Shown here piece by piece: positions 1 to 51,715 of a stretch of DNA of 51,715 nucleotides. The DNA is taken from positions 1 through 51,715 of the forward strand of contig JABABK010000021.1 of assembly GCA_014238285.1 (NCBI GenBank), written 5' to 3'. The position numbers were made by a program, and so were the translations under genes. The DNA comes from Hellea sp. GTDB taxonomy: Bacteria; Pseudomonadota; Alphaproteobacteria; Caulobacterales; Maricaulaceae. Numbering within the stretch: position 1 is the first letter of the stretch; each line of letters opens with the position of its first letter. The notes under the pieces were generated by a model. That model worked only from the letters and a program-made list of their open reading frames with translations, had not been told where the DNA came from and did not search any database.

Positions 1-2
1 TT

Positions 3-338
3 CAATTTGATAGAGCCATTGCGAGTTTCCAAGCCTATAAGCATAAATGTGCCGATATGTTCATTGCGCTGGAAGAAGCTAAGTCCGCGACCTACGCCGC
101 TGCCATAGCTGCGCCTGAAGATAAAACTGAGGCGGCGTTGATCGCTAAGGCTGTTGCAACTGAAGCCTATTTCAAAATAGCGGGAGACGCGATCCAGCTC
201 CACGGCGGCATTGGCTTTACATGGGAATATCCGCTACACTTCTTTTTCAAACGGGCACGGGCTAATCGCACCATGTTTGGAAACCCTAGCAAAGCCCATC
301 GGGATATAGCTGACATCATCTTTGGAGATGCGGCATGA
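3..338 (+). CDS. acyl-CoA dehydrogenase, C-terminal part (5' end outside window)
   Basis: The open frame runs in from the left edge (QFDRAIASFQAYKHKCADM...), so only the last 111 residues are visible. They match the C-terminal helical domain of acyl-CoA dehydrogenases: the QxHGGIGFTWEYP segment that closes over FAD, then a helix with RAR and a short tail. The enzyme would introduce an alpha,beta double bond into a CoA thioester in the cytosol. Its stop overlaps the start of a second acyl-CoA dehydrogenase by 4 bp, so the two are translationally coupled. In steroid-degrading actinobacteria such adjacent pairs form alpha2beta2 enzymes; that this pair does so is an inference. Family certain, substrate unknown. 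Confidence 0.9.
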   Translation, partial: QFDRAIASFQAYKHKCADMFIALEEAKSATYAAAIAAPEDKTEAALIAKAVATEAYFKIAGDAIQLHGGIGFTWEYPLHFFFKRARANRTMFGNPSKAHRDIADIIFGDAA

Positions 339-1492
339 CATTACGTGATGAGTTTTCTAAATGGATGGGCGAAAACTTCGGCGGGAAATATGAACCGCTA
401 AGATGGCGCGCAACGCCCGGCGACGAAGATGCGTTTCCGGGACTTCGTTTGGAATGGGAAAAGAAAATGGGCGAAGGCGGCTGGATCGGTGTGGGCTGGC
501 CCAAAGAATTCGGCGGTCACGGCGCGAGCCTTGAGGAGATCGTTGGCTTTAACGAGGAATATGCCAAGCATGGTGGACCAGGCAGAGCGGGACATATCGG
601 CGAGACTTTATTTGCGCCAACATTAATTGCCTATGGCAGTGACGTGCAAAAGGCCAAATATTTGCCGGGTATCAAAGCCGGGACAGAGTTTTGGTGTCAG
701 GGTTATTCCGAGCCAAATGCTGGCTCCGATCTTTCCAATATCAAAACCAAAGCACGTTTAGAAGGCGGAAAATGGATCGTTGATGGTCAGAAAGTCTGGA
801 CATCTCTAGCCATGGAGTCAGATTACATCTTCACCATAGCCCGCGCCGAAAACGGCAGTGCTGGTCGTCACGGTCTGGTGTTTCTATTGATTAAACTTGA
901 TCAGCCGGGCGTTGAAATTCGTCCTATCAAACAAATGAGCGGAACGGCGGAATTCAACGAAGTGTTCTTCGATGGCGCGCGCTGCGCCGCTGATGATATG
1001 ATTGGCGGCATAGGTGATGGTTGGAAAATAGCCATGGCGCTTCTGGGATTTGAGCGCGGCGCGTCGACCCTGGGTCAGCAAATGACATTTGCTAATGAAT
1101 TTGATCAAATCGTAGCTTTGGCCAAAAAGAACGGCGCTTCAAAAGACCCGATTATTCGCCAGCGTATTGCCAAAGCCTATTGCGGCCTTAAGGTTATGCG
1201 CATGACAGCGCTGCGAACTTTGGAAGCGGCGCAACAGGGTGAATTGCCACGAGCCGGTTATATGTCGAAAATATATTGGGGCACATGGCACCGTGATCTC
1301 GGTGAGCTTGCCATGGATGTAATGGGGTCTCGCGCTGAAATATTAGAAGATGGCGAGTATAGTAAAATGCAAAAGCTGTTTCTATTCTCACGATCTGATA
1401 CGATCTATGCGGGGACTAATCAAATTCAGCGCAATATCATTGCTGAGCGCGCGCTTGGCATGCCGAAAGAACCCAGAGGAACTAAAACATGA
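335..1492 (+). CDS. acyl-CoA dehydrogenase (FadE30-like), probable heteromer subunit
   Basis: The 385-residue protein has full family length. Visible motifs are the FAD-contacting CQGYSEPNAGSDLSNI segment, the WIVDGQKVWTS strand and the C-terminal GTNQIQRNIIAERALG. In medium- and short-chain enzymes the catalytic base is the Glu of IYEGT; here the segment reads IYAGT (Ala359), so this subunit lacks that residue. The base could lie elsewhere, as in isovaleryl-CoA dehydrogenase, or be supplied by the upstream partner. The ATG overlaps the previous gene by 4 bp, and its own end overlaps the following IpdF-like SDR by 4 bp. In Mycobacterium tuberculosis fadE30 (HIP-CoA dehydrogenase, steroid C/D rings) also sits next to ipdF. 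The steroid substrate is inferred from context. Confidence 0.88.
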   Translation: MTLRDEFSKWMGENFGGKYEPLRWRATPGDEDAFPGLRLEWEKKMGEGGWIGVGWPKEFGGHGASLEEIVGFNEEYAKHGGPGRAGHIGETLFAPTLIAYGSDVQKAKYLPGIKAGTEFWCQGYSEPNAGSDLSNIKTKARLEGGKWIVDGQKVWTSLAMESDYIFTIARAENGSAGRHGLVFLLIKLDQPGVEIRPIKQMSGTAEFNEVFFDGARCAADDMIGGIGDGWKIAMALLGFERGASTLGQQMTFANEFDQIVALAKKNGASKDPIIRQRIAKAYCGLKVMRMTALRTLEAAQQGELPRAGYMSKIYWGTWHRDLGELAMDVMGSRAEILEDGEYSKMQKLFLFSRSDTIYAGTNQIQRNIIAERALGMPKEPRGTKT

Positions 1493-2292
1493 CAGATCTT
1501 ACAAAAGTTCCTGACTATGTTCCTGGTCATGGGCTGCTAAAAGGTAAGCGTGTTGTCATCACGGCCGCTGCCGGAACGGGCATTGGCTTTGCGGCGGCTA
1601 AAAAATGTATCGAAGAAGGCGCTATCGTTTTTATTTCCGATATCCATGAAGGTCGACTTCAAAAAGCGCAGGATGCGCTTGAAAGTGACACAGGCCAACG
1701 TCCTGATTACGCCATATGTAATGTTACAGTTCAGGACGATGTCGATAACCTTATCTCCGCTGCAGGTAAGGCGCTTGGCGGCATAGATGTGGTCATCAAT
1801 AATGCAGGTCTTGGCGGAACGGCTGACCTCGTTGATATGACCGATGATCAGTGGATGGTTGTTCTGGATGTGACGCTCAATGGCTGTTTCCGGATTAACC
1901 GCGCGGCCATGCAATATATGAAAGATGCCTATAATTCTAATGGGAGCGGCGGCGTGATCGTCAATAATGCTTCGGTGTTAGGATGGCGGGCTCAAAAGGG
2001 ACAGGCTCACTACGCGGCGGCTAAGGCCGGCGTTATGGCGCTGACACGCTGCGCAGGTGTTGAAGGCGCTACATTTGGCGTGCGCGTGAACGCCGTTGCG
2101 CCAAGTCTCGCGCTTCATCCATTCCTGCATAAGGTTACGTCTAAAGAACTCCTCGCCGAGCTGGAGGCCAAAGAAGCTTATGGTCGCGGCAGTGAAGTTT
2201 GGGAACAGGCCAATGTAATGGTGTTTCTAGCTAGTGATTACTCGTCTTATATGACAGGCGAAGTTATTTCGACAAGTAGTCAGCGGGCTTAA
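1489..2292 (+). CDS. SDR family oxidoreductase, IpdF-like (steroid C/D-ring hydroxyacyl dehydrogenase candidate)
   Basis: This 267-residue classical short-chain dehydrogenase has a variant cofactor loop TAAAGTGIG (residues 25-33), the NNAG motif and a catalytic YAAAK preceded by NNASVLGWRAQ. The N-terminal GHGLLKGK, the WRAQ block and the C-terminal ASDYSSYMTGEVIS closely resemble, from memory, mycobacterial IpdF (Rv3559c). IpdF acts on a 5-hydroxy methylhexahydroindanone propionate intermediate of steroid degradation. It would use NAD(P)H in the cytosol. It overlaps both neighbours by a few bases (ATGA-type and TAATG), so it belongs to a translationally coupled operon. Assignment to the SDR family is secure; the IpdF role is inferred from similarity and context. 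Confidence 0.82.
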   Translation: MTDLTKVPDYVPGHGLLKGKRVVITAAAGTGIGFAAAKKCIEEGAIVFISDIHEGRLQKAQDALESDTGQRPDYAICNVTVQDDVDNLISAAGKALGGIDVVINNAGLGGTADLVDMTDDQWMVVLDVTLNGCFRINRAAMQYMKDAYNSNGSGGVIVNNASVLGWRAQKGQAHYAAAKAGVMALTRCAGVEGATFGVRVNAVAPSLALHPFLHKVTSKELLAELEAKEAYGRGSEVWEQANVMVFLASDYSSYMTGEVISTSSQRA

Positions 2293-3074
2293 TGGTTGGC
2301 GCCGTCGATAAAGGTCACAAGGCCGATTGGGGAGAAACGTCCCGAGACTATGCTGCTCACCGTCCCGGGCCGCCGGCTAGCTTCTATGAAAAGCTAGGTG
2401 AACGCGGCATCGGCGTTGAAGGACAATCAGTTTTAGACCTTGGCACAGGCACGGGTGTTATGGCACGTGAACTTGCACGGCGCGGCTGCAGAGTTGCGGC
2501 CAGTGATATTTCCAGCGGACAAGTTGATATGGCGGCGGAATTGGCGGCTCAAGCCTGTCTTGATATTGATTTTAAAACAGGCGTAGCTAGCCAAATCGAC
2601 TGGCCAGATAATAGTTTTGATGTTGTCACCGCGCTACAATGCTGGTGGTATTTTGATCACCCTAAAGCCATCGCTGAAATTAACCGTGTTTTAAAACCGG
2701 GCGGGCGCTTGGCGGTTTGTTCTTTTTCATTCCTACCCAAAGAAGACAAAATTGTTGCCGCATCTGAAGCTATGGTTTTAAAGCATAATCCAGAGTGGAG
2801 CGGAGCAGGCTGGGATGGCACTGTACCTATTTTCGGCGATACTATGCCGGATGAAAAATACCTTGTCGGTAAGTTCGTTTACGATGAGGCAATACCGTTT
2901 ACGCGTGAGAGCTGGCGGGGCCGTATGCGGGCCTTACGGGGTATCGGCGCTAGTCTAAGTGTTGATGCGGTTGAAGCATTTGACCGTGAGCACGAAGTTC
3001 TATTAAATGACATTGCAGGTGCTAATTTTACAATTCTGCACCGTATCGACGCCCATATATATAAATTTGAATAG
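2292..3074 (+). CDS. class I SAM-dependent methyltransferase
   Basis: The 260-residue protein has the Rossmann methyltransferase motifs in order: VLDLGTGTGVMA (motif I, about residues 45-56), an acidic end of strand 2 in ASDIS, DNSFDVVTALQCWWYF (motif IV) and LKPGGRLAVCSF (post-motif). It resembles UbiE/Methyltransf_11 proteins. The ATG shares its A with the TAA of the preceding SDR, so it is co-translated in the acyl-CoA operon. The substrate is not evident: such enzymes in steroid or acyl-CoA clusters are often annotated but unassigned. It is not an enzyme of the ring-cleavage pathways I know, so its presence between an SDR and a MaoC hydratase is unexplained. Confidence 0.85.
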   Translation: MVGAVDKGHKADWGETSRDYAAHRPGPPASFYEKLGERGIGVEGQSVLDLGTGTGVMARELARRGCRVAASDISSGQVDMAAELAAQACLDIDFKTGVASQIDWPDNSFDVVTALQCWWYFDHPKAIAEINRVLKPGGRLAVCSFSFLPKEDKIVAASEAMVLKHNPEWSGAGWDGTVPIFGDTMPDEKYLVGKFVYDEAIPFTRESWRGRMRALRGIGASLSVDAVEAFDREHEVLLNDIAGANFTILHRIDAHIYKFE

Positions 3075-3092
3075 AAGAATAACGGAGAGACT

Positions 3093-3551
3093 ATGACTTT
3101 AACGACATTTGATGCACCCGGTGATTTAATGGGCAAAGAAGGTCTAAAAATAGGGCCATCTGATTGGATGGAAATTTCTCAAGAGCGGATCAATACATTT
3201 GCCGAAGCCACAGGTGATCATCAATGGATTCACATCGACGAAGAAAAAGCTAAGTCGGGCCCGTTTGGAACGACAATCGCTCATGGTTATCTTACCCTAT
3301 CTTTGGCGGCCAAGCTTATGCCAGAAATCATCCACATTAACGGTATGAAAATGGGCATCAATTACGGCACTGATAAAGTCCGTTTCATTACGCCTGTGAA
3401 GTCCGGCTCGAAGGTTCGAGGCCATGGTGAATTTGTAGAAATCAAAGAAGTACCCGGTGGCTATCAGTCCACGTTACGGGTGACAATCGAGATCGAAGGC
3501 GAAGACAAACCCGCCTGTGTCGTTGACACGATCAGTCGTTATTATCCTTAA
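3093..3551 (+). CDS. MaoC-family (R)-specific enoyl-CoA hydratase
   Basis: The 152-residue single hot-dog protein carries the hydratase-2 signature ATGDHQWIHIDEEKAKSGPF, with the catalytic Asp/His pair, followed by GTTIAHGYLTLSL. Length and motifs match bacterial MaoC hydratases such as Rv0130/HtdZ, which add water to trans-2-enoyl-CoA. The gene follows the methyltransferase by 18 bp with a GGAGA ribosome-binding site. Together with the upstream dehydrogenases and the downstream thiolase it supplies the hydration step of a beta-oxidation-like cycle. The chain or ring substrate cannot be read from the sequence. Confidence 0.9.
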   Translation: MTLTTFDAPGDLMGKEGLKIGPSDWMEISQERINTFAEATGDHQWIHIDEEKAKSGPFGTTIAHGYLTLSLAAKLMPEIIHINGMKMGINYGTDKVRFITPVKSGSKVRGHGEFVEIKEVPGGYQSTLRVTIEIEGEDKPACVVDTISRYYP

Positions 3552-3560
3552 GGAGTTATC

Positions 3561-3971
3561 ATGGATCACGCAAAAATGCAGGCCGCCGTTCAGGCTTATT
3601 TCGATTTGTTCAATGCCGCTGATGCGGAGGGAATAACCAACCTTTATTCCGATGATGCTATGGTGCAAGACCCTTATGGGACGCCTGCCAAAAATGGCAA
3701 AGATGAAATTCGCGCCTTTTATTCTATGGCCGTCAAAAGCGGATCGCATTTGGTGCAAGAAGGCCCGACACGCATTGCAGGCAATCGCGCTGCTTTTGCC
3801 TTCACAGTACATGTCGGTGGCCTTACCCAAGAGAGCAAAGCGGTAGATATGGATTTACCTATGGGCAAAATGCAGATCGATGTGATTGATACATTTGAAT
3901 TTAATGACGATGGTAAGGTCACGGCTATGACAGCCTATTGGGACCCATCCGTTAATCTCAGAAAACTTTAA
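3561..3971 (+). CDS. ketosteroid Delta-isomerase-like protein (SnoaL/NTF2 fold)
   Basis: The 136-residue protein aligns by eye along its length with bacterial 3-oxo-Delta5-steroid isomerases. The N-terminal helix has VQAYFDLFNAADAEGI, then LYSDDAMVQDPYGT, a KNGKDEIRAFY helix and RIAGNRAAFAFTV. All three functional residues of the Comamonas enzyme (Tyr14, Asp38, Asp99) have counterparts here: Tyr13, Asp37 and Asp110 in DVIDTF. A roughly ten-residue insertion before Asp110 is unusual. The reaction would be a Delta5-to-Delta4 double bond shift next to a 3-keto group. It lies 9 bp after maoC in the same operon, which supports a steroid role for the cluster. SnoaL-like cyclases share the fold, but the intact triad favours the isomerase. 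Confidence 0.8.
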   Translation: MDHAKMQAAVQAYFDLFNAADAEGITNLYSDDAMVQDPYGTPAKNGKDEIRAFYSMAVKSGSHLVQEGPTRIAGNRAAFAFTVHVGGLTQESKAVDMDLPMGKMQIDVIDTFEFNDDGKVTAMTAYWDPSVNLRKL

Positions 3972-3974
3972 AGA

Positions 3975-4241
3975 GTGAATGCTGTCTTTTCAAAAGAACT
4001 GACTAATTTGTTTTCTGAGATAGTGCGAGAAAATAAAACTGAACCAGAATGGGCAGAAATTGAAGCCGATGATTGGTTTCAACGTGATAACATTATCGGT
4101 GGATTTGACGCCACTGAAAACGAATTCACATTTTCAATATTTGTGGATGAAATTGAATACTGGCTTCAGATAAGCTTAAAAGACATTGCAAAATATATGT
4201 CGGGCGAAATAATTTTCGCTGACATTAGGAAGGCAGAATAG
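3975..4241 (+). CDS. small acidic protein of unknown function
   Basis: This 88-residue open frame starts with GTG 3 bp after the isomerase stop and ends 8 bp before the thiolase, so it fills the operon neatly. Codon use looks like that of its neighbours. The sequence is acidic ([42 protein letters not shown]) and without cysteines, a signal peptide or membrane segments. I recognise no family. Position suggests an accessory role in the same pathway, but nothing in the sequence shows what it does. Confidence 0.6.
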
Positions 4242-4249
4242 GAAAAATC

Positions 4250-5452
4250 ATGCGCGACGCCCTCATAATCTCTACCGCCCGAACGCCCATTGGCAAAGCT
4301 TTTCGCGGGGCTTTTAATGACACTGAAGCGCCTGTTTTAGCGGGACATGTTGTTCGGCACGCCGTTGCCCGCTCCGGCATTGAGGGCGCTATGGTTGATG
4401 ATGTCATTCTGGGATGTGCGGCGCAGCAGGGGTCACAGGGTTATAATATAGGACGGCTTGCGACCTATACCGCGGGACTTCCAAGGTCAGTGCCAGGCAC
4501 GACTGTTGATCGACAATGTTCATCCGGCATGATGGCAATTGCGCTGGCCGCTCAGAGCATCATGACGGGTAATGCTGACGTTGTTGTTGGCGGCGGCGTT
4601 GAGTCTATCAGTCTTGTTCAGACTAAGCACAAGAACAGTCACCGCGCTGTGTCTAAGGCAGCCATAGAAGCCGTGCCTAAAGCATATATCCAAATGATTG
4701 AGACAGCAGAAATTGTGGCCGAGCGTTACGGCGTATCCCGTGAAGCTATGGATGAGTATTCGGCCCAGAGCCAAACTCGAACGGCGGCGGCTCAAGAGGC
4801 GGGGAAGTTTGATGATGAAATTGTGCCAATGGCTTCGACTATGGTCGCTAAGAACCGCGAGACAGGCGAGACAACAAGCCACGATGTTACGCTTGAAAAA
4901 GATGAAGGTAATCGTCCGGGGACGACAGCGGAGAGCCTCTCTGGCCTTAAGCCCGTTTGGAAAGATGGTCATTTTGTTAAAGAAGGTAATTTCATTACGG
5001 CGGGTAATGCCTCTCAGCTGTCTGACGGCGCGTCTGCTGCCGTGGTCATGCGGAGCAAAATTGCCGAACAGCGCGGACTGAAACCACTGGGCCGTTTTGT
5101 GGGAATTGAATTTGCAGGGTGTGACCCGGACGAAATGGGCATTGGGCCTGTCTTTGCTGTGCCAAATCTTTTGAAACGCCACGGGTTGAAAATGGATGAT
5201 ATTGGCCTTTGGGAACTGAACGAAGCATTCGCGGTTCAGGTTATTTATTGCCGAGACCGTCTGGGTATTCCAACCGAAAACCTCAACGTCAATGGCGGCG
5301 CCATTTCAATAGGTCACCCATTTGGGATGAGCGGCGCGCGTATGGTTGGACATGCACTGATCGAAGGCAAACGTCGCGGCGCGAAATACGTTATCTCTAC
5401 CATGTGTGTTGGCGGCGGCATGGGAGCCGCTGGACTGTTTGAGGTTTTGTAG
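4250..5452 (+). CDS. acetyl-CoA C-acyltransferase (thiolase)
   Basis: The 400-residue protein is a full-length thiolase. The nucleophile is Cys90 in [13 protein letters not shown], the NEAF motif follows, the active-site histidine is His356 in [13 protein letters not shown], and the general-base cysteine is Cys386 in [13 protein letters not shown]. It would cleave a 3-oxoacyl-CoA with CoA to acetyl- or propionyl-CoA, the last step of the cycle encoded upstream. It starts 8 bp after the small unknown gene. The sequence resembles degradative thiolases such as FadA/PaaJ. Whether it is a FadA6-type steroid thiolase cannot be decided from motifs alone. Confidence 0.92.
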
Positions 5453-5454
5453 GT

Positions 5455-6339
5455 TTGCGGTTTGCCCTGCCTTTGATTGGATTAGTTTTCGCTCTGGCGT
5501 CTTGCCAAAAGGGCACAGATGCTTGGGAGGAAAGCTTAGGCGAAAACTGCGTCTCTCCCATTGGCGAGGTTCGCCAAATCGAGGGTGGTTCATTTCAAAT
5601 GGGCTCTGATTTTTACCCCGAAGAACGCCCCATTAGAACAAAAATTGTAGATAAGTTTGATATCGATGCTGTCGAAGTAACTAATGCCCAATTTCAAGGT
5701 TTTGTAGACGCGACAGGTTATGTTACCGACGCCGAAAAAGTTCAGCCGGGATTTGATAAAATCGGCTCGGCTGTATTTTCAATACCAAACGCGACTAATC
5801 CTAATGGTTGGCAATTCCTAGAAGGCGCGAATTGGCGTCATCCGGAAGGGCCTGACAGTAATATTATAAATCAGGATAATTACCCGGTTGTACAAGTGTC
5901 TTACGCCGATGCGAAAGCCTATGCGACGTGGACCGGGCGTAAACTGCCGAGCGAATCTCAGTGGGAATATGCGGCGAAAGGTCAAGGTGATACGACTTAT
6001 GTCTGGGGCGAAGAAAAAGCGCCAGACGGCGTAGAGCAGGCTAATAGCTGGCAGGGCGCGTTTCCTATACAAAACACGGCAAAGGACAGATACTTTTTAA
6101 GAGCGCCTGTAGGGTGTTTTCCTGCCAATGATAGTGGTCTCTACGATATGATCGGCAATGTCTGGGAATGGACCGATACGGTCTATCAGGATAGTGCGGG
6201 GGAGCCTATTTATACAATCAAGGGCGGGTCTTTTTTATGCGCCCCAAATTATTGCAGACGATACCGCGCCGCGGCACGCCAACCTCAAGAGGCGGGGCTC
6301 CCGACCAATCATATTGGCTTTAGGACGGTTTCTAACTGA
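5455..6339 (+). CDS. lipoprotein formylglycine-generating enzyme (sulfatase-modifying factor)
   Basis: The 294-residue protein has the SUMF1 fold: IEGGSFQMGSDFYPEERP, DAVEVTNAQFQGFV, PVVQVSYADAKAYATWTGRKLPSESQWEYAAKG, YDMIGNVWEWT and a C-terminal KGGSF...GFR block. Both copper-binding cysteines of true formylglycine-generating enzymes (human Cys336 and Cys341) are kept as Cys262 and Cys267 in LCAPNYC. Many SUMF1-domain proteins lack them. Such enzymes oxidise a cysteine in type I sulfatases to formylglycine. The N-terminus (MRFALPLIGLVFALASC) has a lipobox ending in Cys17, predicting a lipid-anchored periplasmic protein. The start is TTG, 2 bp after the thiolase stop. No sulfatase lies in the window. 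Link to the steroid operon is positional; sulfated steroids are a possible connection. Confidence 0.85.
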   Translation: MRFALPLIGLVFALASCQKGTDAWEESLGENCVSPIGEVRQIEGGSFQMGSDFYPEERPIRTKIVDKFDIDAVEVTNAQFQGFVDATGYVTDAEKVQPGFDKIGSAVFSIPNATNPNGWQFLEGANWRHPEGPDSNIINQDNYPVVQVSYADAKAYATWTGRKLPSESQWEYAAKGQGDTTYVWGEEKAPDGVEQANSWQGAFPIQNTAKDRYFLRAPVGCFPANDSGLYDMIGNVWEWTDTVYQDSAGEPIYTIKGGSFLCAPNYCRRYRAAARQPQEAGLPTNHIGFRTVSN

Positions 6340-6412
6340 TCAAACAGTATTTGTATCAAAGCCTTTTGCGACGAGTTCGGAACTCGCTGAGCATCAACTA
6401 TAGTTTTTGATA

Positions 6413-7675
6413 TTACTTAACTTGGGCCTTAAACAGTCCGAGGGTACGATAAGGTGAGGCATGTGTATCAAAGTTCTTCGATGAAATTACGTTTCCTGTA
6501 GAGCCGATAACAACTACATTTAACCCTCTTAAGTTTGGGGAAACATTATTTCCCTTTACGTCAATCACTGAATGATTTCCGCCGTACATGCCTGCACTTA
6601 GAACTGTTCCTAAATTAAGGTTTTTGTGTTGTTCCACCTTTATACTCACGGACCCTTTATTATTTGTCTCATTAATCGGTGGGCGGTCAGGCTGAATAAT
6701 AGAAACGTGAGAGCCCCTTAAAGTAAGATCACTTAAATCAACACCAACTTTTTTCAATTCCGCGATATCTTCTTCTTCAAAGCGGAATATGGCATTGTCA
6801 CGCACAGCTACCACAACCGTATGTGATGAATTGTCAGATATGTATTTCGCAATAATTGACTTTGGTGGAATTACTTCAGTTAGACTCAATTTTGGAAATT
6901 GAATAGCAAGCTCGTTTATTGTAGCCCTGCCTTGCATGTAGAACCCATCTGAACTCCCAGAGGCCTTACTATTAGATATCGGCCCAAGGCTGGTGAGGGC
7001 CGAAACATATGGTCGCCTACGGCTATTGGCGTAGCATAAGCGCGCTGCGGCATTACAAACAGTGCTCTTAGAACTAAGAGAGTCTATTTGTTTTTCAGGC
7101 TGGTTTACTTTGAAGTAATCGCCATCATCTGCGTATTTTTTTCCAAAAGACCAATGTTTTTGTGATTTTAAATTTTTGCTGGCATGAATTTTATAGAGGG
7201 GTTCACCATTAATATCTATATGACTGAAACATTGTGATTTACCATCATGTTTTACAACACGGGCGTTCTTTACAATAAAATACTTTAGGCCATCAGAAGG
7301 TCTACGGGCATCTACGTCAGGGGCAGTTTGAACTAAAAAAGGAAAAGATGAAAACGTCCAACTTTTAAACTCATCCACACTATCACAATTATCGACGCCA
7401 AAATACAAAACCTTATTTCGAATACTAACATGAGGCGTTTCATTATTATCATACGATGTGACATCTAATACTTCTCCTCCCGCTAAACTACGTGCTAAAC
7501 TCGCGTTTACGCGTCTACCAGCTTCTTGGTCTATTCGAGCAATCAGTTTTTCAACTAGGGCTTTGCTGCCTATATTGGTTTGTGAAAAGGCTTGTGATGC
7601 AGGCATGATTAGAAGTGAAGCAGTTAAAGCAGTCTTACAAAAAACACGGGTGTTAAATATATTGCTCATACTCAT
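6413..7675 (-). CDS. secreted protein of unknown function (CotH/VTC operon)
   Basis: This 420-residue protein begins with a signal peptide (hydrophobic TALTASLLIMPASQAFS, likely cleavage after AFS). The mature part has no recognised domain. It is beta-rich by composition, with segments such as HVSIRNKVLYFGVDNCDSVDEFKSW and YFIVKNARVVKHDGKSQC, and several cysteines (DNC, QCF, VCNAAARLCYA) that could pair in the periplasm. It is the last gene of a leftward operon after DUF4956, CotH and VTC-domain genes, 98 bp after the VTC gene. It may be a substrate or partner of the CotH kinase, but this is only suggested by position. Confidence 0.7.
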   Translation of the reverse strand: MSMSNIFNTRVFCKTALTASLLIMPASQAFSQTNIGSKALVEKLIARIDQEAGRRVNASLARSLAGGEVLDVTSYDNNETPHVSIRNKVLYFGVDNCDSVDEFKSWTFSSFPFLVQTAPDVDARRPSDGLKYFIVKNARVVKHDGKSQCFSHIDINGEPLYKIHASKNLKSQKHWSFGKKYADDGDYFKVNQPEKQIDSLSSKSTVCNAAARLCYANSRRRPYVSALTSLGPISNSKASGSSDGFYMQGRATINELAIQFPKLSLTEVIPPKSIIAKYISDNSSHTVVVAVRDNAIFRFEEEDIAELKKVGVDLSDLTLRGSHVSIIQPDRPPINETNNKGSVSIKVEQHKNLNLGTVLSAGMYGGNHSVIDVKGNNVSPNLRGLNVVVIGSTGNVISSKNFDTHASPYRTLGLFKAQVK

Positions 7676-7773
7676 TGATTTTGTACCTTAAAGTTCTTTA
7701 TTTTATTCATCACATGCCAATTTTTGATGAACACTCGTTCCAAGTTCAAGCCTAGTTGATCTTTAAATCGCGC

Positions 7774-8460
7774 TTAAGGCGCTACTGTATCCATGCCTAT
7801 GACATATTTTGAATGCCGAAAAACTCGGAACGGAATATTCCTCATCATTGATTGCATCATAGTGCGTTTCTGGGCTGGGAATTTAAACTCTACAACACAA
7901 TAAACCGGAGATTTTCGTAAGTTTTGACTTGGGACAGGGTAAAGTTTTCGAAAGGCTTGGTTGACATCAAGCGTCATCCTCAAATCATCAGCCAACACAA
8001 AATACTCGCGGTCGTATTGGACTTCTAGAACAGGAGTTGACGTCTCCAAGATGAGGTGCTCCGTGCTAGCTCTATGATCTGCCATAATATTTCGCACCCC
8101 CTCTCTCGTACGTGGATCATGGTGGTTCGGATTTTCTAGCTTAAGCAGTTCCTTGCGGGACGCCTTATTTCGTTTGATTTTTAGCTCTAAAGTCAAACGT
8201 GACAAATCATCATTATACCATCTAATTCTCGTCTTTGTCCGGTTCGCAATCCCTGAGGTGTTGTCTACATAATCATCGAGATCGTGAGAATCGAAATAAA
8301 CTGAATTAATCTTGCGGGGAGGAAAAGGACTTACAGGATGAAGTCCAAGTTGTCGTATATAATGATTAAATTCAATCAGTTGAACTTTCTCGAGGGGGAT
8401 CTTTAATTCATACCGAAATTTTTCCAGGTTGTTGTTAGTGACTTTCGAAAAAATACTCAT
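7774..8460 (-). CDS. VTC-domain (triphosphate tunnel metalloenzyme fold) protein
   Basis: The 228-residue protein belongs to the VTC family, a tunnel fold related to the yeast polyphosphate polymerase catalytic domain. Visible features are FRYELKIPLEKV at the start, the INSVYFDSHDLDDYVDNTSGIANRTKTRIRWY block, TLELKIKRN and the C-terminal CVVEFKFP strand, whose Arg, Lys and Glu residues line the tunnel in relatives. The start chosen is the ATG one base after the CotH stop, with AAGGGA as ribosome-binding site inside the end of cotH; an upstream ATG would add six residues. In bacteria this family is repeatedly found beside DUF4956 and CotH proteins, as here. The reaction in this setting is not established. 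Confidence 0.82.
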   Translation of the reverse strand: MSIFSKVTNNNLEKFRYELKIPLEKVQLIEFNHYIRQLGLHPVSPFPPRKINSVYFDSHDLDDYVDNTSGIANRTKTRIRWYNDDLSRLTLELKIKRNKASRKELLKLENPNHHDPRTREGVRNIMADHRASTEHLILETSTPVLEVQYDREYFVLADDLRMTLDVNQAFRKLYPVPSQNLRKSPVYCVVEFKFPAQKRTMMQSMMRNIPFRVFRHSKYVIGMDTVAP

Positions 8461-8461
8461 T

Positions 8462-11185
8462 CTATGTCCCTTGTTCAATCAGGCCAGCCTCAAACATTTG
8501 CTTTTTACTTAATGTTTTGCGTGTAATCATCTTACCGTCTAATTTGATGATCGTCCCCTCTTGAGCGCCAATACGTGTCATCTTCCCAATAAAGGTGCAG
8601 CTACTACACTCTAAAGCTGATGGTCCGTATTCTTGTTTCTTTATGTAGGTCATTAGAGCTGTCCCGGTTATGTCTTCGAAACGAACATTCTTAGCACGAG
8701 CTTTGGATAAGTCTTTACTCACCAACCCTAAAACAGCACCCTTAATATTGATCCCGTCCGCGTGTAATGTTGAATTTTCGCCAACAGAGACTGCCTTATC
8801 GCCGATATTGGTCATCGTGATGTTATTCAAACTAAGCTGCGTACCTGAAACGTCAATGCCGTCATTGCCGCTGGCAATAAATGAGGAGTCAACAATTAAA
8901 CCTGTCGAAAAGTCACTGTCAAATGCATCGGCACGTGCGCCTTTAATGACAATATTATCGAGCTTAAAGTCCGCTTTAACGATATTGAGTGCGTCTTCAC
9001 ATTGGGCATCAATAAATGCAGAATTTGAAATATCGACGTCGCTTTCGTAAAAGCTGAAACACCCTGTCATCCCGTAAAACCCCTGACGTGTATTTAGGTT
9101 TTGCAGGCCATTCCCTGTAAGGGTTAAATGGGTGACCGAAGAGCGTTTGGGTGATTTGGACACGACAAGACCTCCCCAAGACCCCATACTCTTAAAATCA
9201 GTATTACTCTCTACGTTCATGAGTACGGGTGCCGTTTTTGTGCCTTTAACATTCAAAGGACCTTGAATTTTTAGCAAAGCTCCGTTTTTAAAATTCAATT
9301 CTGCTCCAGCCTTCACAATCACACGCCATCCTTTAGGTAGCGCAATGCTTTGTGTAAAGTTATGTGTACCTGCTGCAAATACGACTTCCTTCTTGAGTAT
9401 ATGTACCGATTGTTTCCCGCCAAGCTGACGGATGGCTGCCAGCGGGTCGGCTGTAAATCCTGTTGGAGATTCTTTAAACTGTACATATACAGGTCGCGTA
9501 TATTTATTGCCCTGATAGTTATACTCAACAATAAACTCAGAGTTCTTTGCCAGCACCTCATCAGGAATGACAGATTCTACTTTGACCGCCCCTGGTGACG
9601 TTAGAGCAGATGGAAGCTGAAACGCTTCAATATCGAGAGGTGTATTTTCTCTCTTTTTTCTCAGAATATATACATCCGTAATATCAATTGGCTCTTCCGT
9701 TAGGTTTCTAAACTCAAACGCGCCTGTTTTATCGTAAGGATAATAGAACGAACTCATATGAAGGTTTATATTACTTTGAATTTTGAGAAATTTTCGTCCG
9801 ATAAGCATTGGGTACGGAGGAACATAGGCATGTTTAAAATCCCCATACTTTCCATAATTATCTGACAAGTCTTGTAATAGTACTTTCAAGTTTTGAATTA
9901 GGACTTCCGGAGATGCGGAAACAGCGCGATATTCAAAACCTTCATACTCAAAAATTTCTCTATGCAGAGTTTGGCTATCCGCGAGTTTTTTCTCAAATTC
10001 TTTAGATTGTAAGTCTTCGTATATTTCTTCCGCAGACAACGCCACTTGTGTTAAAAATTGCGGATCTTGTAGAGCGGCTTTGACGTCAAAACCAAAACAG
10101 ACTTTAAAGGCTTTAGGATCGGGAATGTTATCAAAGCCCACGGGTTCTAACAGCCCGCTAATGGGATTAAAGTAAAACCTACGATTATGCCAAATTGCGG
10201 AATGGCATCCACCCCATATATTGACTAAAATCCAATGTTTAGATAGCTTTTCATAATCAAAAGCATCGCGTGATGAAACTTCTCCATCCAAAAAATCTCG
10301 GAACAAAGCTTGTCCTCTAATGACATTATTGGTTGGAATGGTTCCGCGATCAAATTTGGACTTATTGAAGTTCTTAATCATGCTATCGCGCGGGCCAGAA
10401 AAATTAACAGCAAATTCACCAACGGGATTCTCGTCATTAACATTGATGTTCCATTGCTCCCATAAAGGGTCTTCATTGATCGCAAGTAATGGCCCGTCAC
10501 GGCGATTTTGAGCCTCTATCATTTCTTTACGGAAATGCTCTTCAATCGCCATAACGCCGATTGGAAAGTCGTTAACAAAAACATCAACAAAACTATATCT
10601 GGGTACTAAGATATCGTGAGATCGCATATGATCTAGAAGCAAGGGTTCATTGCCATAGTTGCGAGTTTTCGGATGCTGAATCGATAAGGCTTTCATGCCA
10701 AATAGATATCCTCCAGCACGTGTTTTAATTCGAAAGGATAGTTTTTTCGGATGTTCTAGGTGGTCACCCCAATCTCCTTTTAAACGTAGTAAGACTTTGG
10801 ATTTTTCTTTTGTTTGGCCGTACTCAACCATAATTGTTGCTTTGACCCAATCTTTATCTTCGGCAAGGTGAATGGGGCGCCGCATTGACAAAACAGAGTT
10901 GCGTTTGTCATCCACTTTCTGGACGGCTCCATCACTCATATATATTCGAACAATCGGGAGCTTGTCTTTAGACAGGGCAAGTCTGTTTATACCAGATCCG
11001 CCATTGTGCAGTTCATTTAATATTGAAACTAAACCGCTACACTTCTTATCCAAGCTAGCGCATTTTTGTTCGACCTTGCCGGTCCATGAAATTAGGATAT
11101 TGCCGTTGTCTTTTAAAAATACTGAGACAGCGAGGAAGAGGAAGCCTAGCAAAATGACAGCGAGTGTCATAAAATGTTTTTTCAT
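8462..11185 (-). CDS. CotH-type kinase with C-terminal parallel beta-helix
   Basis: This 907-residue protein has an N-terminal hydrophobic segment (about residues 5-25, FMTLAVILLGFLFLAVSVFL) acting as signal or anchor. A CotH kinase region follows: VLLRLKGDWGDHL, RIKTRAGGYLFGMKALSIQHP, NDFPIGVMAIEEHF, and the active-site part HNRRFYFNPISGLLEPVGFDNIPD. CotH proteins are atypical ATP-dependent kinases of secreted proteins. The last 300 residues contain repeated short beta strands with polar turns (IKGARADAFDSDFSTGLIVDSSF, NDGIDVSGT), typical of a right-handed beta-helix, perhaps binding glycans or cell-surface polymers. It is the second gene of the leftward operon, with GGAG ahead of its ATG. 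The target is unknown. Confidence 0.82.
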   Translation of the reverse strand: MKKHFMTLAVILLGFLFLAVSVFLKDNGNILISWTGKVEQKCASLDKKCSGLVSILNELHNGGSGINRLALSKDKLPIVRIYMSDGAVQKVDDKRNSVLSMRRPIHLAEDKDWVKATIMVEYGQTKEKSKVLLRLKGDWGDHLEHPKKLSFRIKTRAGGYLFGMKALSIQHPKTRNYGNEPLLLDHMRSHDILVPRYSFVDVFVNDFPIGVMAIEEHFRKEMIEAQNRRDGPLLAINEDPLWEQWNINVNDENPVGEFAVNFSGPRDSMIKNFNKSKFDRGTIPTNNVIRGQALFRDFLDGEVSSRDAFDYEKLSKHWILVNIWGGCHSAIWHNRRFYFNPISGLLEPVGFDNIPDPKAFKVCFGFDVKAALQDPQFLTQVALSAEEIYEDLQSKEFEKKLADSQTLHREIFEYEGFEYRAVSASPEVLIQNLKVLLQDLSDNYGKYGDFKHAYVPPYPMLIGRKFLKIQSNINLHMSSFYYPYDKTGAFEFRNLTEEPIDITDVYILRKKRENTPLDIEAFQLPSALTSPGAVKVESVIPDEVLAKNSEFIVEYNYQGNKYTRPVYVQFKESPTGFTADPLAAIRQLGGKQSVHILKKEVVFAAGTHNFTQSIALPKGWRVIVKAGAELNFKNGALLKIQGPLNVKGTKTAPVLMNVESNTDFKSMGSWGGLVVSKSPKRSSVTHLTLTGNGLQNLNTRQGFYGMTGCFSFYESDVDISNSAFIDAQCEDALNIVKADFKLDNIVIKGARADAFDSDFSTGLIVDSSFIASGNDGIDVSGTQLSLNNITMTNIGDKAVSVGENSTLHADGINIKGAVLGLVSKDLSKARAKNVRFEDITGTALMTYIKKQEYGPSALECSSCTFIGKMTRIGAQEGTIIKLDGKMITRKTLSKKQMFEAGLIEQGT

Positions 11186-11265
11186 GCCTGTCTCCGGCTA
11201 ACGCCCAAATCTCAGCTTAAAGTTTCAGTCATTAACTAGCAAGCCGAGATTAACGCCTCAACAAA

Positions 11266-11940
11266 TTAAGTAATGATGCGTGAATTTTGAGTCGCTATCA
11301 TTTTCACACCAGGCTGTAATAACTGCAATACTTCTTGTGCGCGCGAGAAATCAGTCATGTCAAAATTGGCAACGTCCAATAACATCTCTGTGTTAGGTCC
11401 CGCGTTACTTACTCGTTTGATTTCAAACTCCAGCCCGATGGACTTAAGTTTGCTTTTCACTTCCGATACATCAACTAGAGAAGGTTCGTTTGAAAAAATG
11501 ACATCAACAAAGGTATTTCGCGTATTCTTCGCTGACTTATTTAAAAGTCCTAATGGCATCAACCCTAAGCAAATTGCGCCAAAACCTACGACTGTTGCTA
11601 CGATCTGATTGGCTCCCAAGCCTAGGCCAACAGCTATTGCAACAAATAAATACAATAACTCTTCGGGTTCTTTAATCGGCGTTCTGAAACGTACAATAGA
11701 TAACGCGCCGACTAGCCCTAAAGATAATGCGATTGAAGATTTGATAATTGATATAATTAAAATCATTGATGGAATTAGGAGCAAAAATATAGGTAAATAC
11801 TGTTTTGTATCCACCACAAGCCTCGTTGATTTTCCAACAATAAAAGCCCAAATAACTGCAAAAATTAGTCCAAGTCCCATGTTACGTATCAGATCAACCA
11901 GGGAAACATCAATTGATGCATATGGATTCAAAAAGTCCAT
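11266..11940 (-). CDS. DUF4956 membrane protein
   Basis: The 224-residue protein has four predicted membrane segments: LGLIFAVIWAFIVG, YLPIFLLLIPSMILIISIIKS, LLYLFVAIAVGLGLGANQIVA and a fourth through VGFGAICLGLMPLG. The loop GALSIVRFRTPIKEPEEL, between the second and third, is the most characteristic DUF4956 stretch. A soluble C-terminal domain of about 80 residues follows. It starts the leftward operon, with AAAGGA upstream of its ATG, and precedes cotH by 80 bp. DUF4956, VTC and CotH genes occur together in many bacteria. A membrane partner for the VTC or CotH proteins is the usual guess; no activity is known to me. Confidence 0.8.
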   Translation of the reverse strand: MDFLNPYASIDVSLVDLIRNMGLGLIFAVIWAFIVGKSTRLVVDTKQYLPIFLLLIPSMILIISIIKSSIALSLGLVGALSIVRFRTPIKEPEELLYLFVAIAVGLGLGANQIVATVVGFGAICLGLMPLGLLNKSAKNTRNTFVDVIFSNEPSLVDVSEVKSKLKSIGLEFEIKRVSNAGPNTEMLLDVANFDMTDFSRAQEVLQLLQPGVKMIATQNSRIIT

Positions 11941-12234
11941 GCCGTATCCTTTCAGGAAAAACTATCGCGGTATTGCACTACACATACCAGTTTGCAACAA
12001 ATTAGAAACACTTTTTGACCTACTGACATAGTCAGGAGATAGGATTCTATAGTGATCAAAGAATTGAAGCTTTAAATTGCTCAACGGATTCCCTGGGTGG
12101 TATGAATTGTAGCTGATAGCGGTCCAAACAGTGTTTGTAATTTCTAAAACGAAATAGTCTTATTGTGTGACTCGACTGGCTTGACTTGGATGCGAGGCGG
12201 GATGAAGGTTGGGGCGTCTTATCGGAGAGAGCCC

Positions 12235-13230
12235 ATGGCACAGACCCTAAAGTTCCCTAGTCAGCGTCCACCTGAATATATCAAGCTTGAGGGTGAGCCG
12301 GAATTTGACGCGGCCAAACATTTGCAATTGGAACAACCTGAGAGTCTCAAAACACTCACAGACTTAGGATATTCTAGCAAAGACATTAAGAATTGTCCTT
12401 CAAATTTTGGGGTGAGTTCTGCTTTTCGTATTTTGTCCGATGAAGGCTTGGCCGTTATGCGCGACATCTGTTTGAAAATGTATAGCAATCGAAATATCAG
12501 TGTCGGAACGGGTGTGAACCGTTTGGGCTCATATATACGTGGCGCTGGCTATCGCTCTAAATTTATCAAAGCCTTTTGCGATAGTCCTGAACTGGCCGAG
12601 CATTTGTCTGAAATGGCACAAGTCAAACTGGCGCGCCATTCGGTTCCTGCGGTAGCCTGTGGTGTGAATTATGCACCAAAGGATCTTTCTAAAGCCGTCG
12701 ATACTTGGCATACGGATTCTGTCGCTTTTGACATCGTCATCATGTTGTCTGATCCTAAGCAAATCATGGGCGGTGAGTTTCAATATTTTGACGGTACCAA
12801 AATGGATGGCCAAGAATTACTCGGCATTGAGGGCGAAGAGGGCACTGATACGAAACTTCCTGATGAGCGTGTTGTCACCATTCCATTCCCGGCGGGTGGC
12901 TACGGATTTATGCAACAAGGTAATATGATCTTTCACCGGGCCCGCCGCCTAATTCGCAAAGCTGAGCGCATGACGATGATCCCGGCCTTTGTTGTTGTTC
13001 CAGCGGACGCGCCTGATGCAACCAATTCTGTGAATATGGCGGGATGGGATGATCCTTGCCTTGCTGCAGAACTCGCACGTCACGAAGCATGGCGCGCCTC
13101 GGCTCGACTAGAAAAGTTGGTCGATGATATTAGCCTTCACAGTAGCGAAGAACGATTAGTTGCCGATATGGATAAGGCTCTTGAACCCCTCTTGGCTTTT
13201 AGAAACCGCTTGGCTGAGGATGTCTCTTAA
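12235..13230 (+). CDS. 2-oxoglutarate/Fe(II)-type oxygenase-like protein
   Basis: The 331-residue protein shows an HxD...H metal triad: His159 and Asp161 in DTWHTDSVAFD and His234 in GNMIFHRARRLIRKAERMTM, with downstream arginines available for 2-oxoglutarate. GGEFQYFDGT between them fits the jelly-roll core. It would hydroxylate or demethylate a small molecule in the cytosol. The ATG at 12235 was chosen because GGAG lies 7 bp before it; an ATG 72 bp upstream has no site and its extra 24 residues look non-coding. It heads a block with an epimerase, an FAH hydrolase, two SDRs and a methyltransferase. Substrate unknown; the triad was assigned by eye. Confidence 0.7.
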   Translation: MAQTLKFPSQRPPEYIKLEGEPEFDAAKHLQLEQPESLKTLTDLGYSSKDIKNCPSNFGVSSAFRILSDEGLAVMRDICLKMYSNRNISVGTGVNRLGSYIRGAGYRSKFIKAFCDSPELAEHLSEMAQVKLARHSVPAVACGVNYAPKDLSKAVDTWHTDSVAFDIVIMLSDPKQIMGGEFQYFDGTKMDGQELLGIEGEEGTDTKLPDERVVTIPFPAGGYGFMQQGNMIFHRARRLIRKAERMTMIPAFVVVPADAPDATNSVNMAGWDDPCLAAELARHEAWRASARLEKLVDDISLHSSEERLVADMDKALEPLLAFRNRLAEDVS

Positions 13231-13231
13231 T

Positions 13232-14197
13232 ATGGCCCATCCATTAAGCGGTAAATCTGTCCTTGTAACCGGTGCTGCCGGATGTATCGGATCATGGGTT
13301 GTAAAAGAACTTTTGGAAACTGGTGCAAATCCTGTTGTTTTTGATCTATCGGAAAACCGAGCACGCATGAATTTAATTATGGGCAATTCCGATATGGTCC
13401 ACAGGATCAAAGGTGATATTACCGATTATAATCAGATTGTAAGTGCGCTCAAGTCTCATGAAGTTTTTGCCATTATTCATTTGGCTGCTTTGCAAGTTCC
13501 ATTTGCGAAAGCTAACCCAATTCTGGGCACAAATGTCAATGTGATGGGAACAACCCATATATTTGAGGCTGCAAGAACATTAGGTATTGACCGTATTGCT
13601 TATGCGAGCTCTATCGCCGCGCCTGCAATGGGGGACAATGATCACCTGGCAACGCTTTATGGCGCGCATAAGGTTTGCAACGAACAAATGGCGGCTGTTT
13701 ATTGGCAGGATTGGCAAGTACCGTCCGTTTGTATTCGTCCTGGCGTGATTTATGGGCCTGGGCGAGATCAGGGCATGAGCGCCGCGCCGACAATCGCTAT
13801 GCTCGCGGCATTTGCAGGTCAAGAATATTCCGTACCTTTCATAGGGCTCGTAAGTTATATTCATGCGCAGGACGCCGCGCTTAGATTTATTGGCGCTATA
13901 TCCCGAAAAACAGAAGGCGCACCGGTGTTTGATATGAACGGCGTCGTCGTGGATATGGCTGACGTTATGGGGGCCATTCAGAATGAAATTCAGGGAGCCA
14001 AAGTTCAAGCTGTTGGACACCCACTGCCATTTCCGGCTTTGTCAGATGATGGTGAACTGGATGGTTTTATTGGTGCTTCGCCTCATAGATCATTTGTTCA
14101 AGGCGTATCTCAAACTTTGGAAGTATATGAACAGGCACGGCAACGCGGCTTATTAACAGATAATGTCGTTACACGGTTGATTGGAAATAACTCATGA
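13232..14197 (+). CDS. NAD-dependent epimerase/dehydratase (extended SDR)
   Basis: The 321-residue protein has the extended-SDR NAD loop VTGAAGCIGSW near its start, FDLSENRARM at the end of the second strand, IIHLAALQVP and a catalytic YGAHK, followed by RPGVIYGPGRDQGMS. The family includes nucleotide-sugar epimerases and sugar lactone or aldose dehydrogenases. Two starts are possible: ATG at 13232, just after the preceding stop, or ATG at 13220, overlapping it by 11 bp; GAGG at 13216-13219 fits neither perfectly. The 3' end overlaps the FAH-family gene by 4 bp, so they are coupled. The neighbours suggest oxidation or epimerisation of a sugar-like intermediate. Confidence 0.82.
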   Translation: MAHPLSGKSVLVTGAAGCIGSWVVKELLETGANPVVFDLSENRARMNLIMGNSDMVHRIKGDITDYNQIVSALKSHEVFAIIHLAALQVPFAKANPILGTNVNVMGTTHIFEAARTLGIDRIAYASSIAAPAMGDNDHLATLYGAHKVCNEQMAAVYWQDWQVPSVCIRPGVIYGPGRDQGMSAAPTIAMLAAFAGQEYSVPFIGLVSYIHAQDAALRFIGAISRKTEGAPVFDMNGVVVDMADVMGAIQNEIQGAKVQAVGHPLPFPALSDDGELDGFIGASPHRSFVQGVSQTLEVYEQARQRGLLTDNVVTRLIGNNS

Positions 14198-15042
14198 AAC
14201 TGATTAGATTTGGAGATAAGGGCGCCGAGAAAGCTGGTGTTGTTGATAATGATGGCGTCAATCGTGATATCAGTTCTGTCGTCGCGGACTGGACGGGAGA
14301 AACTGTCAATGATGTCTATTTTGATAAAGTCAAAGCAAAGGCGCTTGATAGCTATCCTGCTATTCCTGAGGGCTCGCGTATTGGCGCGCCTATTGGCAAT
14401 GTTCCCAAAATTATTGGCTGCGCGCTAACTTATGGCAAACATGCTGCTGAGGCAGGTCTCGAAACACCGACAGAGCCTATGATTATGCTGACGGCTCGCA
14501 CGGCGATTAACGGCCCGTTTGACGATGTGATCATGCCAAGGGGCGCGACAGAGCTTGATTGGGAAGCTGAGCTTGTCGTTATAATGGGCAAAGGCGGTAG
14601 CTATATATCCGTCGAAGAAGCCATGGATCACGTTGCGGGATATGCCGTTGGCAATGATGTTTCCGAACGACAGTTTCAACTCGCTCGCAGCACACAATGG
14701 ACTAAGGGCAAAAGCGCAGACACGTTAAAACCTATAGGGCCTTGGCTCGTGACTAAAGAGGACATTGATGATCCGAATAATCTCGATATATCGATCAAGA
14801 TCAGCGGCGCAACCCGCCAGTCATCCAATACGGGCGATATGGTGTTTTCTGTGGCAGAACTGATCTCGCAAATTTCTAATTTCCTGACATGGGAAGCCGG
14901 TGATGTGATGTTCACAGGAACGCCGCCGGGTGTTGGTTATGGTATGAAACCACCAACTTATTTGAAACCAGGTGATGTGATGGAACCTGCTATTGCAGGC
15001 CTGGGCAAACAGCGCAGCGTGGTGAAAAATATCTATGACTGA
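14194..15042 (+). CDS. fumarylacetoacetate hydrolase family protein
   Basis: The 282-residue protein has an N-terminal domain (MKLIRFGDKGAEKAGVV) and the FAH catalytic core. The metal ligands are visible as ExE in ELDWEAELVVIMGK and Asp in GYAVGNDVSERQFQ. The WTKGKSADTLKPIGPWLVT and GDVMFTGTPPGVGYGMKPP blocks complete the fold. Members hydrolyse or decarboxylate C-C bonds in 2,4-diketo acids; one branch cleaves 2,4-diketo-3-deoxy-L-fuconate. It overlaps the epimerase gene by 4 bp and the next SDR by 8 bp. An epimerase-FAH-SDR-SDR order resembles sugar-acid degradation routes, but no dehydratase or lactonase is present, so the exact substrate is open. Confidence 0.88.
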   Translation: MKLIRFGDKGAEKAGVVDNDGVNRDISSVVADWTGETVNDVYFDKVKAKALDSYPAIPEGSRIGAPIGNVPKIIGCALTYGKHAAEAGLETPTEPMIMLTARTAINGPFDDVIMPRGATELDWEAELVVIMGKGGSYISVEEAMDHVAGYAVGNDVSERQFQLARSTQWTKGKSADTLKPIGPWLVTKEDIDDPNNLDISIKISGATRQSSNTGDMVFSVAELISQISNFLTWEAGDVMFTGTPPGVGYGMKPPTYLKPGDVMEPAIAGLGKQRSVVKNIYD

Positions 15043-15784
15043 TTTCAAGGATAAAGTTGTCATTGTCACAGGTGGTTCGCAAAATATCGGTCTGGCGATT
15101 TGCGAGACGTTTTTGGAGGCGGGTGCTACTGTTGTTTCTGCCGACCTCAATCCGCCCGAACATTCGGACATAGATTTCTACAAGACCGACATCGCCAATG
15201 AAGATGACGTCAAAGTTTTAATGGATTACGTTGCCGACGAACATGGCGGGTTGGATGTTTTGGTCAATAATGCGGGTGTAGCGCTTGAAGTTTCCATTGC
15301 TAACATGACAACAGCGCAATGGGATAAGACCATGACTGTGAATGTCAAAGGCGTGTTTCTAACAACCAAACATGCATTGCCTTTGTTGAAAGAATCTAAA
15401 CGGGCGACGATTGTAAATATCAGCTCCATTGAAGGCCTTGGCGCAAATCCGATGCATTCTGCTTACGGGGCGTCCAAAGGTGCTGTATCGTCTTTCACTC
15501 ACAATACAGCGCTTGAATATGGGCCCTACGGCATTCGTTGTAATGCGATCGCGCCGGGCTGGATTAACACGCCGTTTAACGAACAGTTTTTGGCTCAATA
15601 TCCCGATAGGGACAAAGTCGATTCAGAAATAAAATCTCTACATCCTGTGGGACGGCTTGGCTTGCCGACGGATATTGGCGATGTTGTGCTATGGCTCGCG
15701 GGCCCGCATTCGGCATTCGTGACGGGCCAGACGATAGTCGTCGACGGCGGACGTATGTCGAAACTTCCATTGCCGAGTTTGTGA
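15035..15784 (+). CDS. SDR family oxidoreductase
   Basis: The 249-residue classical SDR has a TGGSQNIGLAI cofactor loop, the Asp of SADL ending strand 2 (predicting NAD preference), LDVLVNNAGVAL, catalytic Ser in ISSIEG and YGASK. The C-terminal TGQTIVVDGGRMS is standard. It overlaps the FAH-family gene by 8 bp and is followed after 6 bp by a second SDR, so both act in one operon. It probably oxidises a hydroxy or sugar-acid intermediate that the FAH enzyme then cleaves. That order is an inference; sequence alone does not define the substrate. Confidence 0.85.
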   Translation: MTDFKDKVVIVTGGSQNIGLAICETFLEAGATVVSADLNPPEHSDIDFYKTDIANEDDVKVLMDYVADEHGGLDVLVNNAGVALEVSIANMTTAQWDKTMTVNVKGVFLTTKHALPLLKESKRATIVNISSIEGLGANPMHSAYGASKGAVSSFTHNTALEYGPYGIRCNAIAPGWINTPFNEQFLAQYPDRDKVDSEIKSLHPVGRLGLPTDIGDVVLWLAGPHSAFVTGQTIVVDGGRMSKLPLPSL

Positions 15785-15790
15785 GGGCGT

Positions 15791-16549
15791 ATGGCTGGAG
15801 AACCCAGAAATTTTGTAGGTAGTAATGTCCTCATAACGGGCGGCGGTAGCGGTGTTGGCCTTGAGACAGCGAGGCTCTTTCTAGCTGAGGGAGCCAATGT
15901 CACCATATTGGGGCGGTCTCAAGAAAAGCTTGAAGTTGCGGCTCTATCCCTAAGCTCTGATCGAGTCGCTGTGTTTTCTGGCGATGTGAAATTATCGCAA
16001 ACAGCTAAGGATGTGGTAGCATTTGTGGCTAAACACTTTGGAAGTCCATTAGATGTTTTGGTGAATAATGCAGGCGTGATTTTGCGAAAAACCGCTGAAG
16101 AAACCGGGGATGATGACTGGGCGTATTTGATGGATATTAATGTGACCGGATTGTTTTATATGAGCCGTGAAGTTGCCCAGCAAATGACGAATGGCGGAAC
16201 GATCATAAATTTATCATCCACATGTGGCCGCTACGGCGCGGCGGGCTTAACGGCTTATTGCGCCAGCAAAGGTGCTGTGGATCAAATTACGCGCTCCATG
16301 GCGCTGGAACTTGCACCGAGAAAAATTACGGTAAACGCCGTTGCCCCTGGCGCGATTAATTCGCCCATGTTGTTTTCCGAGCATGCTTCGCAAGGATTGG
16401 CAGACAGTGTAGTTGAGCGTAATACGGCGTCCATACCTATCGGCTCCGTTGCCGAGCCACAAGAAATTGCTCGGGCCATTTTGTATTTAGCGAAGGAAAA
16501 GCATATAACGGGCTCCGTCCTTAATATCGACGGCGGTTATACAGCGTAG
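15791..16549 (+). CDS. SDR family oxidoreductase
   Basis: The 252-residue classical SDR has TGGGSGVGLETARLF at the cofactor site, ILGRSQEKL after strand 2 (an Arg there suggests NADP), LDVLVNNAGVILR, catalytic Ser in NLSSTCGR and Tyr/Lys in YCASK. It ends with ITGSVLNIDGGYTA. It follows the other SDR by 6 bp and precedes a methyltransferase by 15 bp. The two adjacent SDRs differ in likely cofactor, so they may act in opposite directions, or as a dehydrogenase/reductase pair that inverts a hydroxyl group. This is a hypothesis from motif reading. Confidence 0.85.
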   Translation: MAGEPRNFVGSNVLITGGGSGVGLETARLFLAEGANVTILGRSQEKLEVAALSLSSDRVAVFSGDVKLSQTAKDVVAFVAKHFGSPLDVLVNNAGVILRKTAEETGDDDWAYLMDINVTGLFYMSREVAQQMTNGGTIINLSSTCGRYGAAGLTAYCASKGAVDQITRSMALELAPRKITVNAVAPGAINSPMLFSEHASQGLADSVVERNTASIPIGSVAEPQEIARAILYLAKEKHITGSVLNIDGGYTA

Positions 16550-16564
16550 TAAATAGGCGAGCAT

Positions 16565-17200
16565 ATGGGACATAGTACTAATCCGACTTTAGAAAAGGTC
16601 TACGCCGCGCAGACGGATGAAGATCGCCGGGATGCTTATAATGAATGGGCCAAGGATTATGACAAGGATGTCACGGAGTTCGGCATTCAGCTGCCTTATG
16701 TAGGCGCCTGTGTGTTTTCAAAATATGTTGAGCTGGGGACCAAGCCAATTTTAGATGCCGCCTGCGGGACGGGGATGCATTCTTTGCCGCTAAAAATGAT
16801 GGGCTATGACGGATTTCACGGCATTGATATTTCCGATGGCATGCTCGCTATCGCCGCCGAGCGTAATATCTATGAAACCTTACAGCAAATGGCGTTAGGT
16901 AAACCGCTTGATTTTCCTGACAATTATTTTCCTGTGACTTATGCGATTGGCGCGCTTGCGACGGGCAATGCTCCTCCAGAAAGCTTGAACGAATTTATTC
17001 GTGTTACGAAGCCAGGCGGCCTCGTGATCTGGTCAACCCATGGACACATCAATGAACGCACGCAGCCTTTTCATGATCTTCGTCATAGTTTGACTGAGAA
17101 AAAAATGTGGGAATTGGAATTTGAAACCGAACCTTTCGTATCTATGCCAAATGCGGATGCCGTCATAAAACATGCGGTTTATGTTTACCGCGTTCTTTGA
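16565..17200 (+). CDS. class I SAM-dependent methyltransferase (METTL27-like)
   Basis: This 211-residue protein has ILDAACGTGMHSLPL (SAM-binding motif I), GIDISDGMLAIAAERNIYETL (motif II), FPDNYFPVTYAIGALATGNAPPESLNEFIRV and TKPGGLVIWSTHG. The layout and the GNAPPESLNE stretch resemble the Williams-Beuren-region METTL27 family. It starts 15 bp after the second SDR and closes the block that begins at 12235; the next gene is a BCCT carrier. A methyltransferase next to a carrier for methylated zwitterions could act on a methylated amine or sulfonium compound, but the substrate is not shown by sequence. Confidence 0.83.
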   Translation: MGHSTNPTLEKVYAAQTDEDRRDAYNEWAKDYDKDVTEFGIQLPYVGACVFSKYVELGTKPILDAACGTGMHSLPLKMMGYDGFHGIDISDGMLAIAAERNIYETLQQMALGKPLDFPDNYFPVTYAIGALATGNAPPESLNEFIRVTKPGGLVIWSTHGHINERTQPFHDLRHSLTEKKMWELEFETEPFVSMPNADAVIKHAVYVYRVL

Positions 17201-17236
17201 GGCCAACAATATACTATTAGGAATGCTTCTTAAGTT

Positions 17237-17250
17237 AGTTCATCTGAACT
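17237..17250. promoter_or_regulatory. 14-bp palindrome upstream of the BCCT gene
   Basis: AGTTCA-TC-TGAACT is a perfect inverted repeat with a 2-bp spacer, 64 bp before the BCCT start in a 114-bp intergenic region. Its size and symmetry suit a dimeric regulator. Which regulator binds is not known; the BetI-like TetR protein encoded at 30723 is one candidate because of the shared betaine theme, but its own putative operator has a different sequence. Confidence 0.35.
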
Positions 17251-17314
17251 TTGCCGTGGACATTGCACCGTTGATTATGACATGTAATTTTCAAAAATAA
17301 CATTAGGGGAATTT

Positions 17315-18982
17315 ATGTCATCCGAGACAGCTGAGCAAGAGTTTGAAATTAAGGTCGCCACGTCGGGGTTCTTCAAAGGCCTTAATAAAAGTGTGGCAGT
17401 TTCCGCTATCGTCTTGACCGTAGTATTCTTGGCGTGGGTATTATTAAGCGCTTCCGCCGGTGATAAACTGACTTCAATACAATTATTATTCAGCAAAATT
17501 TTTGGAGCATGGTATATCTATGTTTCGGCGTTTTATCTACTTACGTGCCTTGCATTGGCTTTATGGCCAAGGACGGCCAAGGTTAATCTTGGACAGCCTG
17601 GTGAAAAACCAGAGTTTTCAAGATTTTCTTGGTTTTCTATGATGTTTGGAGCAGGGCTAGGTGTTGGCATGTTAACTTATGCTGTTGGTGAGCCTGTTTT
17701 CCATTTTCAGGATAATCCCGATGTTATTAAAGGCCTAGCGACTGGCTTAGCCGAAGATAATGTCCGCCCGGCTTTTAAATGGACATTGCTGCATTACGGT
17801 TTAACGGCATGGGCGATTTACGGCACTGTCGGATTGGCCATGGCCTATTTTTCCTATAATCGGGGTCTTCCTTTAACAATCCGTTCTGGGCTGCAACCTC
17901 TCTTCGGGAAAACATTGTCTGGCCCTATCGGTCATGTCGTGGATATCACGGCTATCATCGCGACGATTACAGGCGTTGGATATACGATTGCCCTGGGAGT
18001 CAAGCAATTTGCATTTGGAATGCACAATGTAACGGGCGCAAATTGGATCATTCCCGACGGCGCGTCCGAACCAATTTTGTTATCGCTACTTTTAGCACTG
18101 GCTATCATTATGTTCGCCTCAATTTTATCGGCTATCTCAGGCGTAGGTAAAGGGATTAAATGGTTGTCTAATATCAATATGAGCTTGTCCATTTTTCTTT
18201 TGTTGTTCTTTGCAGTATTGGGAGCCTTTTCAGGGGCTCTACTATTCGGAGCCAAGCATTATGTTTTGGCCATATATGATTATATCATAGCTTTGCCGTC
18301 CATGAGTTTCACGGTGTGGGGTGAAGGGACTGCTCAGTTCTTGGATGACGGATCGAAGGTATGTGCGAACACCGAATGTACTCTGGCGACCTGGCAGGGT
18401 CCTTGGACCATATTATATTGGGCTTGGTGGATTGCATTTGCGCCTTTTGTTGGCCTGTTTTTGGCGCGTGTATCCCGTGGTCGTTCGATCAGAGAATTTG
18501 TCCTTGGCGCGATGATTATGCCTAGTCTGATGTGCTTGGTGTGGTTTGCCTTGGCGGGGGGGAGCGCCATATTTGCGGAGCTCTCTGGTAAGGCTAAGGG
18601 AAGTATTGTTGGCAGCGATTTATCGGCGCAACTCTTCGAAACTATCAATGTATTGCTGTCGAGCGGATCTATGGCGGCGAGTTTCATGTCGGTCATAATT
18701 GTTATTTTGTTGATTACATACCTAGTGACCTCCGCAGATTCAGCAATTTTGGTCATTTCAACAATCGCGTCTGGCGGAAAACCAAGCCGGTCAAAAAAGC
18801 ATGTAGTTTTCTGGGGCATGTTACTCTCGGCCGTTGTTGGCGTTTTGTTAGCTGCTGGCGGGTTAGGGGCTTTACGAGCTGCGATGCTTATTGGCGCGCT
18901 GCCATTTTCATTGGTCGTAGCCCTTATGGCGATTTCTCTTATTAAGGCGCTGATTCAGGGGAAGAATAGCTTGAATAGCTAA
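17315..18982 (+). CDS. BCCT-family transporter (betaine/choline/carnitine or DMSP type)
   Basis: The 555-residue protein has about twelve membrane segments. It shows the family core: MMFGAGLGVGMLTYAVGEPVFHF with the glycine-rich unwound helix that lines the substrate and sodium sites, and the tryptophan-rich ILYWAWWIAFAPFVGLFLARVSRGRSIREF segment that forms the aromatic cage for the trimethylammonium head group. AGGGGA precedes the ATG at good distance. BCCT carriers import glycine betaine, choline, carnitine or DMSP in symport with sodium or protons. The dimethylglycine/sarcosine operon and the DmdA-like gene in this window give such imports a route of use. Substrate preference cannot be set from motifs. 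Confidence 0.92.
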   Translation: MSSETAEQEFEIKVATSGFFKGLNKSVAVSAIVLTVVFLAWVLLSASAGDKLTSIQLLFSKIFGAWYIYVSAFYLLTCLALALWPRTAKVNLGQPGEKPEFSRFSWFSMMFGAGLGVGMLTYAVGEPVFHFQDNPDVIKGLATGLAEDNVRPAFKWTLLHYGLTAWAIYGTVGLAMAYFSYNRGLPLTIRSGLQPLFGKTLSGPIGHVVDITAIIATITGVGYTIALGVKQFAFGMHNVTGANWIIPDGASEPILLSLLLALAIIMFASILSAISGVGKGIKWLSNINMSLSIFLLLFFAVLGAFSGALLFGAKHYVLAIYDYIIALPSMSFTVWGEGTAQFLDDGSKVCANTECTLATWQGPWTILYWAWWIAFAPFVGLFLARVSRGRSIREFVLGAMIMPSLMCLVWFALAGGSAIFAELSGKAKGSIVGSDLSAQLFETINVLLSSGSMAASFMSVIIVILLITYLVTSADSAILVISTIASGGKPSRSKKHVVFWGMLLSAVVGVLLAAGGLGALRAAMLIGALPFSLVVALMAISLIKALIQGKNSLNS

Positions 18983-19283
18983 AAGTGTGACTTAAATGTC
19001 GCGCATTGTAATAAAGTGAACCTATGTCCTTACTATAAGGGATATTGATTACTTAAAAGTTGTCTGTAAAAAAATATTTAAAATCAATATGATACGTAAC
19101 ATTTTAGTGAGCGTTTGTCCCGATTTAACCTGTTAGTAGCCATTCATCTAATGGAGAGGGCCTTTAAAAAAGGTCTTCATAATGGAATAAAGGTTTCACC
19201 ACACTAAAACGCGATGGGATTCTCCCTGTCGTTTTAACTCAGCAGGAATGAAGCCTGCAAACTTTGCAATAAGGGGAACTTAA
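18983..19283 (+). other. intergenic region with a structured leader upstream of the TonB receptor
   Basis: This 301-bp stretch holds no gene but several inverted repeats. ATATTGATT at 19042-19050 pairs with AATCAATAT at 19082-19090. GGCCTTT at 19159-19165 pairs with AAAGGTC at 19169-19175 (one G-U). AAAACG..GGGA at about 19206-19219 pairs with TCCC..CGTTTT through an internal loop. GCAGG at 19242-19246 pairs with CCTGC at 19254-19258. An AGGGGA-type ribosome-binding site follows. The last three hairpins lie within 100 nt in front of the receptor start and may form a structured 5' leader. I do not recognise a known riboswitch; no cobalamin box is evident. Confidence 0.45.
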
Positions 19284-21812
19284 ATGCAACGAAATCGATT
19301 ATTAGCCTATTCAGCCTTGGGGGCATTATCTGCGGCCATGGTCGCCACACCGGCTTTTGCTCAGCTAGAGGACGAGATCATCGTCACAGCGACAAAGCGT
19401 TCAGCAAGTACACAAGATATTCCTGTTGCTGTTGTAGCCTTGGGCGAAGATACCCTTGATGAACTAGGCGTAGACGTCTTTACAGACTACCTGGTACAAT
19501 TGCCAGGCGTTACAGCTGGTGGCTCTGGCCCAGGTCAGTCTACAATTTACATTCGCGGTGTTGCGTCTACGACGCCAACGCTTTCAGTCGCTGGTGTTGC
19601 TGGTCTTGCACCCAACGTTGCACTTTATTTGGACGAGCAGCCGTTATCACAACCTGGTCGTAATCTTGATGTTTACGCAGCTGACATGGAGCGTGTCGAG
19701 GTTCTTGCTGGACCACAAGGTACACTATTTGGAGCGAGTTCACAGGCTGGTACTGTTCGCTTGATCACAAATAAGCCAAAAATTGGTGTTGAAGAAGCAA
19801 AAATTAAGCTTGGTACGTCTTTCACAAAAGGCGGCGATATGAGCTATAACGGCGAAGTTGTTTACAATGCGCCTGTTGGTGATGACACAGCTATTCGCGC
19901 CGTTGTTTATTATGATCACGCTGGTGGGTACATTGATAACGTTGCTGGTACTGTTACATCTGCAGACTCTGCTCGTTTCCGTCCAGCATCATTCGTTCGC
20001 GCAAATGGCGTGCCCGTTGGTGCCGTTCGCGCAGGTTTCCAAGCAGGCGCTGATCTTTCTGGCGTTAATTTCGTAGTCGGTGATAACTCAGACGTTGTTG
20101 AAGATAACTTTAACCCAGCTGATTATTTCGGATTTAGAGCTTCTGTTCTTCACGAATTTAATGATGACTGGTCGATAAACGCATCTTATGGCCACCAAGA
20201 ATTAGATGTCGATGGCGTATTTTTCGTTGACCCTAACCTAGGTGACCTTGAAGTTCAGCGCTTCTCAGCTGAAAAACTCCAAGATGATTTTGATAACTTT
20301 AACTGGACCGTTAAAGGCCGTATGGGCGGATTAGATGCTGTTTATACGGGCGCCTTTACAGAACGCCAAGCTGATCAAACATCAGATTATACAGAATATA
20401 ACTTAGTTGGTCAGTACCACCCATATTATATCTGTGATTCGACTGTTACATATCCGGGAGCAGCCGCTCCTTCAGGAACATGTCAGTCTCCTGAATCTAA
20501 TATTGATGTTTACTCAAACACAAAAGTATCAACCCACGAACTTCGGTTTAATACTGATGCCAGTAAACGTTTTCGCGCAACCGTTGGTGCTTTCTATAGC
20601 GATCTAAGCCTTCGTGAAGTTGTGAATTTCAACTACCCTGGTAGTAGATTTGCTGATTTTGCAAGCTTTGGCGGCGGCGTTGGATTCTCACCTGATAATC
20701 TTCCGGCTCAAGGATCCAATACACTTACAAACACGGCTTATGAAACTGCTAGACTTGGTACAATCTGGAGAAACGATATTCTTCGGACTGATGAGCAAAA
20801 AGGTCTGTTTGGTGAGGCGTCATTCGATCTTACAGATCAGTTCTCTATCACTGTTGGTGGACGATATTACGATATTAAAGTTGACCTAGAAGGTAGTGCT
20901 GCTGGTTCATTTGGAAATGCTGGCGTAGCATCTGGTGATAACAATGGTGGTAACAATCTTGATACATTGTTTGATGGCGACCCAAATCCTGATAAAGCTG
21001 TAGCTGATGGGTTTATCAAAAAAGCAACGCTGACTTGGACACCTAATGGTGATATGCTTTTCTACGGTACCTATTCAGAAGGTTTCCGTCCTGGTCTTCT
21101 TAACCGTCCAGGCGGCGCGACATTGAATGACCCAGCCACAGGCGCGGTTCTGTTTACGGTTCCACATGTTGTTGACACCGATGAGGTGAATAACTTCGAA
21201 TTTGGTTGGAAGACAACGCTTGCTGATAACCAGATCCGGTTTAATGGTAGTGCATTCTTCGTTGATATTAGTCGTTTGCAAACGACTATTTTTGATCCGA
21301 ATATAGCTAACCTATTCTTCTCTGATAACGCGGCTGATGCCGAAATTAAAGGTGTTGAAGGTGATCTAACTTGGGCGCCTAAGTCTATGTCCGGATTGAC
21401 TGTTTCTGGTGCGTTCTCGTTCCTAGACACTGAAATCACTAGAGTGATTACACCGACGGATCAGGTTGTTGTTGGGCAAGAACTTGCTTATGCACCAAGC
21501 TTCCAAGGTAATCTACGAGCTCGTTATGAGTGGGATATGGGTGGAAACACTGCTCACATCATGCCTCAAGTCGTTTACTCCGCAGACTCTAAGAGTGACA
21601 TTGTTGCGATTAACACAATCGATGTTGATAGCTGGGCAACACTTGGTCTAACCGCTGGTATCACTGGCGATAACTGGTCTGCCGAAGTCTACGGTGAAAA
21701 CCTAACAGATGAGCGTGCTACACTGAGTAATTACTTCGGTAATGACCGTGAACGTGCCACTGTTAACCGTCCTTTGACTGTCGGTTTACGTCTTGGGTAT
21801 AACTTCGACTAA
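19284..21812 (+). CDS. TonB-dependent receptor
   Basis: The 842-residue protein has a signal peptide cleaved after AFA (residue 26), a TonB-box-like DEIIVTATKR (about 30-39), a plug domain with DIPVAV, LPGVTAGGSGPGQSTIYIRGV and VEVLAGPQGTLFGASSQAGTVRLITN, then a 22-strand barrel rich in alternating aromatics. It ends in LRLGYNFD, with a terminal aromatic two residues from the end rather than at the last position. It imports a scarce or bulky ligand across the outer membrane using TonB energy. The style is that of sphingomonad/caulobacter receptors rather than siderophore receptors, but the ligand is unknown. It is monocistronic by its terminator at 21843. Confidence 0.93.
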   Translation: MQRNRLLAYSALGALSAAMVATPAFAQLEDEIIVTATKRSASTQDIPVAVVALGEDTLDELGVDVFTDYLVQLPGVTAGGSGPGQSTIYIRGVASTTPTLSVAGVAGLAPNVALYLDEQPLSQPGRNLDVYAADMERVEVLAGPQGTLFGASSQAGTVRLITNKPKIGVEEAKIKLGTSFTKGGDMSYNGEVVYNAPVGDDTAIRAVVYYDHAGGYIDNVAGTVTSADSARFRPASFVRANGVPVGAVRAGFQAGADLSGVNFVVGDNSDVVEDNFNPADYFGFRASVLHEFNDDWSINASYGHQELDVDGVFFVDPNLGDLEVQRFSAEKLQDDFDNFNWTVKGRMGGLDAVYTGAFTERQADQTSDYTEYNLVGQYHPYYICDSTVTYPGAAAPSGTCQSPESNIDVYSNTKVSTHELRFNTDASKRFRATVGAFYSDLSLREVVNFNYPGSRFADFASFGGGVGFSPDNLPAQGSNTLTNTAYETARLGTIWRNDILRTDEQKGLFGEASFDLTDQFSITVGGRYYDIKVDLEGSAAGSFGNAGVASGDNNGGNNLDTLFDGDPNPDKAVADGFIKKATLTWTPNGDMLFYGTYSEGFRPGLLNRPGGATLNDPATGAVLFTVPHVVDTDEVNNFEFGWKTTLADNQIRFNGSAFFVDISRLQTTIFDPNIANLFFSDNAADAEIKGVEGDLTWAPKSMSGLTVSGAFSFLDTEITRVITPTDQVVVGQELAYAPSFQGNLRARYEWDMGGNTAHIMPQVVYSADSKSDIVAINTIDVDSWATLGLTAGITGDNWSAEVYGENLTDERATLSNYFGNDRERATVNRPLTVGLRLGYNFD

Positions 21813-21842
21813 TACTTTCAAACAAGTTTGAAATAATCTATT

Positions 21843-21870
21843 GAAGCGTCCTTAGGGACGCTTCTTTTTT
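21843..21870 (+). terminator. Rho-independent terminator of the TonB-dependent receptor gene
   Basis: GAAGCGTCC (21843-21851), loop TTAG, then GGACGCTTC (21856-21864) form a perfect 9-bp stem followed by six T. It lies 31 bp after the receptor stop. A weaker 7-bp hairpin, TTTCAAA/TTTGAAA, sits just before it at 21816-21833. Confidence 0.92.
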
Positions 21871-21895
21871 GTCTAAATTTAACTGCGGATAATCA

Positions 21896-23893
21896 GTGAT
21901 CGATCAAAACAACAATTTGGTACAACAAATGTCTTTGGCCCAGGGGCTCTTGGGAAAGGGACGTTTTGCCGAAGCCTTGGCTAGTTTGCCTGCTGATGTA
22001 GTTGCGTCTGACCCAAGCCGTGGTGATTATCTATATTTGCGGGCCGTATGTTTTCGTTATTTAAAACAATATGATAAAGCCATTGAAACTTTATCAGAGC
22101 TAAAAAAGACCACGCCAGAATTTGGCCGTGCCTATCAAGAGGAAGGCCATGTTTACCGAGCCGTTGGTAAGTTGGAAAATGCTGTATTAGCTTATCAACG
22201 AGCGAGCCAGTATAATCCGGCTCTTGAAGCTAGTTGGCGCGCGCAAGCCGGTGTTCTGCAAAAGCTTGGACATATTCAACAAGCTGAACAAGCAATTGGT
22301 CAAGCGGACCGTTTAAAGGGGCTACCAAAGCACCTACTCGCCGTTACTAATTTTATGCATGAAGGTAAAATATTCAAAGCCGAAGAAATATGTCGTCAAT
22401 ATTTAAAGGTAAACCCAACCGATACTGAGGGTATGCGTTTGCTGGCGGAAATTGGCACGCAATTGGGAATATTAGATGATGCTGAATTCTTGCTAGAAAG
22501 CGCCATAGAATTTGATCCAGACAATATACAGTTGAGACTTGATTACATTAAGGTTCTGCGCAAGCGCCAAAAGTTTGCGGCCGCTTTGAAAGAAGCGAAA
22601 TCTCTCTTTGAACTTGATCCAGATAATGTATTGTTTTTGTCTCAACTTGCGGTCGAGGAAATGCAAGCTGGGGATTATGAAAGCGCTTTAGCTCATTTCG
22701 ATAAGGTACTTGAACAGCGACCTAACGATGTACCGACTTTGACTTCGTTTGGCCATGCGCTTAAAACTTTTGGGCAACAAGAGAAAGCAATTGCGGCTTA
22801 TCGAAAGGCATTTGGCTTAAGACCTGACCATGGCGAAGCTTACTACGCCCTGGCAAATCTGAAAACATATGAATTTTCGGATAAAGAACTGGTACACATG
22901 GAAGAGCGTACCGAAACTGGTGACTTAAGCCATAAAGATAGAGTTCATTTTAATTTTGCCTTGGGTAAAGCCCATGAAGATCGGGGCAATTTTCAAAAGT
23001 CTTTTAACTATTATAAATCGGGCAATGAACTAAAACGTGCTCAAGCCAGATACACATCCAAAGTTATGCGTGAAGAGCGCGAAGCGCAAATGAGAGAGTG
23101 CACATCTGACATGTTTGCTAAACAGGGTGGTTGCCACAGCGCAGATCCAATATTTATTCTTGGGTTGCCTAGAGCCGGGTCAACTCTCTTGGAGCAGATT
23201 ATTGCCTCCCATAGTCTCGTCGATGGAACTTTGGAGCTACCTAATATCCTATCTTTGTCCCATAAATTGCGAGGGCGAGACCGCACTGGACCTCATGCTC
23301 GTTATCCGAAAGTCCTCAATGAGCTGACTCATGAGCAGCTTCGAGAGTTCGGTGAGCAATTTATCGAGGAAACGCAAATCCATCGTCAAGATGCGCCGTT
23401 TTTCATAGATAAAATGCCAAATAACTTTCGGCATATAGGTCTTATTCACCTCATGTTACCTAACGCAAAAATTATTGACGCACGGCGTCACCCTATGGCG
23501 TGTTGTTTTTCCGGTTTCAAACAGCTTTTTGCTGAAGGGCAAGAGTTCACTTATGGGCTTACTGAAATTGGGTCCTACTATCGCGATTATGTTGAGCTGA
23601 TGGATCATTGGGATGAAGTTTTGCCGGGTAAAATACTACGTGTGCAATATGAAGATGTTGTCGCTGATACTGAGACGCAAGTTCGGCGTATATTAGAATA
23701 TTTAGGCCTTCCATTTGAAGAATCCTGCGTAGAATTTCATAAGACAAAGCGATCTGTCAGAACGGCTAGCTCCGAACAAGTCAGGCAGCCGATATTTAAA
23801 ACCGGATTAGAGCAGTGGCGCAATTTTGAGCCATGGCTTGATCCATTAAAAGAAGCCCTTGGTCCCGTTCTGGATCGATACCCAATTACCTGA
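21896..23893 (+). CDS. TPR-repeat sulfotransferase family protein
   Basis: The 665-residue protein starts with GTG 26 bp after the receptor terminator. The first 400 residues are tandem tetratricopeptide repeats (for example AIETLSELKKTTPEFGRAYQ and ALAHFDKVLEQRPNDVPTLT). The C-terminal 250 residues form a PAPS-type sulfotransferase domain with the phosphosulfate loop GLPRAGSTLLEQ near residue 423, a later RHPMACCFS segment like the 3'-phosphate site, and VQYEDVVADTETQVRRILEYLGLPFE. It would transfer sulfate from PAPS to a protein tyrosine or small molecule held by the repeats. The gene overlaps nothing; the next gene starts 25 bp downstream. Substrate unknown. Confidence 0.88.
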   Translation: MIDQNNNLVQQMSLAQGLLGKGRFAEALASLPADVVASDPSRGDYLYLRAVCFRYLKQYDKAIETLSELKKTTPEFGRAYQEEGHVYRAVGKLENAVLAYQRASQYNPALEASWRAQAGVLQKLGHIQQAEQAIGQADRLKGLPKHLLAVTNFMHEGKIFKAEEICRQYLKVNPTDTEGMRLLAEIGTQLGILDDAEFLLESAIEFDPDNIQLRLDYIKVLRKRQKFAAALKEAKSLFELDPDNVLFLSQLAVEEMQAGDYESALAHFDKVLEQRPNDVPTLTSFGHALKTFGQQEKAIAAYRKAFGLRPDHGEAYYALANLKTYEFSDKELVHMEERTETGDLSHKDRVHFNFALGKAHEDRGNFQKSFNYYKSGNELKRAQARYTSKVMREEREAQMRECTSDMFAKQGGCHSADPIFILGLPRAGSTLLEQIIASHSLVDGTLELPNILSLSHKLRGRDRTGPHARYPKVLNELTHEQLREFGEQFIEETQIHRQDAPFFIDKMPNNFRHIGLIHLMLPNAKIIDARRHPMACCFSGFKQLFAEGQEFTYGLTEIGSYYRDYVELMDHWDEVLPGKILRVQYEDVVADTETQVRRILEYLGLPFEESCVEFHKTKRSVRTASSEQVRQPIFKTGLEQWRNFEPWLDPLKEALGPVLDRYPIT

Positions 23894-23918
23894 AACTCGA
23901 ACGACAGAAGAGAGAATT

Positions 23919-24920
23919 ATGTCCCATATTACGATGACTGTGTCCGAAGTTCATGCATTGGCCAAAGATACTCTAATGAAGTTCGGTGCCGACGACGAGA
24001 ACGCAAGCGCTGTCGCTGATGTTATCACTATGGCCGAACAAGATGGTTGTCATTCCCACGGTTTGATGCGCCTTGCTGGTTATGCGGCAACTCTAAAAAG
24101 CGGTAAAGTCAACGGTAAGGCTCGTCCAACTGTGACGCAGCTCGCGCCAGCTGTCGTGCAAGTGAATGGACATAATTGTTTTGCGCCAATGGCCCTCAAA
24201 GAGGGCCGTGAGCATTTGATCAAAGCCGCTAAAACCTGCGGTGTTGCGATCATGCCGTTAATTGGTATTCACCATTTTGCAGCCCTTTGGACGGAAGTTG
24301 AACCTGTTGCCGAGGCAGGCTTGGCGGCTTTTGCCTGCACGTCATACAAACCGGCGGTAATTCCGGCTGGCGGAACCAAGGCGCTTTACGGCACAAACCC
24401 GATTGCGTTTGGTTGGCCGCGCAGCGGTCGTCCGCCAATGGTTTTTGATCAAGCCTCATCTGTCATGGCGCGCGGCGAAGTTATGTTGGCAGCCCGTGAA
24501 GGACATGAATTACCCAAGGGTGTTGGGGTTGACTCTGATGGTAATCCGTCGACAGACCCTAATGAGGTTCTCAAAGGCGCTCTTTTGGCATTCGGCGGTC
24601 ATAAAGGCTCGTCTATTGCGATGATGGTCGAGCTACTGGCGGGCGCAATGACGGGCGAAAGTTTCAGTTTCGAAGCTGCGGCTCGTGATAATGGCGACGG
24701 CGGGCCGCCACAAGGTGGTGAGTTCATGATGGCGATTGATCCGTCTTTGGTTCGTGGCGATGATGACTGGGCTGATCACGCTGAAAAGTTCTTTGACAAA
24801 ATTAAAGAGCAAGACGGTACGCGTTTGCCAGGTGAGCGGCGTCACCGCAATCGAGCTGCGTCAGCGACTCAGGGTGTTGAAGTCTCTCAAATCGTTCTTG
24901 ATAAAGTCCAAGCTCTTTAG
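23919..24920 (+). CDS. Ldh-family reductase, DpkA-like (Delta1-pyrroline/piperideine-2-carboxylate reductase)
   Basis: The 333-residue protein belongs to the malate/L-lactate dehydrogenase (Ldh2) fold, which uses NAD(P)H in a non-Rossmann way. Motifs: DGCHSHGLMRLAGYAATLKSG, HHFAALWTEVEPVAEAGL, KALYGTNPIAFGWPR and LLAFGGHKGSSIAMMVELLAG. From memory these match Pseudomonas DpkA better than malate or ureidoglycolate dehydrogenases. DpkA reduces cyclic imino acids to L-proline or L-pipecolate. The ATG at 23919, behind GAAGAGAG, is used rather than an earlier in-frame ATG inside the sulfotransferase gene. With the aldehyde dehydrogenase downstream it hints at proline, hydroxyproline or N-methylproline use; this is inference. 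Confidence 0.8.
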   Translation: MSHITMTVSEVHALAKDTLMKFGADDENASAVADVITMAEQDGCHSHGLMRLAGYAATLKSGKVNGKARPTVTQLAPAVVQVNGHNCFAPMALKEGREHLIKAAKTCGVAIMPLIGIHHFAALWTEVEPVAEAGLAAFACTSYKPAVIPAGGTKALYGTNPIAFGWPRSGRPPMVFDQASSVMARGEVMLAAREGHELPKGVGVDSDGNPSTDPNEVLKGALLAFGGHKGSSIAMMVELLAGAMTGESFSFEAAARDNGDGGPPQGGEFMMAIDPSLVRGDDDWADHAEKFFDKIKEQDGTRLPGERRHRNRAASATQGVEVSQIVLDKVQAL

Positions 24921-25235
24921 ACACTCTTTGCCAAACGTGATAAAATGGGTTTTCGCTAACCGAATAAATGTAGATTAATAGACAAGAACTACTCCCATAA
25001 AAGGGTAAGTGCTGTGGGTAATGCCTCGTTAGTGTCTTTTTAAGACCGTTAGCAATGGAAATTCCATTGTATAAGAATGCATGATATCAAACTCAGCGCC
25101 TTGCCGTAGATGTGCTTCGACTTTACGTGGGGGATAGCACAAAAAATAATTGAGCTTTATATATAGGGCCAACATCTTAACATGCGGGTGAGAAAATTTG
25201 AACTTGCCATCTGAATCAATAATTGGAGTAACATT
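24921..25235. other. intergenic region (315 bp) ahead of the one-carbon operon
   Basis: No coding frame with plausible start and codon use was seen. The region holds the 17-bp palindrome listed separately at 25053, two GGGTAAT/GGGTAA-like words near 25005-25022 and, before the aldehyde dehydrogenase, a GGAGTAA ribosome-binding site. It probably contains the promoter of the operon that follows. Confidence 0.5.
25053..25069. promoter_or_regulatory. 17-bp perfect palindrome, likely operator
   Basis: CAATGGAA-A-TTCCATTG has 8-bp arms around one central base, 167 bp upstream of the aldehyde dehydrogenase start. Its core TGGAAATTCCA resembles IclR-family operators (TGGAAAT-type half sites). No IclR gene is in the window, so the binder must be encoded elsewhere if this is correct. 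Confidence 0.5.
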
Positions 25236-26684
25236 ATGATTCCTAGTATTTGCGGTAACCTCATTAACGGGGAATGGATCTTAAAAGGTGACGTTTCAGA
25301 AAGCCGAAACCCTTGTAATGTCAGCGAAGTCATTGGTAAATTCCATAAGGCCACGAATGAAGATGTAGAAACAGCCTTGGATGCTGCTCAGGCATCATTG
25401 GACGGTTGGGCGCAATCCGGTCTAGAGCAGCGTAAAGCTATTTTGGATTTCATTGGTGATGAACTGATTGAGCGCTGTGATGAAATTGGCGCAATTTTAG
25501 CGCGCGAAGAAGGCAAACCATTTGCGGAAGGCCGCGGCGAAACTTACCGTTCAGGTCAGTTTTTCCAGTATTATGCCGCTGAATGTCTACGTCAAATGGG
25601 CGAGTCAACGCCTTCAACAAGACCTGGTGTTGATGTCGTTGTAACCCGCGAACCTGTTGGCGTAGTGGCTATCATCACACCTTGGAATTTCCCGATCGCT
25701 GTTGGCGCTTGGAAAATTGCTCCGGCTTTGGCATATGGTAATGCCATTGTCTTGAAACCTGCCGAAGTTACATCAATTAGTGCTTGGATTCTGGCTGACA
25801 TTATTAATCGTTCAGGCTTGCCAGCGGGCGTATTTAATATGGTCATGGGGTCTGGGCGAGTTATCGGCGAAACTCTTAGTTCTTCTCCGAAAATTGACGC
25901 AATTTCCTTTACCGGTTCCGTGCCTGTTGGCCGCGGTATTGCGCGCAATGCTGTTGAAAACATGGCGCGTGTTCAGTTGGAAATGGGTAGTAAAAATGCA
26001 CTTGTCGTCCTAAATGACGCCGATTTGGACATCGCCGTGAACTGCGCGGTTTCTGGCGCGTTCTTTGGAACGGGTCAAAAGTGTACAGCTTCGTCTCGTC
26101 TGATCGTCGAAGAAGGTATTCACGATGAGTTCGTTAAGCGTCTTATTACGGCAACTGAAGCTTTGGTTGTTGGAGATTCTATGGATCCAAAAACTCAAAT
26201 TGGTTCTGTGGTAAGCGAACGTCAACTTAGCCAAAATCTATCCTATATCCAAAAAGGAATCGATGAAGGCGCCACGCTTGCAATAGGCGGTCAGAAATTG
26301 GATCTAGGCAATGATGGTTACTTCATGAGCCCAGCTGTTTTTGTTGACACAACATCTGATATGACAATCAACCGTGAAGAAATCTTCGGGCCGATCACAG
26401 CGGTTATCAAAGTCAAAGATTATGACGAAGCGCTAGCCGTTTCTAATGATACTGAATTTGGTTTGACATCGGGCATTGTTACGAACTCTCTACGTAATTC
26501 TATTCATTTCCAAAAGAACTCAAAATCAGGCTGCGTCATGGTCAATCTGGCAACGGCCGGTACTGACTACCACGTTCCATTTGGCGGACGTAAGTCCTCT
26601 AGCTATGGTCCGCGGGAGCAGGGCACTTACGCGAAAGAGTTCTACACGATTGTGAAGACAAGCTACATTAGCGCTGGAAAATAA
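25236..26684 (+). CDS. NAD(P)-dependent aldehyde dehydrogenase, 2-oxoglutarate-semialdehyde type
   Basis: The 482-residue protein is a full-length aldehyde dehydrogenase. It shows TPWNFPIAVGAWKIAPALAYGN, KPAEVTSISAW, FTGSVPVGRGIA, the general base Glu249 in LEMGSKN and the nucleophile Cys283 in GQKCTASSRLI. The GQKCTASSRLIV wording is typical of 2-oxoglutarate semialdehyde and succinate semialdehyde dehydrogenases. It stands first in an operon followed 1 bp later by the M19-type gene. With the DpkA-like reductase it suggests a proline-like or amino-acid-derived aldehyde; an aldehyde from methylated amine breakdown is the alternative. Family secure, substrate inferred. Confidence 0.88.
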   Translation: MIPSICGNLINGEWILKGDVSESRNPCNVSEVIGKFHKATNEDVETALDAAQASLDGWAQSGLEQRKAILDFIGDELIERCDEIGAILAREEGKPFAEGRGETYRSGQFFQYYAAECLRQMGESTPSTRPGVDVVVTREPVGVVAIITPWNFPIAVGAWKIAPALAYGNAIVLKPAEVTSISAWILADIINRSGLPAGVFNMVMGSGRVIGETLSSSPKIDAISFTGSVPVGRGIARNAVENMARVQLEMGSKNALVVLNDADLDIAVNCAVSGAFFGTGQKCTASSRLIVEEGIHDEFVKRLITATEALVVGDSMDPKTQIGSVVSERQLSQNLSYIQKGIDEGATLAIGGQKLDLGNDGYFMSPAVFVDTTSDMTINREEIFGPITAVIKVKDYDEALAVSNDTEFGLTSGIVTNSLRNSIHFQKNSKSGCVMVNLATAGTDYHVPFGGRKSSSYGPREQGTYAKEFYTIVKTSYISAGK

Positions 26685-26685
26685 T

Positions 26686-27660
26686 ATGTTGATCGTTGAC
26701 GCACTGCAATATGTAAACTGGACACGGGCTCTTTTCGAAGAGGCCCGTGACGGCGGCGTTAACGCTATACATGTTACCATTTCCTATTGGGAAAACACGC
26801 GGGATACGCTTGAAAACATTGGTGACTGGCGCAAACGGTTTCGGGATTACCCTGATCTGATCATGCCTGTCCTGCAGGCTTCAGACATCAAAAAAGCTCA
26901 AGCTGAAAACAAAGTTGGGATTATACTAGGCTTTCAAAACTGTTCGCCTATTGAAGATGATCTACGCCTCGTAGAAACCATGTATAATGAGGGTGCCCGC
27001 ATCATGCAGTTGACTTATAATAATCAAAGCTTACTCGCGACGGGTTGTTATGAGGACGGCGATAGTGGAGTCACGCGTTTTGGCAAACAGGCGATCAAAG
27101 AAATGAACCGCGTTGGCTTAATCATTGATATGTCCCATAGTGCTGAAATGTCTACGCTTCAGACGATTGAATTGTCTGAACGTCCCATTGCCATCACTCA
27201 TGCTAATCCATCTCGCTGGCATGAAGCTCTTCGCAATAAGTCAGATGATGTTTTAAGAGCGCTGGGTCAAAGCGGTGGTATGATGGGTTTTTCTATGTAC
27301 CCGTTCCATCTTAATAATGGCCCTGATTGTACGCTGGATGATTTCTGCGGAATGATCATGGATACGGCAGAGCTGATGGGTATCGATCATATCGGTATCG
27401 GGTCTGATCTTTGTCAAAACTGGGGCTATGAAACGTTAGAGTGGATGCGTTCCGGTAAGTGGACATTCAAACCTGATTACGGCGAGGGCAGCGCAGCGAA
27501 TGCTAACTGGCCACGTCAACCGGATTGGTTTGGCTCGTCCAAAGATTTTGGGAATATCGCTCAAGGTTTACGGGATAAGGGCATGGTCGAAGGTGATGTC
27601 GAAAAAGTTATGGGCCTTAACTGGTACCGTTTCTTTGAAGCCGGGTTCGTTGGAAAATGA
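26686..27660 (+). CDS. atypical M19 (renal dipeptidase) family protein linked to dimethylglycine operons
   Basis: The 324-residue protein has the M19 barrel, but its first metal site is altered. The usual DGHND is DALQYVNW and the bridging-Glu region reads GFQNCSPIEDD. The second-site histidines (DMSHSAEM and ITHANP), the RNKSDD arginine and the Asp in HIGIGSDLCQ are kept. From memory this matches Pseudomonas aeruginosa PA5396, a dipeptidase-like gene beside dgcAB (dimethylglycine catabolism). The active site therefore probably holds one metal, and the substrate may not be a dipeptide. It overlaps the next gene by 4 bp (ATGA), and the context here is also a dimethylglycine/sarcosine region. 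Confidence 0.82.
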   Translation: MLIVDALQYVNWTRALFEEARDGGVNAIHVTISYWENTRDTLENIGDWRKRFRDYPDLIMPVLQASDIKKAQAENKVGIILGFQNCSPIEDDLRLVETMYNEGARIMQLTYNNQSLLATGCYEDGDSGVTRFGKQAIKEMNRVGLIIDMSHSAEMSTLQTIELSERPIAITHANPSRWHEALRNKSDDVLRALGQSGGMMGFSMYPFHLNNGPDCTLDDFCGMIMDTAELMGIDHIGIGSDLCQNWGYETLEWMRSGKWTFKPDYGEGSAANANWPRQPDWFGSSKDFGNIAQGLRDKGMVEGDVEKVMGLNWYRFFEAGFVGK

Positions 27661-29357
27661 GCGCCGTCACAGACGTTCTGGCCTGCAGACCCGTCGATGA
27701 AGTGATGGATTTAGAGCGGCTTGGTACGCTCTATCCTTATCCTCTTAGCTTTATGCGCTGTTTAGTTCGCCGTGTTATGACCGAAGGTTGGTCGATTGCG
27801 CGTACAAAATTTGACATCGATTCTGACGGATACGGCGATGCTGTTTATAAAATCAACACAGGCAATGATGTCTTTAATTTCGCAATTTTTTCTCACTATC
27901 TGAATCCGGAAGACCGCAGTGATCGTGTTATAGCGGAAAGCTGGGATATGACAGCGACTTTATGCGCGGGCGAACTCACGGATGAACGTCATCAAAGGTT
28001 AAAAGATAATGTACCTTTACAAGAAGCTGGTCGTGTTGACTGCGAATGTATTGTATTAACACGCGCCAATAAAAGCCGACGCAATTTTAACTATGTCGTC
28101 GATTGTCTGGTCGAAGGTAAACAACCCGACGTCAATCTTATTGCAAAGGTCGGGTATTTATTTCGGACAACAGCTGTTTATGGCAGCGGCAAATTTGGCA
28201 TGGCTGATTGGGAAAAGGTATGTCACCGTTATCCGGATTTTGCGCGTCCGTTTATGGCCGAAATGCTGGCTTGTTTTCTAATACGTCAGTTTTCATTGGA
28301 ATTAACGGATTGGGTTGCATCGCAAAAAGGCCCGGATACTGCTATAAAATTATCTGATAATATTAAACGTTATTTCGGCATTGGTAATGCGACAGGCCTT
28401 GGTATGGCGCCATATTTGATCAATCATCCAGGGCTCATATCAAATTGGATAAATATAAAAGAAACCGCCCTACGTGAAGTCGTTGAAAATGGACGACCGG
28501 ACGCCGAAGCAATGTCACGCTTGCAGTCTATTGGCGGCAAAGCCATTCAGCATTTGTCAGAGATTTCGACAGATAATGATGATCAAAATGAACTGAACGA
28601 TCGAGCTCGAATTGAAGCAAAGCAGGTTCTGGTTTGGGCTAATAATGCTAGCCTTTCGTCGTGGTACGAACTTATTAAACATTGTTCGGATCATACGGGT
28701 GTTGAAACTCAAGAATTGATCAATTCAATCCTATTGGAAGTCCACAAAGACCTGATTATTGATTTGGAAAAAGAACTATCAGTCGAGGAAGTTTATCAAC
28801 TGAAACCTCAAAAGACGATGTCGGAGGCTCAGAGTGTGATAGAAAGTGCCTATGATTGGGCGTTAAATACCGATTATTCAAACGAGTCAGCCTTTGAGAC
28901 ATTTTGGTATCGCTCCGAAGAAAAAATGGAGCCAAGGCTTGGGCAAAGATCTGAAGATATTGGCGCGGAGAAGGAAATGCTTCTGGGGATCGCTTGGGCC
29001 GTACAGTGCTGCTACGATGACCTGAAAACATATACTGCAAAAGTCGGTGATAGGTCCGTGGGCGAATTTGTTTTCCATTATCCACAACATCGATATATTT
29101 TACGCCGGGTCCAAACTATGGCGGATACGGCTTATGGTGAAATCAGGGCCAATCTTCTAGATGAAGAAGTCCTCCCGATACAGCTTCTAAGATGTAAACT
29201 TTCATTTTTTGGAGTCGGTAAATTTGATCCAAAGTCAAAATTATGGGTGCGTAATACAATGTTCCAGGGCGCGCCCTTAGTGGATGATATTGGGCGTCCA
29301 TTTATGGATGATTGGTTTTTTCCGGTTATGAAAATGTCAAGTGATGCAGCCCAATGA
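27657..29357 (+). CDS. 566-residue protein of unknown function in the one-carbon operon
   Basis: I do not recognise this protein. It lacks a signal peptide and membrane segments and seems mixed alpha/beta and soluble. Features include a conserved-looking N-terminal part (LYPYPLSFMRCLVRRVMTEGW, YKINTGNDVFNFAIFSHYL), RTTAVYGSGKFGMADWEKV, a long helical middle and a C-terminal IQLLRCKLSFFGVGKFDPKSKLWVRN segment. It overlaps the M19-type gene and the following DUF3726-like gene by 4 bp each, so all three are translationally coupled and probably act together. An enzyme or assembly role in methylated-amine breakdown is plausible from context only. Confidence 0.75.
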   Translation: MSAVTDVLACRPVDEVMDLERLGTLYPYPLSFMRCLVRRVMTEGWSIARTKFDIDSDGYGDAVYKINTGNDVFNFAIFSHYLNPEDRSDRVIAESWDMTATLCAGELTDERHQRLKDNVPLQEAGRVDCECIVLTRANKSRRNFNYVVDCLVEGKQPDVNLIAKVGYLFRTTAVYGSGKFGMADWEKVCHRYPDFARPFMAEMLACFLIRQFSLELTDWVASQKGPDTAIKLSDNIKRYFGIGNATGLGMAPYLINHPGLISNWINIKETALREVVENGRPDAEAMSRLQSIGGKAIQHLSEISTDNDDQNELNDRARIEAKQVLVWANNASLSSWYELIKHCSDHTGVETQELINSILLEVHKDLIIDLEKELSVEEVYQLKPQKTMSEAQSVIESAYDWALNTDYSNESAFETFWYRSEEKMEPRLGQRSEDIGAEKEMLLGIAWAVQCCYDDLKTYTAKVGDRSVGEFVFHYPQHRYILRRVQTMADTAYGEIRANLLDEEVLPIQLLRCKLSFFGVGKFDPKSKLWVRNTMFQGAPLVDDIGRPFMDDWFFPVMKMSSDAAQ

Positions 29358-30100
29358 CCGATACGATTACATTGTCTATCAATGAATTTAGAGCCATCCT
29401 TCGAAAGGCTTTCGAAGGCCTCTACGGGCATGATCATGATTTCAATCAATTAGCACGGCTCGTGATCTGGTTGGAATGTCGTCAATTATCAGGCGTTAAA
29501 TTATTCCTTGAAGCCGAGGCTGATCATGGCGCAAAATGGGACCTAATATTAAATGATCTTGAAACAGGTGAGTATGAGATTGAGGCAAATGGTTTGTCTC
29601 TGTTATGTTTTGGTGACCTTGCCTGTGATCTGGCTATTGGCCGCGCTAAATATACGGGATTTAGCGTTGTGCATATTTCTGGCGCAATGCACTCTGAAGT
29701 GATTGCGGCTAGCGTGGCGCGTTGCGCGCGCAACGGTTTAGCGGCTATTGCATGGTGGCCTGATGAAAATACAAAGGTTGCTAACATGGCGAGCCAGCGT
29801 TTGGATCAGTCGGCGCCTATGGTGTGCCGTGTAGATTTGCCTCAATCTTATGAGGGTTCGATCGAACGCGTAACATTGGTTTGTGCGACCAAAATGTCTG
29901 TCCTAGAAGAGCATTACGCTGATTGGTTTTCTTATAAAGACGAAAACTATATTGCTGCTGACGCGTTGACGAGCACATTCACGCGCAGCTTGGATAGAGG
30001 GCTAATCTTGTCGATAAAAGACTATAAGAGATTATGTTATTGTGCCGACCGAGTCCTAGTTGAATCAACTGAGGCGTCAAGACGGGGCGCCGGAGCTTGA
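29354..30100 (+). CDS. DUF3726-like protein
   Basis: The 248-residue protein opens with LSINEFRAILRKAFEGLYGHDHDFNQLARLVIWLE, which resembles the N-terminus of DUF3726 proteins from marine alphaproteobacteria; this is from memory and moderate. The rest includes GDLACDLAIGRAKYTGFSVVHISGAMHSEVIAASVARCARNGLAAIAWW. No catalytic motif is evident and there is no signal peptide. It overlaps the 566-residue unknown by 4 bp and the MobA-like gene by 4 bp. A shared function with those neighbours is likely; what it is remains unknown. Confidence 0.62.
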   Translation: MTDTITLSINEFRAILRKAFEGLYGHDHDFNQLARLVIWLECRQLSGVKLFLEAEADHGAKWDLILNDLETGEYEIEANGLSLLCFGDLACDLAIGRAKYTGFSVVHISGAMHSEVIAASVARCARNGLAAIAWWPDENTKVANMASQRLDQSAPMVCRVDLPQSYEGSIERVTLVCATKMSVLEEHYADWFSYKDENYIAADALTSTFTRSLDRGLILSIKDYKRLCYCADRVLVESTEASRRGAGA

Positions 30101-30666
30101 TCAAGGCATCACAGCCTTTTGTCATTTTAGCCGGTGGGCAATCGCGACGCATGGGCCAAGATAAGGCTGAGCTTCTTATAGACGGCCGCCGAATGATTGA
30201 TTTAGTGATAGAGAGCGTGTCTGCTCAGAACTCCAATATTCTTCTATCAAGGCCCAAGGCTTATCATACCAATTTACCGCTAATTCCTGATTTAGAAGAG
30301 GGTCCAAAAGGACCAGTCGCGGGTATATATGCCGCTTATAAATGGTACGAGACCAAGGGCGGCGAAGATGGGTTTTTCACAGCGCCCGTAGATGCGCCAG
30401 CTCTGCCAACTGATCTTTGCGAAAAGTTGTGGAGCCAAGAACAAAGTCAATTTGCTGCCGGGCCTGAACGCACGCATCCCGCTTTTGCGTGGTGGCGTTT
30501 ACAAGACTTACGAGAGAGTTTTGAGAAGATGGATTTCTTACAGTCCAATAGTTTGCATGACTTAGTCAAAATATGCCGTTCTAAGAGCGTGACGTGGAAT
30601 AGCGAAATTCCATTTTTCAACATTAATACTCCTAATGATGTGCGAGAGTATTTGACGTTTAGATAA
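30097..30666 (+). CDS. MobA-like nucleotidyltransferase
   Basis: The 189-residue protein has the molybdenum cofactor guanylyltransferase signature at its N-terminus, LAGGQSRRMGQDKAELLIDG, then LEEGPKGPVAGIYAA and TAPVDAPALP with the metal-binding Asp. FFNINTPNDVREY at the end is also typical. MobA-type enzymes attach GMP (or CMP) to molybdopterin for DMSO-reductase or xanthine-oxidase type enzymes. The start is TTG at 30097, overlapping the preceding TGA; no nearer ATG keeps the glycine-rich loop. No molybdoenzyme is in the window. A formate dehydrogenase disposing of formate from the folate one-carbon pool is one possible client, as an inference. Confidence 0.8.
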   Translation: MIKASQPFVILAGGQSRRMGQDKAELLIDGRRMIDLVIESVSAQNSNILLSRPKAYHTNLPLIPDLEEGPKGPVAGIYAAYKWYETKGGEDGFFTAPVDAPALPTDLCEKLWSQEQSQFAAGPERTHPAFAWWRLQDLRESFEKMDFLQSNSLHDLVKICRSKSVTWNSEIPFFNINTPNDVREYLTFR

Positions 30667-30680
30667 AGCGAAAATAAAAG

Positions 30681-30700
30681 CTGACTGATTAGTTAGTCAG
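30681..30700. promoter_or_regulatory. TetR-type operator upstream of the BetI-like regulator
   Basis: A 20-bp imperfect palindrome with arms CTGACT and AGTCAG around GATTAGTT. Four mismatched positions lie inside the arms, but the TGACT/AGTCA ends are perfect. The pattern resembles the TGACT-x-AGTCA sites bound by many TetR proteins. It sits 22 bp before the regulator start, between the MobA-like gene and the betI-like gene, suggesting autoregulation and control of the dimethylglycine/sarcosine genes downstream. Confidence 0.6.
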
Positions 30701-30722
30701 TAACAGGATTTTGCTTTTAGAC

Positions 30723-31322
30723 ATGACGACCCGAAAAATTCATAACGAGACCTCACAGTCCATCATCGACGGCGCAATCGCTGTTATGGCGGATTCTGGC
30801 CTGCGTCACCTGACAACCAAGCTAGTTAGTGAGCGCGCCAGTGTTTCGACCGCCTCAATTCATTACTTTTTCAATACAAAAGAACGGCTTATCCACGAAA
30901 GCTTCGCCCATGTTATGGACGAGATGTGGGCCCAGTTAGTCGACGCTAGTGATGAAGGCGGTGAGCCTTTATCATGCTTACGCCGGATAATGGATACATT
31001 TTTTGTAGCGGGTAGAAATGGCATAAATGCTGTTAAAATTTGGCCGCAACTTTGGCATCACGCAGGGGCGAATTCTGAAACTGGCGAACTTTTTCGTGAC
31101 TATAATGATCGCGTTATTAACTTGTTAGCTGCCAAGCTTATCGACGCTGGAATGAAACAAAAAAATGCACGCCTATATGCGTTCCGACTCAACGCACTAC
31201 ACCGCGGACTCTGGATTGAGCTGCATGTTGGATCTGTACTGAACAAGTCAGATACCGATCAAATTTACACATCAATATTCACAACCATTACTGATGAAAT
31301 TATGGGGGAAAACCATGAGTGA
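30723..31322 (+). CDS. TetR-family regulator, BetI-like
   Basis: The 199-residue protein has an N-terminal HTH (IIDGAIAVMADSGLRHLTTKLVSERASVSTASIHYFFNTKERL) and a C-terminal domain with KIWPQLWHHAGANSETGELF, DYNDRVINLLAAKL and LNALHRGLWIELHVG. These resemble the BetI C-terminal domain, which in enterics senses choline. ATG at 30723 is chosen; TTG at 30711, with AGGA close by, would add four residues. The stop overlaps the start of the dimethylglycine dehydrogenase-like gene by 8 bp, so it is made together with the pathway it probably controls. Ligand could be betaine, dimethylglycine or sarcosine. Confidence 0.82.
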   Translation: MTTRKIHNETSQSIIDGAIAVMADSGLRHLTTKLVSERASVSTASIHYFFNTKERLIHESFAHVMDEMWAQLVDASDEGGEPLSCLRRIMDTFFVAGRNGINAVKIWPQLWHHAGANSETGELFRDYNDRVINLLAAKLIDAGMKQKNARLYAFRLNALHRGLWIELHVGSVLNKSDTDQIYTSIFTTITDEIMGENHE

Positions 31323-33762
31323 AATTAAATCCACAGCCAAGGCTGTCGTCATAGGTGGCGGTGTTGTCGGCGTTTCGACTCTTTATCATTTGGTCCAAAA
31401 AGGTTGGTCGGATTGTATGCTTTTTGAACGCAAAGAGCTGACATCTGGTTCGACTTGGCACGCTGCAGGGCTGCTGCCGCTATTTAATATGAGCTACTCT
31501 GTTGGCCAACTCCATAAGTACTCTGTTGAACTTTATAACCGTCTTGGTGAAGAAACAGGTCAAGATGTTGGCATCCGCACAGTATCAAACATCCGTCTTG
31601 CGACCAATCAGGACCGTATGGATGAATATCATCAATATGCAGGTGTGGCGCAAACCATTGGCGTTAAAGTTGACTTTCTGACCCCTGAAGAAGTTGTCAA
31701 AATTTGGCCATTTGCAGTGCCGGACGGCCTTGTTGGCGCCATGCGTCACCCTGAAGATGGTTATGTTCAACCAGCGGATCTTACACAAGCTCTGGCCACT
31801 GGTGCGCGGGCAGGCGGCGGTAAAATTCATCGTAACACGACGGTTCAATCGATTGAACAGCTCGAAGATGGCCGCTGGAAAGTCGTTACCGATAAAGGCG
31901 AAGTGATCGCTGAACATGTGATTTCTTGTACAGGTTCATTCGCGCGTAAAACCGGCGAAATGATTGGTCTTGATATTCCCGTTGTGCCTGTTGAACACCA
32001 ATATATCGTGACAGAATCTCACCCTGATATCGTGGCCCGACGTCAACGTGGTGAGCCTGAGCTTGGCGTCTTAAGAGAAGCTGATGGCTCTTGGTATATG
32101 CGTGAAGAAGCAGGCGGTCTTATTCTTGGCCCTTATGAGGCAGGCGCGCCGGCATGTTATCTTGACGGTCCTGATCCAAATTCAGAGTATGAGCTCTTCC
32201 AAGAAGATGTTGATCGCTTGATGCCGCACATTGAAAGTGCATTCCATCGAGTTCCGATTTTTGCCGATCTGGGTATCAAAAAAGTCTATAACGGGGCGAT
32301 CGCCTACACACCTGATGGCAACCCGATTGTTGGTCCTGCTTGGGATAAGAAAAACTTCTGGCTCAATGAAGGTCACAGCTTTGGTATCACGGCCGCTGGC
32401 GGTGCTGGTTGGCAGCTGGCTGAATGGATTGTCGAAGGCGAACCTACTGTGGATATGCTCGGTGTTGATCCTCGCCGTTTCGGTGAATATGCCACAAAAT
32501 CATATTTGATCGAAAAAAATGAAGAAGCCTATGCCGACGTGTTTGAAATTCATTATCCGGATGAAGAACGTTCTGCCGCGCGCCCGCTGCGCACATCACC
32601 TTGTTATGACCGCATGAAGGAAAAGGGCGCTGTATTTGGGCAACTATTTGGTTGGGAACGCCCTAATTGGTTTGCGCCTGAAGGTGTTGAACAAAAAGAC
32701 GACTGGTCATTCCGCCGTTCTTCTTATTTCGAACATGTTGGCAATGAATGTAAAAACGTTGCCGAGAATGTTGGTGTTTTGGATATGACAGCCTTTGCAA
32801 AGTGCCGGATCCAGGGGCCTGGCGCTCGAGCGTTCCTTAACTGGATGCTGGCGCAAAAAATGCCAGTAACGCCGGGCCGCCTAGCGCTTTGTCATGGCCT
32901 GACAGCTAAAGGCGGTGTGCATTCTGAATTTACGGTTCAGCGCGAGTCTAAAGATAGTTTCTATCTTGTCTCAGCGGGCGCAAACCATCGCCTTGATCAT
33001 GATTGGCTGCGTAAACATATGCCGACAGACGGCACCGTTCAGATGACTGATTTGACTAATTCAATGGGCGTTTTAGTGGTCGCAGGACCGAAGGCTCGTG
33101 AAATGCTGCAGCCAATTTGCGGATCAAATCTTTCTAATGAAACTTTCCCATGGCTAACGGGGCAAGAGACTTATGTGGGTCACGCCCCTGTTAAGTTATT
33201 GCGGGTGAACTTTGTCGGCGAACTTGGTTGGGAAATTCATCACCCGATTGAATATCAAAATCATATTTTCGATGCTTTGTTTAAGGCGGGCGAAAAACAC
33301 GGCGTTAAACCCTTTGGTATTCGCGCCATGAATTCTATGCGCCTTGAAAAATCATACCGTTTGGTAGGCACAGAAATGTCGATTGAATATTCGGCTTATG
33401 AAAGCGCCTTAAACCGCTTTGTTTCTCTTAAGAAAAAAGGCGGCTTCCTCGGTAAAGACGCTTTGCTTGAGTGGGAGAAGCGAGGGTTTGAAAACGCCTT
33501 TGTGACACTTGAAGTAATGAACGTAGATGATGCCGATGTAATAGGCAGCAACCCGATCTATTCAGGCGGCGAAGTCTGCGGACGCGCGACAGGCGGCGGC
33601 TTTGGCTGGCGTATGAACAAGTCTTTGGCGCTTGCTATGGTACATCCGTCAAAGTCAGAAATTGGTACGGAACTGGAAATCGAAATTCTCGGTAACCGTT
33701 ATGCTTGCCGGGTTCTCGAAGACAGTCCTCATGATCCAACCAATGAAAAACTAAGATCCTAG
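31315..33762 (+). CDS. dimethylglycine/sarcosine dehydrogenase-like FAD enzyme with GcvT domain
   Basis: The 815-residue protein joins an N-terminal D-amino-acid-oxidase-type FAD domain (VVIGGGVVGVSTLYHL, residues 11-26) to a C-terminal GcvT-like tetrahydrofolate domain (AGANHRLDHDWLRKHM, VNFVGELGWEIHHPIEYQ, RAMNSMRLEKSYRLVGTEMS). His49 in SGSTWHAAG matches the histidine that carries covalent FAD in dimethylglycine dehydrogenase. The enzyme removes an N-methyl group as methylene-tetrahydrofolate. GGGGGA precedes ATG 31315, which overlaps the betI-like gene by 8 bp. soxB follows after 3 bp. Dimethylglycine is the likeliest substrate because sarcosine oxidase follows, but other N-methyl amino acids fit too. 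Confidence 0.88.
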   Translation: MSEIKSTAKAVVIGGGVVGVSTLYHLVQKGWSDCMLFERKELTSGSTWHAAGLLPLFNMSYSVGQLHKYSVELYNRLGEETGQDVGIRTVSNIRLATNQDRMDEYHQYAGVAQTIGVKVDFLTPEEVVKIWPFAVPDGLVGAMRHPEDGYVQPADLTQALATGARAGGGKIHRNTTVQSIEQLEDGRWKVVTDKGEVIAEHVISCTGSFARKTGEMIGLDIPVVPVEHQYIVTESHPDIVARRQRGEPELGVLREADGSWYMREEAGGLILGPYEAGAPACYLDGPDPNSEYELFQEDVDRLMPHIESAFHRVPIFADLGIKKVYNGAIAYTPDGNPIVGPAWDKKNFWLNEGHSFGITAAGGAGWQLAEWIVEGEPTVDMLGVDPRRFGEYATKSYLIEKNEEAYADVFEIHYPDEERSAARPLRTSPCYDRMKEKGAVFGQLFGWERPNWFAPEGVEQKDDWSFRRSSYFEHVGNECKNVAENVGVLDMTAFAKCRIQGPGARAFLNWMLAQKMPVTPGRLALCHGLTAKGGVHSEFTVQRESKDSFYLVSAGANHRLDHDWLRKHMPTDGTVQMTDLTNSMGVLVVAGPKAREMLQPICGSNLSNETFPWLTGQETYVGHAPVKLLRVNFVGELGWEIHHPIEYQNHIFDALFKAGEKHGVKPFGIRAMNSMRLEKSYRLVGTEMSIEYSAYESALNRFVSLKKKGGFLGKDALLEWEKRGFENAFVTLEVMNVDDADVIGSNPIYSGGEVCGRATGGGFGWRMNKSLALAMVHPSKSEIGTELEIEILGNRYACRVLEDSPHDPTNEKLRS

Positions 33763-33765
33763 ATT

Positions 33766-35016
33766 ATGAAATTCTCAGCCCGATCACTCTTTGCGAATGC
33801 GCTCTCCGGTCACGAAAATTGGCCGGAACAATTTCCTGATAAAGAACCAAAAAAAGAATATGATGTCGTCATTGTTGGCGGCGGCGGGCATGGCCTAGGC
33901 GCAGCTTACTATCTGGCTAAAAAATACGGAATCACGAATGTAGCCGTGCTAGAAAAAGGCTGGATCGGCGGCGGGAATACGGGTCGGAATACAACCATTA
34001 TTCGCTCTAACTACCTGTTTGATGAGAGCGCAGGGATTTATGATCACGCGGTTGATCTGTGGGACGGGTTGTCTCAAGAACTAAACTATAATGTTATGTT
34101 CTCGAAGCGCGGTGTTTTGATGTTGGCGCATAATGTCCACGACGTTCAAAGCTTCCAGCGCCATGTTCACGCTAACCGTTTAAACGGCGTTGATAATAAG
34201 TGGCTTAGCCCAGAAGAGTGTCAAGAATTTGTACCTATCCTCGATATTTCACAAAACCGTCGCTACCCCGTCATGGGCGGCGCGCTGCAAATGCGAGCAG
34301 GAACTGCCCGTCATGATAGCGTGGCTTGGGGTTATGCCCGGGCCGCATCTCAGCTCGGCGTTGATATCATTCAAAACTGTATGGTTACAGGAATTCGCCG
34401 CGGCCCTGATGGCGCGATAGAGGGTGTTGAGACAGTTAAGGGATATATTGGCGCTAAGAAAGTTGGTGTCTCTGCAGCGGGTAATACATCCGTTGTCATG
34501 GATATGGCAGGACTTCGTTTTCCGCTTGAAAGCTATCCACTGCAAGCCTTGGTTTCTGAACCGATAAAACCGGTCGTGCCTTGCGTGATTATGTCAAATG
34601 CTGTGCATGCTTATATTAGTCAGTCGGATAAAGGTGAATTGGTGATCGGCGCGGGTACGGATCAATATACATCCTATTCACAGCGCGGCGCGCTTCATAT
34701 TGTCGAACATACGCTGATGTCGATTTGTGAAATTTTCCCGATTTTCCGCCGTATGAGAATGTTGCGAAACTGGGGCGGCGTTGTTGATGTCACACCTGAT
34801 CGTTCGCCGATCGTTGGCAAGACACCTATCGAAGGTCTTTTTGTGAATTGCGGCTGGGGTACTGGCGGCTTTAAGGCCACGCCGGGCGCAGCCGATTTGT
34901 TCGCCTACACTATTGCCAAAGACGAGCCGCATAAAATCAATGCACCGTTTAATCTTGACCGCTTTGTGGGAGGCCGTCTCATCGACGAAGCCGCCGCTGC
35001 GGCTGTGGCTCACTAG
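33766..35016 (+). CDS. soxB: sarcosine oxidase, beta subunit
   Basis: The 416-residue protein matches the beta subunit of heterotetrameric sarcosine oxidase. The FAD loop is [22 protein letters not shown] (residues about 34-55), followed by [18 protein letters not shown]. His183 in [14 protein letters not shown] lies where the beta subunit carries covalent FMN. The ending [14 protein letters not shown] is typical. It oxidises sarcosine to glycine, passing electrons from FAD to FMN and oxygen while the methyl group goes to tetrahydrofolate on the alpha subunit. It is followed after 9 bp by soxD and forms the standard soxBDAG order. Confidence 0.95.
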
Positions 35017-35025
35017 GAGAGATCG

Positions 35026-35340
35026 ATGTTTTTAATTCATTGTCCCTATTGCGACGAAAAAAGACCTGAAACTGAATTTGCTCATGCGGGCGAAGCTCAT
35101 ATTGTAAGACCAAATGCTGCGGAACAATCAGAAATGACTGACGCACAGTGGTCTGAATTTATGTTCATTCGTGACAATAAACGCGGCGATAGTTGTGAGC
35201 GTTGGTGGCACGTGAACGGCTGTAACATGTTCTTCAACGCTGTCCGTAACACCGTAACCGATAAATTCGTCAAGACCTATAAAATGGGTGCAAAACGTCC
35301 GAGCAATGCTCAGATCCAGAAATGGAAGGAAGGCGTATAA
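35026..35340 (+). CDS. soxD: sarcosine oxidase, delta subunit
   Basis: The 104-residue protein is the small zinc-binding delta subunit. The ligand pattern is visible: Cys6 and Cys9 in HCPYCDEKRPETEF, then His62 and Cys66 in WWHVNGCNMFFN. It holds a structural zinc and contacts alpha and beta in the heterotetramer. GGAGAG precedes the ATG. Its TAA shares an A with the soxA start codon. Length and motifs are ordinary for the family. Confidence 0.95.
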   Translation: MFLIHCPYCDEKRPETEFAHAGEAHIVRPNAAEQSEMTDAQWSEFMFIRDNKRGDSCERWWHVNGCNMFFNAVRNTVTDKFVKTYKMGAKRPSNAQIQKWKEGV

Positions 35341-38303
35341 TGGGCGAATTTCGTAGAGCAGGCCGCGGCCTTATCAATAAAGACAATCCGGTTCACTTCT
35401 CCTTTGATTGCAAAACCTATCAAGGCTATGAAGGCGACACCATTGCCAGTGCGCTGTTGGCTAACGGCGTCCACCTTATGGGGCGTAGTTTTAAATATCA
35501 CCGTCCGCGTGGCCCTGTTGGCTCAGGATTCGAAGAGCCGAATGCCTTAGTCACCGTTACGCGCGGTAAGGGTCGCATGACGTCAAACCTGCGCGCAACG
35601 ACTATGGAAATTTATAGCGGCATGGAGGCATCTAGCCAAAATCGCTGGCCAAGCCTTGGCTTTGATGCAGGGGCTTTTAACAACACGTTTTCGATGTTTT
35701 TTCCCGCAGGGTTTTACAATAAGACTTTCATGTGGCCGAAAAGTTTTTGGGACAAAGTTTATGAGCCATTTATCCGCAATATGGCGGGACTTGGTCCTGC
35801 GCCCACAGAGGTTGATGCCGATGTTTATGGCTCGGTCTATGGTCATTGCGATGTACTCATCGTTGGATCAGGCCCTGCTGGCCTTGCAGCCGCTATTGCT
35901 GCTGCCAAAAAAGACCAAAGCGTCATTCTTGTTGATGAGAACGCTGAACTAGGCGGAAGTTTAAACTCTAGCCCATCGGTAGTGATTGATGGAAAACCGG
36001 CCTCAGAATGGCGTCATAAGACGCTTAAGGCGCTTTCCAAGGCTAGCAATGTCACGCTTATGGCGCGCACAACGGCTGTTGGTTATTATCATGATGATTT
36101 TGTCGGTTTGTCTGAACGGCTGACGGATCACTTACCAATCCTTGAGGGCAATCAAATTCGGGAGAAACTGCACCGTATTCGAGCCGGAAAAGTCATTTTG
36201 GCTCAAGGGGCGATTGAACGTCCACTTGTGTTTGATGGAAATGATAAGCCGGGCGTTATGCTCGCATCAGCTGCGCAGGACTATCTCAATGTTTACGGGG
36301 TTGCTGTTGGCAAAGAAGCCGTTGTCTTCACAAGCCATGATAGTGCCTATACGGCCGCTTTTGAATTAGCTGATGCCAATATTCGTATCGCCGCCATTGT
36401 CGATGCCAGAATTTATATTCCAACCTCACTAATCACTATGGCCAGCGATCGCGGTATTGATGTTCATGTCGGCAAAGTGTTGTCAGGCACGTCAGGCAAA
36501 AAACGAGTATCATCCGCTGAAATTTACGATCCAACATCCGGTGCAAAAGAAACCATCAAATGCGATAGTGTCTTAATGTGCGGCGGCTGGACGCCGAGCC
36601 TCCATCTTTGGTCACACTCTAAGGGGTCAATCAAATGGGACGCGGAAACAGGCGTTTATCTTCCAGATGTCGCCAATGAAAACTGTGTCAGTATTGGCGC
36701 CAGTAATGGTGACTTTGGATTTAAAGCCGCGCTTGACGCGGGTAGTAAAATAGGCGGTGGTCGTAAAACCTATACCGTTGAAGAGCCTATCTTTGGTACT
36801 GGCGAAGTCTTCAGTTCTCTTCCAAGTTACAAGAAATCATCCAAGCAAAAAGCTTTTGTCGATTTTCAAAACGACGTCACCGAAAAAGACATCAAACTGG
36901 CTGTTCGTGAAGGCTTTAGGTCTATCGAGCACGTTAAACGCTATACCACAAACGGCATGGCGACGGATCAAGGCAAAACGTCTAATTTGAACGCCCTTGA
37001 GATTGCCTCCAAAGCTTTGGGCAAAGAAGCACCTCAAGTTGGCCTAACCACATTCCGTCCGCCTTATACCCCGACGACATTTGGCGCGTTCTGCGGCTAT
37101 AAAATGGATGATCTGTTCGAGGTGACGCGAAAGACGCCTATTGATGCTTGGGCCGAACAGCAGAGGGCCGTTTTCGAACCTGTCGGCGTTTGGCGCCGCG
37201 CTTGGTACTTCCCTAAAGCTGGTGAAGATATGCACACAGCCGTTGCCCGTGAATGCAAAGCCACCCGCGATAGTCTCGGAATGTTTGATGCTTCGACCTT
37301 AGGTAAGATTGAAGTGGTTGGCCCAGATGCGGCCAAGTTCATGAATAAAATGTACACCAATCCATGGGGCAGTTTGAAAGTAGGCGCTGCGCGGTATGGT
37401 CTGATGTGCCGTGAAGATGGTTATATTTATGATGACGGGGTCGTTGGCCGTATCGCCGAAGACCGCTTCCATGTCACCACAACAACGGGCGGCGCGCCGC
37501 GTGTTTACCGCCACATGGAGGATTATCTACAAACGGAATTTCCAGAGCTAGATGTCTGGCTAACCTCGACAACCGAGCACTGGGCGGTGATTGCGCTTAA
37601 CGGGCCAAATGCTCGTAAGCTGATCGAGCCTTTTGTTGAAGGCATTGATTTATCACCTGAAGCATTCCCCCATATGAATGTCAGGGAAGGCAAAATTTTC
37701 GGCTTGCCGACCCGGCTTTTCCGCGTGTCTTTCTCTGGTGAACTTGGGTTTGAAGTCAATGTTCCGGCCCAATATGGCAAGGCTGTGTGGGAAGCTTTAT
37801 ACGAAGCGGGACAGCAATATGACATCACGCCTTACGGCACAGAGACCATGCACGTCTTACGGGCCGAAAAAGGCTTCATCATTGTCGGACAAGACACGGA
37901 CGGAACCGTAACGCCGCAAGACGCAGGAATGAGCTGGATCGTTTCAAAAAAGAAAAAAGATTTTGTTGGTAAGCGTTCCTTGGCGCGGCCTGATCTGACG
38001 GCGGATGGCCGCAAGCATTTAATCGGGCTTCTGACCGAAGACTCAAATGTAGTCCTAGAAGAGGGTGCTCACATTGTCGCCGACCCTAACCAACCTATCC
38101 CCATGGATATGTTAGGTCATGTGACGTCTTCCTATTGGAGTGAGTCTCTTGGTACATCAGTCGCCATGGCCCTCGTCAAAGATGGATTTAAACGAATGGA
38201 CGAGACCCTCTATATTCCCATGGGCGGCGGCATTGTTCATAAAGCCAAAGTCGTGAAGCCCGTCTTTTATGACCCTAAAGGGGAGCGCCTCAATGTCGTA
38301 TGA
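35340..38303 (+). CDS. soxA: sarcosine oxidase, alpha subunit
   Basis: The 987-residue protein shows the alpha-subunit plan: an N-terminal ferredoxin-like fold (HFSFDCKTYQGYEGDTIASA, FKYHRPRGP), a NAD-binding Rossmann domain (VLIVGSGPAGLAAAIAAAKK, near residue 178) and a C-terminal GcvT domain (RVSFSGELGFEVNVPAQYG, LRAEKGFIIVGQDTDGTVTP). The last domain binds tetrahydrofolate and collects the methyl group as methylenetetrahydrofolate. The start at 35340 is set by TAATG coupling to soxD. It overlaps soxG by 11 bp. Length is normal for the family. Confidence 0.95.
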   Translation: MGEFRRAGRGLINKDNPVHFSFDCKTYQGYEGDTIASALLANGVHLMGRSFKYHRPRGPVGSGFEEPNALVTVTRGKGRMTSNLRATTMEIYSGMEASSQNRWPSLGFDAGAFNNTFSMFFPAGFYNKTFMWPKSFWDKVYEPFIRNMAGLGPAPTEVDADVYGSVYGHCDVLIVGSGPAGLAAAIAAAKKDQSVILVDENAELGGSLNSSPSVVIDGKPASEWRHKTLKALSKASNVTLMARTTAVGYYHDDFVGLSERLTDHLPILEGNQIREKLHRIRAGKVILAQGAIERPLVFDGNDKPGVMLASAAQDYLNVYGVAVGKEAVVFTSHDSAYTAAFELADANIRIAAIVDARIYIPTSLITMASDRGIDVHVGKVLSGTSGKKRVSSAEIYDPTSGAKETIKCDSVLMCGGWTPSLHLWSHSKGSIKWDAETGVYLPDVANENCVSIGASNGDFGFKAALDAGSKIGGGRKTYTVEEPIFGTGEVFSSLPSYKKSSKQKAFVDFQNDVTEKDIKLAVREGFRSIEHVKRYTTNGMATDQGKTSNLNALEIASKALGKEAPQVGLTTFRPPYTPTTFGAFCGYKMDDLFEVTRKTPIDAWAEQQRAVFEPVGVWRRAWYFPKAGEDMHTAVARECKATRDSLGMFDASTLGKIEVVGPDAAKFMNKMYTNPWGSLKVGAARYGLMCREDGYIYDDGVVGRIAEDRFHVTTTTGGAPRVYRHMEDYLQTEFPELDVWLTSTTEHWAVIALNGPNARKLIEPFVEGIDLSPEAFPHMNVREGKIFGLPTRLFRVSFSGELGFEVNVPAQYGKAVWEALYEAGQQYDITPYGTETMHVLRAEKGFIIVGQDTDGTVTPQDAGMSWIVSKKKKDFVGKRSLARPDLTADGRKHLIGLLTEDSNVVLEEGAHIVADPNQPIPMDMLGHVTSSYWSESLGTSVAMALVKDGFKRMDETLYIPMGGGIVHKAKVVKPVFYDPKGERLNVV

Positions 38304-38862
38304 TATGAAAATTGATTTGGGCGTCGAAATCCCTGAAGTCCTGCAAAGCGGACCTGTTACAGCAGAGCTACTCGGTGAAAAGGTACGCCTGTCATTAAGA
38401 GTGAAATCCGCTGATCGCACAGTTGTCGCCAAAGCACTTGGTTTGACTCTGCCAGCTAAGATCGGGGTAGCCAGCACTAAAGCCGACCTTATGACGGCTT
38501 GTCTCGGGCCGGATGAATGGATCGTCATTGGCGAAACAGACAAACACGCTGGGCTCTATGAAAAGGCACACAAGCTCTCGACCAAATATGTCATGAGTGT
38601 CACTGATGTGTCCTACAGAAATATTGGGGTTGTCCTAACGGGCCAGGCGGCCGCAGAAATGGTCAATGTCGGTTGCCCGCTTGACCTATGCCTCGAAGCG
38701 TTTCCGGTTGGAAAATGTACGCGGACCGTTTATGAAGCTTCGCCAATCCTATTGCACCGCACAGGCGAAGATAGTTTCGTCATGGAATGCTGGCGATCAT
38801 TCGCGCCCTATATGATCGGATTGATGGCGGCCCATGCTCGGGGAGGGTTTCGCTCAAACTAA
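38293..38862 (+). CDS. soxG: sarcosine oxidase, gamma subunit
   Basis: The 189-residue protein is the gamma subunit of sarcosine oxidase, a small GcvT-fold relative without its own catalytic site. Recognisable parts are PDEWIVIG, YVMSVTDVSYRNIGVVLTGQAAAEMVNVGCPLDL and FPVGKCTRTVYEASPILLHR. It starts inside soxA (11-bp overlap) behind GGGGAG, and completes soxBDAG. Its end overlaps the convergent subtilase-like gene by about 4 bp. Confidence 0.92.
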   Translation: MSYDMKIDLGVEIPEVLQSGPVTAELLGEKVRLSLRVKSADRTVVAKALGLTLPAKIGVASTKADLMTACLGPDEWIVIGETDKHAGLYEKAHKLSTKYVMSVTDVSYRNIGVVLTGQAAAEMVNVGCPLDLCLEAFPVGKCTRTVYEASPILLHRTGEDSFVMECWRSFAPYMIGLMAAHARGGFRSN

Positions 38863-40616
38863 TTAGGGCCGAAATATCCACCGCCAAATCCACCGCCTCC
38901 ATTGTTGCAGCTTTCAGCTGAGAAGATGTGTGTCTGGTAGTTTGACCAACCAGATGCGCTTAAATGTCTGACGCGCATCGTAACTGAACTATTGCTAGGA
39001 AACGAAACTGATCGGCTTTTTTGACGAGTTACTCCGACACTTGTCCAACCGCCATTCCCTATTTTATACTGGAAATCATATTGGCGGATCGTGCCTTTGG
39101 TGAATGCTTGAAGGATATGTTGCGCTGAACTGCCAGTGCAATACAAAAATTCTTCAAATAATAACATGGGGGAGGGCAAGGTTTCTATGTCACCTCCGTT
39201 ACCGGCGAACAGAATCCTAGTGCAAACATCAGATGTAATGGTTCCCGTATCGTCAAATGTGAGGATGCATCCTGGCCCAAAGTTGGGAGTGTCACTTAAG
39301 ACGGGATAGGTAATGGGAATTGTAGTCGTACCAATGTTGTTATTTGAGTCGGTAATTTGCAATGTTACCGAAGACGGTTTTTGACTGATATATGATGTTC
39401 CTTTTACAGGTCCAATCACCATAGATATTGCTTTACTTCCATTTTGTTCCTGAAAAGACATTGTAGGACTCACAGACCAGTTACGATTTACGATAACACC
39501 TTCGATCTTGCTGGCATCTTCAATTGTTAGCGTCAGTGGCTGTAGTTGTAAGGTCACACAGCCCCATTTCCAATTAACTACAGGGTCACATCCTGCTATG
39601 GGTACAATTTTTTGTAGATTTGAAATTGAATAAGTTAAACGGGGCTCTAGAGCGACTATAGGTACGCCAGAAAGCGCCCCGTCCAAGTCTACTCTTTGAT
39701 AGTGAATTTGATCGTTTGAATTTAAATATGCACCGAGAGCAGACATTCCGGTCGAGCTGGATAATGCTGACCGTACCTGGGTAAATGTCAGGTTCGGATT
39801 TAGATTGCGCATCTCTGCGATAATTCCAGCGACACGCGGAGCAGCAAATGAAGTGCCGCAGGCTTTCCCTTCAGAATAGCTGTATCCCGGTGCGCAGCCA
39901 AATTCGACATAGAAATTTTCTGGACCGTTTGAGGCCTCTGGTGCATTGGAGGTGCACATCAGTTGAATTGAGACCCGTTGTTCGAACGGTAAGATGTCAC
40001 AAGGACCCGGCCCGGGTTTGAATCCTGAACCAACAGCAATTGTATCTGAACGCGCAGCTAATCCATTCATTCCGAAACCTGATGTTTGTGGGTTAAACCC
40101 ATTTAAGCCATTATTTCCAGTTGAGTTTATAATTGTGACTTTGTGAGTGTTGTTGAATGCCGAATATTGTGCTGACGTAAAAGTACTTGAATTTGCATCA
40201 TGAACTAGAACAAATGACGCAATTCTTTCAGCCATAGCGTTGCTCGCAACCCAATTTATTTTCGCCTGAATATCGGGGCCAGTTAACATGATGACGTCTA
40301 CATTTGTTGTACCTTCTAAAGCGGAGGCAGCTGAAGCCCATGGATGAAATGTTGTTGAAATATTAGGGTTGGCCGTTGCACCGCTTGTTGTTCTAGTTGT
40401 GCATTGACCGCTTGCGCAATATAGATATTTGTGAACTTTGCATCCGCTGGAGCCAGCGGTTGCGCCAGGTACGGTGCAGTTTCCTAGAATATCGGGGCGA
40501 GATTTAAAATCGAAATTTTCAACTACATCTGAAATCGCAACCCGCTGTCTGTTTTGTGCAAAGGCATCGGGAACCAATAATGAATAAACTAATACAAAAA
40601 ATACCAAATACCGCAT
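38859..40616 (-). CDS. secreted subtilase-like protein with degenerate active site
   Basis: The 585-residue protein has a signal peptide (cleavage after AFA, residue 20) and a subtilisin-like core. The serine box GTSFAAPRVAG (254-264, Ser256) and an oxyanion-Asn-like STGNNG (165-170) are clear. I could not find the Asp box (DTG-like) or the His box (HGT-like) in their usual places upstream, so it may not be an active protease. Cysteine pairs (CTVP..C, YCASGQC) suggest disulfides. The second half is beta-rich, possibly Ig-like, ending in a glycine-rich tail (GGGGFGGGYFGPN). It is transcribed alone, toward soxG. A binding or maturation role is possible. Confidence 0.72.
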   Translation of the reverse strand: MRYLVFFVLVYSLLVPDAFAQNRQRVAISDVVENFDFKSRPDILGNCTVPGATAGSSGCKVHKYLYCASGQCTTRTTSGATANPNISTTFHPWASAASALEGTTNVDVIMLTGPDIQAKINWVASNAMAERIASFVLVHDANSSTFTSAQYSAFNNTHKVTIINSTGNNGLNGFNPQTSGFGMNGLAARSDTIAVGSGFKPGPGPCDILPFEQRVSIQLMCTSNAPEASNGPENFYVEFGCAPGYSYSEGKACGTSFAAPRVAGIIAEMRNLNPNLTFTQVRSALSSSTGMSALGAYLNSNDQIHYQRVDLDGALSGVPIVALEPRLTYSISNLQKIVPIAGCDPVVNWKWGCVTLQLQPLTLTIEDASKIEGVIVNRNWSVSPTMSFQEQNGSKAISMVIGPVKGTSYISQKPSSVTLQITDSNNNIGTTTIPITYPVLSDTPNFGPGCILTFDDTGTITSDVCTRILFAGNGGDIETLPSPMLLFEEFLYCTGSSAQHILQAFTKGTIRQYDFQYKIGNGGWTSVGVTRQKSRSVSFPSNSSVTMRVRHLSASGWSNYQTHIFSAESCNNGGGGFGGGYFGPN

Positions 40617-40779
40617 AGGGACGCTCCATGTAATGTGGTGTGATGTAGTTATGTATCAGAAATTGATGCTTATTAACAGTCTTAAGTTTATAAAAGTTCT
40701 ATAAAGTCAAATTTGGTTGGAATAGTATATAAAGAGCCATCATCATTCGATACAAATAAATCGCATAGTGCTAGGGTCC

Positions 40780-41685
40780 TCATCCCATAATAACCCCCGC
40801 CGCGTCCCGCATAACCTGCCCAATCTTTTCGAATTTCTGCGAAAGCGGTGAACTTTGGCGCCAAATCAGACTGACCTGTCTTTTGGCGATAGGATGGTCG
40901 ACCCGGCGGACGATGAGTTCGGGGTCGCGTTTGGCTTCTGAGATAGCATAGAGACTTGGCAATATGCCGACGCCGCTTCCCATTGAGGCCATTTGCCGAA
41001 TGGCATCAAAACTGGTGCCGTGATATTCATCCTGTATGGACGCGCCTGATAAATGAGCCAGGTTCATGACAAAGCTTGTAAATTTATGGCCATACCCAAG
41101 CGTCAGAAGTTCCCGGTCCTTGAGAGCTTCCATATTGATCGGTGATTTATCACCGGCCAGCTCGTCATCTGGCGCAACGCAGATGTAGATATTTTCTTCC
41201 ACGATGGGTAATTGGCGCGTGTCTTTATGATGTTCCGATGTTGATAGGATGGCGTCGCAACTGCCATTGGACAGATAGTCTGTCAGATCGCTAATGCGGG
41301 CTTCGCGGACTGCGAGCCTCAAATCTGGATAGGCTGCATGAAGCTTTCGTGTTGCTCGCGGCAATAGATAGGGGCCAATGGAGGGCAGAACGCCGAGCTT
41401 AACGCGCCCGGCAAGACTACCATCGGATTCCCGGGCCAAGACCTTCATCTCTTCTATATGGGTTAAGACTATACGCGCTCTTATGACGAGCTCTTCGCCT
41501 ATTGGGGTTAAGATAGCGCCGTGGCGCCCACGCTCTATTAACTGCGCGCCAACATGAAACTCCATGTCCTTAACTTGGGTCGATAGGCTCGGCTGGCTGA
41601 CATGGGTGCGTTTGGCCGCCTCGCTGAATGTGCCCGTTTCGGCAATGGCCACTAAATATTCTAATTGTCTCAATGTCGGTTTCAT
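40780..41685 (-). CDS. LysR-family regulator, OxyR-like but without the redox cysteines
   Basis: The 301-residue protein has the LysR HTH (FSEAAKRTHVSQPSLSTQVKDMEFHVGAQLIERG) and a C-terminal domain resembling OxyR: GVLPSIGPYLLPRATRKLH, LLTLGYGHKF and GTSFDAIRQMASMGSGVGILPSLYAI. In E. coli OxyR, Cys199 (GHC) and Cys208 sense peroxide; the matching positions here are Lys201 and Ala210 by eye alignment. It therefore cannot use that disulfide switch. It is divergent from the mini-gene array at 41794, and the 108-bp region between contains an OxyR-type box at 41698. Autoregulation and control of the array are likely; the signal is unknown. Confidence 0.87.
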   Translation of the reverse strand: MKPTLRQLEYLVAIAETGTFSEAAKRTHVSQPSLSTQVKDMEFHVGAQLIERGRHGAILTPIGEELVIRARIVLTHIEEMKVLARESDGSLAGRVKLGVLPSIGPYLLPRATRKLHAAYPDLRLAVREARISDLTDYLSNGSCDAILSTSEHHKDTRQLPIVEENIYICVAPDDELAGDKSPINMEALKDRELLTLGYGHKFTSFVMNLAHLSGASIQDEYHGTSFDAIRQMASMGSGVGILPSLYAISEAKRDPELIVRRVDHPIAKRQVSLIWRQSSPLSQKFEKIGQVMRDAAGVIMG

Positions 41686-41697
41686 GAAATTTGTATA

Positions 41698-41716
41698 CCA
41701 TAGTTTAAAACTATGG
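41698..41716. promoter_or_regulatory. OxyR-type operator between the LysR gene and the mini-gene array
   Basis: CCATAGTTT-A-AAACTATGG is a perfect inverted repeat. Its inner 15 bp, ATAGTTTAAAACTAT (41700-41714), match the OxyR half-site consensus ATAGnTnnnAnCTAT at every defined position. A weaker AT-rich second site follows (ATAGTTA/TAACTAT at 41727-41745). It lies 13 bp from the LysR start codon. Confidence 0.75.
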
Positions 41717-41793
41717 GAAATATATAATAGTTATATTTTAACTATGTAAAAAATTCCGCCATACATCAATCATCAACACAACGGAGAACAAAA

Positions 41794-41931
41794 ATGAAAA
41801 TCGAGAGAACAACAACTGAAATCAATACAGCAGTAGACCAGCCGGTCAGCGCATTATCACGTCGCCGCAGACGTCAGCGCCGGTATTACGGTGTTTCAAC
41901 TGGGACAGCCATAAAGACAACCTGGTTCTAA
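41794..41931 (+). CDS. arginine-rich mini-protein, copy 1 (45 aa)
   Basis: The frame begins MKIERTTTEINTAV, has a core RRRRRQRRY, then GVSTGTAI and the end KTTWF. CGGAG at 41782 lies about 7 bp before the ATG. There is no signal peptide or cysteine. The neighbouring copy has the same layout with synonymous and conservative changes, which supports translation. A hairpin (AGTGGG at 41939/CCCACT at 41957) follows the stop. It lies 78 bp from the OxyR-type box and is the first gene of the array. Possibilities are a peptide modified after translation, a nucleic-acid-binding peptide or a leader-like regulator; none is shown by sequence, and no maturation enzyme lies beside it. Confidence 0.72.
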   Translation: MKIERTTTEINTAVDQPVSALSRRRRRQRRYYGVSTGTAIKTTWF

Positions 41932-41989
41932 ACGAAAGAGTGGGCGCGATATAACTCCCACTGAGATGTATCAATAAACGGAGACAAAC

Positions 41990-42130
41990 ATGACAATCGA
42001 GAGAGCAACAACAACATATTCAAATACAGCCGTAGAAGAGTCTAGCAGCGCGATGTTACGCCGCCGCAGACGTCAGCGCCGATACCACGGCGTTACAACC
42101 GGGGCTACGCTAAAGACAACTTGGTTCTAA
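41990..42130 (+). CDS. arginine-rich mini-protein, copy 2 (46 aa)
   Basis: This paralogue of the frame at 41794 starts MTIERATTTYSNTAVEESSSAM, continues RRRRRQRRYHGV, then TTGATL and KTTWF. The C-terminal part agrees almost fully with copy 1, while the N-terminal 20 residues differ more, and many codon changes are silent (CGT/CGC, ACC/ACT). Such a pattern is expected of protein-level selection on the C-terminal half. ACGGAG precedes the ATG by about 6 bp, as in copy 1. A strong hairpin terminator at 42152 follows the stop. Confidence 0.75.
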   Translation: MTIERATTTYSNTAVEESSSAMLRRRRRQRRYHGVTTGATLKTTWF

Positions 42131-42151
42131 GTAAAAGGACCGAGGCGTGAG

Positions 42152-42184
42152 ATAACTCGCTCGGGGCAGGGCGAGTTATTTTAT
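42152..42184 (+). terminator. terminator after mini-gene copy 2
   Basis: ATAACTCGC (42152-42160), loop TCGGGGCAGG, GCGAGTTAT (42171-42179) form a perfect 9-bp stem followed by TTTAT. It separates copy 2 from copy 3. Confidence 0.8.
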
Positions 42185-42255
42185 ACAAAATATTATAACG
42201 CAACGTTTGAGGCAGTTTTGGAAACACTCAAATATCTCATTCAACCGAGATAAAA

Positions 42256-42395
42256 ATGACAATCGAGAGAGCAAAACAGAATATTCAAACACAACCGTAG
42301 AAGAGACAATCAACACCGTGTTGCGTCGTCGCAGACGTTAGCGCCGGTATCACGGTGCCATAGGTGGGGCTACGCTCTGAACCATTTGGTTCTAG
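42256..42395 (+). pseudogene. decayed third copy of the arginine-rich mini-gene
   Basis: The start MTIERA and the coding trace of the RRRRR run and final TGGTTC-stop are retained, but against copy 2 there is a 1-bp deletion after the sixth codon, giving an early TAG after 14 codons. In the restored frame the Gln codon after the Arg run is TAG and the Lys of the KTTWF end is replaced by a stop (CTCTGA). Three inactivating changes make this a broken copy. Confidence 0.8.
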
Positions 42396-42412
42396 GCGTA
42401 GTGGGCGCCCGG

Positions 42413-42445
42413 TAACCCGCTCTGGGTGGGCAGAGCGGGTTATTT
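42413..42445 (+). terminator. terminator after mini-gene copy 3
   Basis: TAACCCGCTCTG (42413-42424), loop GGTGGG, CAGAGCGGGTTA (42431-42442) give a perfect 12-bp stem followed by TTT. It closes the array, 174 bp before the NACHT gene. Confidence 0.88.
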
Positions 42446-42618
42446 CTGCGTAAGGTAATGCGGAATAGTTTAGTATTGAGGGCCAATGGCTATGCTGGTT
42501 AACGGAATAGCTAAGAATGTGACCCAATTGACTTTGCCGACCTTGTCTCGTCAATAAAACTTGTGTTTTGGATTTAAAAGACCGAACATCAAGAATATGA
42601 ATATACAATTCGGGGATT

Positions 42619-44583
42619 ATGTTGATCGAACCAACATCTACAGTGGCTGTCGTTGCGGCAAGCAAAGCATACAATACGGCAAAGGGTTTTTGGGATAGGC
42701 TAAAGCCTTCAACCAAAGCCTTGATTTGGACGAAGCTTGAAAAGCACTTCACCAATTTTTCCGAATATTTAGAGCGCACTTATGAGCGGGCCTCGACGGT
42801 GCAATTAATATGCTCGCGGTCGATCAATTCAAATATAGAAGATATTTATGTCTCCACCTATTTTGTTAAGAGACATGGACACGATAAACCGATTTCTGAC
42901 AACGATTTGATCAGCGATATTCGCGACGGAAAAAGAGTCGTAATTCGGGGAAATGGCGGGTCTGGAAAAACGCTTTTTATGAAGCGTTTATGGTTAGATG
43001 TTTTCAATGAACCCAAGGGAAAAATTCCAGTGATGATTGAACTACGCAAGTTTAATCAATTCTCAGACATCAACATCACAACACTTATTCGAAACGCGCT
43101 GTCGACGACAAAAACTATTTCCGAGGACCTGTTTGCAGAACTGGCTGTCGACGGAACTTTTTTTCTAGTCTTTGATGGGTTTGATGAAGTCGCTGTCGAG
43201 AGACGCGAAGAAGTTGAAGCTCAAATCTTAGAATTCGAACGGCTTTACAAAAAGTGTAATATCGTCGTTAGCAGTCGGCCCAACGAAAACTTTGTTGGCT
43301 GGCAAGTGTTTCATACCTACGATGTCTTACCGTTTAAACGCGAACAGACACTGGATTTGATTTCTAAAGCACCTCTGGATGAAGGATTGTTAAAGCGGTT
43401 CAAGGCTCTCATCTCGGATGATTTTTTTGATAAATATGACGAGTTTTTGTCGTCGCCCTTACTGGCTTTAATGATGCTCGTTACCTTTAAACGAAAAGGC
43501 GATATTTCAGATATATCTGATAATATAATTGAGTTTTACGATAATGCCTTTCATGCACTTTATTCAGAACATGATGCGATCAAAGAACAATTTAAACGTC
43601 CGCACTGTCTTAAGATCAATGACTTTCGTTTAGTGTTCTCTACATTTTGTCTTTTCAGTTACTACAAAGAGCGGTTTGAGTTCAAAGAAACTGAGATAAT
43701 CGAGCTTGTTGAGAAGTCCATTGAACACGTAAACTTGACCAAAAATGCAAATGACAAGATCTCGTGTTCTGTTGAGGAGTTTCTTCACGAAGTTTTTGAT
43801 GCTGTAAATTTGATGCGAAAAGATGGGATGTTATTTTCATTTATTCATCGGTCATTCCAAGAATATTTTGCGGCATATTGGATAATATTTGTCGATTCAA
43901 AAAGAACAGAGAGGTTATTTGGAGACTTGTGTCGAAGGCCGCAAGATAACGTTCTGAATCTGTGTTATCAAATGAACAAAAATAAAGTTGATCAGAGTTA
44001 TGTTTTGCCGTTTTATGATCGCCTTGTTTCGTCCGAACTAATGTTCAAGTCAAAACCACCCAATAAGTTTAGATGGCAATACCTAGAGAGTTACGGGTTT
44101 CAGGGTATATGGCAGTTGATTAAATCTAAAGACCCCGTCAGCGGGCACGTTATTCCCAAGATCATTTCAGGGTGGGATAACGGTGAAGTCGGCGTTTATT
44201 ATACCAATATGGATAGGCTAGTCTTTGAGGGCGCGCTTCGGAAAAAGTTTTTCCCAATCGTTAGCGACGGGCTTCTCGTGCCAAGGCCGGTGTGGTTGAT
44301 CAAGGACTATTATGACGAAAAGAACTTTCGTCATAAACGTCTTCAAGTCGAAGTTGACGCTAATGAAATTTCGCTCAAACTATATCACAATGCAGATGAT
44401 TTCGAGGATGTGACGGCCAAATACCTAGAAGGAAATGACAAGTATCGAACAAAGTTGGAAAACACGTTAGATCAGATAGAAGATATGCTTCATGATTTAA
44501 ATAAGATGGTCAATTTACATATATCAACTATTCGGCAGGGCCATAATGCTTCAGAAAAGAATTTGGATGAAATGTTTTTCTGA
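42619..44583 (+). CDS. NACHT-domain STAND NTPase (bNACHT-type, possible anti-phage defence)
   Basis: The 654-residue protein has a short helical N-terminus, then a NACHT NTPase: Walker A GNGGSGKT (111-118), Walker B FFLVFDGFDE (181-190) with the doubled acidic pattern DGFDE, SSRPNENF sensor and the winged-helix-side HRSFQEYFAAYW (410-421), a stretch characteristic of NACHT proteins. Bacterial NACHT proteins have been shown to act in phage defence. The remaining 230 residues have no recognised repeat or effector domain and end in a coiled region. The ATG follows GGGGA closely. A lipoprotein gene starts 3 bp after its stop. Defence function is family-level inference. Confidence 0.85.
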   Translation: MLIEPTSTVAVVAASKAYNTAKGFWDRLKPSTKALIWTKLEKHFTNFSEYLERTYERASTVQLICSRSINSNIEDIYVSTYFVKRHGHDKPISDNDLISDIRDGKRVVIRGNGGSGKTLFMKRLWLDVFNEPKGKIPVMIELRKFNQFSDINITTLIRNALSTTKTISEDLFAELAVDGTFFLVFDGFDEVAVERREEVEAQILEFERLYKKCNIVVSSRPNENFVGWQVFHTYDVLPFKREQTLDLISKAPLDEGLLKRFKALISDDFFDKYDEFLSSPLLALMMLVTFKRKGDISDISDNIIEFYDNAFHALYSEHDAIKEQFKRPHCLKINDFRLVFSTFCLFSYYKERFEFKETEIIELVEKSIEHVNLTKNANDKISCSVEEFLHEVFDAVNLMRKDGMLFSFIHRSFQEYFAAYWIIFVDSKRTERLFGDLCRRPQDNVLNLCYQMNKNKVDQSYVLPFYDRLVSSELMFKSKPPNKFRWQYLESYGFQGIWQLIKSKDPVSGHVIPKIISGWDNGEVGVYYTNMDRLVFEGALRKKFFPIVSDGLLVPRPVWLIKDYYDEKNFRHKRLQVEVDANEISLKLYHNADDFEDVTAKYLEGNDKYRTKLENTLDQIEDMLHDLNKMVNLHISTIRQGHNASEKNLDEMFF

Positions 44584-44586
44584 TCA

Positions 44587-45504
44587 ATGAAGGAAAAGAC
44601 CGTGATAAGATATATTTTAGTTAGTCTTGGCCTTAGTTTGATGGCTTGTAACGGGGCTAATGCACCTGATGATGCTCCCGCTGAACCAACGGAGTGGACA
44701 GCTTGGAAACAGAGCGGAGAGGACGGCTACGTAAATGATGACCTCGCTGTTTTGAAGGCTGTTGACTATCGTTATATTCCTGTGGGAGCAGCAGTCTTTG
44801 TTTCTCGGCGTGATAGTGGTTATGCGCTGATAGTTGATGACACAGAAGCTTATGTCGTCAAGGCTAGTTTAGAGCCCGATAACTTATGCGTCTTGTCAGG
44901 TGAGGATCAAAGCCACTATCGTTACGCCGACCTACCAACCGATCCAATCCTTTTATCTGAAACTCAAAGGCTACGGTTCAATTTAGAGAATATCACGCAT
45001 GAAGAAAAACGGGTGAGGGCTATTTTATATGATGATAACGCGCCTGAGCTTAAAGGTTTTCCCGGGCTTACTTACTTCCCTTACGATCAATCCGGCGTTG
45101 TTACGGCGACGTTTAAGGCTGATCCTAACGTTCCGGAAATCATTCTAGATACCGAGCGGGGATTAACTAAGGCGTTTTACCGCTTGGGCTTTGCTAAGTT
45201 TTCGATCAGCGGTGAAGATTATGAAATGCCCCTATATACGGGGACCACAAACCCAGACGAAATCGATAGTTTTTTCACGGGGTTTGTAGATGATACAACA
45301 GGCGCGGAAACTTATGGAACAGGGCGTTATGTGCCGATATCAGGTTTTGGGAGCTTTCCACCAAAGACCTTGAAGATCGACTTTAATTACGCCTATAATC
45401 CCTATTGCGCCAGGTCCAGGGCCTATAATTGTCCCGTCATTTCATTTGCCATTAACGCGCCAATGCGCTTTGGTGAATCCTATGGCAAAAAAGAAAAAAA
45501 CTAA
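44587..45504 (+). CDS. DUF1684 lipoprotein
   Basis: The 305-residue protein has a lipoprotein signal (VSLGLSLMAC, lipidation at Cys21). The C-terminal part DFNYAYNPYCARSRAYNCPVISFAINAPMRFGE is the DUF1684 signature, and FVDDTTGAETYGTGRYVPI precedes it as usual. The family function is unknown. It begins 3 bp after the NACHT stop, so the two may be co-transcribed; whether they cooperate is unclear. It overlaps the next membrane-protein gene by 23 bp. Confidence 0.75.
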   Translation: MKEKTVIRYILVSLGLSLMACNGANAPDDAPAEPTEWTAWKQSGEDGYVNDDLAVLKAVDYRYIPVGAAVFVSRRDSGYALIVDDTEAYVVKASLEPDNLCVLSGEDQSHYRYADLPTDPILLSETQRLRFNLENITHEEKRVRAILYDDNAPELKGFPGLTYFPYDQSGVVTATFKADPNVPEIILDTERGLTKAFYRLGFAKFSISGEDYEMPLYTGTTNPDEIDSFFTGFVDDTTGAETYGTGRYVPISGFGSFPPKTLKIDFNYAYNPYCARSRAYNCPVISFAINAPMRFGESYGKKEKN

Positions 45505-46264
45505 GGCAAAAGATAAGACGAGGCGAAAGGTTGTATCGCCAATAGCTAAGAAAGTTGGCGCTTTAACGCTTGGCATGTATTTGCCGGGACCGATACAGAT
45601 TCACTTTCGGTATATCCGCAATAATTTGAAATTGTGGGTCGCGCTTTTCGTGGCACCGTTTATGGCGATCAAGTTATCGCTTATCGCGCTGTTTGCCCTA
45701 TTAGCTGAAGATGGGACGGGGGCGTGGAAATATGACTTGATCGCCATTTTTTGTGTGGGGTTGATGTTTTACCTTGCTGAGCGCAATCGGGACTTTCGAC
45801 GATTCTATGTTTATTTCGTGCCCGCAGTTATGGCTGCGTCCCTGCTTTATTGGGTCTGGGGCAGTAGCAATTTCCTAAGCGCTGAATTCGCCGTCAAGCT
45901 CGTATTGTGCGGTGTTTTGACTTTCAAAGTGGGTAATTACATTATCGAAGACGGTTATCAGCAACTGAGCGAAGGGGCTGACAAAAACTTCCATCAAGGC
46001 CGAATTCATTACGATCTTCAGGAGTATGACCTTGCGATTCCATTTTTGGAAAAGTCTGCCAAGCGTGGTCATTTTAAAAGTATATACCTATTAGCTGAGG
46101 CTCATGAATTTGGATATCATTACCCAGTTGACCGAGTCAAAGCCGCCAAATATTTTCTAAAGTCCGGTAAAAAAGGATATCGTAAGGCTACGCTGCGCTA
46201 TCAAAGCTTACTAGATGTATTGACGCCTGACGAAAGATCTGAGTTTGATAATTATTTGATTTGA
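45482..46264 (+). CDS. membrane protein with C-terminal Sel1/TPR-like repeats
   Basis: The 260-residue protein has a lysine-rich N-terminus (MAKKKKTKAKDKTRRK), about four membrane segments (LWVALFVAPFMAIKLSLIALFAL, YDLIAIFCVGLMFYL, FVPAVMAASLLYWVWG, FAVKLVLCGVLTFKVG) and a soluble C-terminal region with Sel1-like helices: GRIHYDLQEYDLAIPFLEKSAKRGH and YPVDRVKAAKYFLKSGKKGYRKA. The ATG at 45482 was preferred over an in-frame ATG 36 bp upstream because the lysine-rich start looks natural; it overlaps the lipoprotein gene by 23 bp. The repeats suggest protein binding at the inner membrane. No family name is certain. Confidence 0.7.
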   Translation: MAKKKKTKAKDKTRRKVVSPIAKKVGALTLGMYLPGPIQIHFRYIRNNLKLWVALFVAPFMAIKLSLIALFALLAEDGTGAWKYDLIAIFCVGLMFYLAERNRDFRRFYVYFVPAVMAASLLYWVWGSSNFLSAEFAVKLVLCGVLTFKVGNYIIEDGYQQLSEGADKNFHQGRIHYDLQEYDLAIPFLEKSAKRGHFKSIYLLAEAHEFGYHYPVDRVKAAKYFLKSGKKGYRKATLRYQSLLDVLTPDERSEFDNYLI

Positions 46265-46270
46265 AACGGA

Positions 46271-47107
46271 TTATTTTTCTTCATATTTAATTGTGACAGA
46301 GGCGCATAACTTGCCCGCTTGATGCATTGTAAGACCGATAGTGTTTTCGGCGCGACGGTCATCGGTCAGTGTGATTTCAAATGGATGATCCAGTTCAACA
46401 AAGCGGTTAAATTCCATGGTCCCACCAGTGCAGTGTAGTGCCGCCCCATCATTCAAAAGACACGCGAATTGCAGCCCGACATCGGCTAAGTGCGTGGCGT
46501 TGACATGATCGCCAGATCCCGAGATATGGCGATGGACCGGGATAAATCCGTTATCTTTGGTTATGTAAGCCATCGCGGAAATGCTTTTACCAGTGATGAA
46601 CGGGGAGAGATAGCTCTCTTGCTGTAACTCGGCTCCTGTCATTTCAGCGGGTGCATACTCAAATTTTTGAATTTTGGGAAGTTTAGCCATTTTGGCCTTG
46701 GCTTTTCCGCGCCAGGTTTCAAAGTCACGGTTTTGAAATACAACGCCGCTACCGCTTATGATGTAAACGATTCGATCTTTTTCATCATAATAGGTGACCT
46801 TATAGTCCATTCTCCGTGATTCATCAGTAGGCTCAGCGATGCCTCTGACAGCGTGTCCTACGCCAGATTTACCGCAGCTCCATTCTGTTATAGTTAGAGC
46901 CGTCCATTTGTTTCGATCAAAAGTACCCTTGGTTTCACCTGTCTCAACCGGTACCCAGTAATTGATGGTTTGAACAACAATAGGATCATGAGGCGGTAAG
47001 GCGAGCCACGGCCATGTTTTTAGATCTGATGAGCACTCAAATGCCATAGAACCGTCATCGAGGAGTTGGTGGTTGTGCGTGAATCTGTTTGTGATCGGTT
47101 TTGGCAT
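46271..47107 (-). CDS. protein of unknown function (possible hot-dog fold)
   Basis: The 278-residue protein is soluble, with no signal peptide. Notable stretches are HNHQLLDDGSMAFECSSDLKTWPWLALPPHD near the start, YKVTYYDEKDRIVYIISGSGVVFQNRDF and HRHISGSGDHVNATHLADVGLQFACLL, which looks like a long helix of a hot-dog thioesterase or dehydratase fold, with candidate polar His/Asp residues. I do not recognise the family. The ATG at 47107 is used; TTG at 47122 is an alternative and neither has a good ribosome-binding site. It stands alone on the - strand, convergent with the Sel1-like gene. Confidence 0.6.
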   Translation of the reverse strand: MPKPITNRFTHNHQLLDDGSMAFECSSDLKTWPWLALPPHDPIVVQTINYWVPVETGETKGTFDRNKWTALTITEWSCGKSGVGHAVRGIAEPTDESRRMDYKVTYYDEKDRIVYIISGSGVVFQNRDFETWRGKAKAKMAKLPKIQKFEYAPAEMTGAELQQESYLSPFITGKSISAMAYITKDNGFIPVHRHISGSGDHVNATHLADVGLQFACLLNDGAALHCTGGTMEFNRFVELDHPFEITLTDDRRAENTIGLTMHQAGKLCASVTIKYEEK

Positions 47108-47264
47108 AGGATTAGATCGCAAATGATGGAAGCTCTGGCAACGAACTTATGATAAATTTAAGTTCTAATGACCACTATTAATTGTCAGTGCCGCCGCAGA
47201 TAGAGGACTAGCCACAAGGACGGTTGCCTGATAGATCGTCAGCTTCTTTTGATGGAGGCGCTTT

Positions 47265-47630
47265 ATGGCTGATCAAATTTTTATTGAAGCATTGACACTG
47301 GATGCTTTCATTGGTGTTTTTGAACACGAATATGACACGACGCAGCGCGTACGGATTGATCTGGATATTGATCTCTTGCCGCTGGAAAAAGAAACGGAAT
47401 ATTCCACAGGGAACATTGTTCGCTACGATCTCGTTGTTCGCGACATTCGCCGTCTTATCCGATCAGGGCATATTGAACTAGTTGAGACCATGGCAGAAAG
47501 TGTCGCTGATATTGTTTTGGGTTATGAGGGCGTTGAGAAAGTCTCTGTTAGAGTTTCCAAGTTAACGGCTATATCTGAAGCTGATGGTGTCGGCGTCAAA
47601 ATCGTTCGGCGAAACGTTAAAGCCAATTAA
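47265..47630 (+). CDS. folB: dihydroneopterin aldolase
   Basis: The 121-residue protein is a typical FolB: IFIEALTLDAFIGVFEHE at the start, VRYDLVVRDIRRLI, then LVETMAESVADIVL with the conserved Glu and SKLTAISEADGVGVKIVR with the conserved Lys that acts in catalysis. It converts 7,8-dihydroneopterin to 6-hydroxymethyl-7,8-dihydropterin and glycolaldehyde in folate synthesis. GGAGG sits before its ATG. It overlaps the convergent coiled-coil gene by 3-4 bp. Folate supply is relevant to the tetrahydrofolate-dependent enzymes in this window, though this need not reflect co-regulation. Confidence 0.88.
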   Translation: MADQIFIEALTLDAFIGVFEHEYDTTQRVRIDLDIDLLPLEKETEYSTGNIVRYDLVVRDIRRLIRSGHIELVETMAESVADIVLGYEGVEKVSVRVSKLTAISEADGVGVKIVRRNVKAN

Positions 47631-49198
47631 GGCCCCAACAACTGTCCTGAAAAAGCCAATTCAACAGTATCCAGTTTGGATAAATCTAAATGTTCATTGC
47701 CTGGCAAACTAAAATCTATGACCCAGACTGAAAACGGACTTAATCCTGAATAGCCCTGCCTTTCGTCCCCTAAAACGCCTTCGACGGTAATTTCTTTTTG
47801 AGCGTAATTCCATTCGAAATAGGTTTCGCGGGGCTGGTGAGAGAAACGTTTGATTGTGCCGTCCTGACGTTTGAAACGTCCAACGCCGCAATGCATGATT
47901 TTGACTTCCAGTGTTCTCGCCTCCTTGGTTATGTCGAGGCCTGGGAGGTATACAGAAACTTTTTCCGCGATCACATCAAACTTATTAATAAATGTTGGGT
48001 GATCCAGCGGTATAGAGACGGTCAATTTCTTGATCTTTTCCATCAGTGAAAATTCACTGGGGAAATGATCTTTATGAAACTCAACTCTTAAATCATGAAA
48101 GGCGCTGCGGGGGCGCCCAATTTTCAAGCGAACATCATCGATCTTCTGTGAGATATGAATATGGGCATTGCGAAGCCCCGATAAATTTCGATCAATTTGA
48201 AAATCTTGATCCGTAAGCGACCAGAACTCCAAAGCTTTATTTTCCTCATAGATTTTCGATAGCAGATATAATCTATTTTGATTGTCTTCAGCTTGAAGGT
48301 AATTCGCATACTGGCCCAATTTATCATCATGTTTTTCTGCAAGTTGTTCGGCTATAGATTGAACTGTCGCTTCCCGCTGTTTGATTTCAGCATCCACATG
48401 TTGTTCGTGCAAATAGGCGGCATTATAATTCAGGACTTGCTCATTTCTGATTTGGACGAGCTCAAAATAATGGTGAACGGCTTTTTTTAATTCGGCTGCG
48501 CTGGCATATTTGTCTGTGTACTGATTGATCATTTTGTCGAATTTGGTTTCGTCGACAAACATTTTGGCGAAATCAGGTTTCTTGGGCGAAATCATTGTTG
48601 AGATTTGATCGTATCCATCTTTGAGCGCACCAAATTCTGAATCCACAGACTTCACAAAACCTATACCATTGCTGATTTCATCGATTGGAGATTTTGCTTT
48701 TTCTAATTTCAATGCAGCTTCGCCCATTTCAACGGATTGTTTGAAGACGGACACCGACACTTTTAATATGGTTTCAGCGCCGTTGAGGATTCCTTGAGGC
48801 GTACAACCTGTTTCATTGTGAAAGTCTGCACTGAATTGACTTTTTAGCTTTCGGACGACGTCCTGTTGAGAGCTGACCTGATTTTGAAGCGTTGTTAGCA
48901 TACGATCTGTTTGCCCTAGGTTTTTGCCGGCCGAACTGATGAGGTGATCCAAATCTTTTTGAAACCCTGTTTGCATAGTTGATAGGGCAAGGCGTTTGTC
49001 CGTATTAGAAACATCTCTGGCTTGCAGTCTTAGCAGCGTTGCGTTGAGAGAGTCTTCGAGTTCCAAAAGCTGATCAATGCGGTGCTGCAAACTTTGAATG
49101 GTTAGAATAGGGACCCAGTCAGATGCGTTTCCGTAAAAATCCAGGCGCCTTCTGATCCGGGCGATTTGTATTCTGCTTTTCTGAACAATAGCCGCCAC
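47627..49198 (-). CDS. coiled-coil protein, probably 3' part of a split gene
   Basis: The 523-residue frame is helical and coiled-coil-rich in its first 300 residues (IDQLLELEDSLNATLLRLQ, QREATVQSIAEQLAEKH) and beta-rich at its end (LDITKEARTLEVKIMHCGVGRF, LDLSKLDTVELAFSGQLL). It starts at GTG 49198, but the same frame stays open for another 70 codons upstream to a TAG at 49409 with no ATG, GTG or TTG. Those codons read like protein (QASLGQLQVIKYGADIAYLN). Restoring one A in the A-run near 49390 would join it to the glycine-rich frame at 49315. The current start is therefore doubtful. No family recognised. Confidence 0.55.
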   Translation of the reverse strand: MAAIVQKSRIQIARIRRRLDFYGNASDWVPILTIQSLQHRIDQLLELEDSLNATLLRLQARDVSNTDKRLALSTMQTGFQKDLDHLISSAGKNLGQTDRMLTTLQNQVSSQQDVVRKLKSQFSADFHNETGCTPQGILNGAETILKVSVSVFKQSVEMGEAALKLEKAKSPIDEISNGIGFVKSVDSEFGALKDGYDQISTMISPKKPDFAKMFVDETKFDKMINQYTDKYASAAELKKAVHHYFELVQIRNEQVLNYNAAYLHEQHVDAEIKQREATVQSIAEQLAEKHDDKLGQYANYLQAEDNQNRLYLLSKIYEENKALEFWSLTDQDFQIDRNLSGLRNAHIHISQKIDDVRLKIGRPRSAFHDLRVEFHKDHFPSEFSLMEKIKKLTVSIPLDHPTFINKFDVIAEKVSVYLPGLDITKEARTLEVKIMHCGVGRFKRQDGTIKRFSHQPRETYFEWNYAQKEITVEGVLGDERQGYSGLSPFSVWVIDFSLPGNEHLDLSKLDTVELAFSGQLLGP

Positions 49199-49314
49199 CG
49201 ACTTTGCATCGCTATCAGTTGCTTTGGCGGAAGCTGGGGTAAGGCTTGTAAAATTATTATTGTCTGCGGCGACTAATAAATCATATCGTGACAGAGCCGA
49301 ATGATATTCGTTGT

Positions 49315-49893
49315 TTAGATATGCAATATCAGCCCCATATTTGATAACCTGTAACTGTCCAAGTGAAGCCTGTCTGGCCCATCCATTTTTATAAAACCGG
49401 GTTTTCCGCTAATGATGGATTGAGCGCCCTTGGGACCAGAAGGCCCTTGCTGGCCTAGATACCCTTCTGTACCGTGCATCCACAGGCGGCCGTCCCAAAC
49501 GCCATTGGCTTCACCATGTCCACTCCCGCCGCCTTTTCCGCCAGCGCCGCCAGATATGTTGATTTTAAAATTCCCGTTCGGGAAGCTGTCAATGGAATTG
49601 ATGGTGATTTTTCCGCCTTTTCCGCCTTTGCCCCCGTCACCGCCTTTGCCGCCAGTGGCTCGATTGCGTCGGTCATCCGTGCGCTTAGGAGGCGGGGCAT
49701 TAAGTCCAGGGCCTGGAATGCCGCTATGGCCCCATTGTCCGGTCCCGCCTATTCCGCCCGTTGATGTTAGTATTACATTGCCGGGCTTCACGGTTTCTGA
49801 AAAAGTGATCTGGGCGGCATATAAATTTATGTTCCCGCCCGTTCGTCCGTCAGGCCCGACCTTTCCGGGCGCACCATTTGCGCGTGGTGTCAT
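49315..49893 (-). CDS. glycine-rich (collagen-like) protein, probably middle part of a split gene
   Basis: The 192-residue frame has Gly-x-x-rich stretches (GAPGKVGPDGRTGGN, TGGKGGDGGKGGKGGK, GGAGGKGGGSGHG, GQQGPSGPKGAQS), split by short beta strands such as NINLYAAQITF and ITINSIDSF. Its last 20 residues (HLDSYRLSNMGL...) lose the glycine pattern, as expected when a frame continues past a frameshift. The start ATG overlaps the stop of the 49890 frame as ATGA. Sticky glycine loops fit a surface or matrix protein. Whether three separate genes or one broken gene is present cannot be settled here. Confidence 0.5.
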   Translation of the reverse strand: MTPRANGAPGKVGPDGRTGGNINLYAAQITFSETVKPGNVILTSTGGIGGTGQWGHSGIPGPGLNAPPPKRTDDRRNRATGGKGGDGGKGGKGGKITINSIDSFPNGNFKINISGGAGGKGGGSGHGEANGVWDGRLWMHGTEGYLGQQGPSGPKGAQSIISGKPGFIKMDGPDRLHLDSYRLSNMGLILHI

Positions 49894-50225
49894 ATCCGTT
49901 TGATGAGCGGCATTATTTCGTCATATTGTTTCAGCAGGCCCGGAGCAGATGTATCGATGCTACTGTCTTTGTCGAATAATATGTTGTTAGCAATGATGTT
50001 TACATTTTTACCTGGGTTGACCAAAGCTCCCTGAACGTTGACCTGATCAGCATATATGTACACATCCAATGTTCCGCCGGGTTCAGGTTTCCCTTTAGCG
50101 GCTGGTTTGAATGGAATATCAGCCTGGGTAAGATTGATTTGAGATTCTATAATGACAAATTTGTCGCCAATTTGTTCGCGAATAGATGCCCCGCTATCGT
50201 CTTGGTAAACCGTTCCCATGTGCAA
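49890..50225 (-). CDS. beta-strand-rich protein, probably 5' part of a split gene
   Basis: The 111-residue frame begins MHMGTVYQDDSGASIREQIGD and is beta-rich (LDVYIYADQVNVQGALVNPG, KNVNIIANNILFD), like the start of a repetitive surface protein. It ends with SSIDTSAPGLLKQYDEIMPLIKRI. The next frame, at 49315, overlaps it by 4 bp in the -1 phase and carries on with RANGAPGKVGPDG, a natural continuation of the DTSAPG stretch. No signal peptide is visible, so if secreted it would need another route or an upstream start. No family recognised. Confidence 0.5.
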   Translation of the reverse strand: MHMGTVYQDDSGASIREQIGDKFVIIESQINLTQADIPFKPAAKGKPEPGGTLDVYIYADQVNVQGALVNPGKNVNIIANNILFDKDSSIDTSAPGLLKQYDEIMPLIKRI

Positions 50226-50283
50226 GCCCCATTTTGTTTTGGCTGTTTGTATAGCTTAAAACAAGGTCTGTGTAGACTTAAGT

Positions 50284-51405
50284 TTAATAAGCCGCAAATG
50301 GCAGTGGCCCAACAGTTGCCCGTCTTTTTCCATCAGTCGCGTAAACGTTTAGAACTGTTTCATGGTCCCAATGTTTCTTATCGACCATGCCGATGGCAAT
50401 ATTTTTTCCGTAGTCTGGGGACCACACGGCTGCGGTGACATGTCCGACTTTTTCGCCCGCCGCATTTGTTAGTTGCCATGGATTATGACAGAGCGGGACC
50501 CGATCACCATCAATTATTAAACCGCGGATCATTTGCTTGGAGCCCGCTTTCTTTTCGGCCAATAAAACATCACCTCCAATACAGACGTCCATACCGGCGC
50601 GGTGGCAATATTTACCAAGGCCGGCTTCATAAGGTGTGTTTTCATGGGTCATATCGGTGCCATAGGATAGTAAGCCGCCTTCGATCCTTTCTATCCCATT
50701 GGGGCAGCCGGCGCGGACTTGGTACTTCTCGCCGGCTTCAAACAGTATATCCCAAAGAGGCTCACCGTTTTCAGTTCCGTCAACGTAAATTTCAAACCCG
50801 CCTTGTTTAGACCAACCGGAACGGGCCACGAGATAGTTTTTGCCGCCAATGTTGAAATTACGGTGGCGAAAAAAGCCTAGGGAACGAATGCTGTTGCCGA
50901 CAATATCGGCCATAAGGTCATCCGACTTTGGGCCTTGCACGGCAAGCGGTGAAACATCTGGTTCAAAAATATCGACATTGAGACCTTTGCCGATCGCCAG
51001 TCCTTTGAGCCAGTAGAGCATGTCAGAATCGGCGAGCGAAACCCAATAGCGATTGTCTGATATTTTTGTCGCCACGGGATCGTTTATCATCCCGCCTTTT
51101 TCATTAATCATCGGAATGTAATAGCACTGGTCGTCCTGCATTTTAGCCAGATTACGCGGCGTGACCCATTGAATTAGCTTAGCAGCATCCGGACCTATGA
51201 TTTCCACCTGGCGTTCTGCGGCCACATCCCACACTTGAACGTGCTTTTTCAAATGATGGTAGTCGGCCTCAAAACTCTCAAACATCGTTGGTAGAAGCAT
51301 ATGGTTATATACCGTATAGGCTTTCACGCCAGATTCAGTCACACGGCGCGTAAAGGGTGTTGAACGAACACGCCGCGTTACTGATAAAAAAGGCGTTTTA
51401 GTCAT
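50284..51405 (-). CDS. dmdA: DmdA-like dimethylsulfoniopropionate demethylase (GcvT family)
   Basis: The 373-residue protein is a GcvT-fold aminomethyltransferase that, from memory, follows the DmdA sequences of SAR11 and roseobacters closely: RVRSTPFTRRVTESGVKAYTVYNHMLL, VQVWDVAAERQVEIIGPDA, DPVATKISDNRYWVSLADSD, EPDVSPLAVQGPKSDDL and ARSGWSKQGGFEIYVDG. DmdA moves a methyl group from DMSP to tetrahydrofolate, yielding methylmercaptopropionate. The length matches known DmdA. ATG at 51405 is chosen because GGGAG precedes it; an upstream in-frame start lacks one. A divergent LysR gene lies at 51603 with a T-N11-A box between. A generic GcvT paralogue is the alternative. Confidence 0.75.
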   Translation of the reverse strand: MTKTPFLSVTRRVRSTPFTRRVTESGVKAYTVYNHMLLPTMFESFEADYHHLKKHVQVWDVAAERQVEIIGPDAAKLIQWVTPRNLAKMQDDQCYYIPMINEKGGMINDPVATKISDNRYWVSLADSDMLYWLKGLAIGKGLNVDIFEPDVSPLAVQGPKSDDLMADIVGNSIRSLGFFRHRNFNIGGKNYLVARSGWSKQGGFEIYVDGTENGEPLWDILFEAGEKYQVRAGCPNGIERIEGGLLSYGTDMTHENTPYEAGLGKYCHRAGMDVCIGGDVLLAEKKAGSKQMIRGLIIDGDRVPLCHNPWQLTNAAGEKVGHVTAAVWSPDYGKNIAIGMVDKKHWDHETVLNVYATDGKRRATVGPLPFAAY

Positions 51406-51550
51406 AATTATCTCCCTGCTTGAAATCCCCGTAATGCAAAGTAGGTCTTCGAGACAATAATCCGATTGAAATATCAATCCTATGATTGTTTAAAATAAAG
51501 TAATAGTTCTTGAATAATTTATAGTATAGGCCAAAAATCATCTATTTACT

Positions 51551-51563
51551 TAAGCAATGCTTA
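51551..51563. promoter_or_regulatory. T-N11-A LysR box
   Basis: TAAGCA-A-TGCTTA is a perfect 13-bp palindrome with the T-N11-A form of LysR-type sites. It lies 146 bp upstream of the dmdA-like start and 40 bp before the LysR start at 51603, where an autoregulatory and activating site would be expected. Confidence 0.6.
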
Positions 51564-51602
51564 TGGTAGAGGTGTATTAATGTTAAAACATAGGGGAAAT
51601 TG

Positions 51603-51715
51603 GTGAAAATACCCAGTAATTTTGATCTGCGCTCATTGCAGGTATTCGTTGTAACGGCTGAACAGGGCGGGATGACGCAAAGCGGGAAGGTGTTGCATTT
51701 AACGCAATCCGCAGT
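51603..51715 (+). CDS. LysR-family regulator, N-terminal part (3' end outside window)
   Basis: The first 37 codons read VKIPSNFDLRSLQVFVVTAEQGGMTQSGKVLHLTQSA, the start of a LysR HTH, with start GTG behind AGGGGA at 51590-51597. The gene runs off the right edge. It is divergent from the dmdA-like gene and probably regulates it; the T-N11-A box at 51551 supports this. Confidence 0.78.
   Translation, partial: MKIPSNFDLRSLQVFVVTAEQGGMTQSGKVLHLTQSA

Follow-up and report, generated by a model that had tools for sequence, protein, structure and literature searches.

The window, i.e., the whole stretch of 51,715 nucleotides that was analysed, contains a cluster of three short units, which we class as genes for an arginine-rich small protein under a LysR-type regulator. 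The features of the locus are as follows:

40780..41685, minus strand: OxyR-group LysR-type regulator lacking the peroxidatic cysteine, divergent from the mini-genes
41700..41745, plus strand: putative composite regulator box, ATAG-N7-CTAT - N16 - TTATATTTTAACTAT, kept across loci
41794..41931, plus strand: small arginine-rich protein, copy 1 (45 aa, stop TAA; profile match E 1.9e-10; SD-like CGGAG upstream)
41939..41963, plus strand: weak stem after copy 1, resembling the left part of the later hairpins (repeat family D4; z -1.2)
41990..42130, plus strand: small arginine-rich protein, copy 2 (46 aa, stop TAA; profile match E 4.5e-13; SD-like CGGAG upstream)
42147..42184, plus strand: terminator-like hairpin after copy 2 (MFE -22.2 kcal/mol, z -5.3; U-rich sequence 3')
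42256..42395 (about), plus strand: copy 3, a broken pseudogene (early frameshift, in-frame stops; profile E 2.3e-8)
42411..42444, plus strand: hairpin after copy 3, resembling that of unit 2 (inverted repeat I2; z -3.1)

Copies 1 and 2 both start with M(K/T)IER and end with RRRRRQRRY..G...KTTWF, and are thus the two intact frames of 45-46 codons that a first-pass annotation of this DNA had described. The match to copy 3 (63% identity) reads across two in-frame stops, a TGA and a TAG, and the copy also carries an early frameshift. The three units are tandem repeats whose starts lie 196-201 and 260-266 nt apart, each unit spanning the ribosome-binding region and the downstream stem. Between copies 1 and 2, pS is 0.40 and pN 0.18, giving a ratio of 0.45 (Fisher p 0.014, on rounded counts) rather than the value near 1 that the first-pass annotation had named as evidence against a peptide. 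The corresponding values are pS 0.41 and pN 0.11 (p 0.009) for the C-terminal half and pS 0.39 and pN 0.25 (p 0.35) for the N-terminal half. Since pS exceeds pN significantly in the C-terminal half only, the comparison, which covers few sites, supports the earlier proposal that the C-terminal part is under selection as a peptide.

A hairpin had also been noted behind each copy. This holds for units 2 and 3, but the stem behind unit 1 is weak. A terminator scan found 2 sites in the stretch, compared to 0.7 expected, and backs the hairpin after copy 2; no Rfam family scored above its gathering threshold. Because the stem of unit 1 is weak and the hairpin of unit 2 strong, transcription probably reads through from copy 1 to copy 2, such that the two would share one transcript.

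The small protein belongs to a family. A single-sequence search of 99 genomes returned three matches within the genome of the window, and those in other genomes were weak (best 0.0063); reading the weak matches revealed short ORFs in relatives with the same ending. A family profile was therefore built from 20 members, and at E <= 1.6e-5 it detects members in 20 of the 137 genomes searched from the taxonomic family of the window organism, so the absence of homologues from related genomes, which the first-pass annotation had allowed for, is not what was found. The next matches follow at 9e-4; those at E >= 9e-4, the sole matches in 24 of the 44 genomes listed, were set aside as chance-like. The window's genome is the only one of the 137 with more than one copy at E <= 1e-4. 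Credible matches occur in 13 of 398 genomes of an order sample, all 13 from the family of the window organism. In a class-wide sample of 385 genomes, the only one with a match is the window's own, the other 384 having none. The peptide-bearing relatives with names are Hellea, Litorimonas and Algimonas, in addition to Caulobacterales/Hyphomonadaceae drafts. Eight order-sample genomes from another family (E 5.7e-7 to 3.6e-5) were left uncounted; the four that were read (L200, L201, L203 and L206) contain arginine-rich tails of longer proteins, in which a conserved frame of ~200-230 aa ends in an Arg run followed by ITSLFHAG and mimics the peptide profile.

Twenty-one members were compared. Their length ranges from 45 to 82 residues (49-82 outside the window), and all are basic (pI 10.6-12.0). 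Every one of them ends in (K/R)-x-x-W-x, with Trp at position -2 and Lys or Arg at -5, the final residue being F in 15, Y in 4 and A or S in the remaining two. In 16 members the densest run of Arg begins at -21 to -23, and in the other five at -25 to -31. Outside the window, 17 of 19 members begin with M(F/L)R and two with MFN. The longer members consist of M(F/L)R, a variable middle, which is probably disordered, the Arg cluster, a short linker and a (K/R)(T/S)(T/S/G)W(F/Y)-COOH tail; copies 1 and 2 are without the N-terminal part seen in these members. SD-like sites precede the starts of family members, and the start codons of three longer frames (L070, L103 and L076) were picked by the nearest such site. 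The ratio pN/pS is 0.31-0.64 across 10 pairs. The 21 genes stop with TAG (12) or TAA (9), and none with TGA.

In agreement with the first-pass annotation, which knew of no described family with this pattern, no library family scored above its cut-off in Pfam and PHROGs (20 members), NCBIfam (5 members) or PADLOC (the two window copies), and the weak matches (E 0.04-0.1) are at chance level. AlphaFold2 gave no confident fold for the family (pLDDT 61.8, pTM 0.18), and the open-licence literature searched on such proteins or their setting contained no description of it. Among the functions that had been suggested, a modified peptide found no support, as no RiPP maturation enzyme occurs among the Pfam matches of the window neighbours (38859-47122) and one relative's operon. 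A toxin is likewise unsupported: the protein is basic and shows no membrane segment by eye. An RNA/DNA-binding or signalling peptide is supported as an option.

The divergent gene matches LysR_substrate (3.3e-37) and HTH_1 (2.4e-19) in Pfam. Its nearest NCBIfam model is OxyR (199.5 bits, below the equivalog cut-off of 329) and its best solved relative is OxyR 4x6g; it thus has the LysR architecture with OxyR as the nearest family. The peroxidatic cysteine of OxyR sits in a GHC motif (C199 of E. coli). None of 80 aligned rows has a cysteine at this sensing column, which is occupied by K, R or another residue, and because of this peroxide sensing by the regulator appears unlikely. The term "OxyR-type" used in the first-pass annotation consequently suits the box and the regulator family but not the sensing column. 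The Lys that replaces the OxyR cysteine in all eight close orthologues prompted the idea of CO2 sensing through a carbamate; this was abandoned, given that the column holds a mixture of K, R, H and other residues and that a literature search found nothing on it.

Orthologues of the regulator are 60-70% identical, and most are divergent from the same peptide. The peptide gene is divergent from an orthologous regulator in 18 of the 20 genomes (in G039, from a regulator fragment only), and at the regulator loci its start lies ~100-118 nt from that of the regulator. An Arg/Lys-rich small ORF preceded by an SD-like site occupies the divergent slot in 26 of 39 regulator loci, compared to 25 of 3900 random stretches. 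Fifteen of the 26 belong to this family, nine are other proteins and two resemble DUF465; at Hyphomonas and other related loci the slot is filled by other Arg-rich small ORFs. The regulator occurs without a recognisable peptide in 26 of 45 genomes. In a quick tree of 52 regulators, which carried long-branch warnings, the 16 rows with an adjacent peptide fall inside one clade of 22 rows (SH-aLRT 99), and the adjacent-peptide label needs six changes on the tree. Two of the six other rows in this clade belong to genomes with the peptide elsewhere, namely G028 and G116 (regulator loci L107 and L071). Control of the small genes by the regulator is probable on this comparative evidence.

The palindromic half of the promoter box, ATAG-N7-CTAT, is located at 41700-41714, in front of the mini-genes as the first-pass annotation had reported, and the box is conserved across genomes. 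The bare motif is found twice in the window, compared to 0.42 expected; it is weak when taken alone, and becomes firm through its conservation across genomes. The full element covers 46 bp, composed of ATAG-N7-CTAT, 16 nt and then TTATATTTTANNTAT. A search of 18 of the 20 peptide genomes (G115 and G118 were left out) with up to 3 mismatches yielded 20 sites in 16 genomes, and the reversed control pattern yielded none. Sixteen of the sites are at the peptide gene, one is before the second small gene (gene 2, see below) in G028, and three are before genes for delta-class carbonic anhydrases (delta-CA); no box with <= 3 mismatches was found in G001 and G104. The pattern was drawn by eye from part of the loci, and matches there partly reflect this choice; it was drawn without the three delta-CA sites and without the peptide sites of G039, G040, G044, G102, G106, G120, G122 and G126. 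The window's genome has a single site, with 0 mismatches, namely the one in the window. The box is also kept before both peptide genes that are located away from the regulator (in G028 and G116).

The three delta-CA genes behind the composite box (L227 1639-2487, L228 1639-2487 and one on contig C97 of G028) code for lipoproteins; Pfam was run on two of them, and both contain PF10563 (match 1.3e-65). Delta-CA was found in 14 of 18 peptide genomes tested. In five of these 14, a box with <= 5 mismatches is located upstream, where shuffles never gave fewer than 7, and none was found in the other nine. In heterotrophic marine Caulobacterales, the box and the delta-CA genes probably represent a regulon for inorganic carbon. 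At four loci with more distant regulators of the same group (L035, L041, L042 and L100), the regulator is divergent from what we take, by eye, to be a carbonic-anhydrase-like gene with a SulP-like transporter gene behind it; L041 and L042 retain a box of similar sequence, again with a 16-nt spacer.

The nhaA gene occurs within 1.5 kb behind the peptide gene in 14 of 20 genomes, in several together with sbtA; the exceptions are the window's genome, G028, G040, G115 and G118, and the contig of G120 is too short to tell. Among nine peptide genomes tested, NhaA was found in eight and SbtA in five. Of 39 regulator loci, 28 have nhaA or sbtA no more than about 5 kb from the regulator. In G039 the operon continues with an amino-acid permease with a TrkA-C domain, sbtA and a PII protein, and the Pfam identities in one genome's operon are NhaA, AA_permease with TrkA_C, SbtA and P-II. 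In Henriciella and one Hyphomonas locus (L082, L083, L091 and L097), nhaA and/or sbtA are behind the regulator, on the regulator's own strand. Several genomes carry gene 2 between the peptide gene and nhaA (L004 1628-2074, L015 1743-1985 and L002 1024-1326); it has a conserved HP-AL-L-K/R-like end, and no Pfam family scored above cut-off in the two scanned (L004 and L002).

Two genomes show that the elements of this arrangement are separable. In G028 the peptide gene has a box with 0 mismatches and a hairpin behind it, and no following gene on its strand; the regulator, gene 2 and nhaA are on a different contig. In G116 the regulator is on another contig, and the peptide and its box are still ahead of nhaA. 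Since both are drafts (73% and 96% complete, respectively), binning errors may have contributed.

In the window no transport gene follows the mini-genes, and searches of the window's genome, which is 95.6% complete, did not find NhaA, SbtA or delta-CA. The place of gene 2 and nhaA is occupied by a NACHT NTPase gene (42619-44583; Pfam 7.7e-9), which starts about 174 bp past the last hairpin, as had been noted; it bears a weak likeness to the anti-phage model NCBIfam NF053861 (40 bits of 790). No PADLOC defence model matches the NACHT gene or the mini-genes. A NACHT gene adjoins the peptide in only 1 of 20 genomes (the window's own) and in 0 of 39 regulator loci, so a tie between the NACHT gene and the peptide is unsupported, and a link to defence was dropped.

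On balance we consider it probable that the mini-genes code for translated, regulator-controlled, mostly disordered basic small proteins that act in trans in a response to inorganic carbon, Na+ or pH. The divergent cysteine-free OxyR-like regulator would control transcription of the small genes at the composite box; we infer activation rather than repression. In relatives the box precedes nhaA/sbtA operons and some delta-CA genes, which makes low dissolved inorganic carbon, high pH or high Na+ the most likely signal. The bicarbonate link is not universal: SbtA was found in only part of the genomes tested (5 of 9), and no nhaA was found behind the gene in G040, G115 and G118. The small protein may act in trans, its Arg cluster binding an acidic or RNA partner and its C-terminal W-F tail serving as a putative docking site, and it could tune the response after transcription, comparable to the role of the unrelated DUF1127 proteins in phosphate uptake. 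Action in trans is suggested because the G028 gene stands alone and the window copies are without a transport gene, in a genome where NhaA, SbtA and delta-CA were not found. Against it, the peptide gene still precedes nhaA in most genomes (14 of 20), the next start being close in several, and the spacing from the Arg cluster to the stop would also suit an arrest peptide. In the window's genome, the peptide gene would have multiplied to three copies, one of which has decayed.

A leader or arrest peptide is the strongest of the alternatives, but we regard it as unlikely. The ribosome would stall at the W-F-stop, with the Arg cluster ~15-23 residues back inside the exit tunnel, and thereby set expression of the downstream operon. 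In arrest and leader peptides such as TnaC, the conservation is counted from the stop codon. The 21 members share this C-terminal register: the Arg start at -21 to -23 in 16 and Trp at -2 in all 21 are fixed relative to the stop, and the N-terminal length varies. In several loci the next start is 25-50 nt past the stop. In addition, TGA ends none of the 21 peptide genes, compared to 22 of 119 nearby genes (p about 0.014, uncorrected for kinship). However, unlike TnaC-type leaders, the peptide gene can stand without a target gene behind it, as in G028, where a hairpin follows instead, and in the window, where the two intact copies precede no transport gene; a leader that controls the next gene alone leaves these two cases unexplained. 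Moreover, the operon forms have no conserved hairpin between the peptide and the next gene, and conservation extends to the N-terminal M(F/L)R, which occurs in 17 of the 19 members from outside the window.

Still less likely, in our estimate, is that the family functions elsewhere and the window copies are decaying leftovers of a lost transport operon. The broken copy 3, the missing N-terminal part of copies 1 and 2 and the failure to find NhaA, SbtA and delta-CA in this genome are in keeping with such a relic, but the box without mismatches, the purifying signal in the C-terminal half, and the intact frames, SD-like sites and unit 2 hairpin argue against it. That the regulator activates short terminated transcripts, acting as dual-function or plain small RNAs in which the frame is secondary, appears very improbable: box-to-hairpin units of this kind are possible in the window and G028, and VtlR activates both a small RNA and small-protein genes (PMC7486931), but here silent sites diverge faster than amino-acid sites, the protein motif is retained across wide divergence and no Rfam family was matched.

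What had been an orphan pair of mini-genes thus joins a family that comes with its own regulator, promoter box and probable physiological context and has no entry in the family libraries tried. The picture points to a dedicated switch for low carbon, pH and Na+ that a redox-blind relative of OxyR would operate in heterotrophic Alphaproteobacteria, and the small protein could be tested in the cultured Hellea balneolensis DSM 19091 (L069). A more specific version, which we consider doubtful, is that the C-terminal 21-23 residues, from the Arg cluster to Trp-Phe-COOH, are the readable part of the protein, which would itself act directly on the homeostasis of inorganic carbon and Na+/pH in heterotrophic marine bacteria and would be, here, the sole detected target of a carbon-responsive cysteine-free OxyR relative. 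If so, the regulon of the window's genome would be reduced to its mini-proteins.

Several known systems resemble parts of this arrangement. The cyanobacterial LysR-type regulators CcmR and CmpR control bicarbonate uptake genes (PMC3401165); they differ from the present regulator, the nearest solved and curated relatives of which are OxyR, and the abstract of that source mentions no small Arg-rich protein. OxyR, the nearest family, shares the ATAG-N7-CTAT half-sites, and its published site reads ATAG-N7-CTAT-N7-ATAG-N7-CTAT (PMC5720770); the last CTAT of the present box is 9 bp further out. The regulator further differs from OxyR in the lack of the sensing Cys and in its neighbours, which are Na+/H+ and bicarbonate genes. 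In the Rhizobiales, the LysR-type VtlR/LsrB directly activates small-protein genes (Atu1667, BAB1_0914) as well as the sRNA AbcR (PMC7486931). Both are alphaproteobacterial LysR-type regulators paired with small proteins, a likeness of arrangement; the VtlR box, GCAT-N3-TG-N3-T, has 6 matches in the window and none in the promoter (41686-41793), the box of which is OxyR-like instead.

A parallel to the small protein itself is DUF1127 (YjiS) of Alphaproteobacteria and Enterobacteria, which, like the peptide family, is small, arginine-rich and tied to nutrient uptake; in both A. tumefaciens and E. coli, DUF1127 proteins bind PhoR, a sensor kinase (PMC12501420). DUF1127 (PF06568) matched none of the 20 members, nor one further member or eight other slot proteins, and a DUF1127 gene was found in none of 10 peptide genomes tested, where the same search was positive in 1 of 14 control genomes (E. 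coli). The peptide may, by analogy, work like a DUF1127 protein, but it is not one, and its C-terminal W-F tail sets the family apart.
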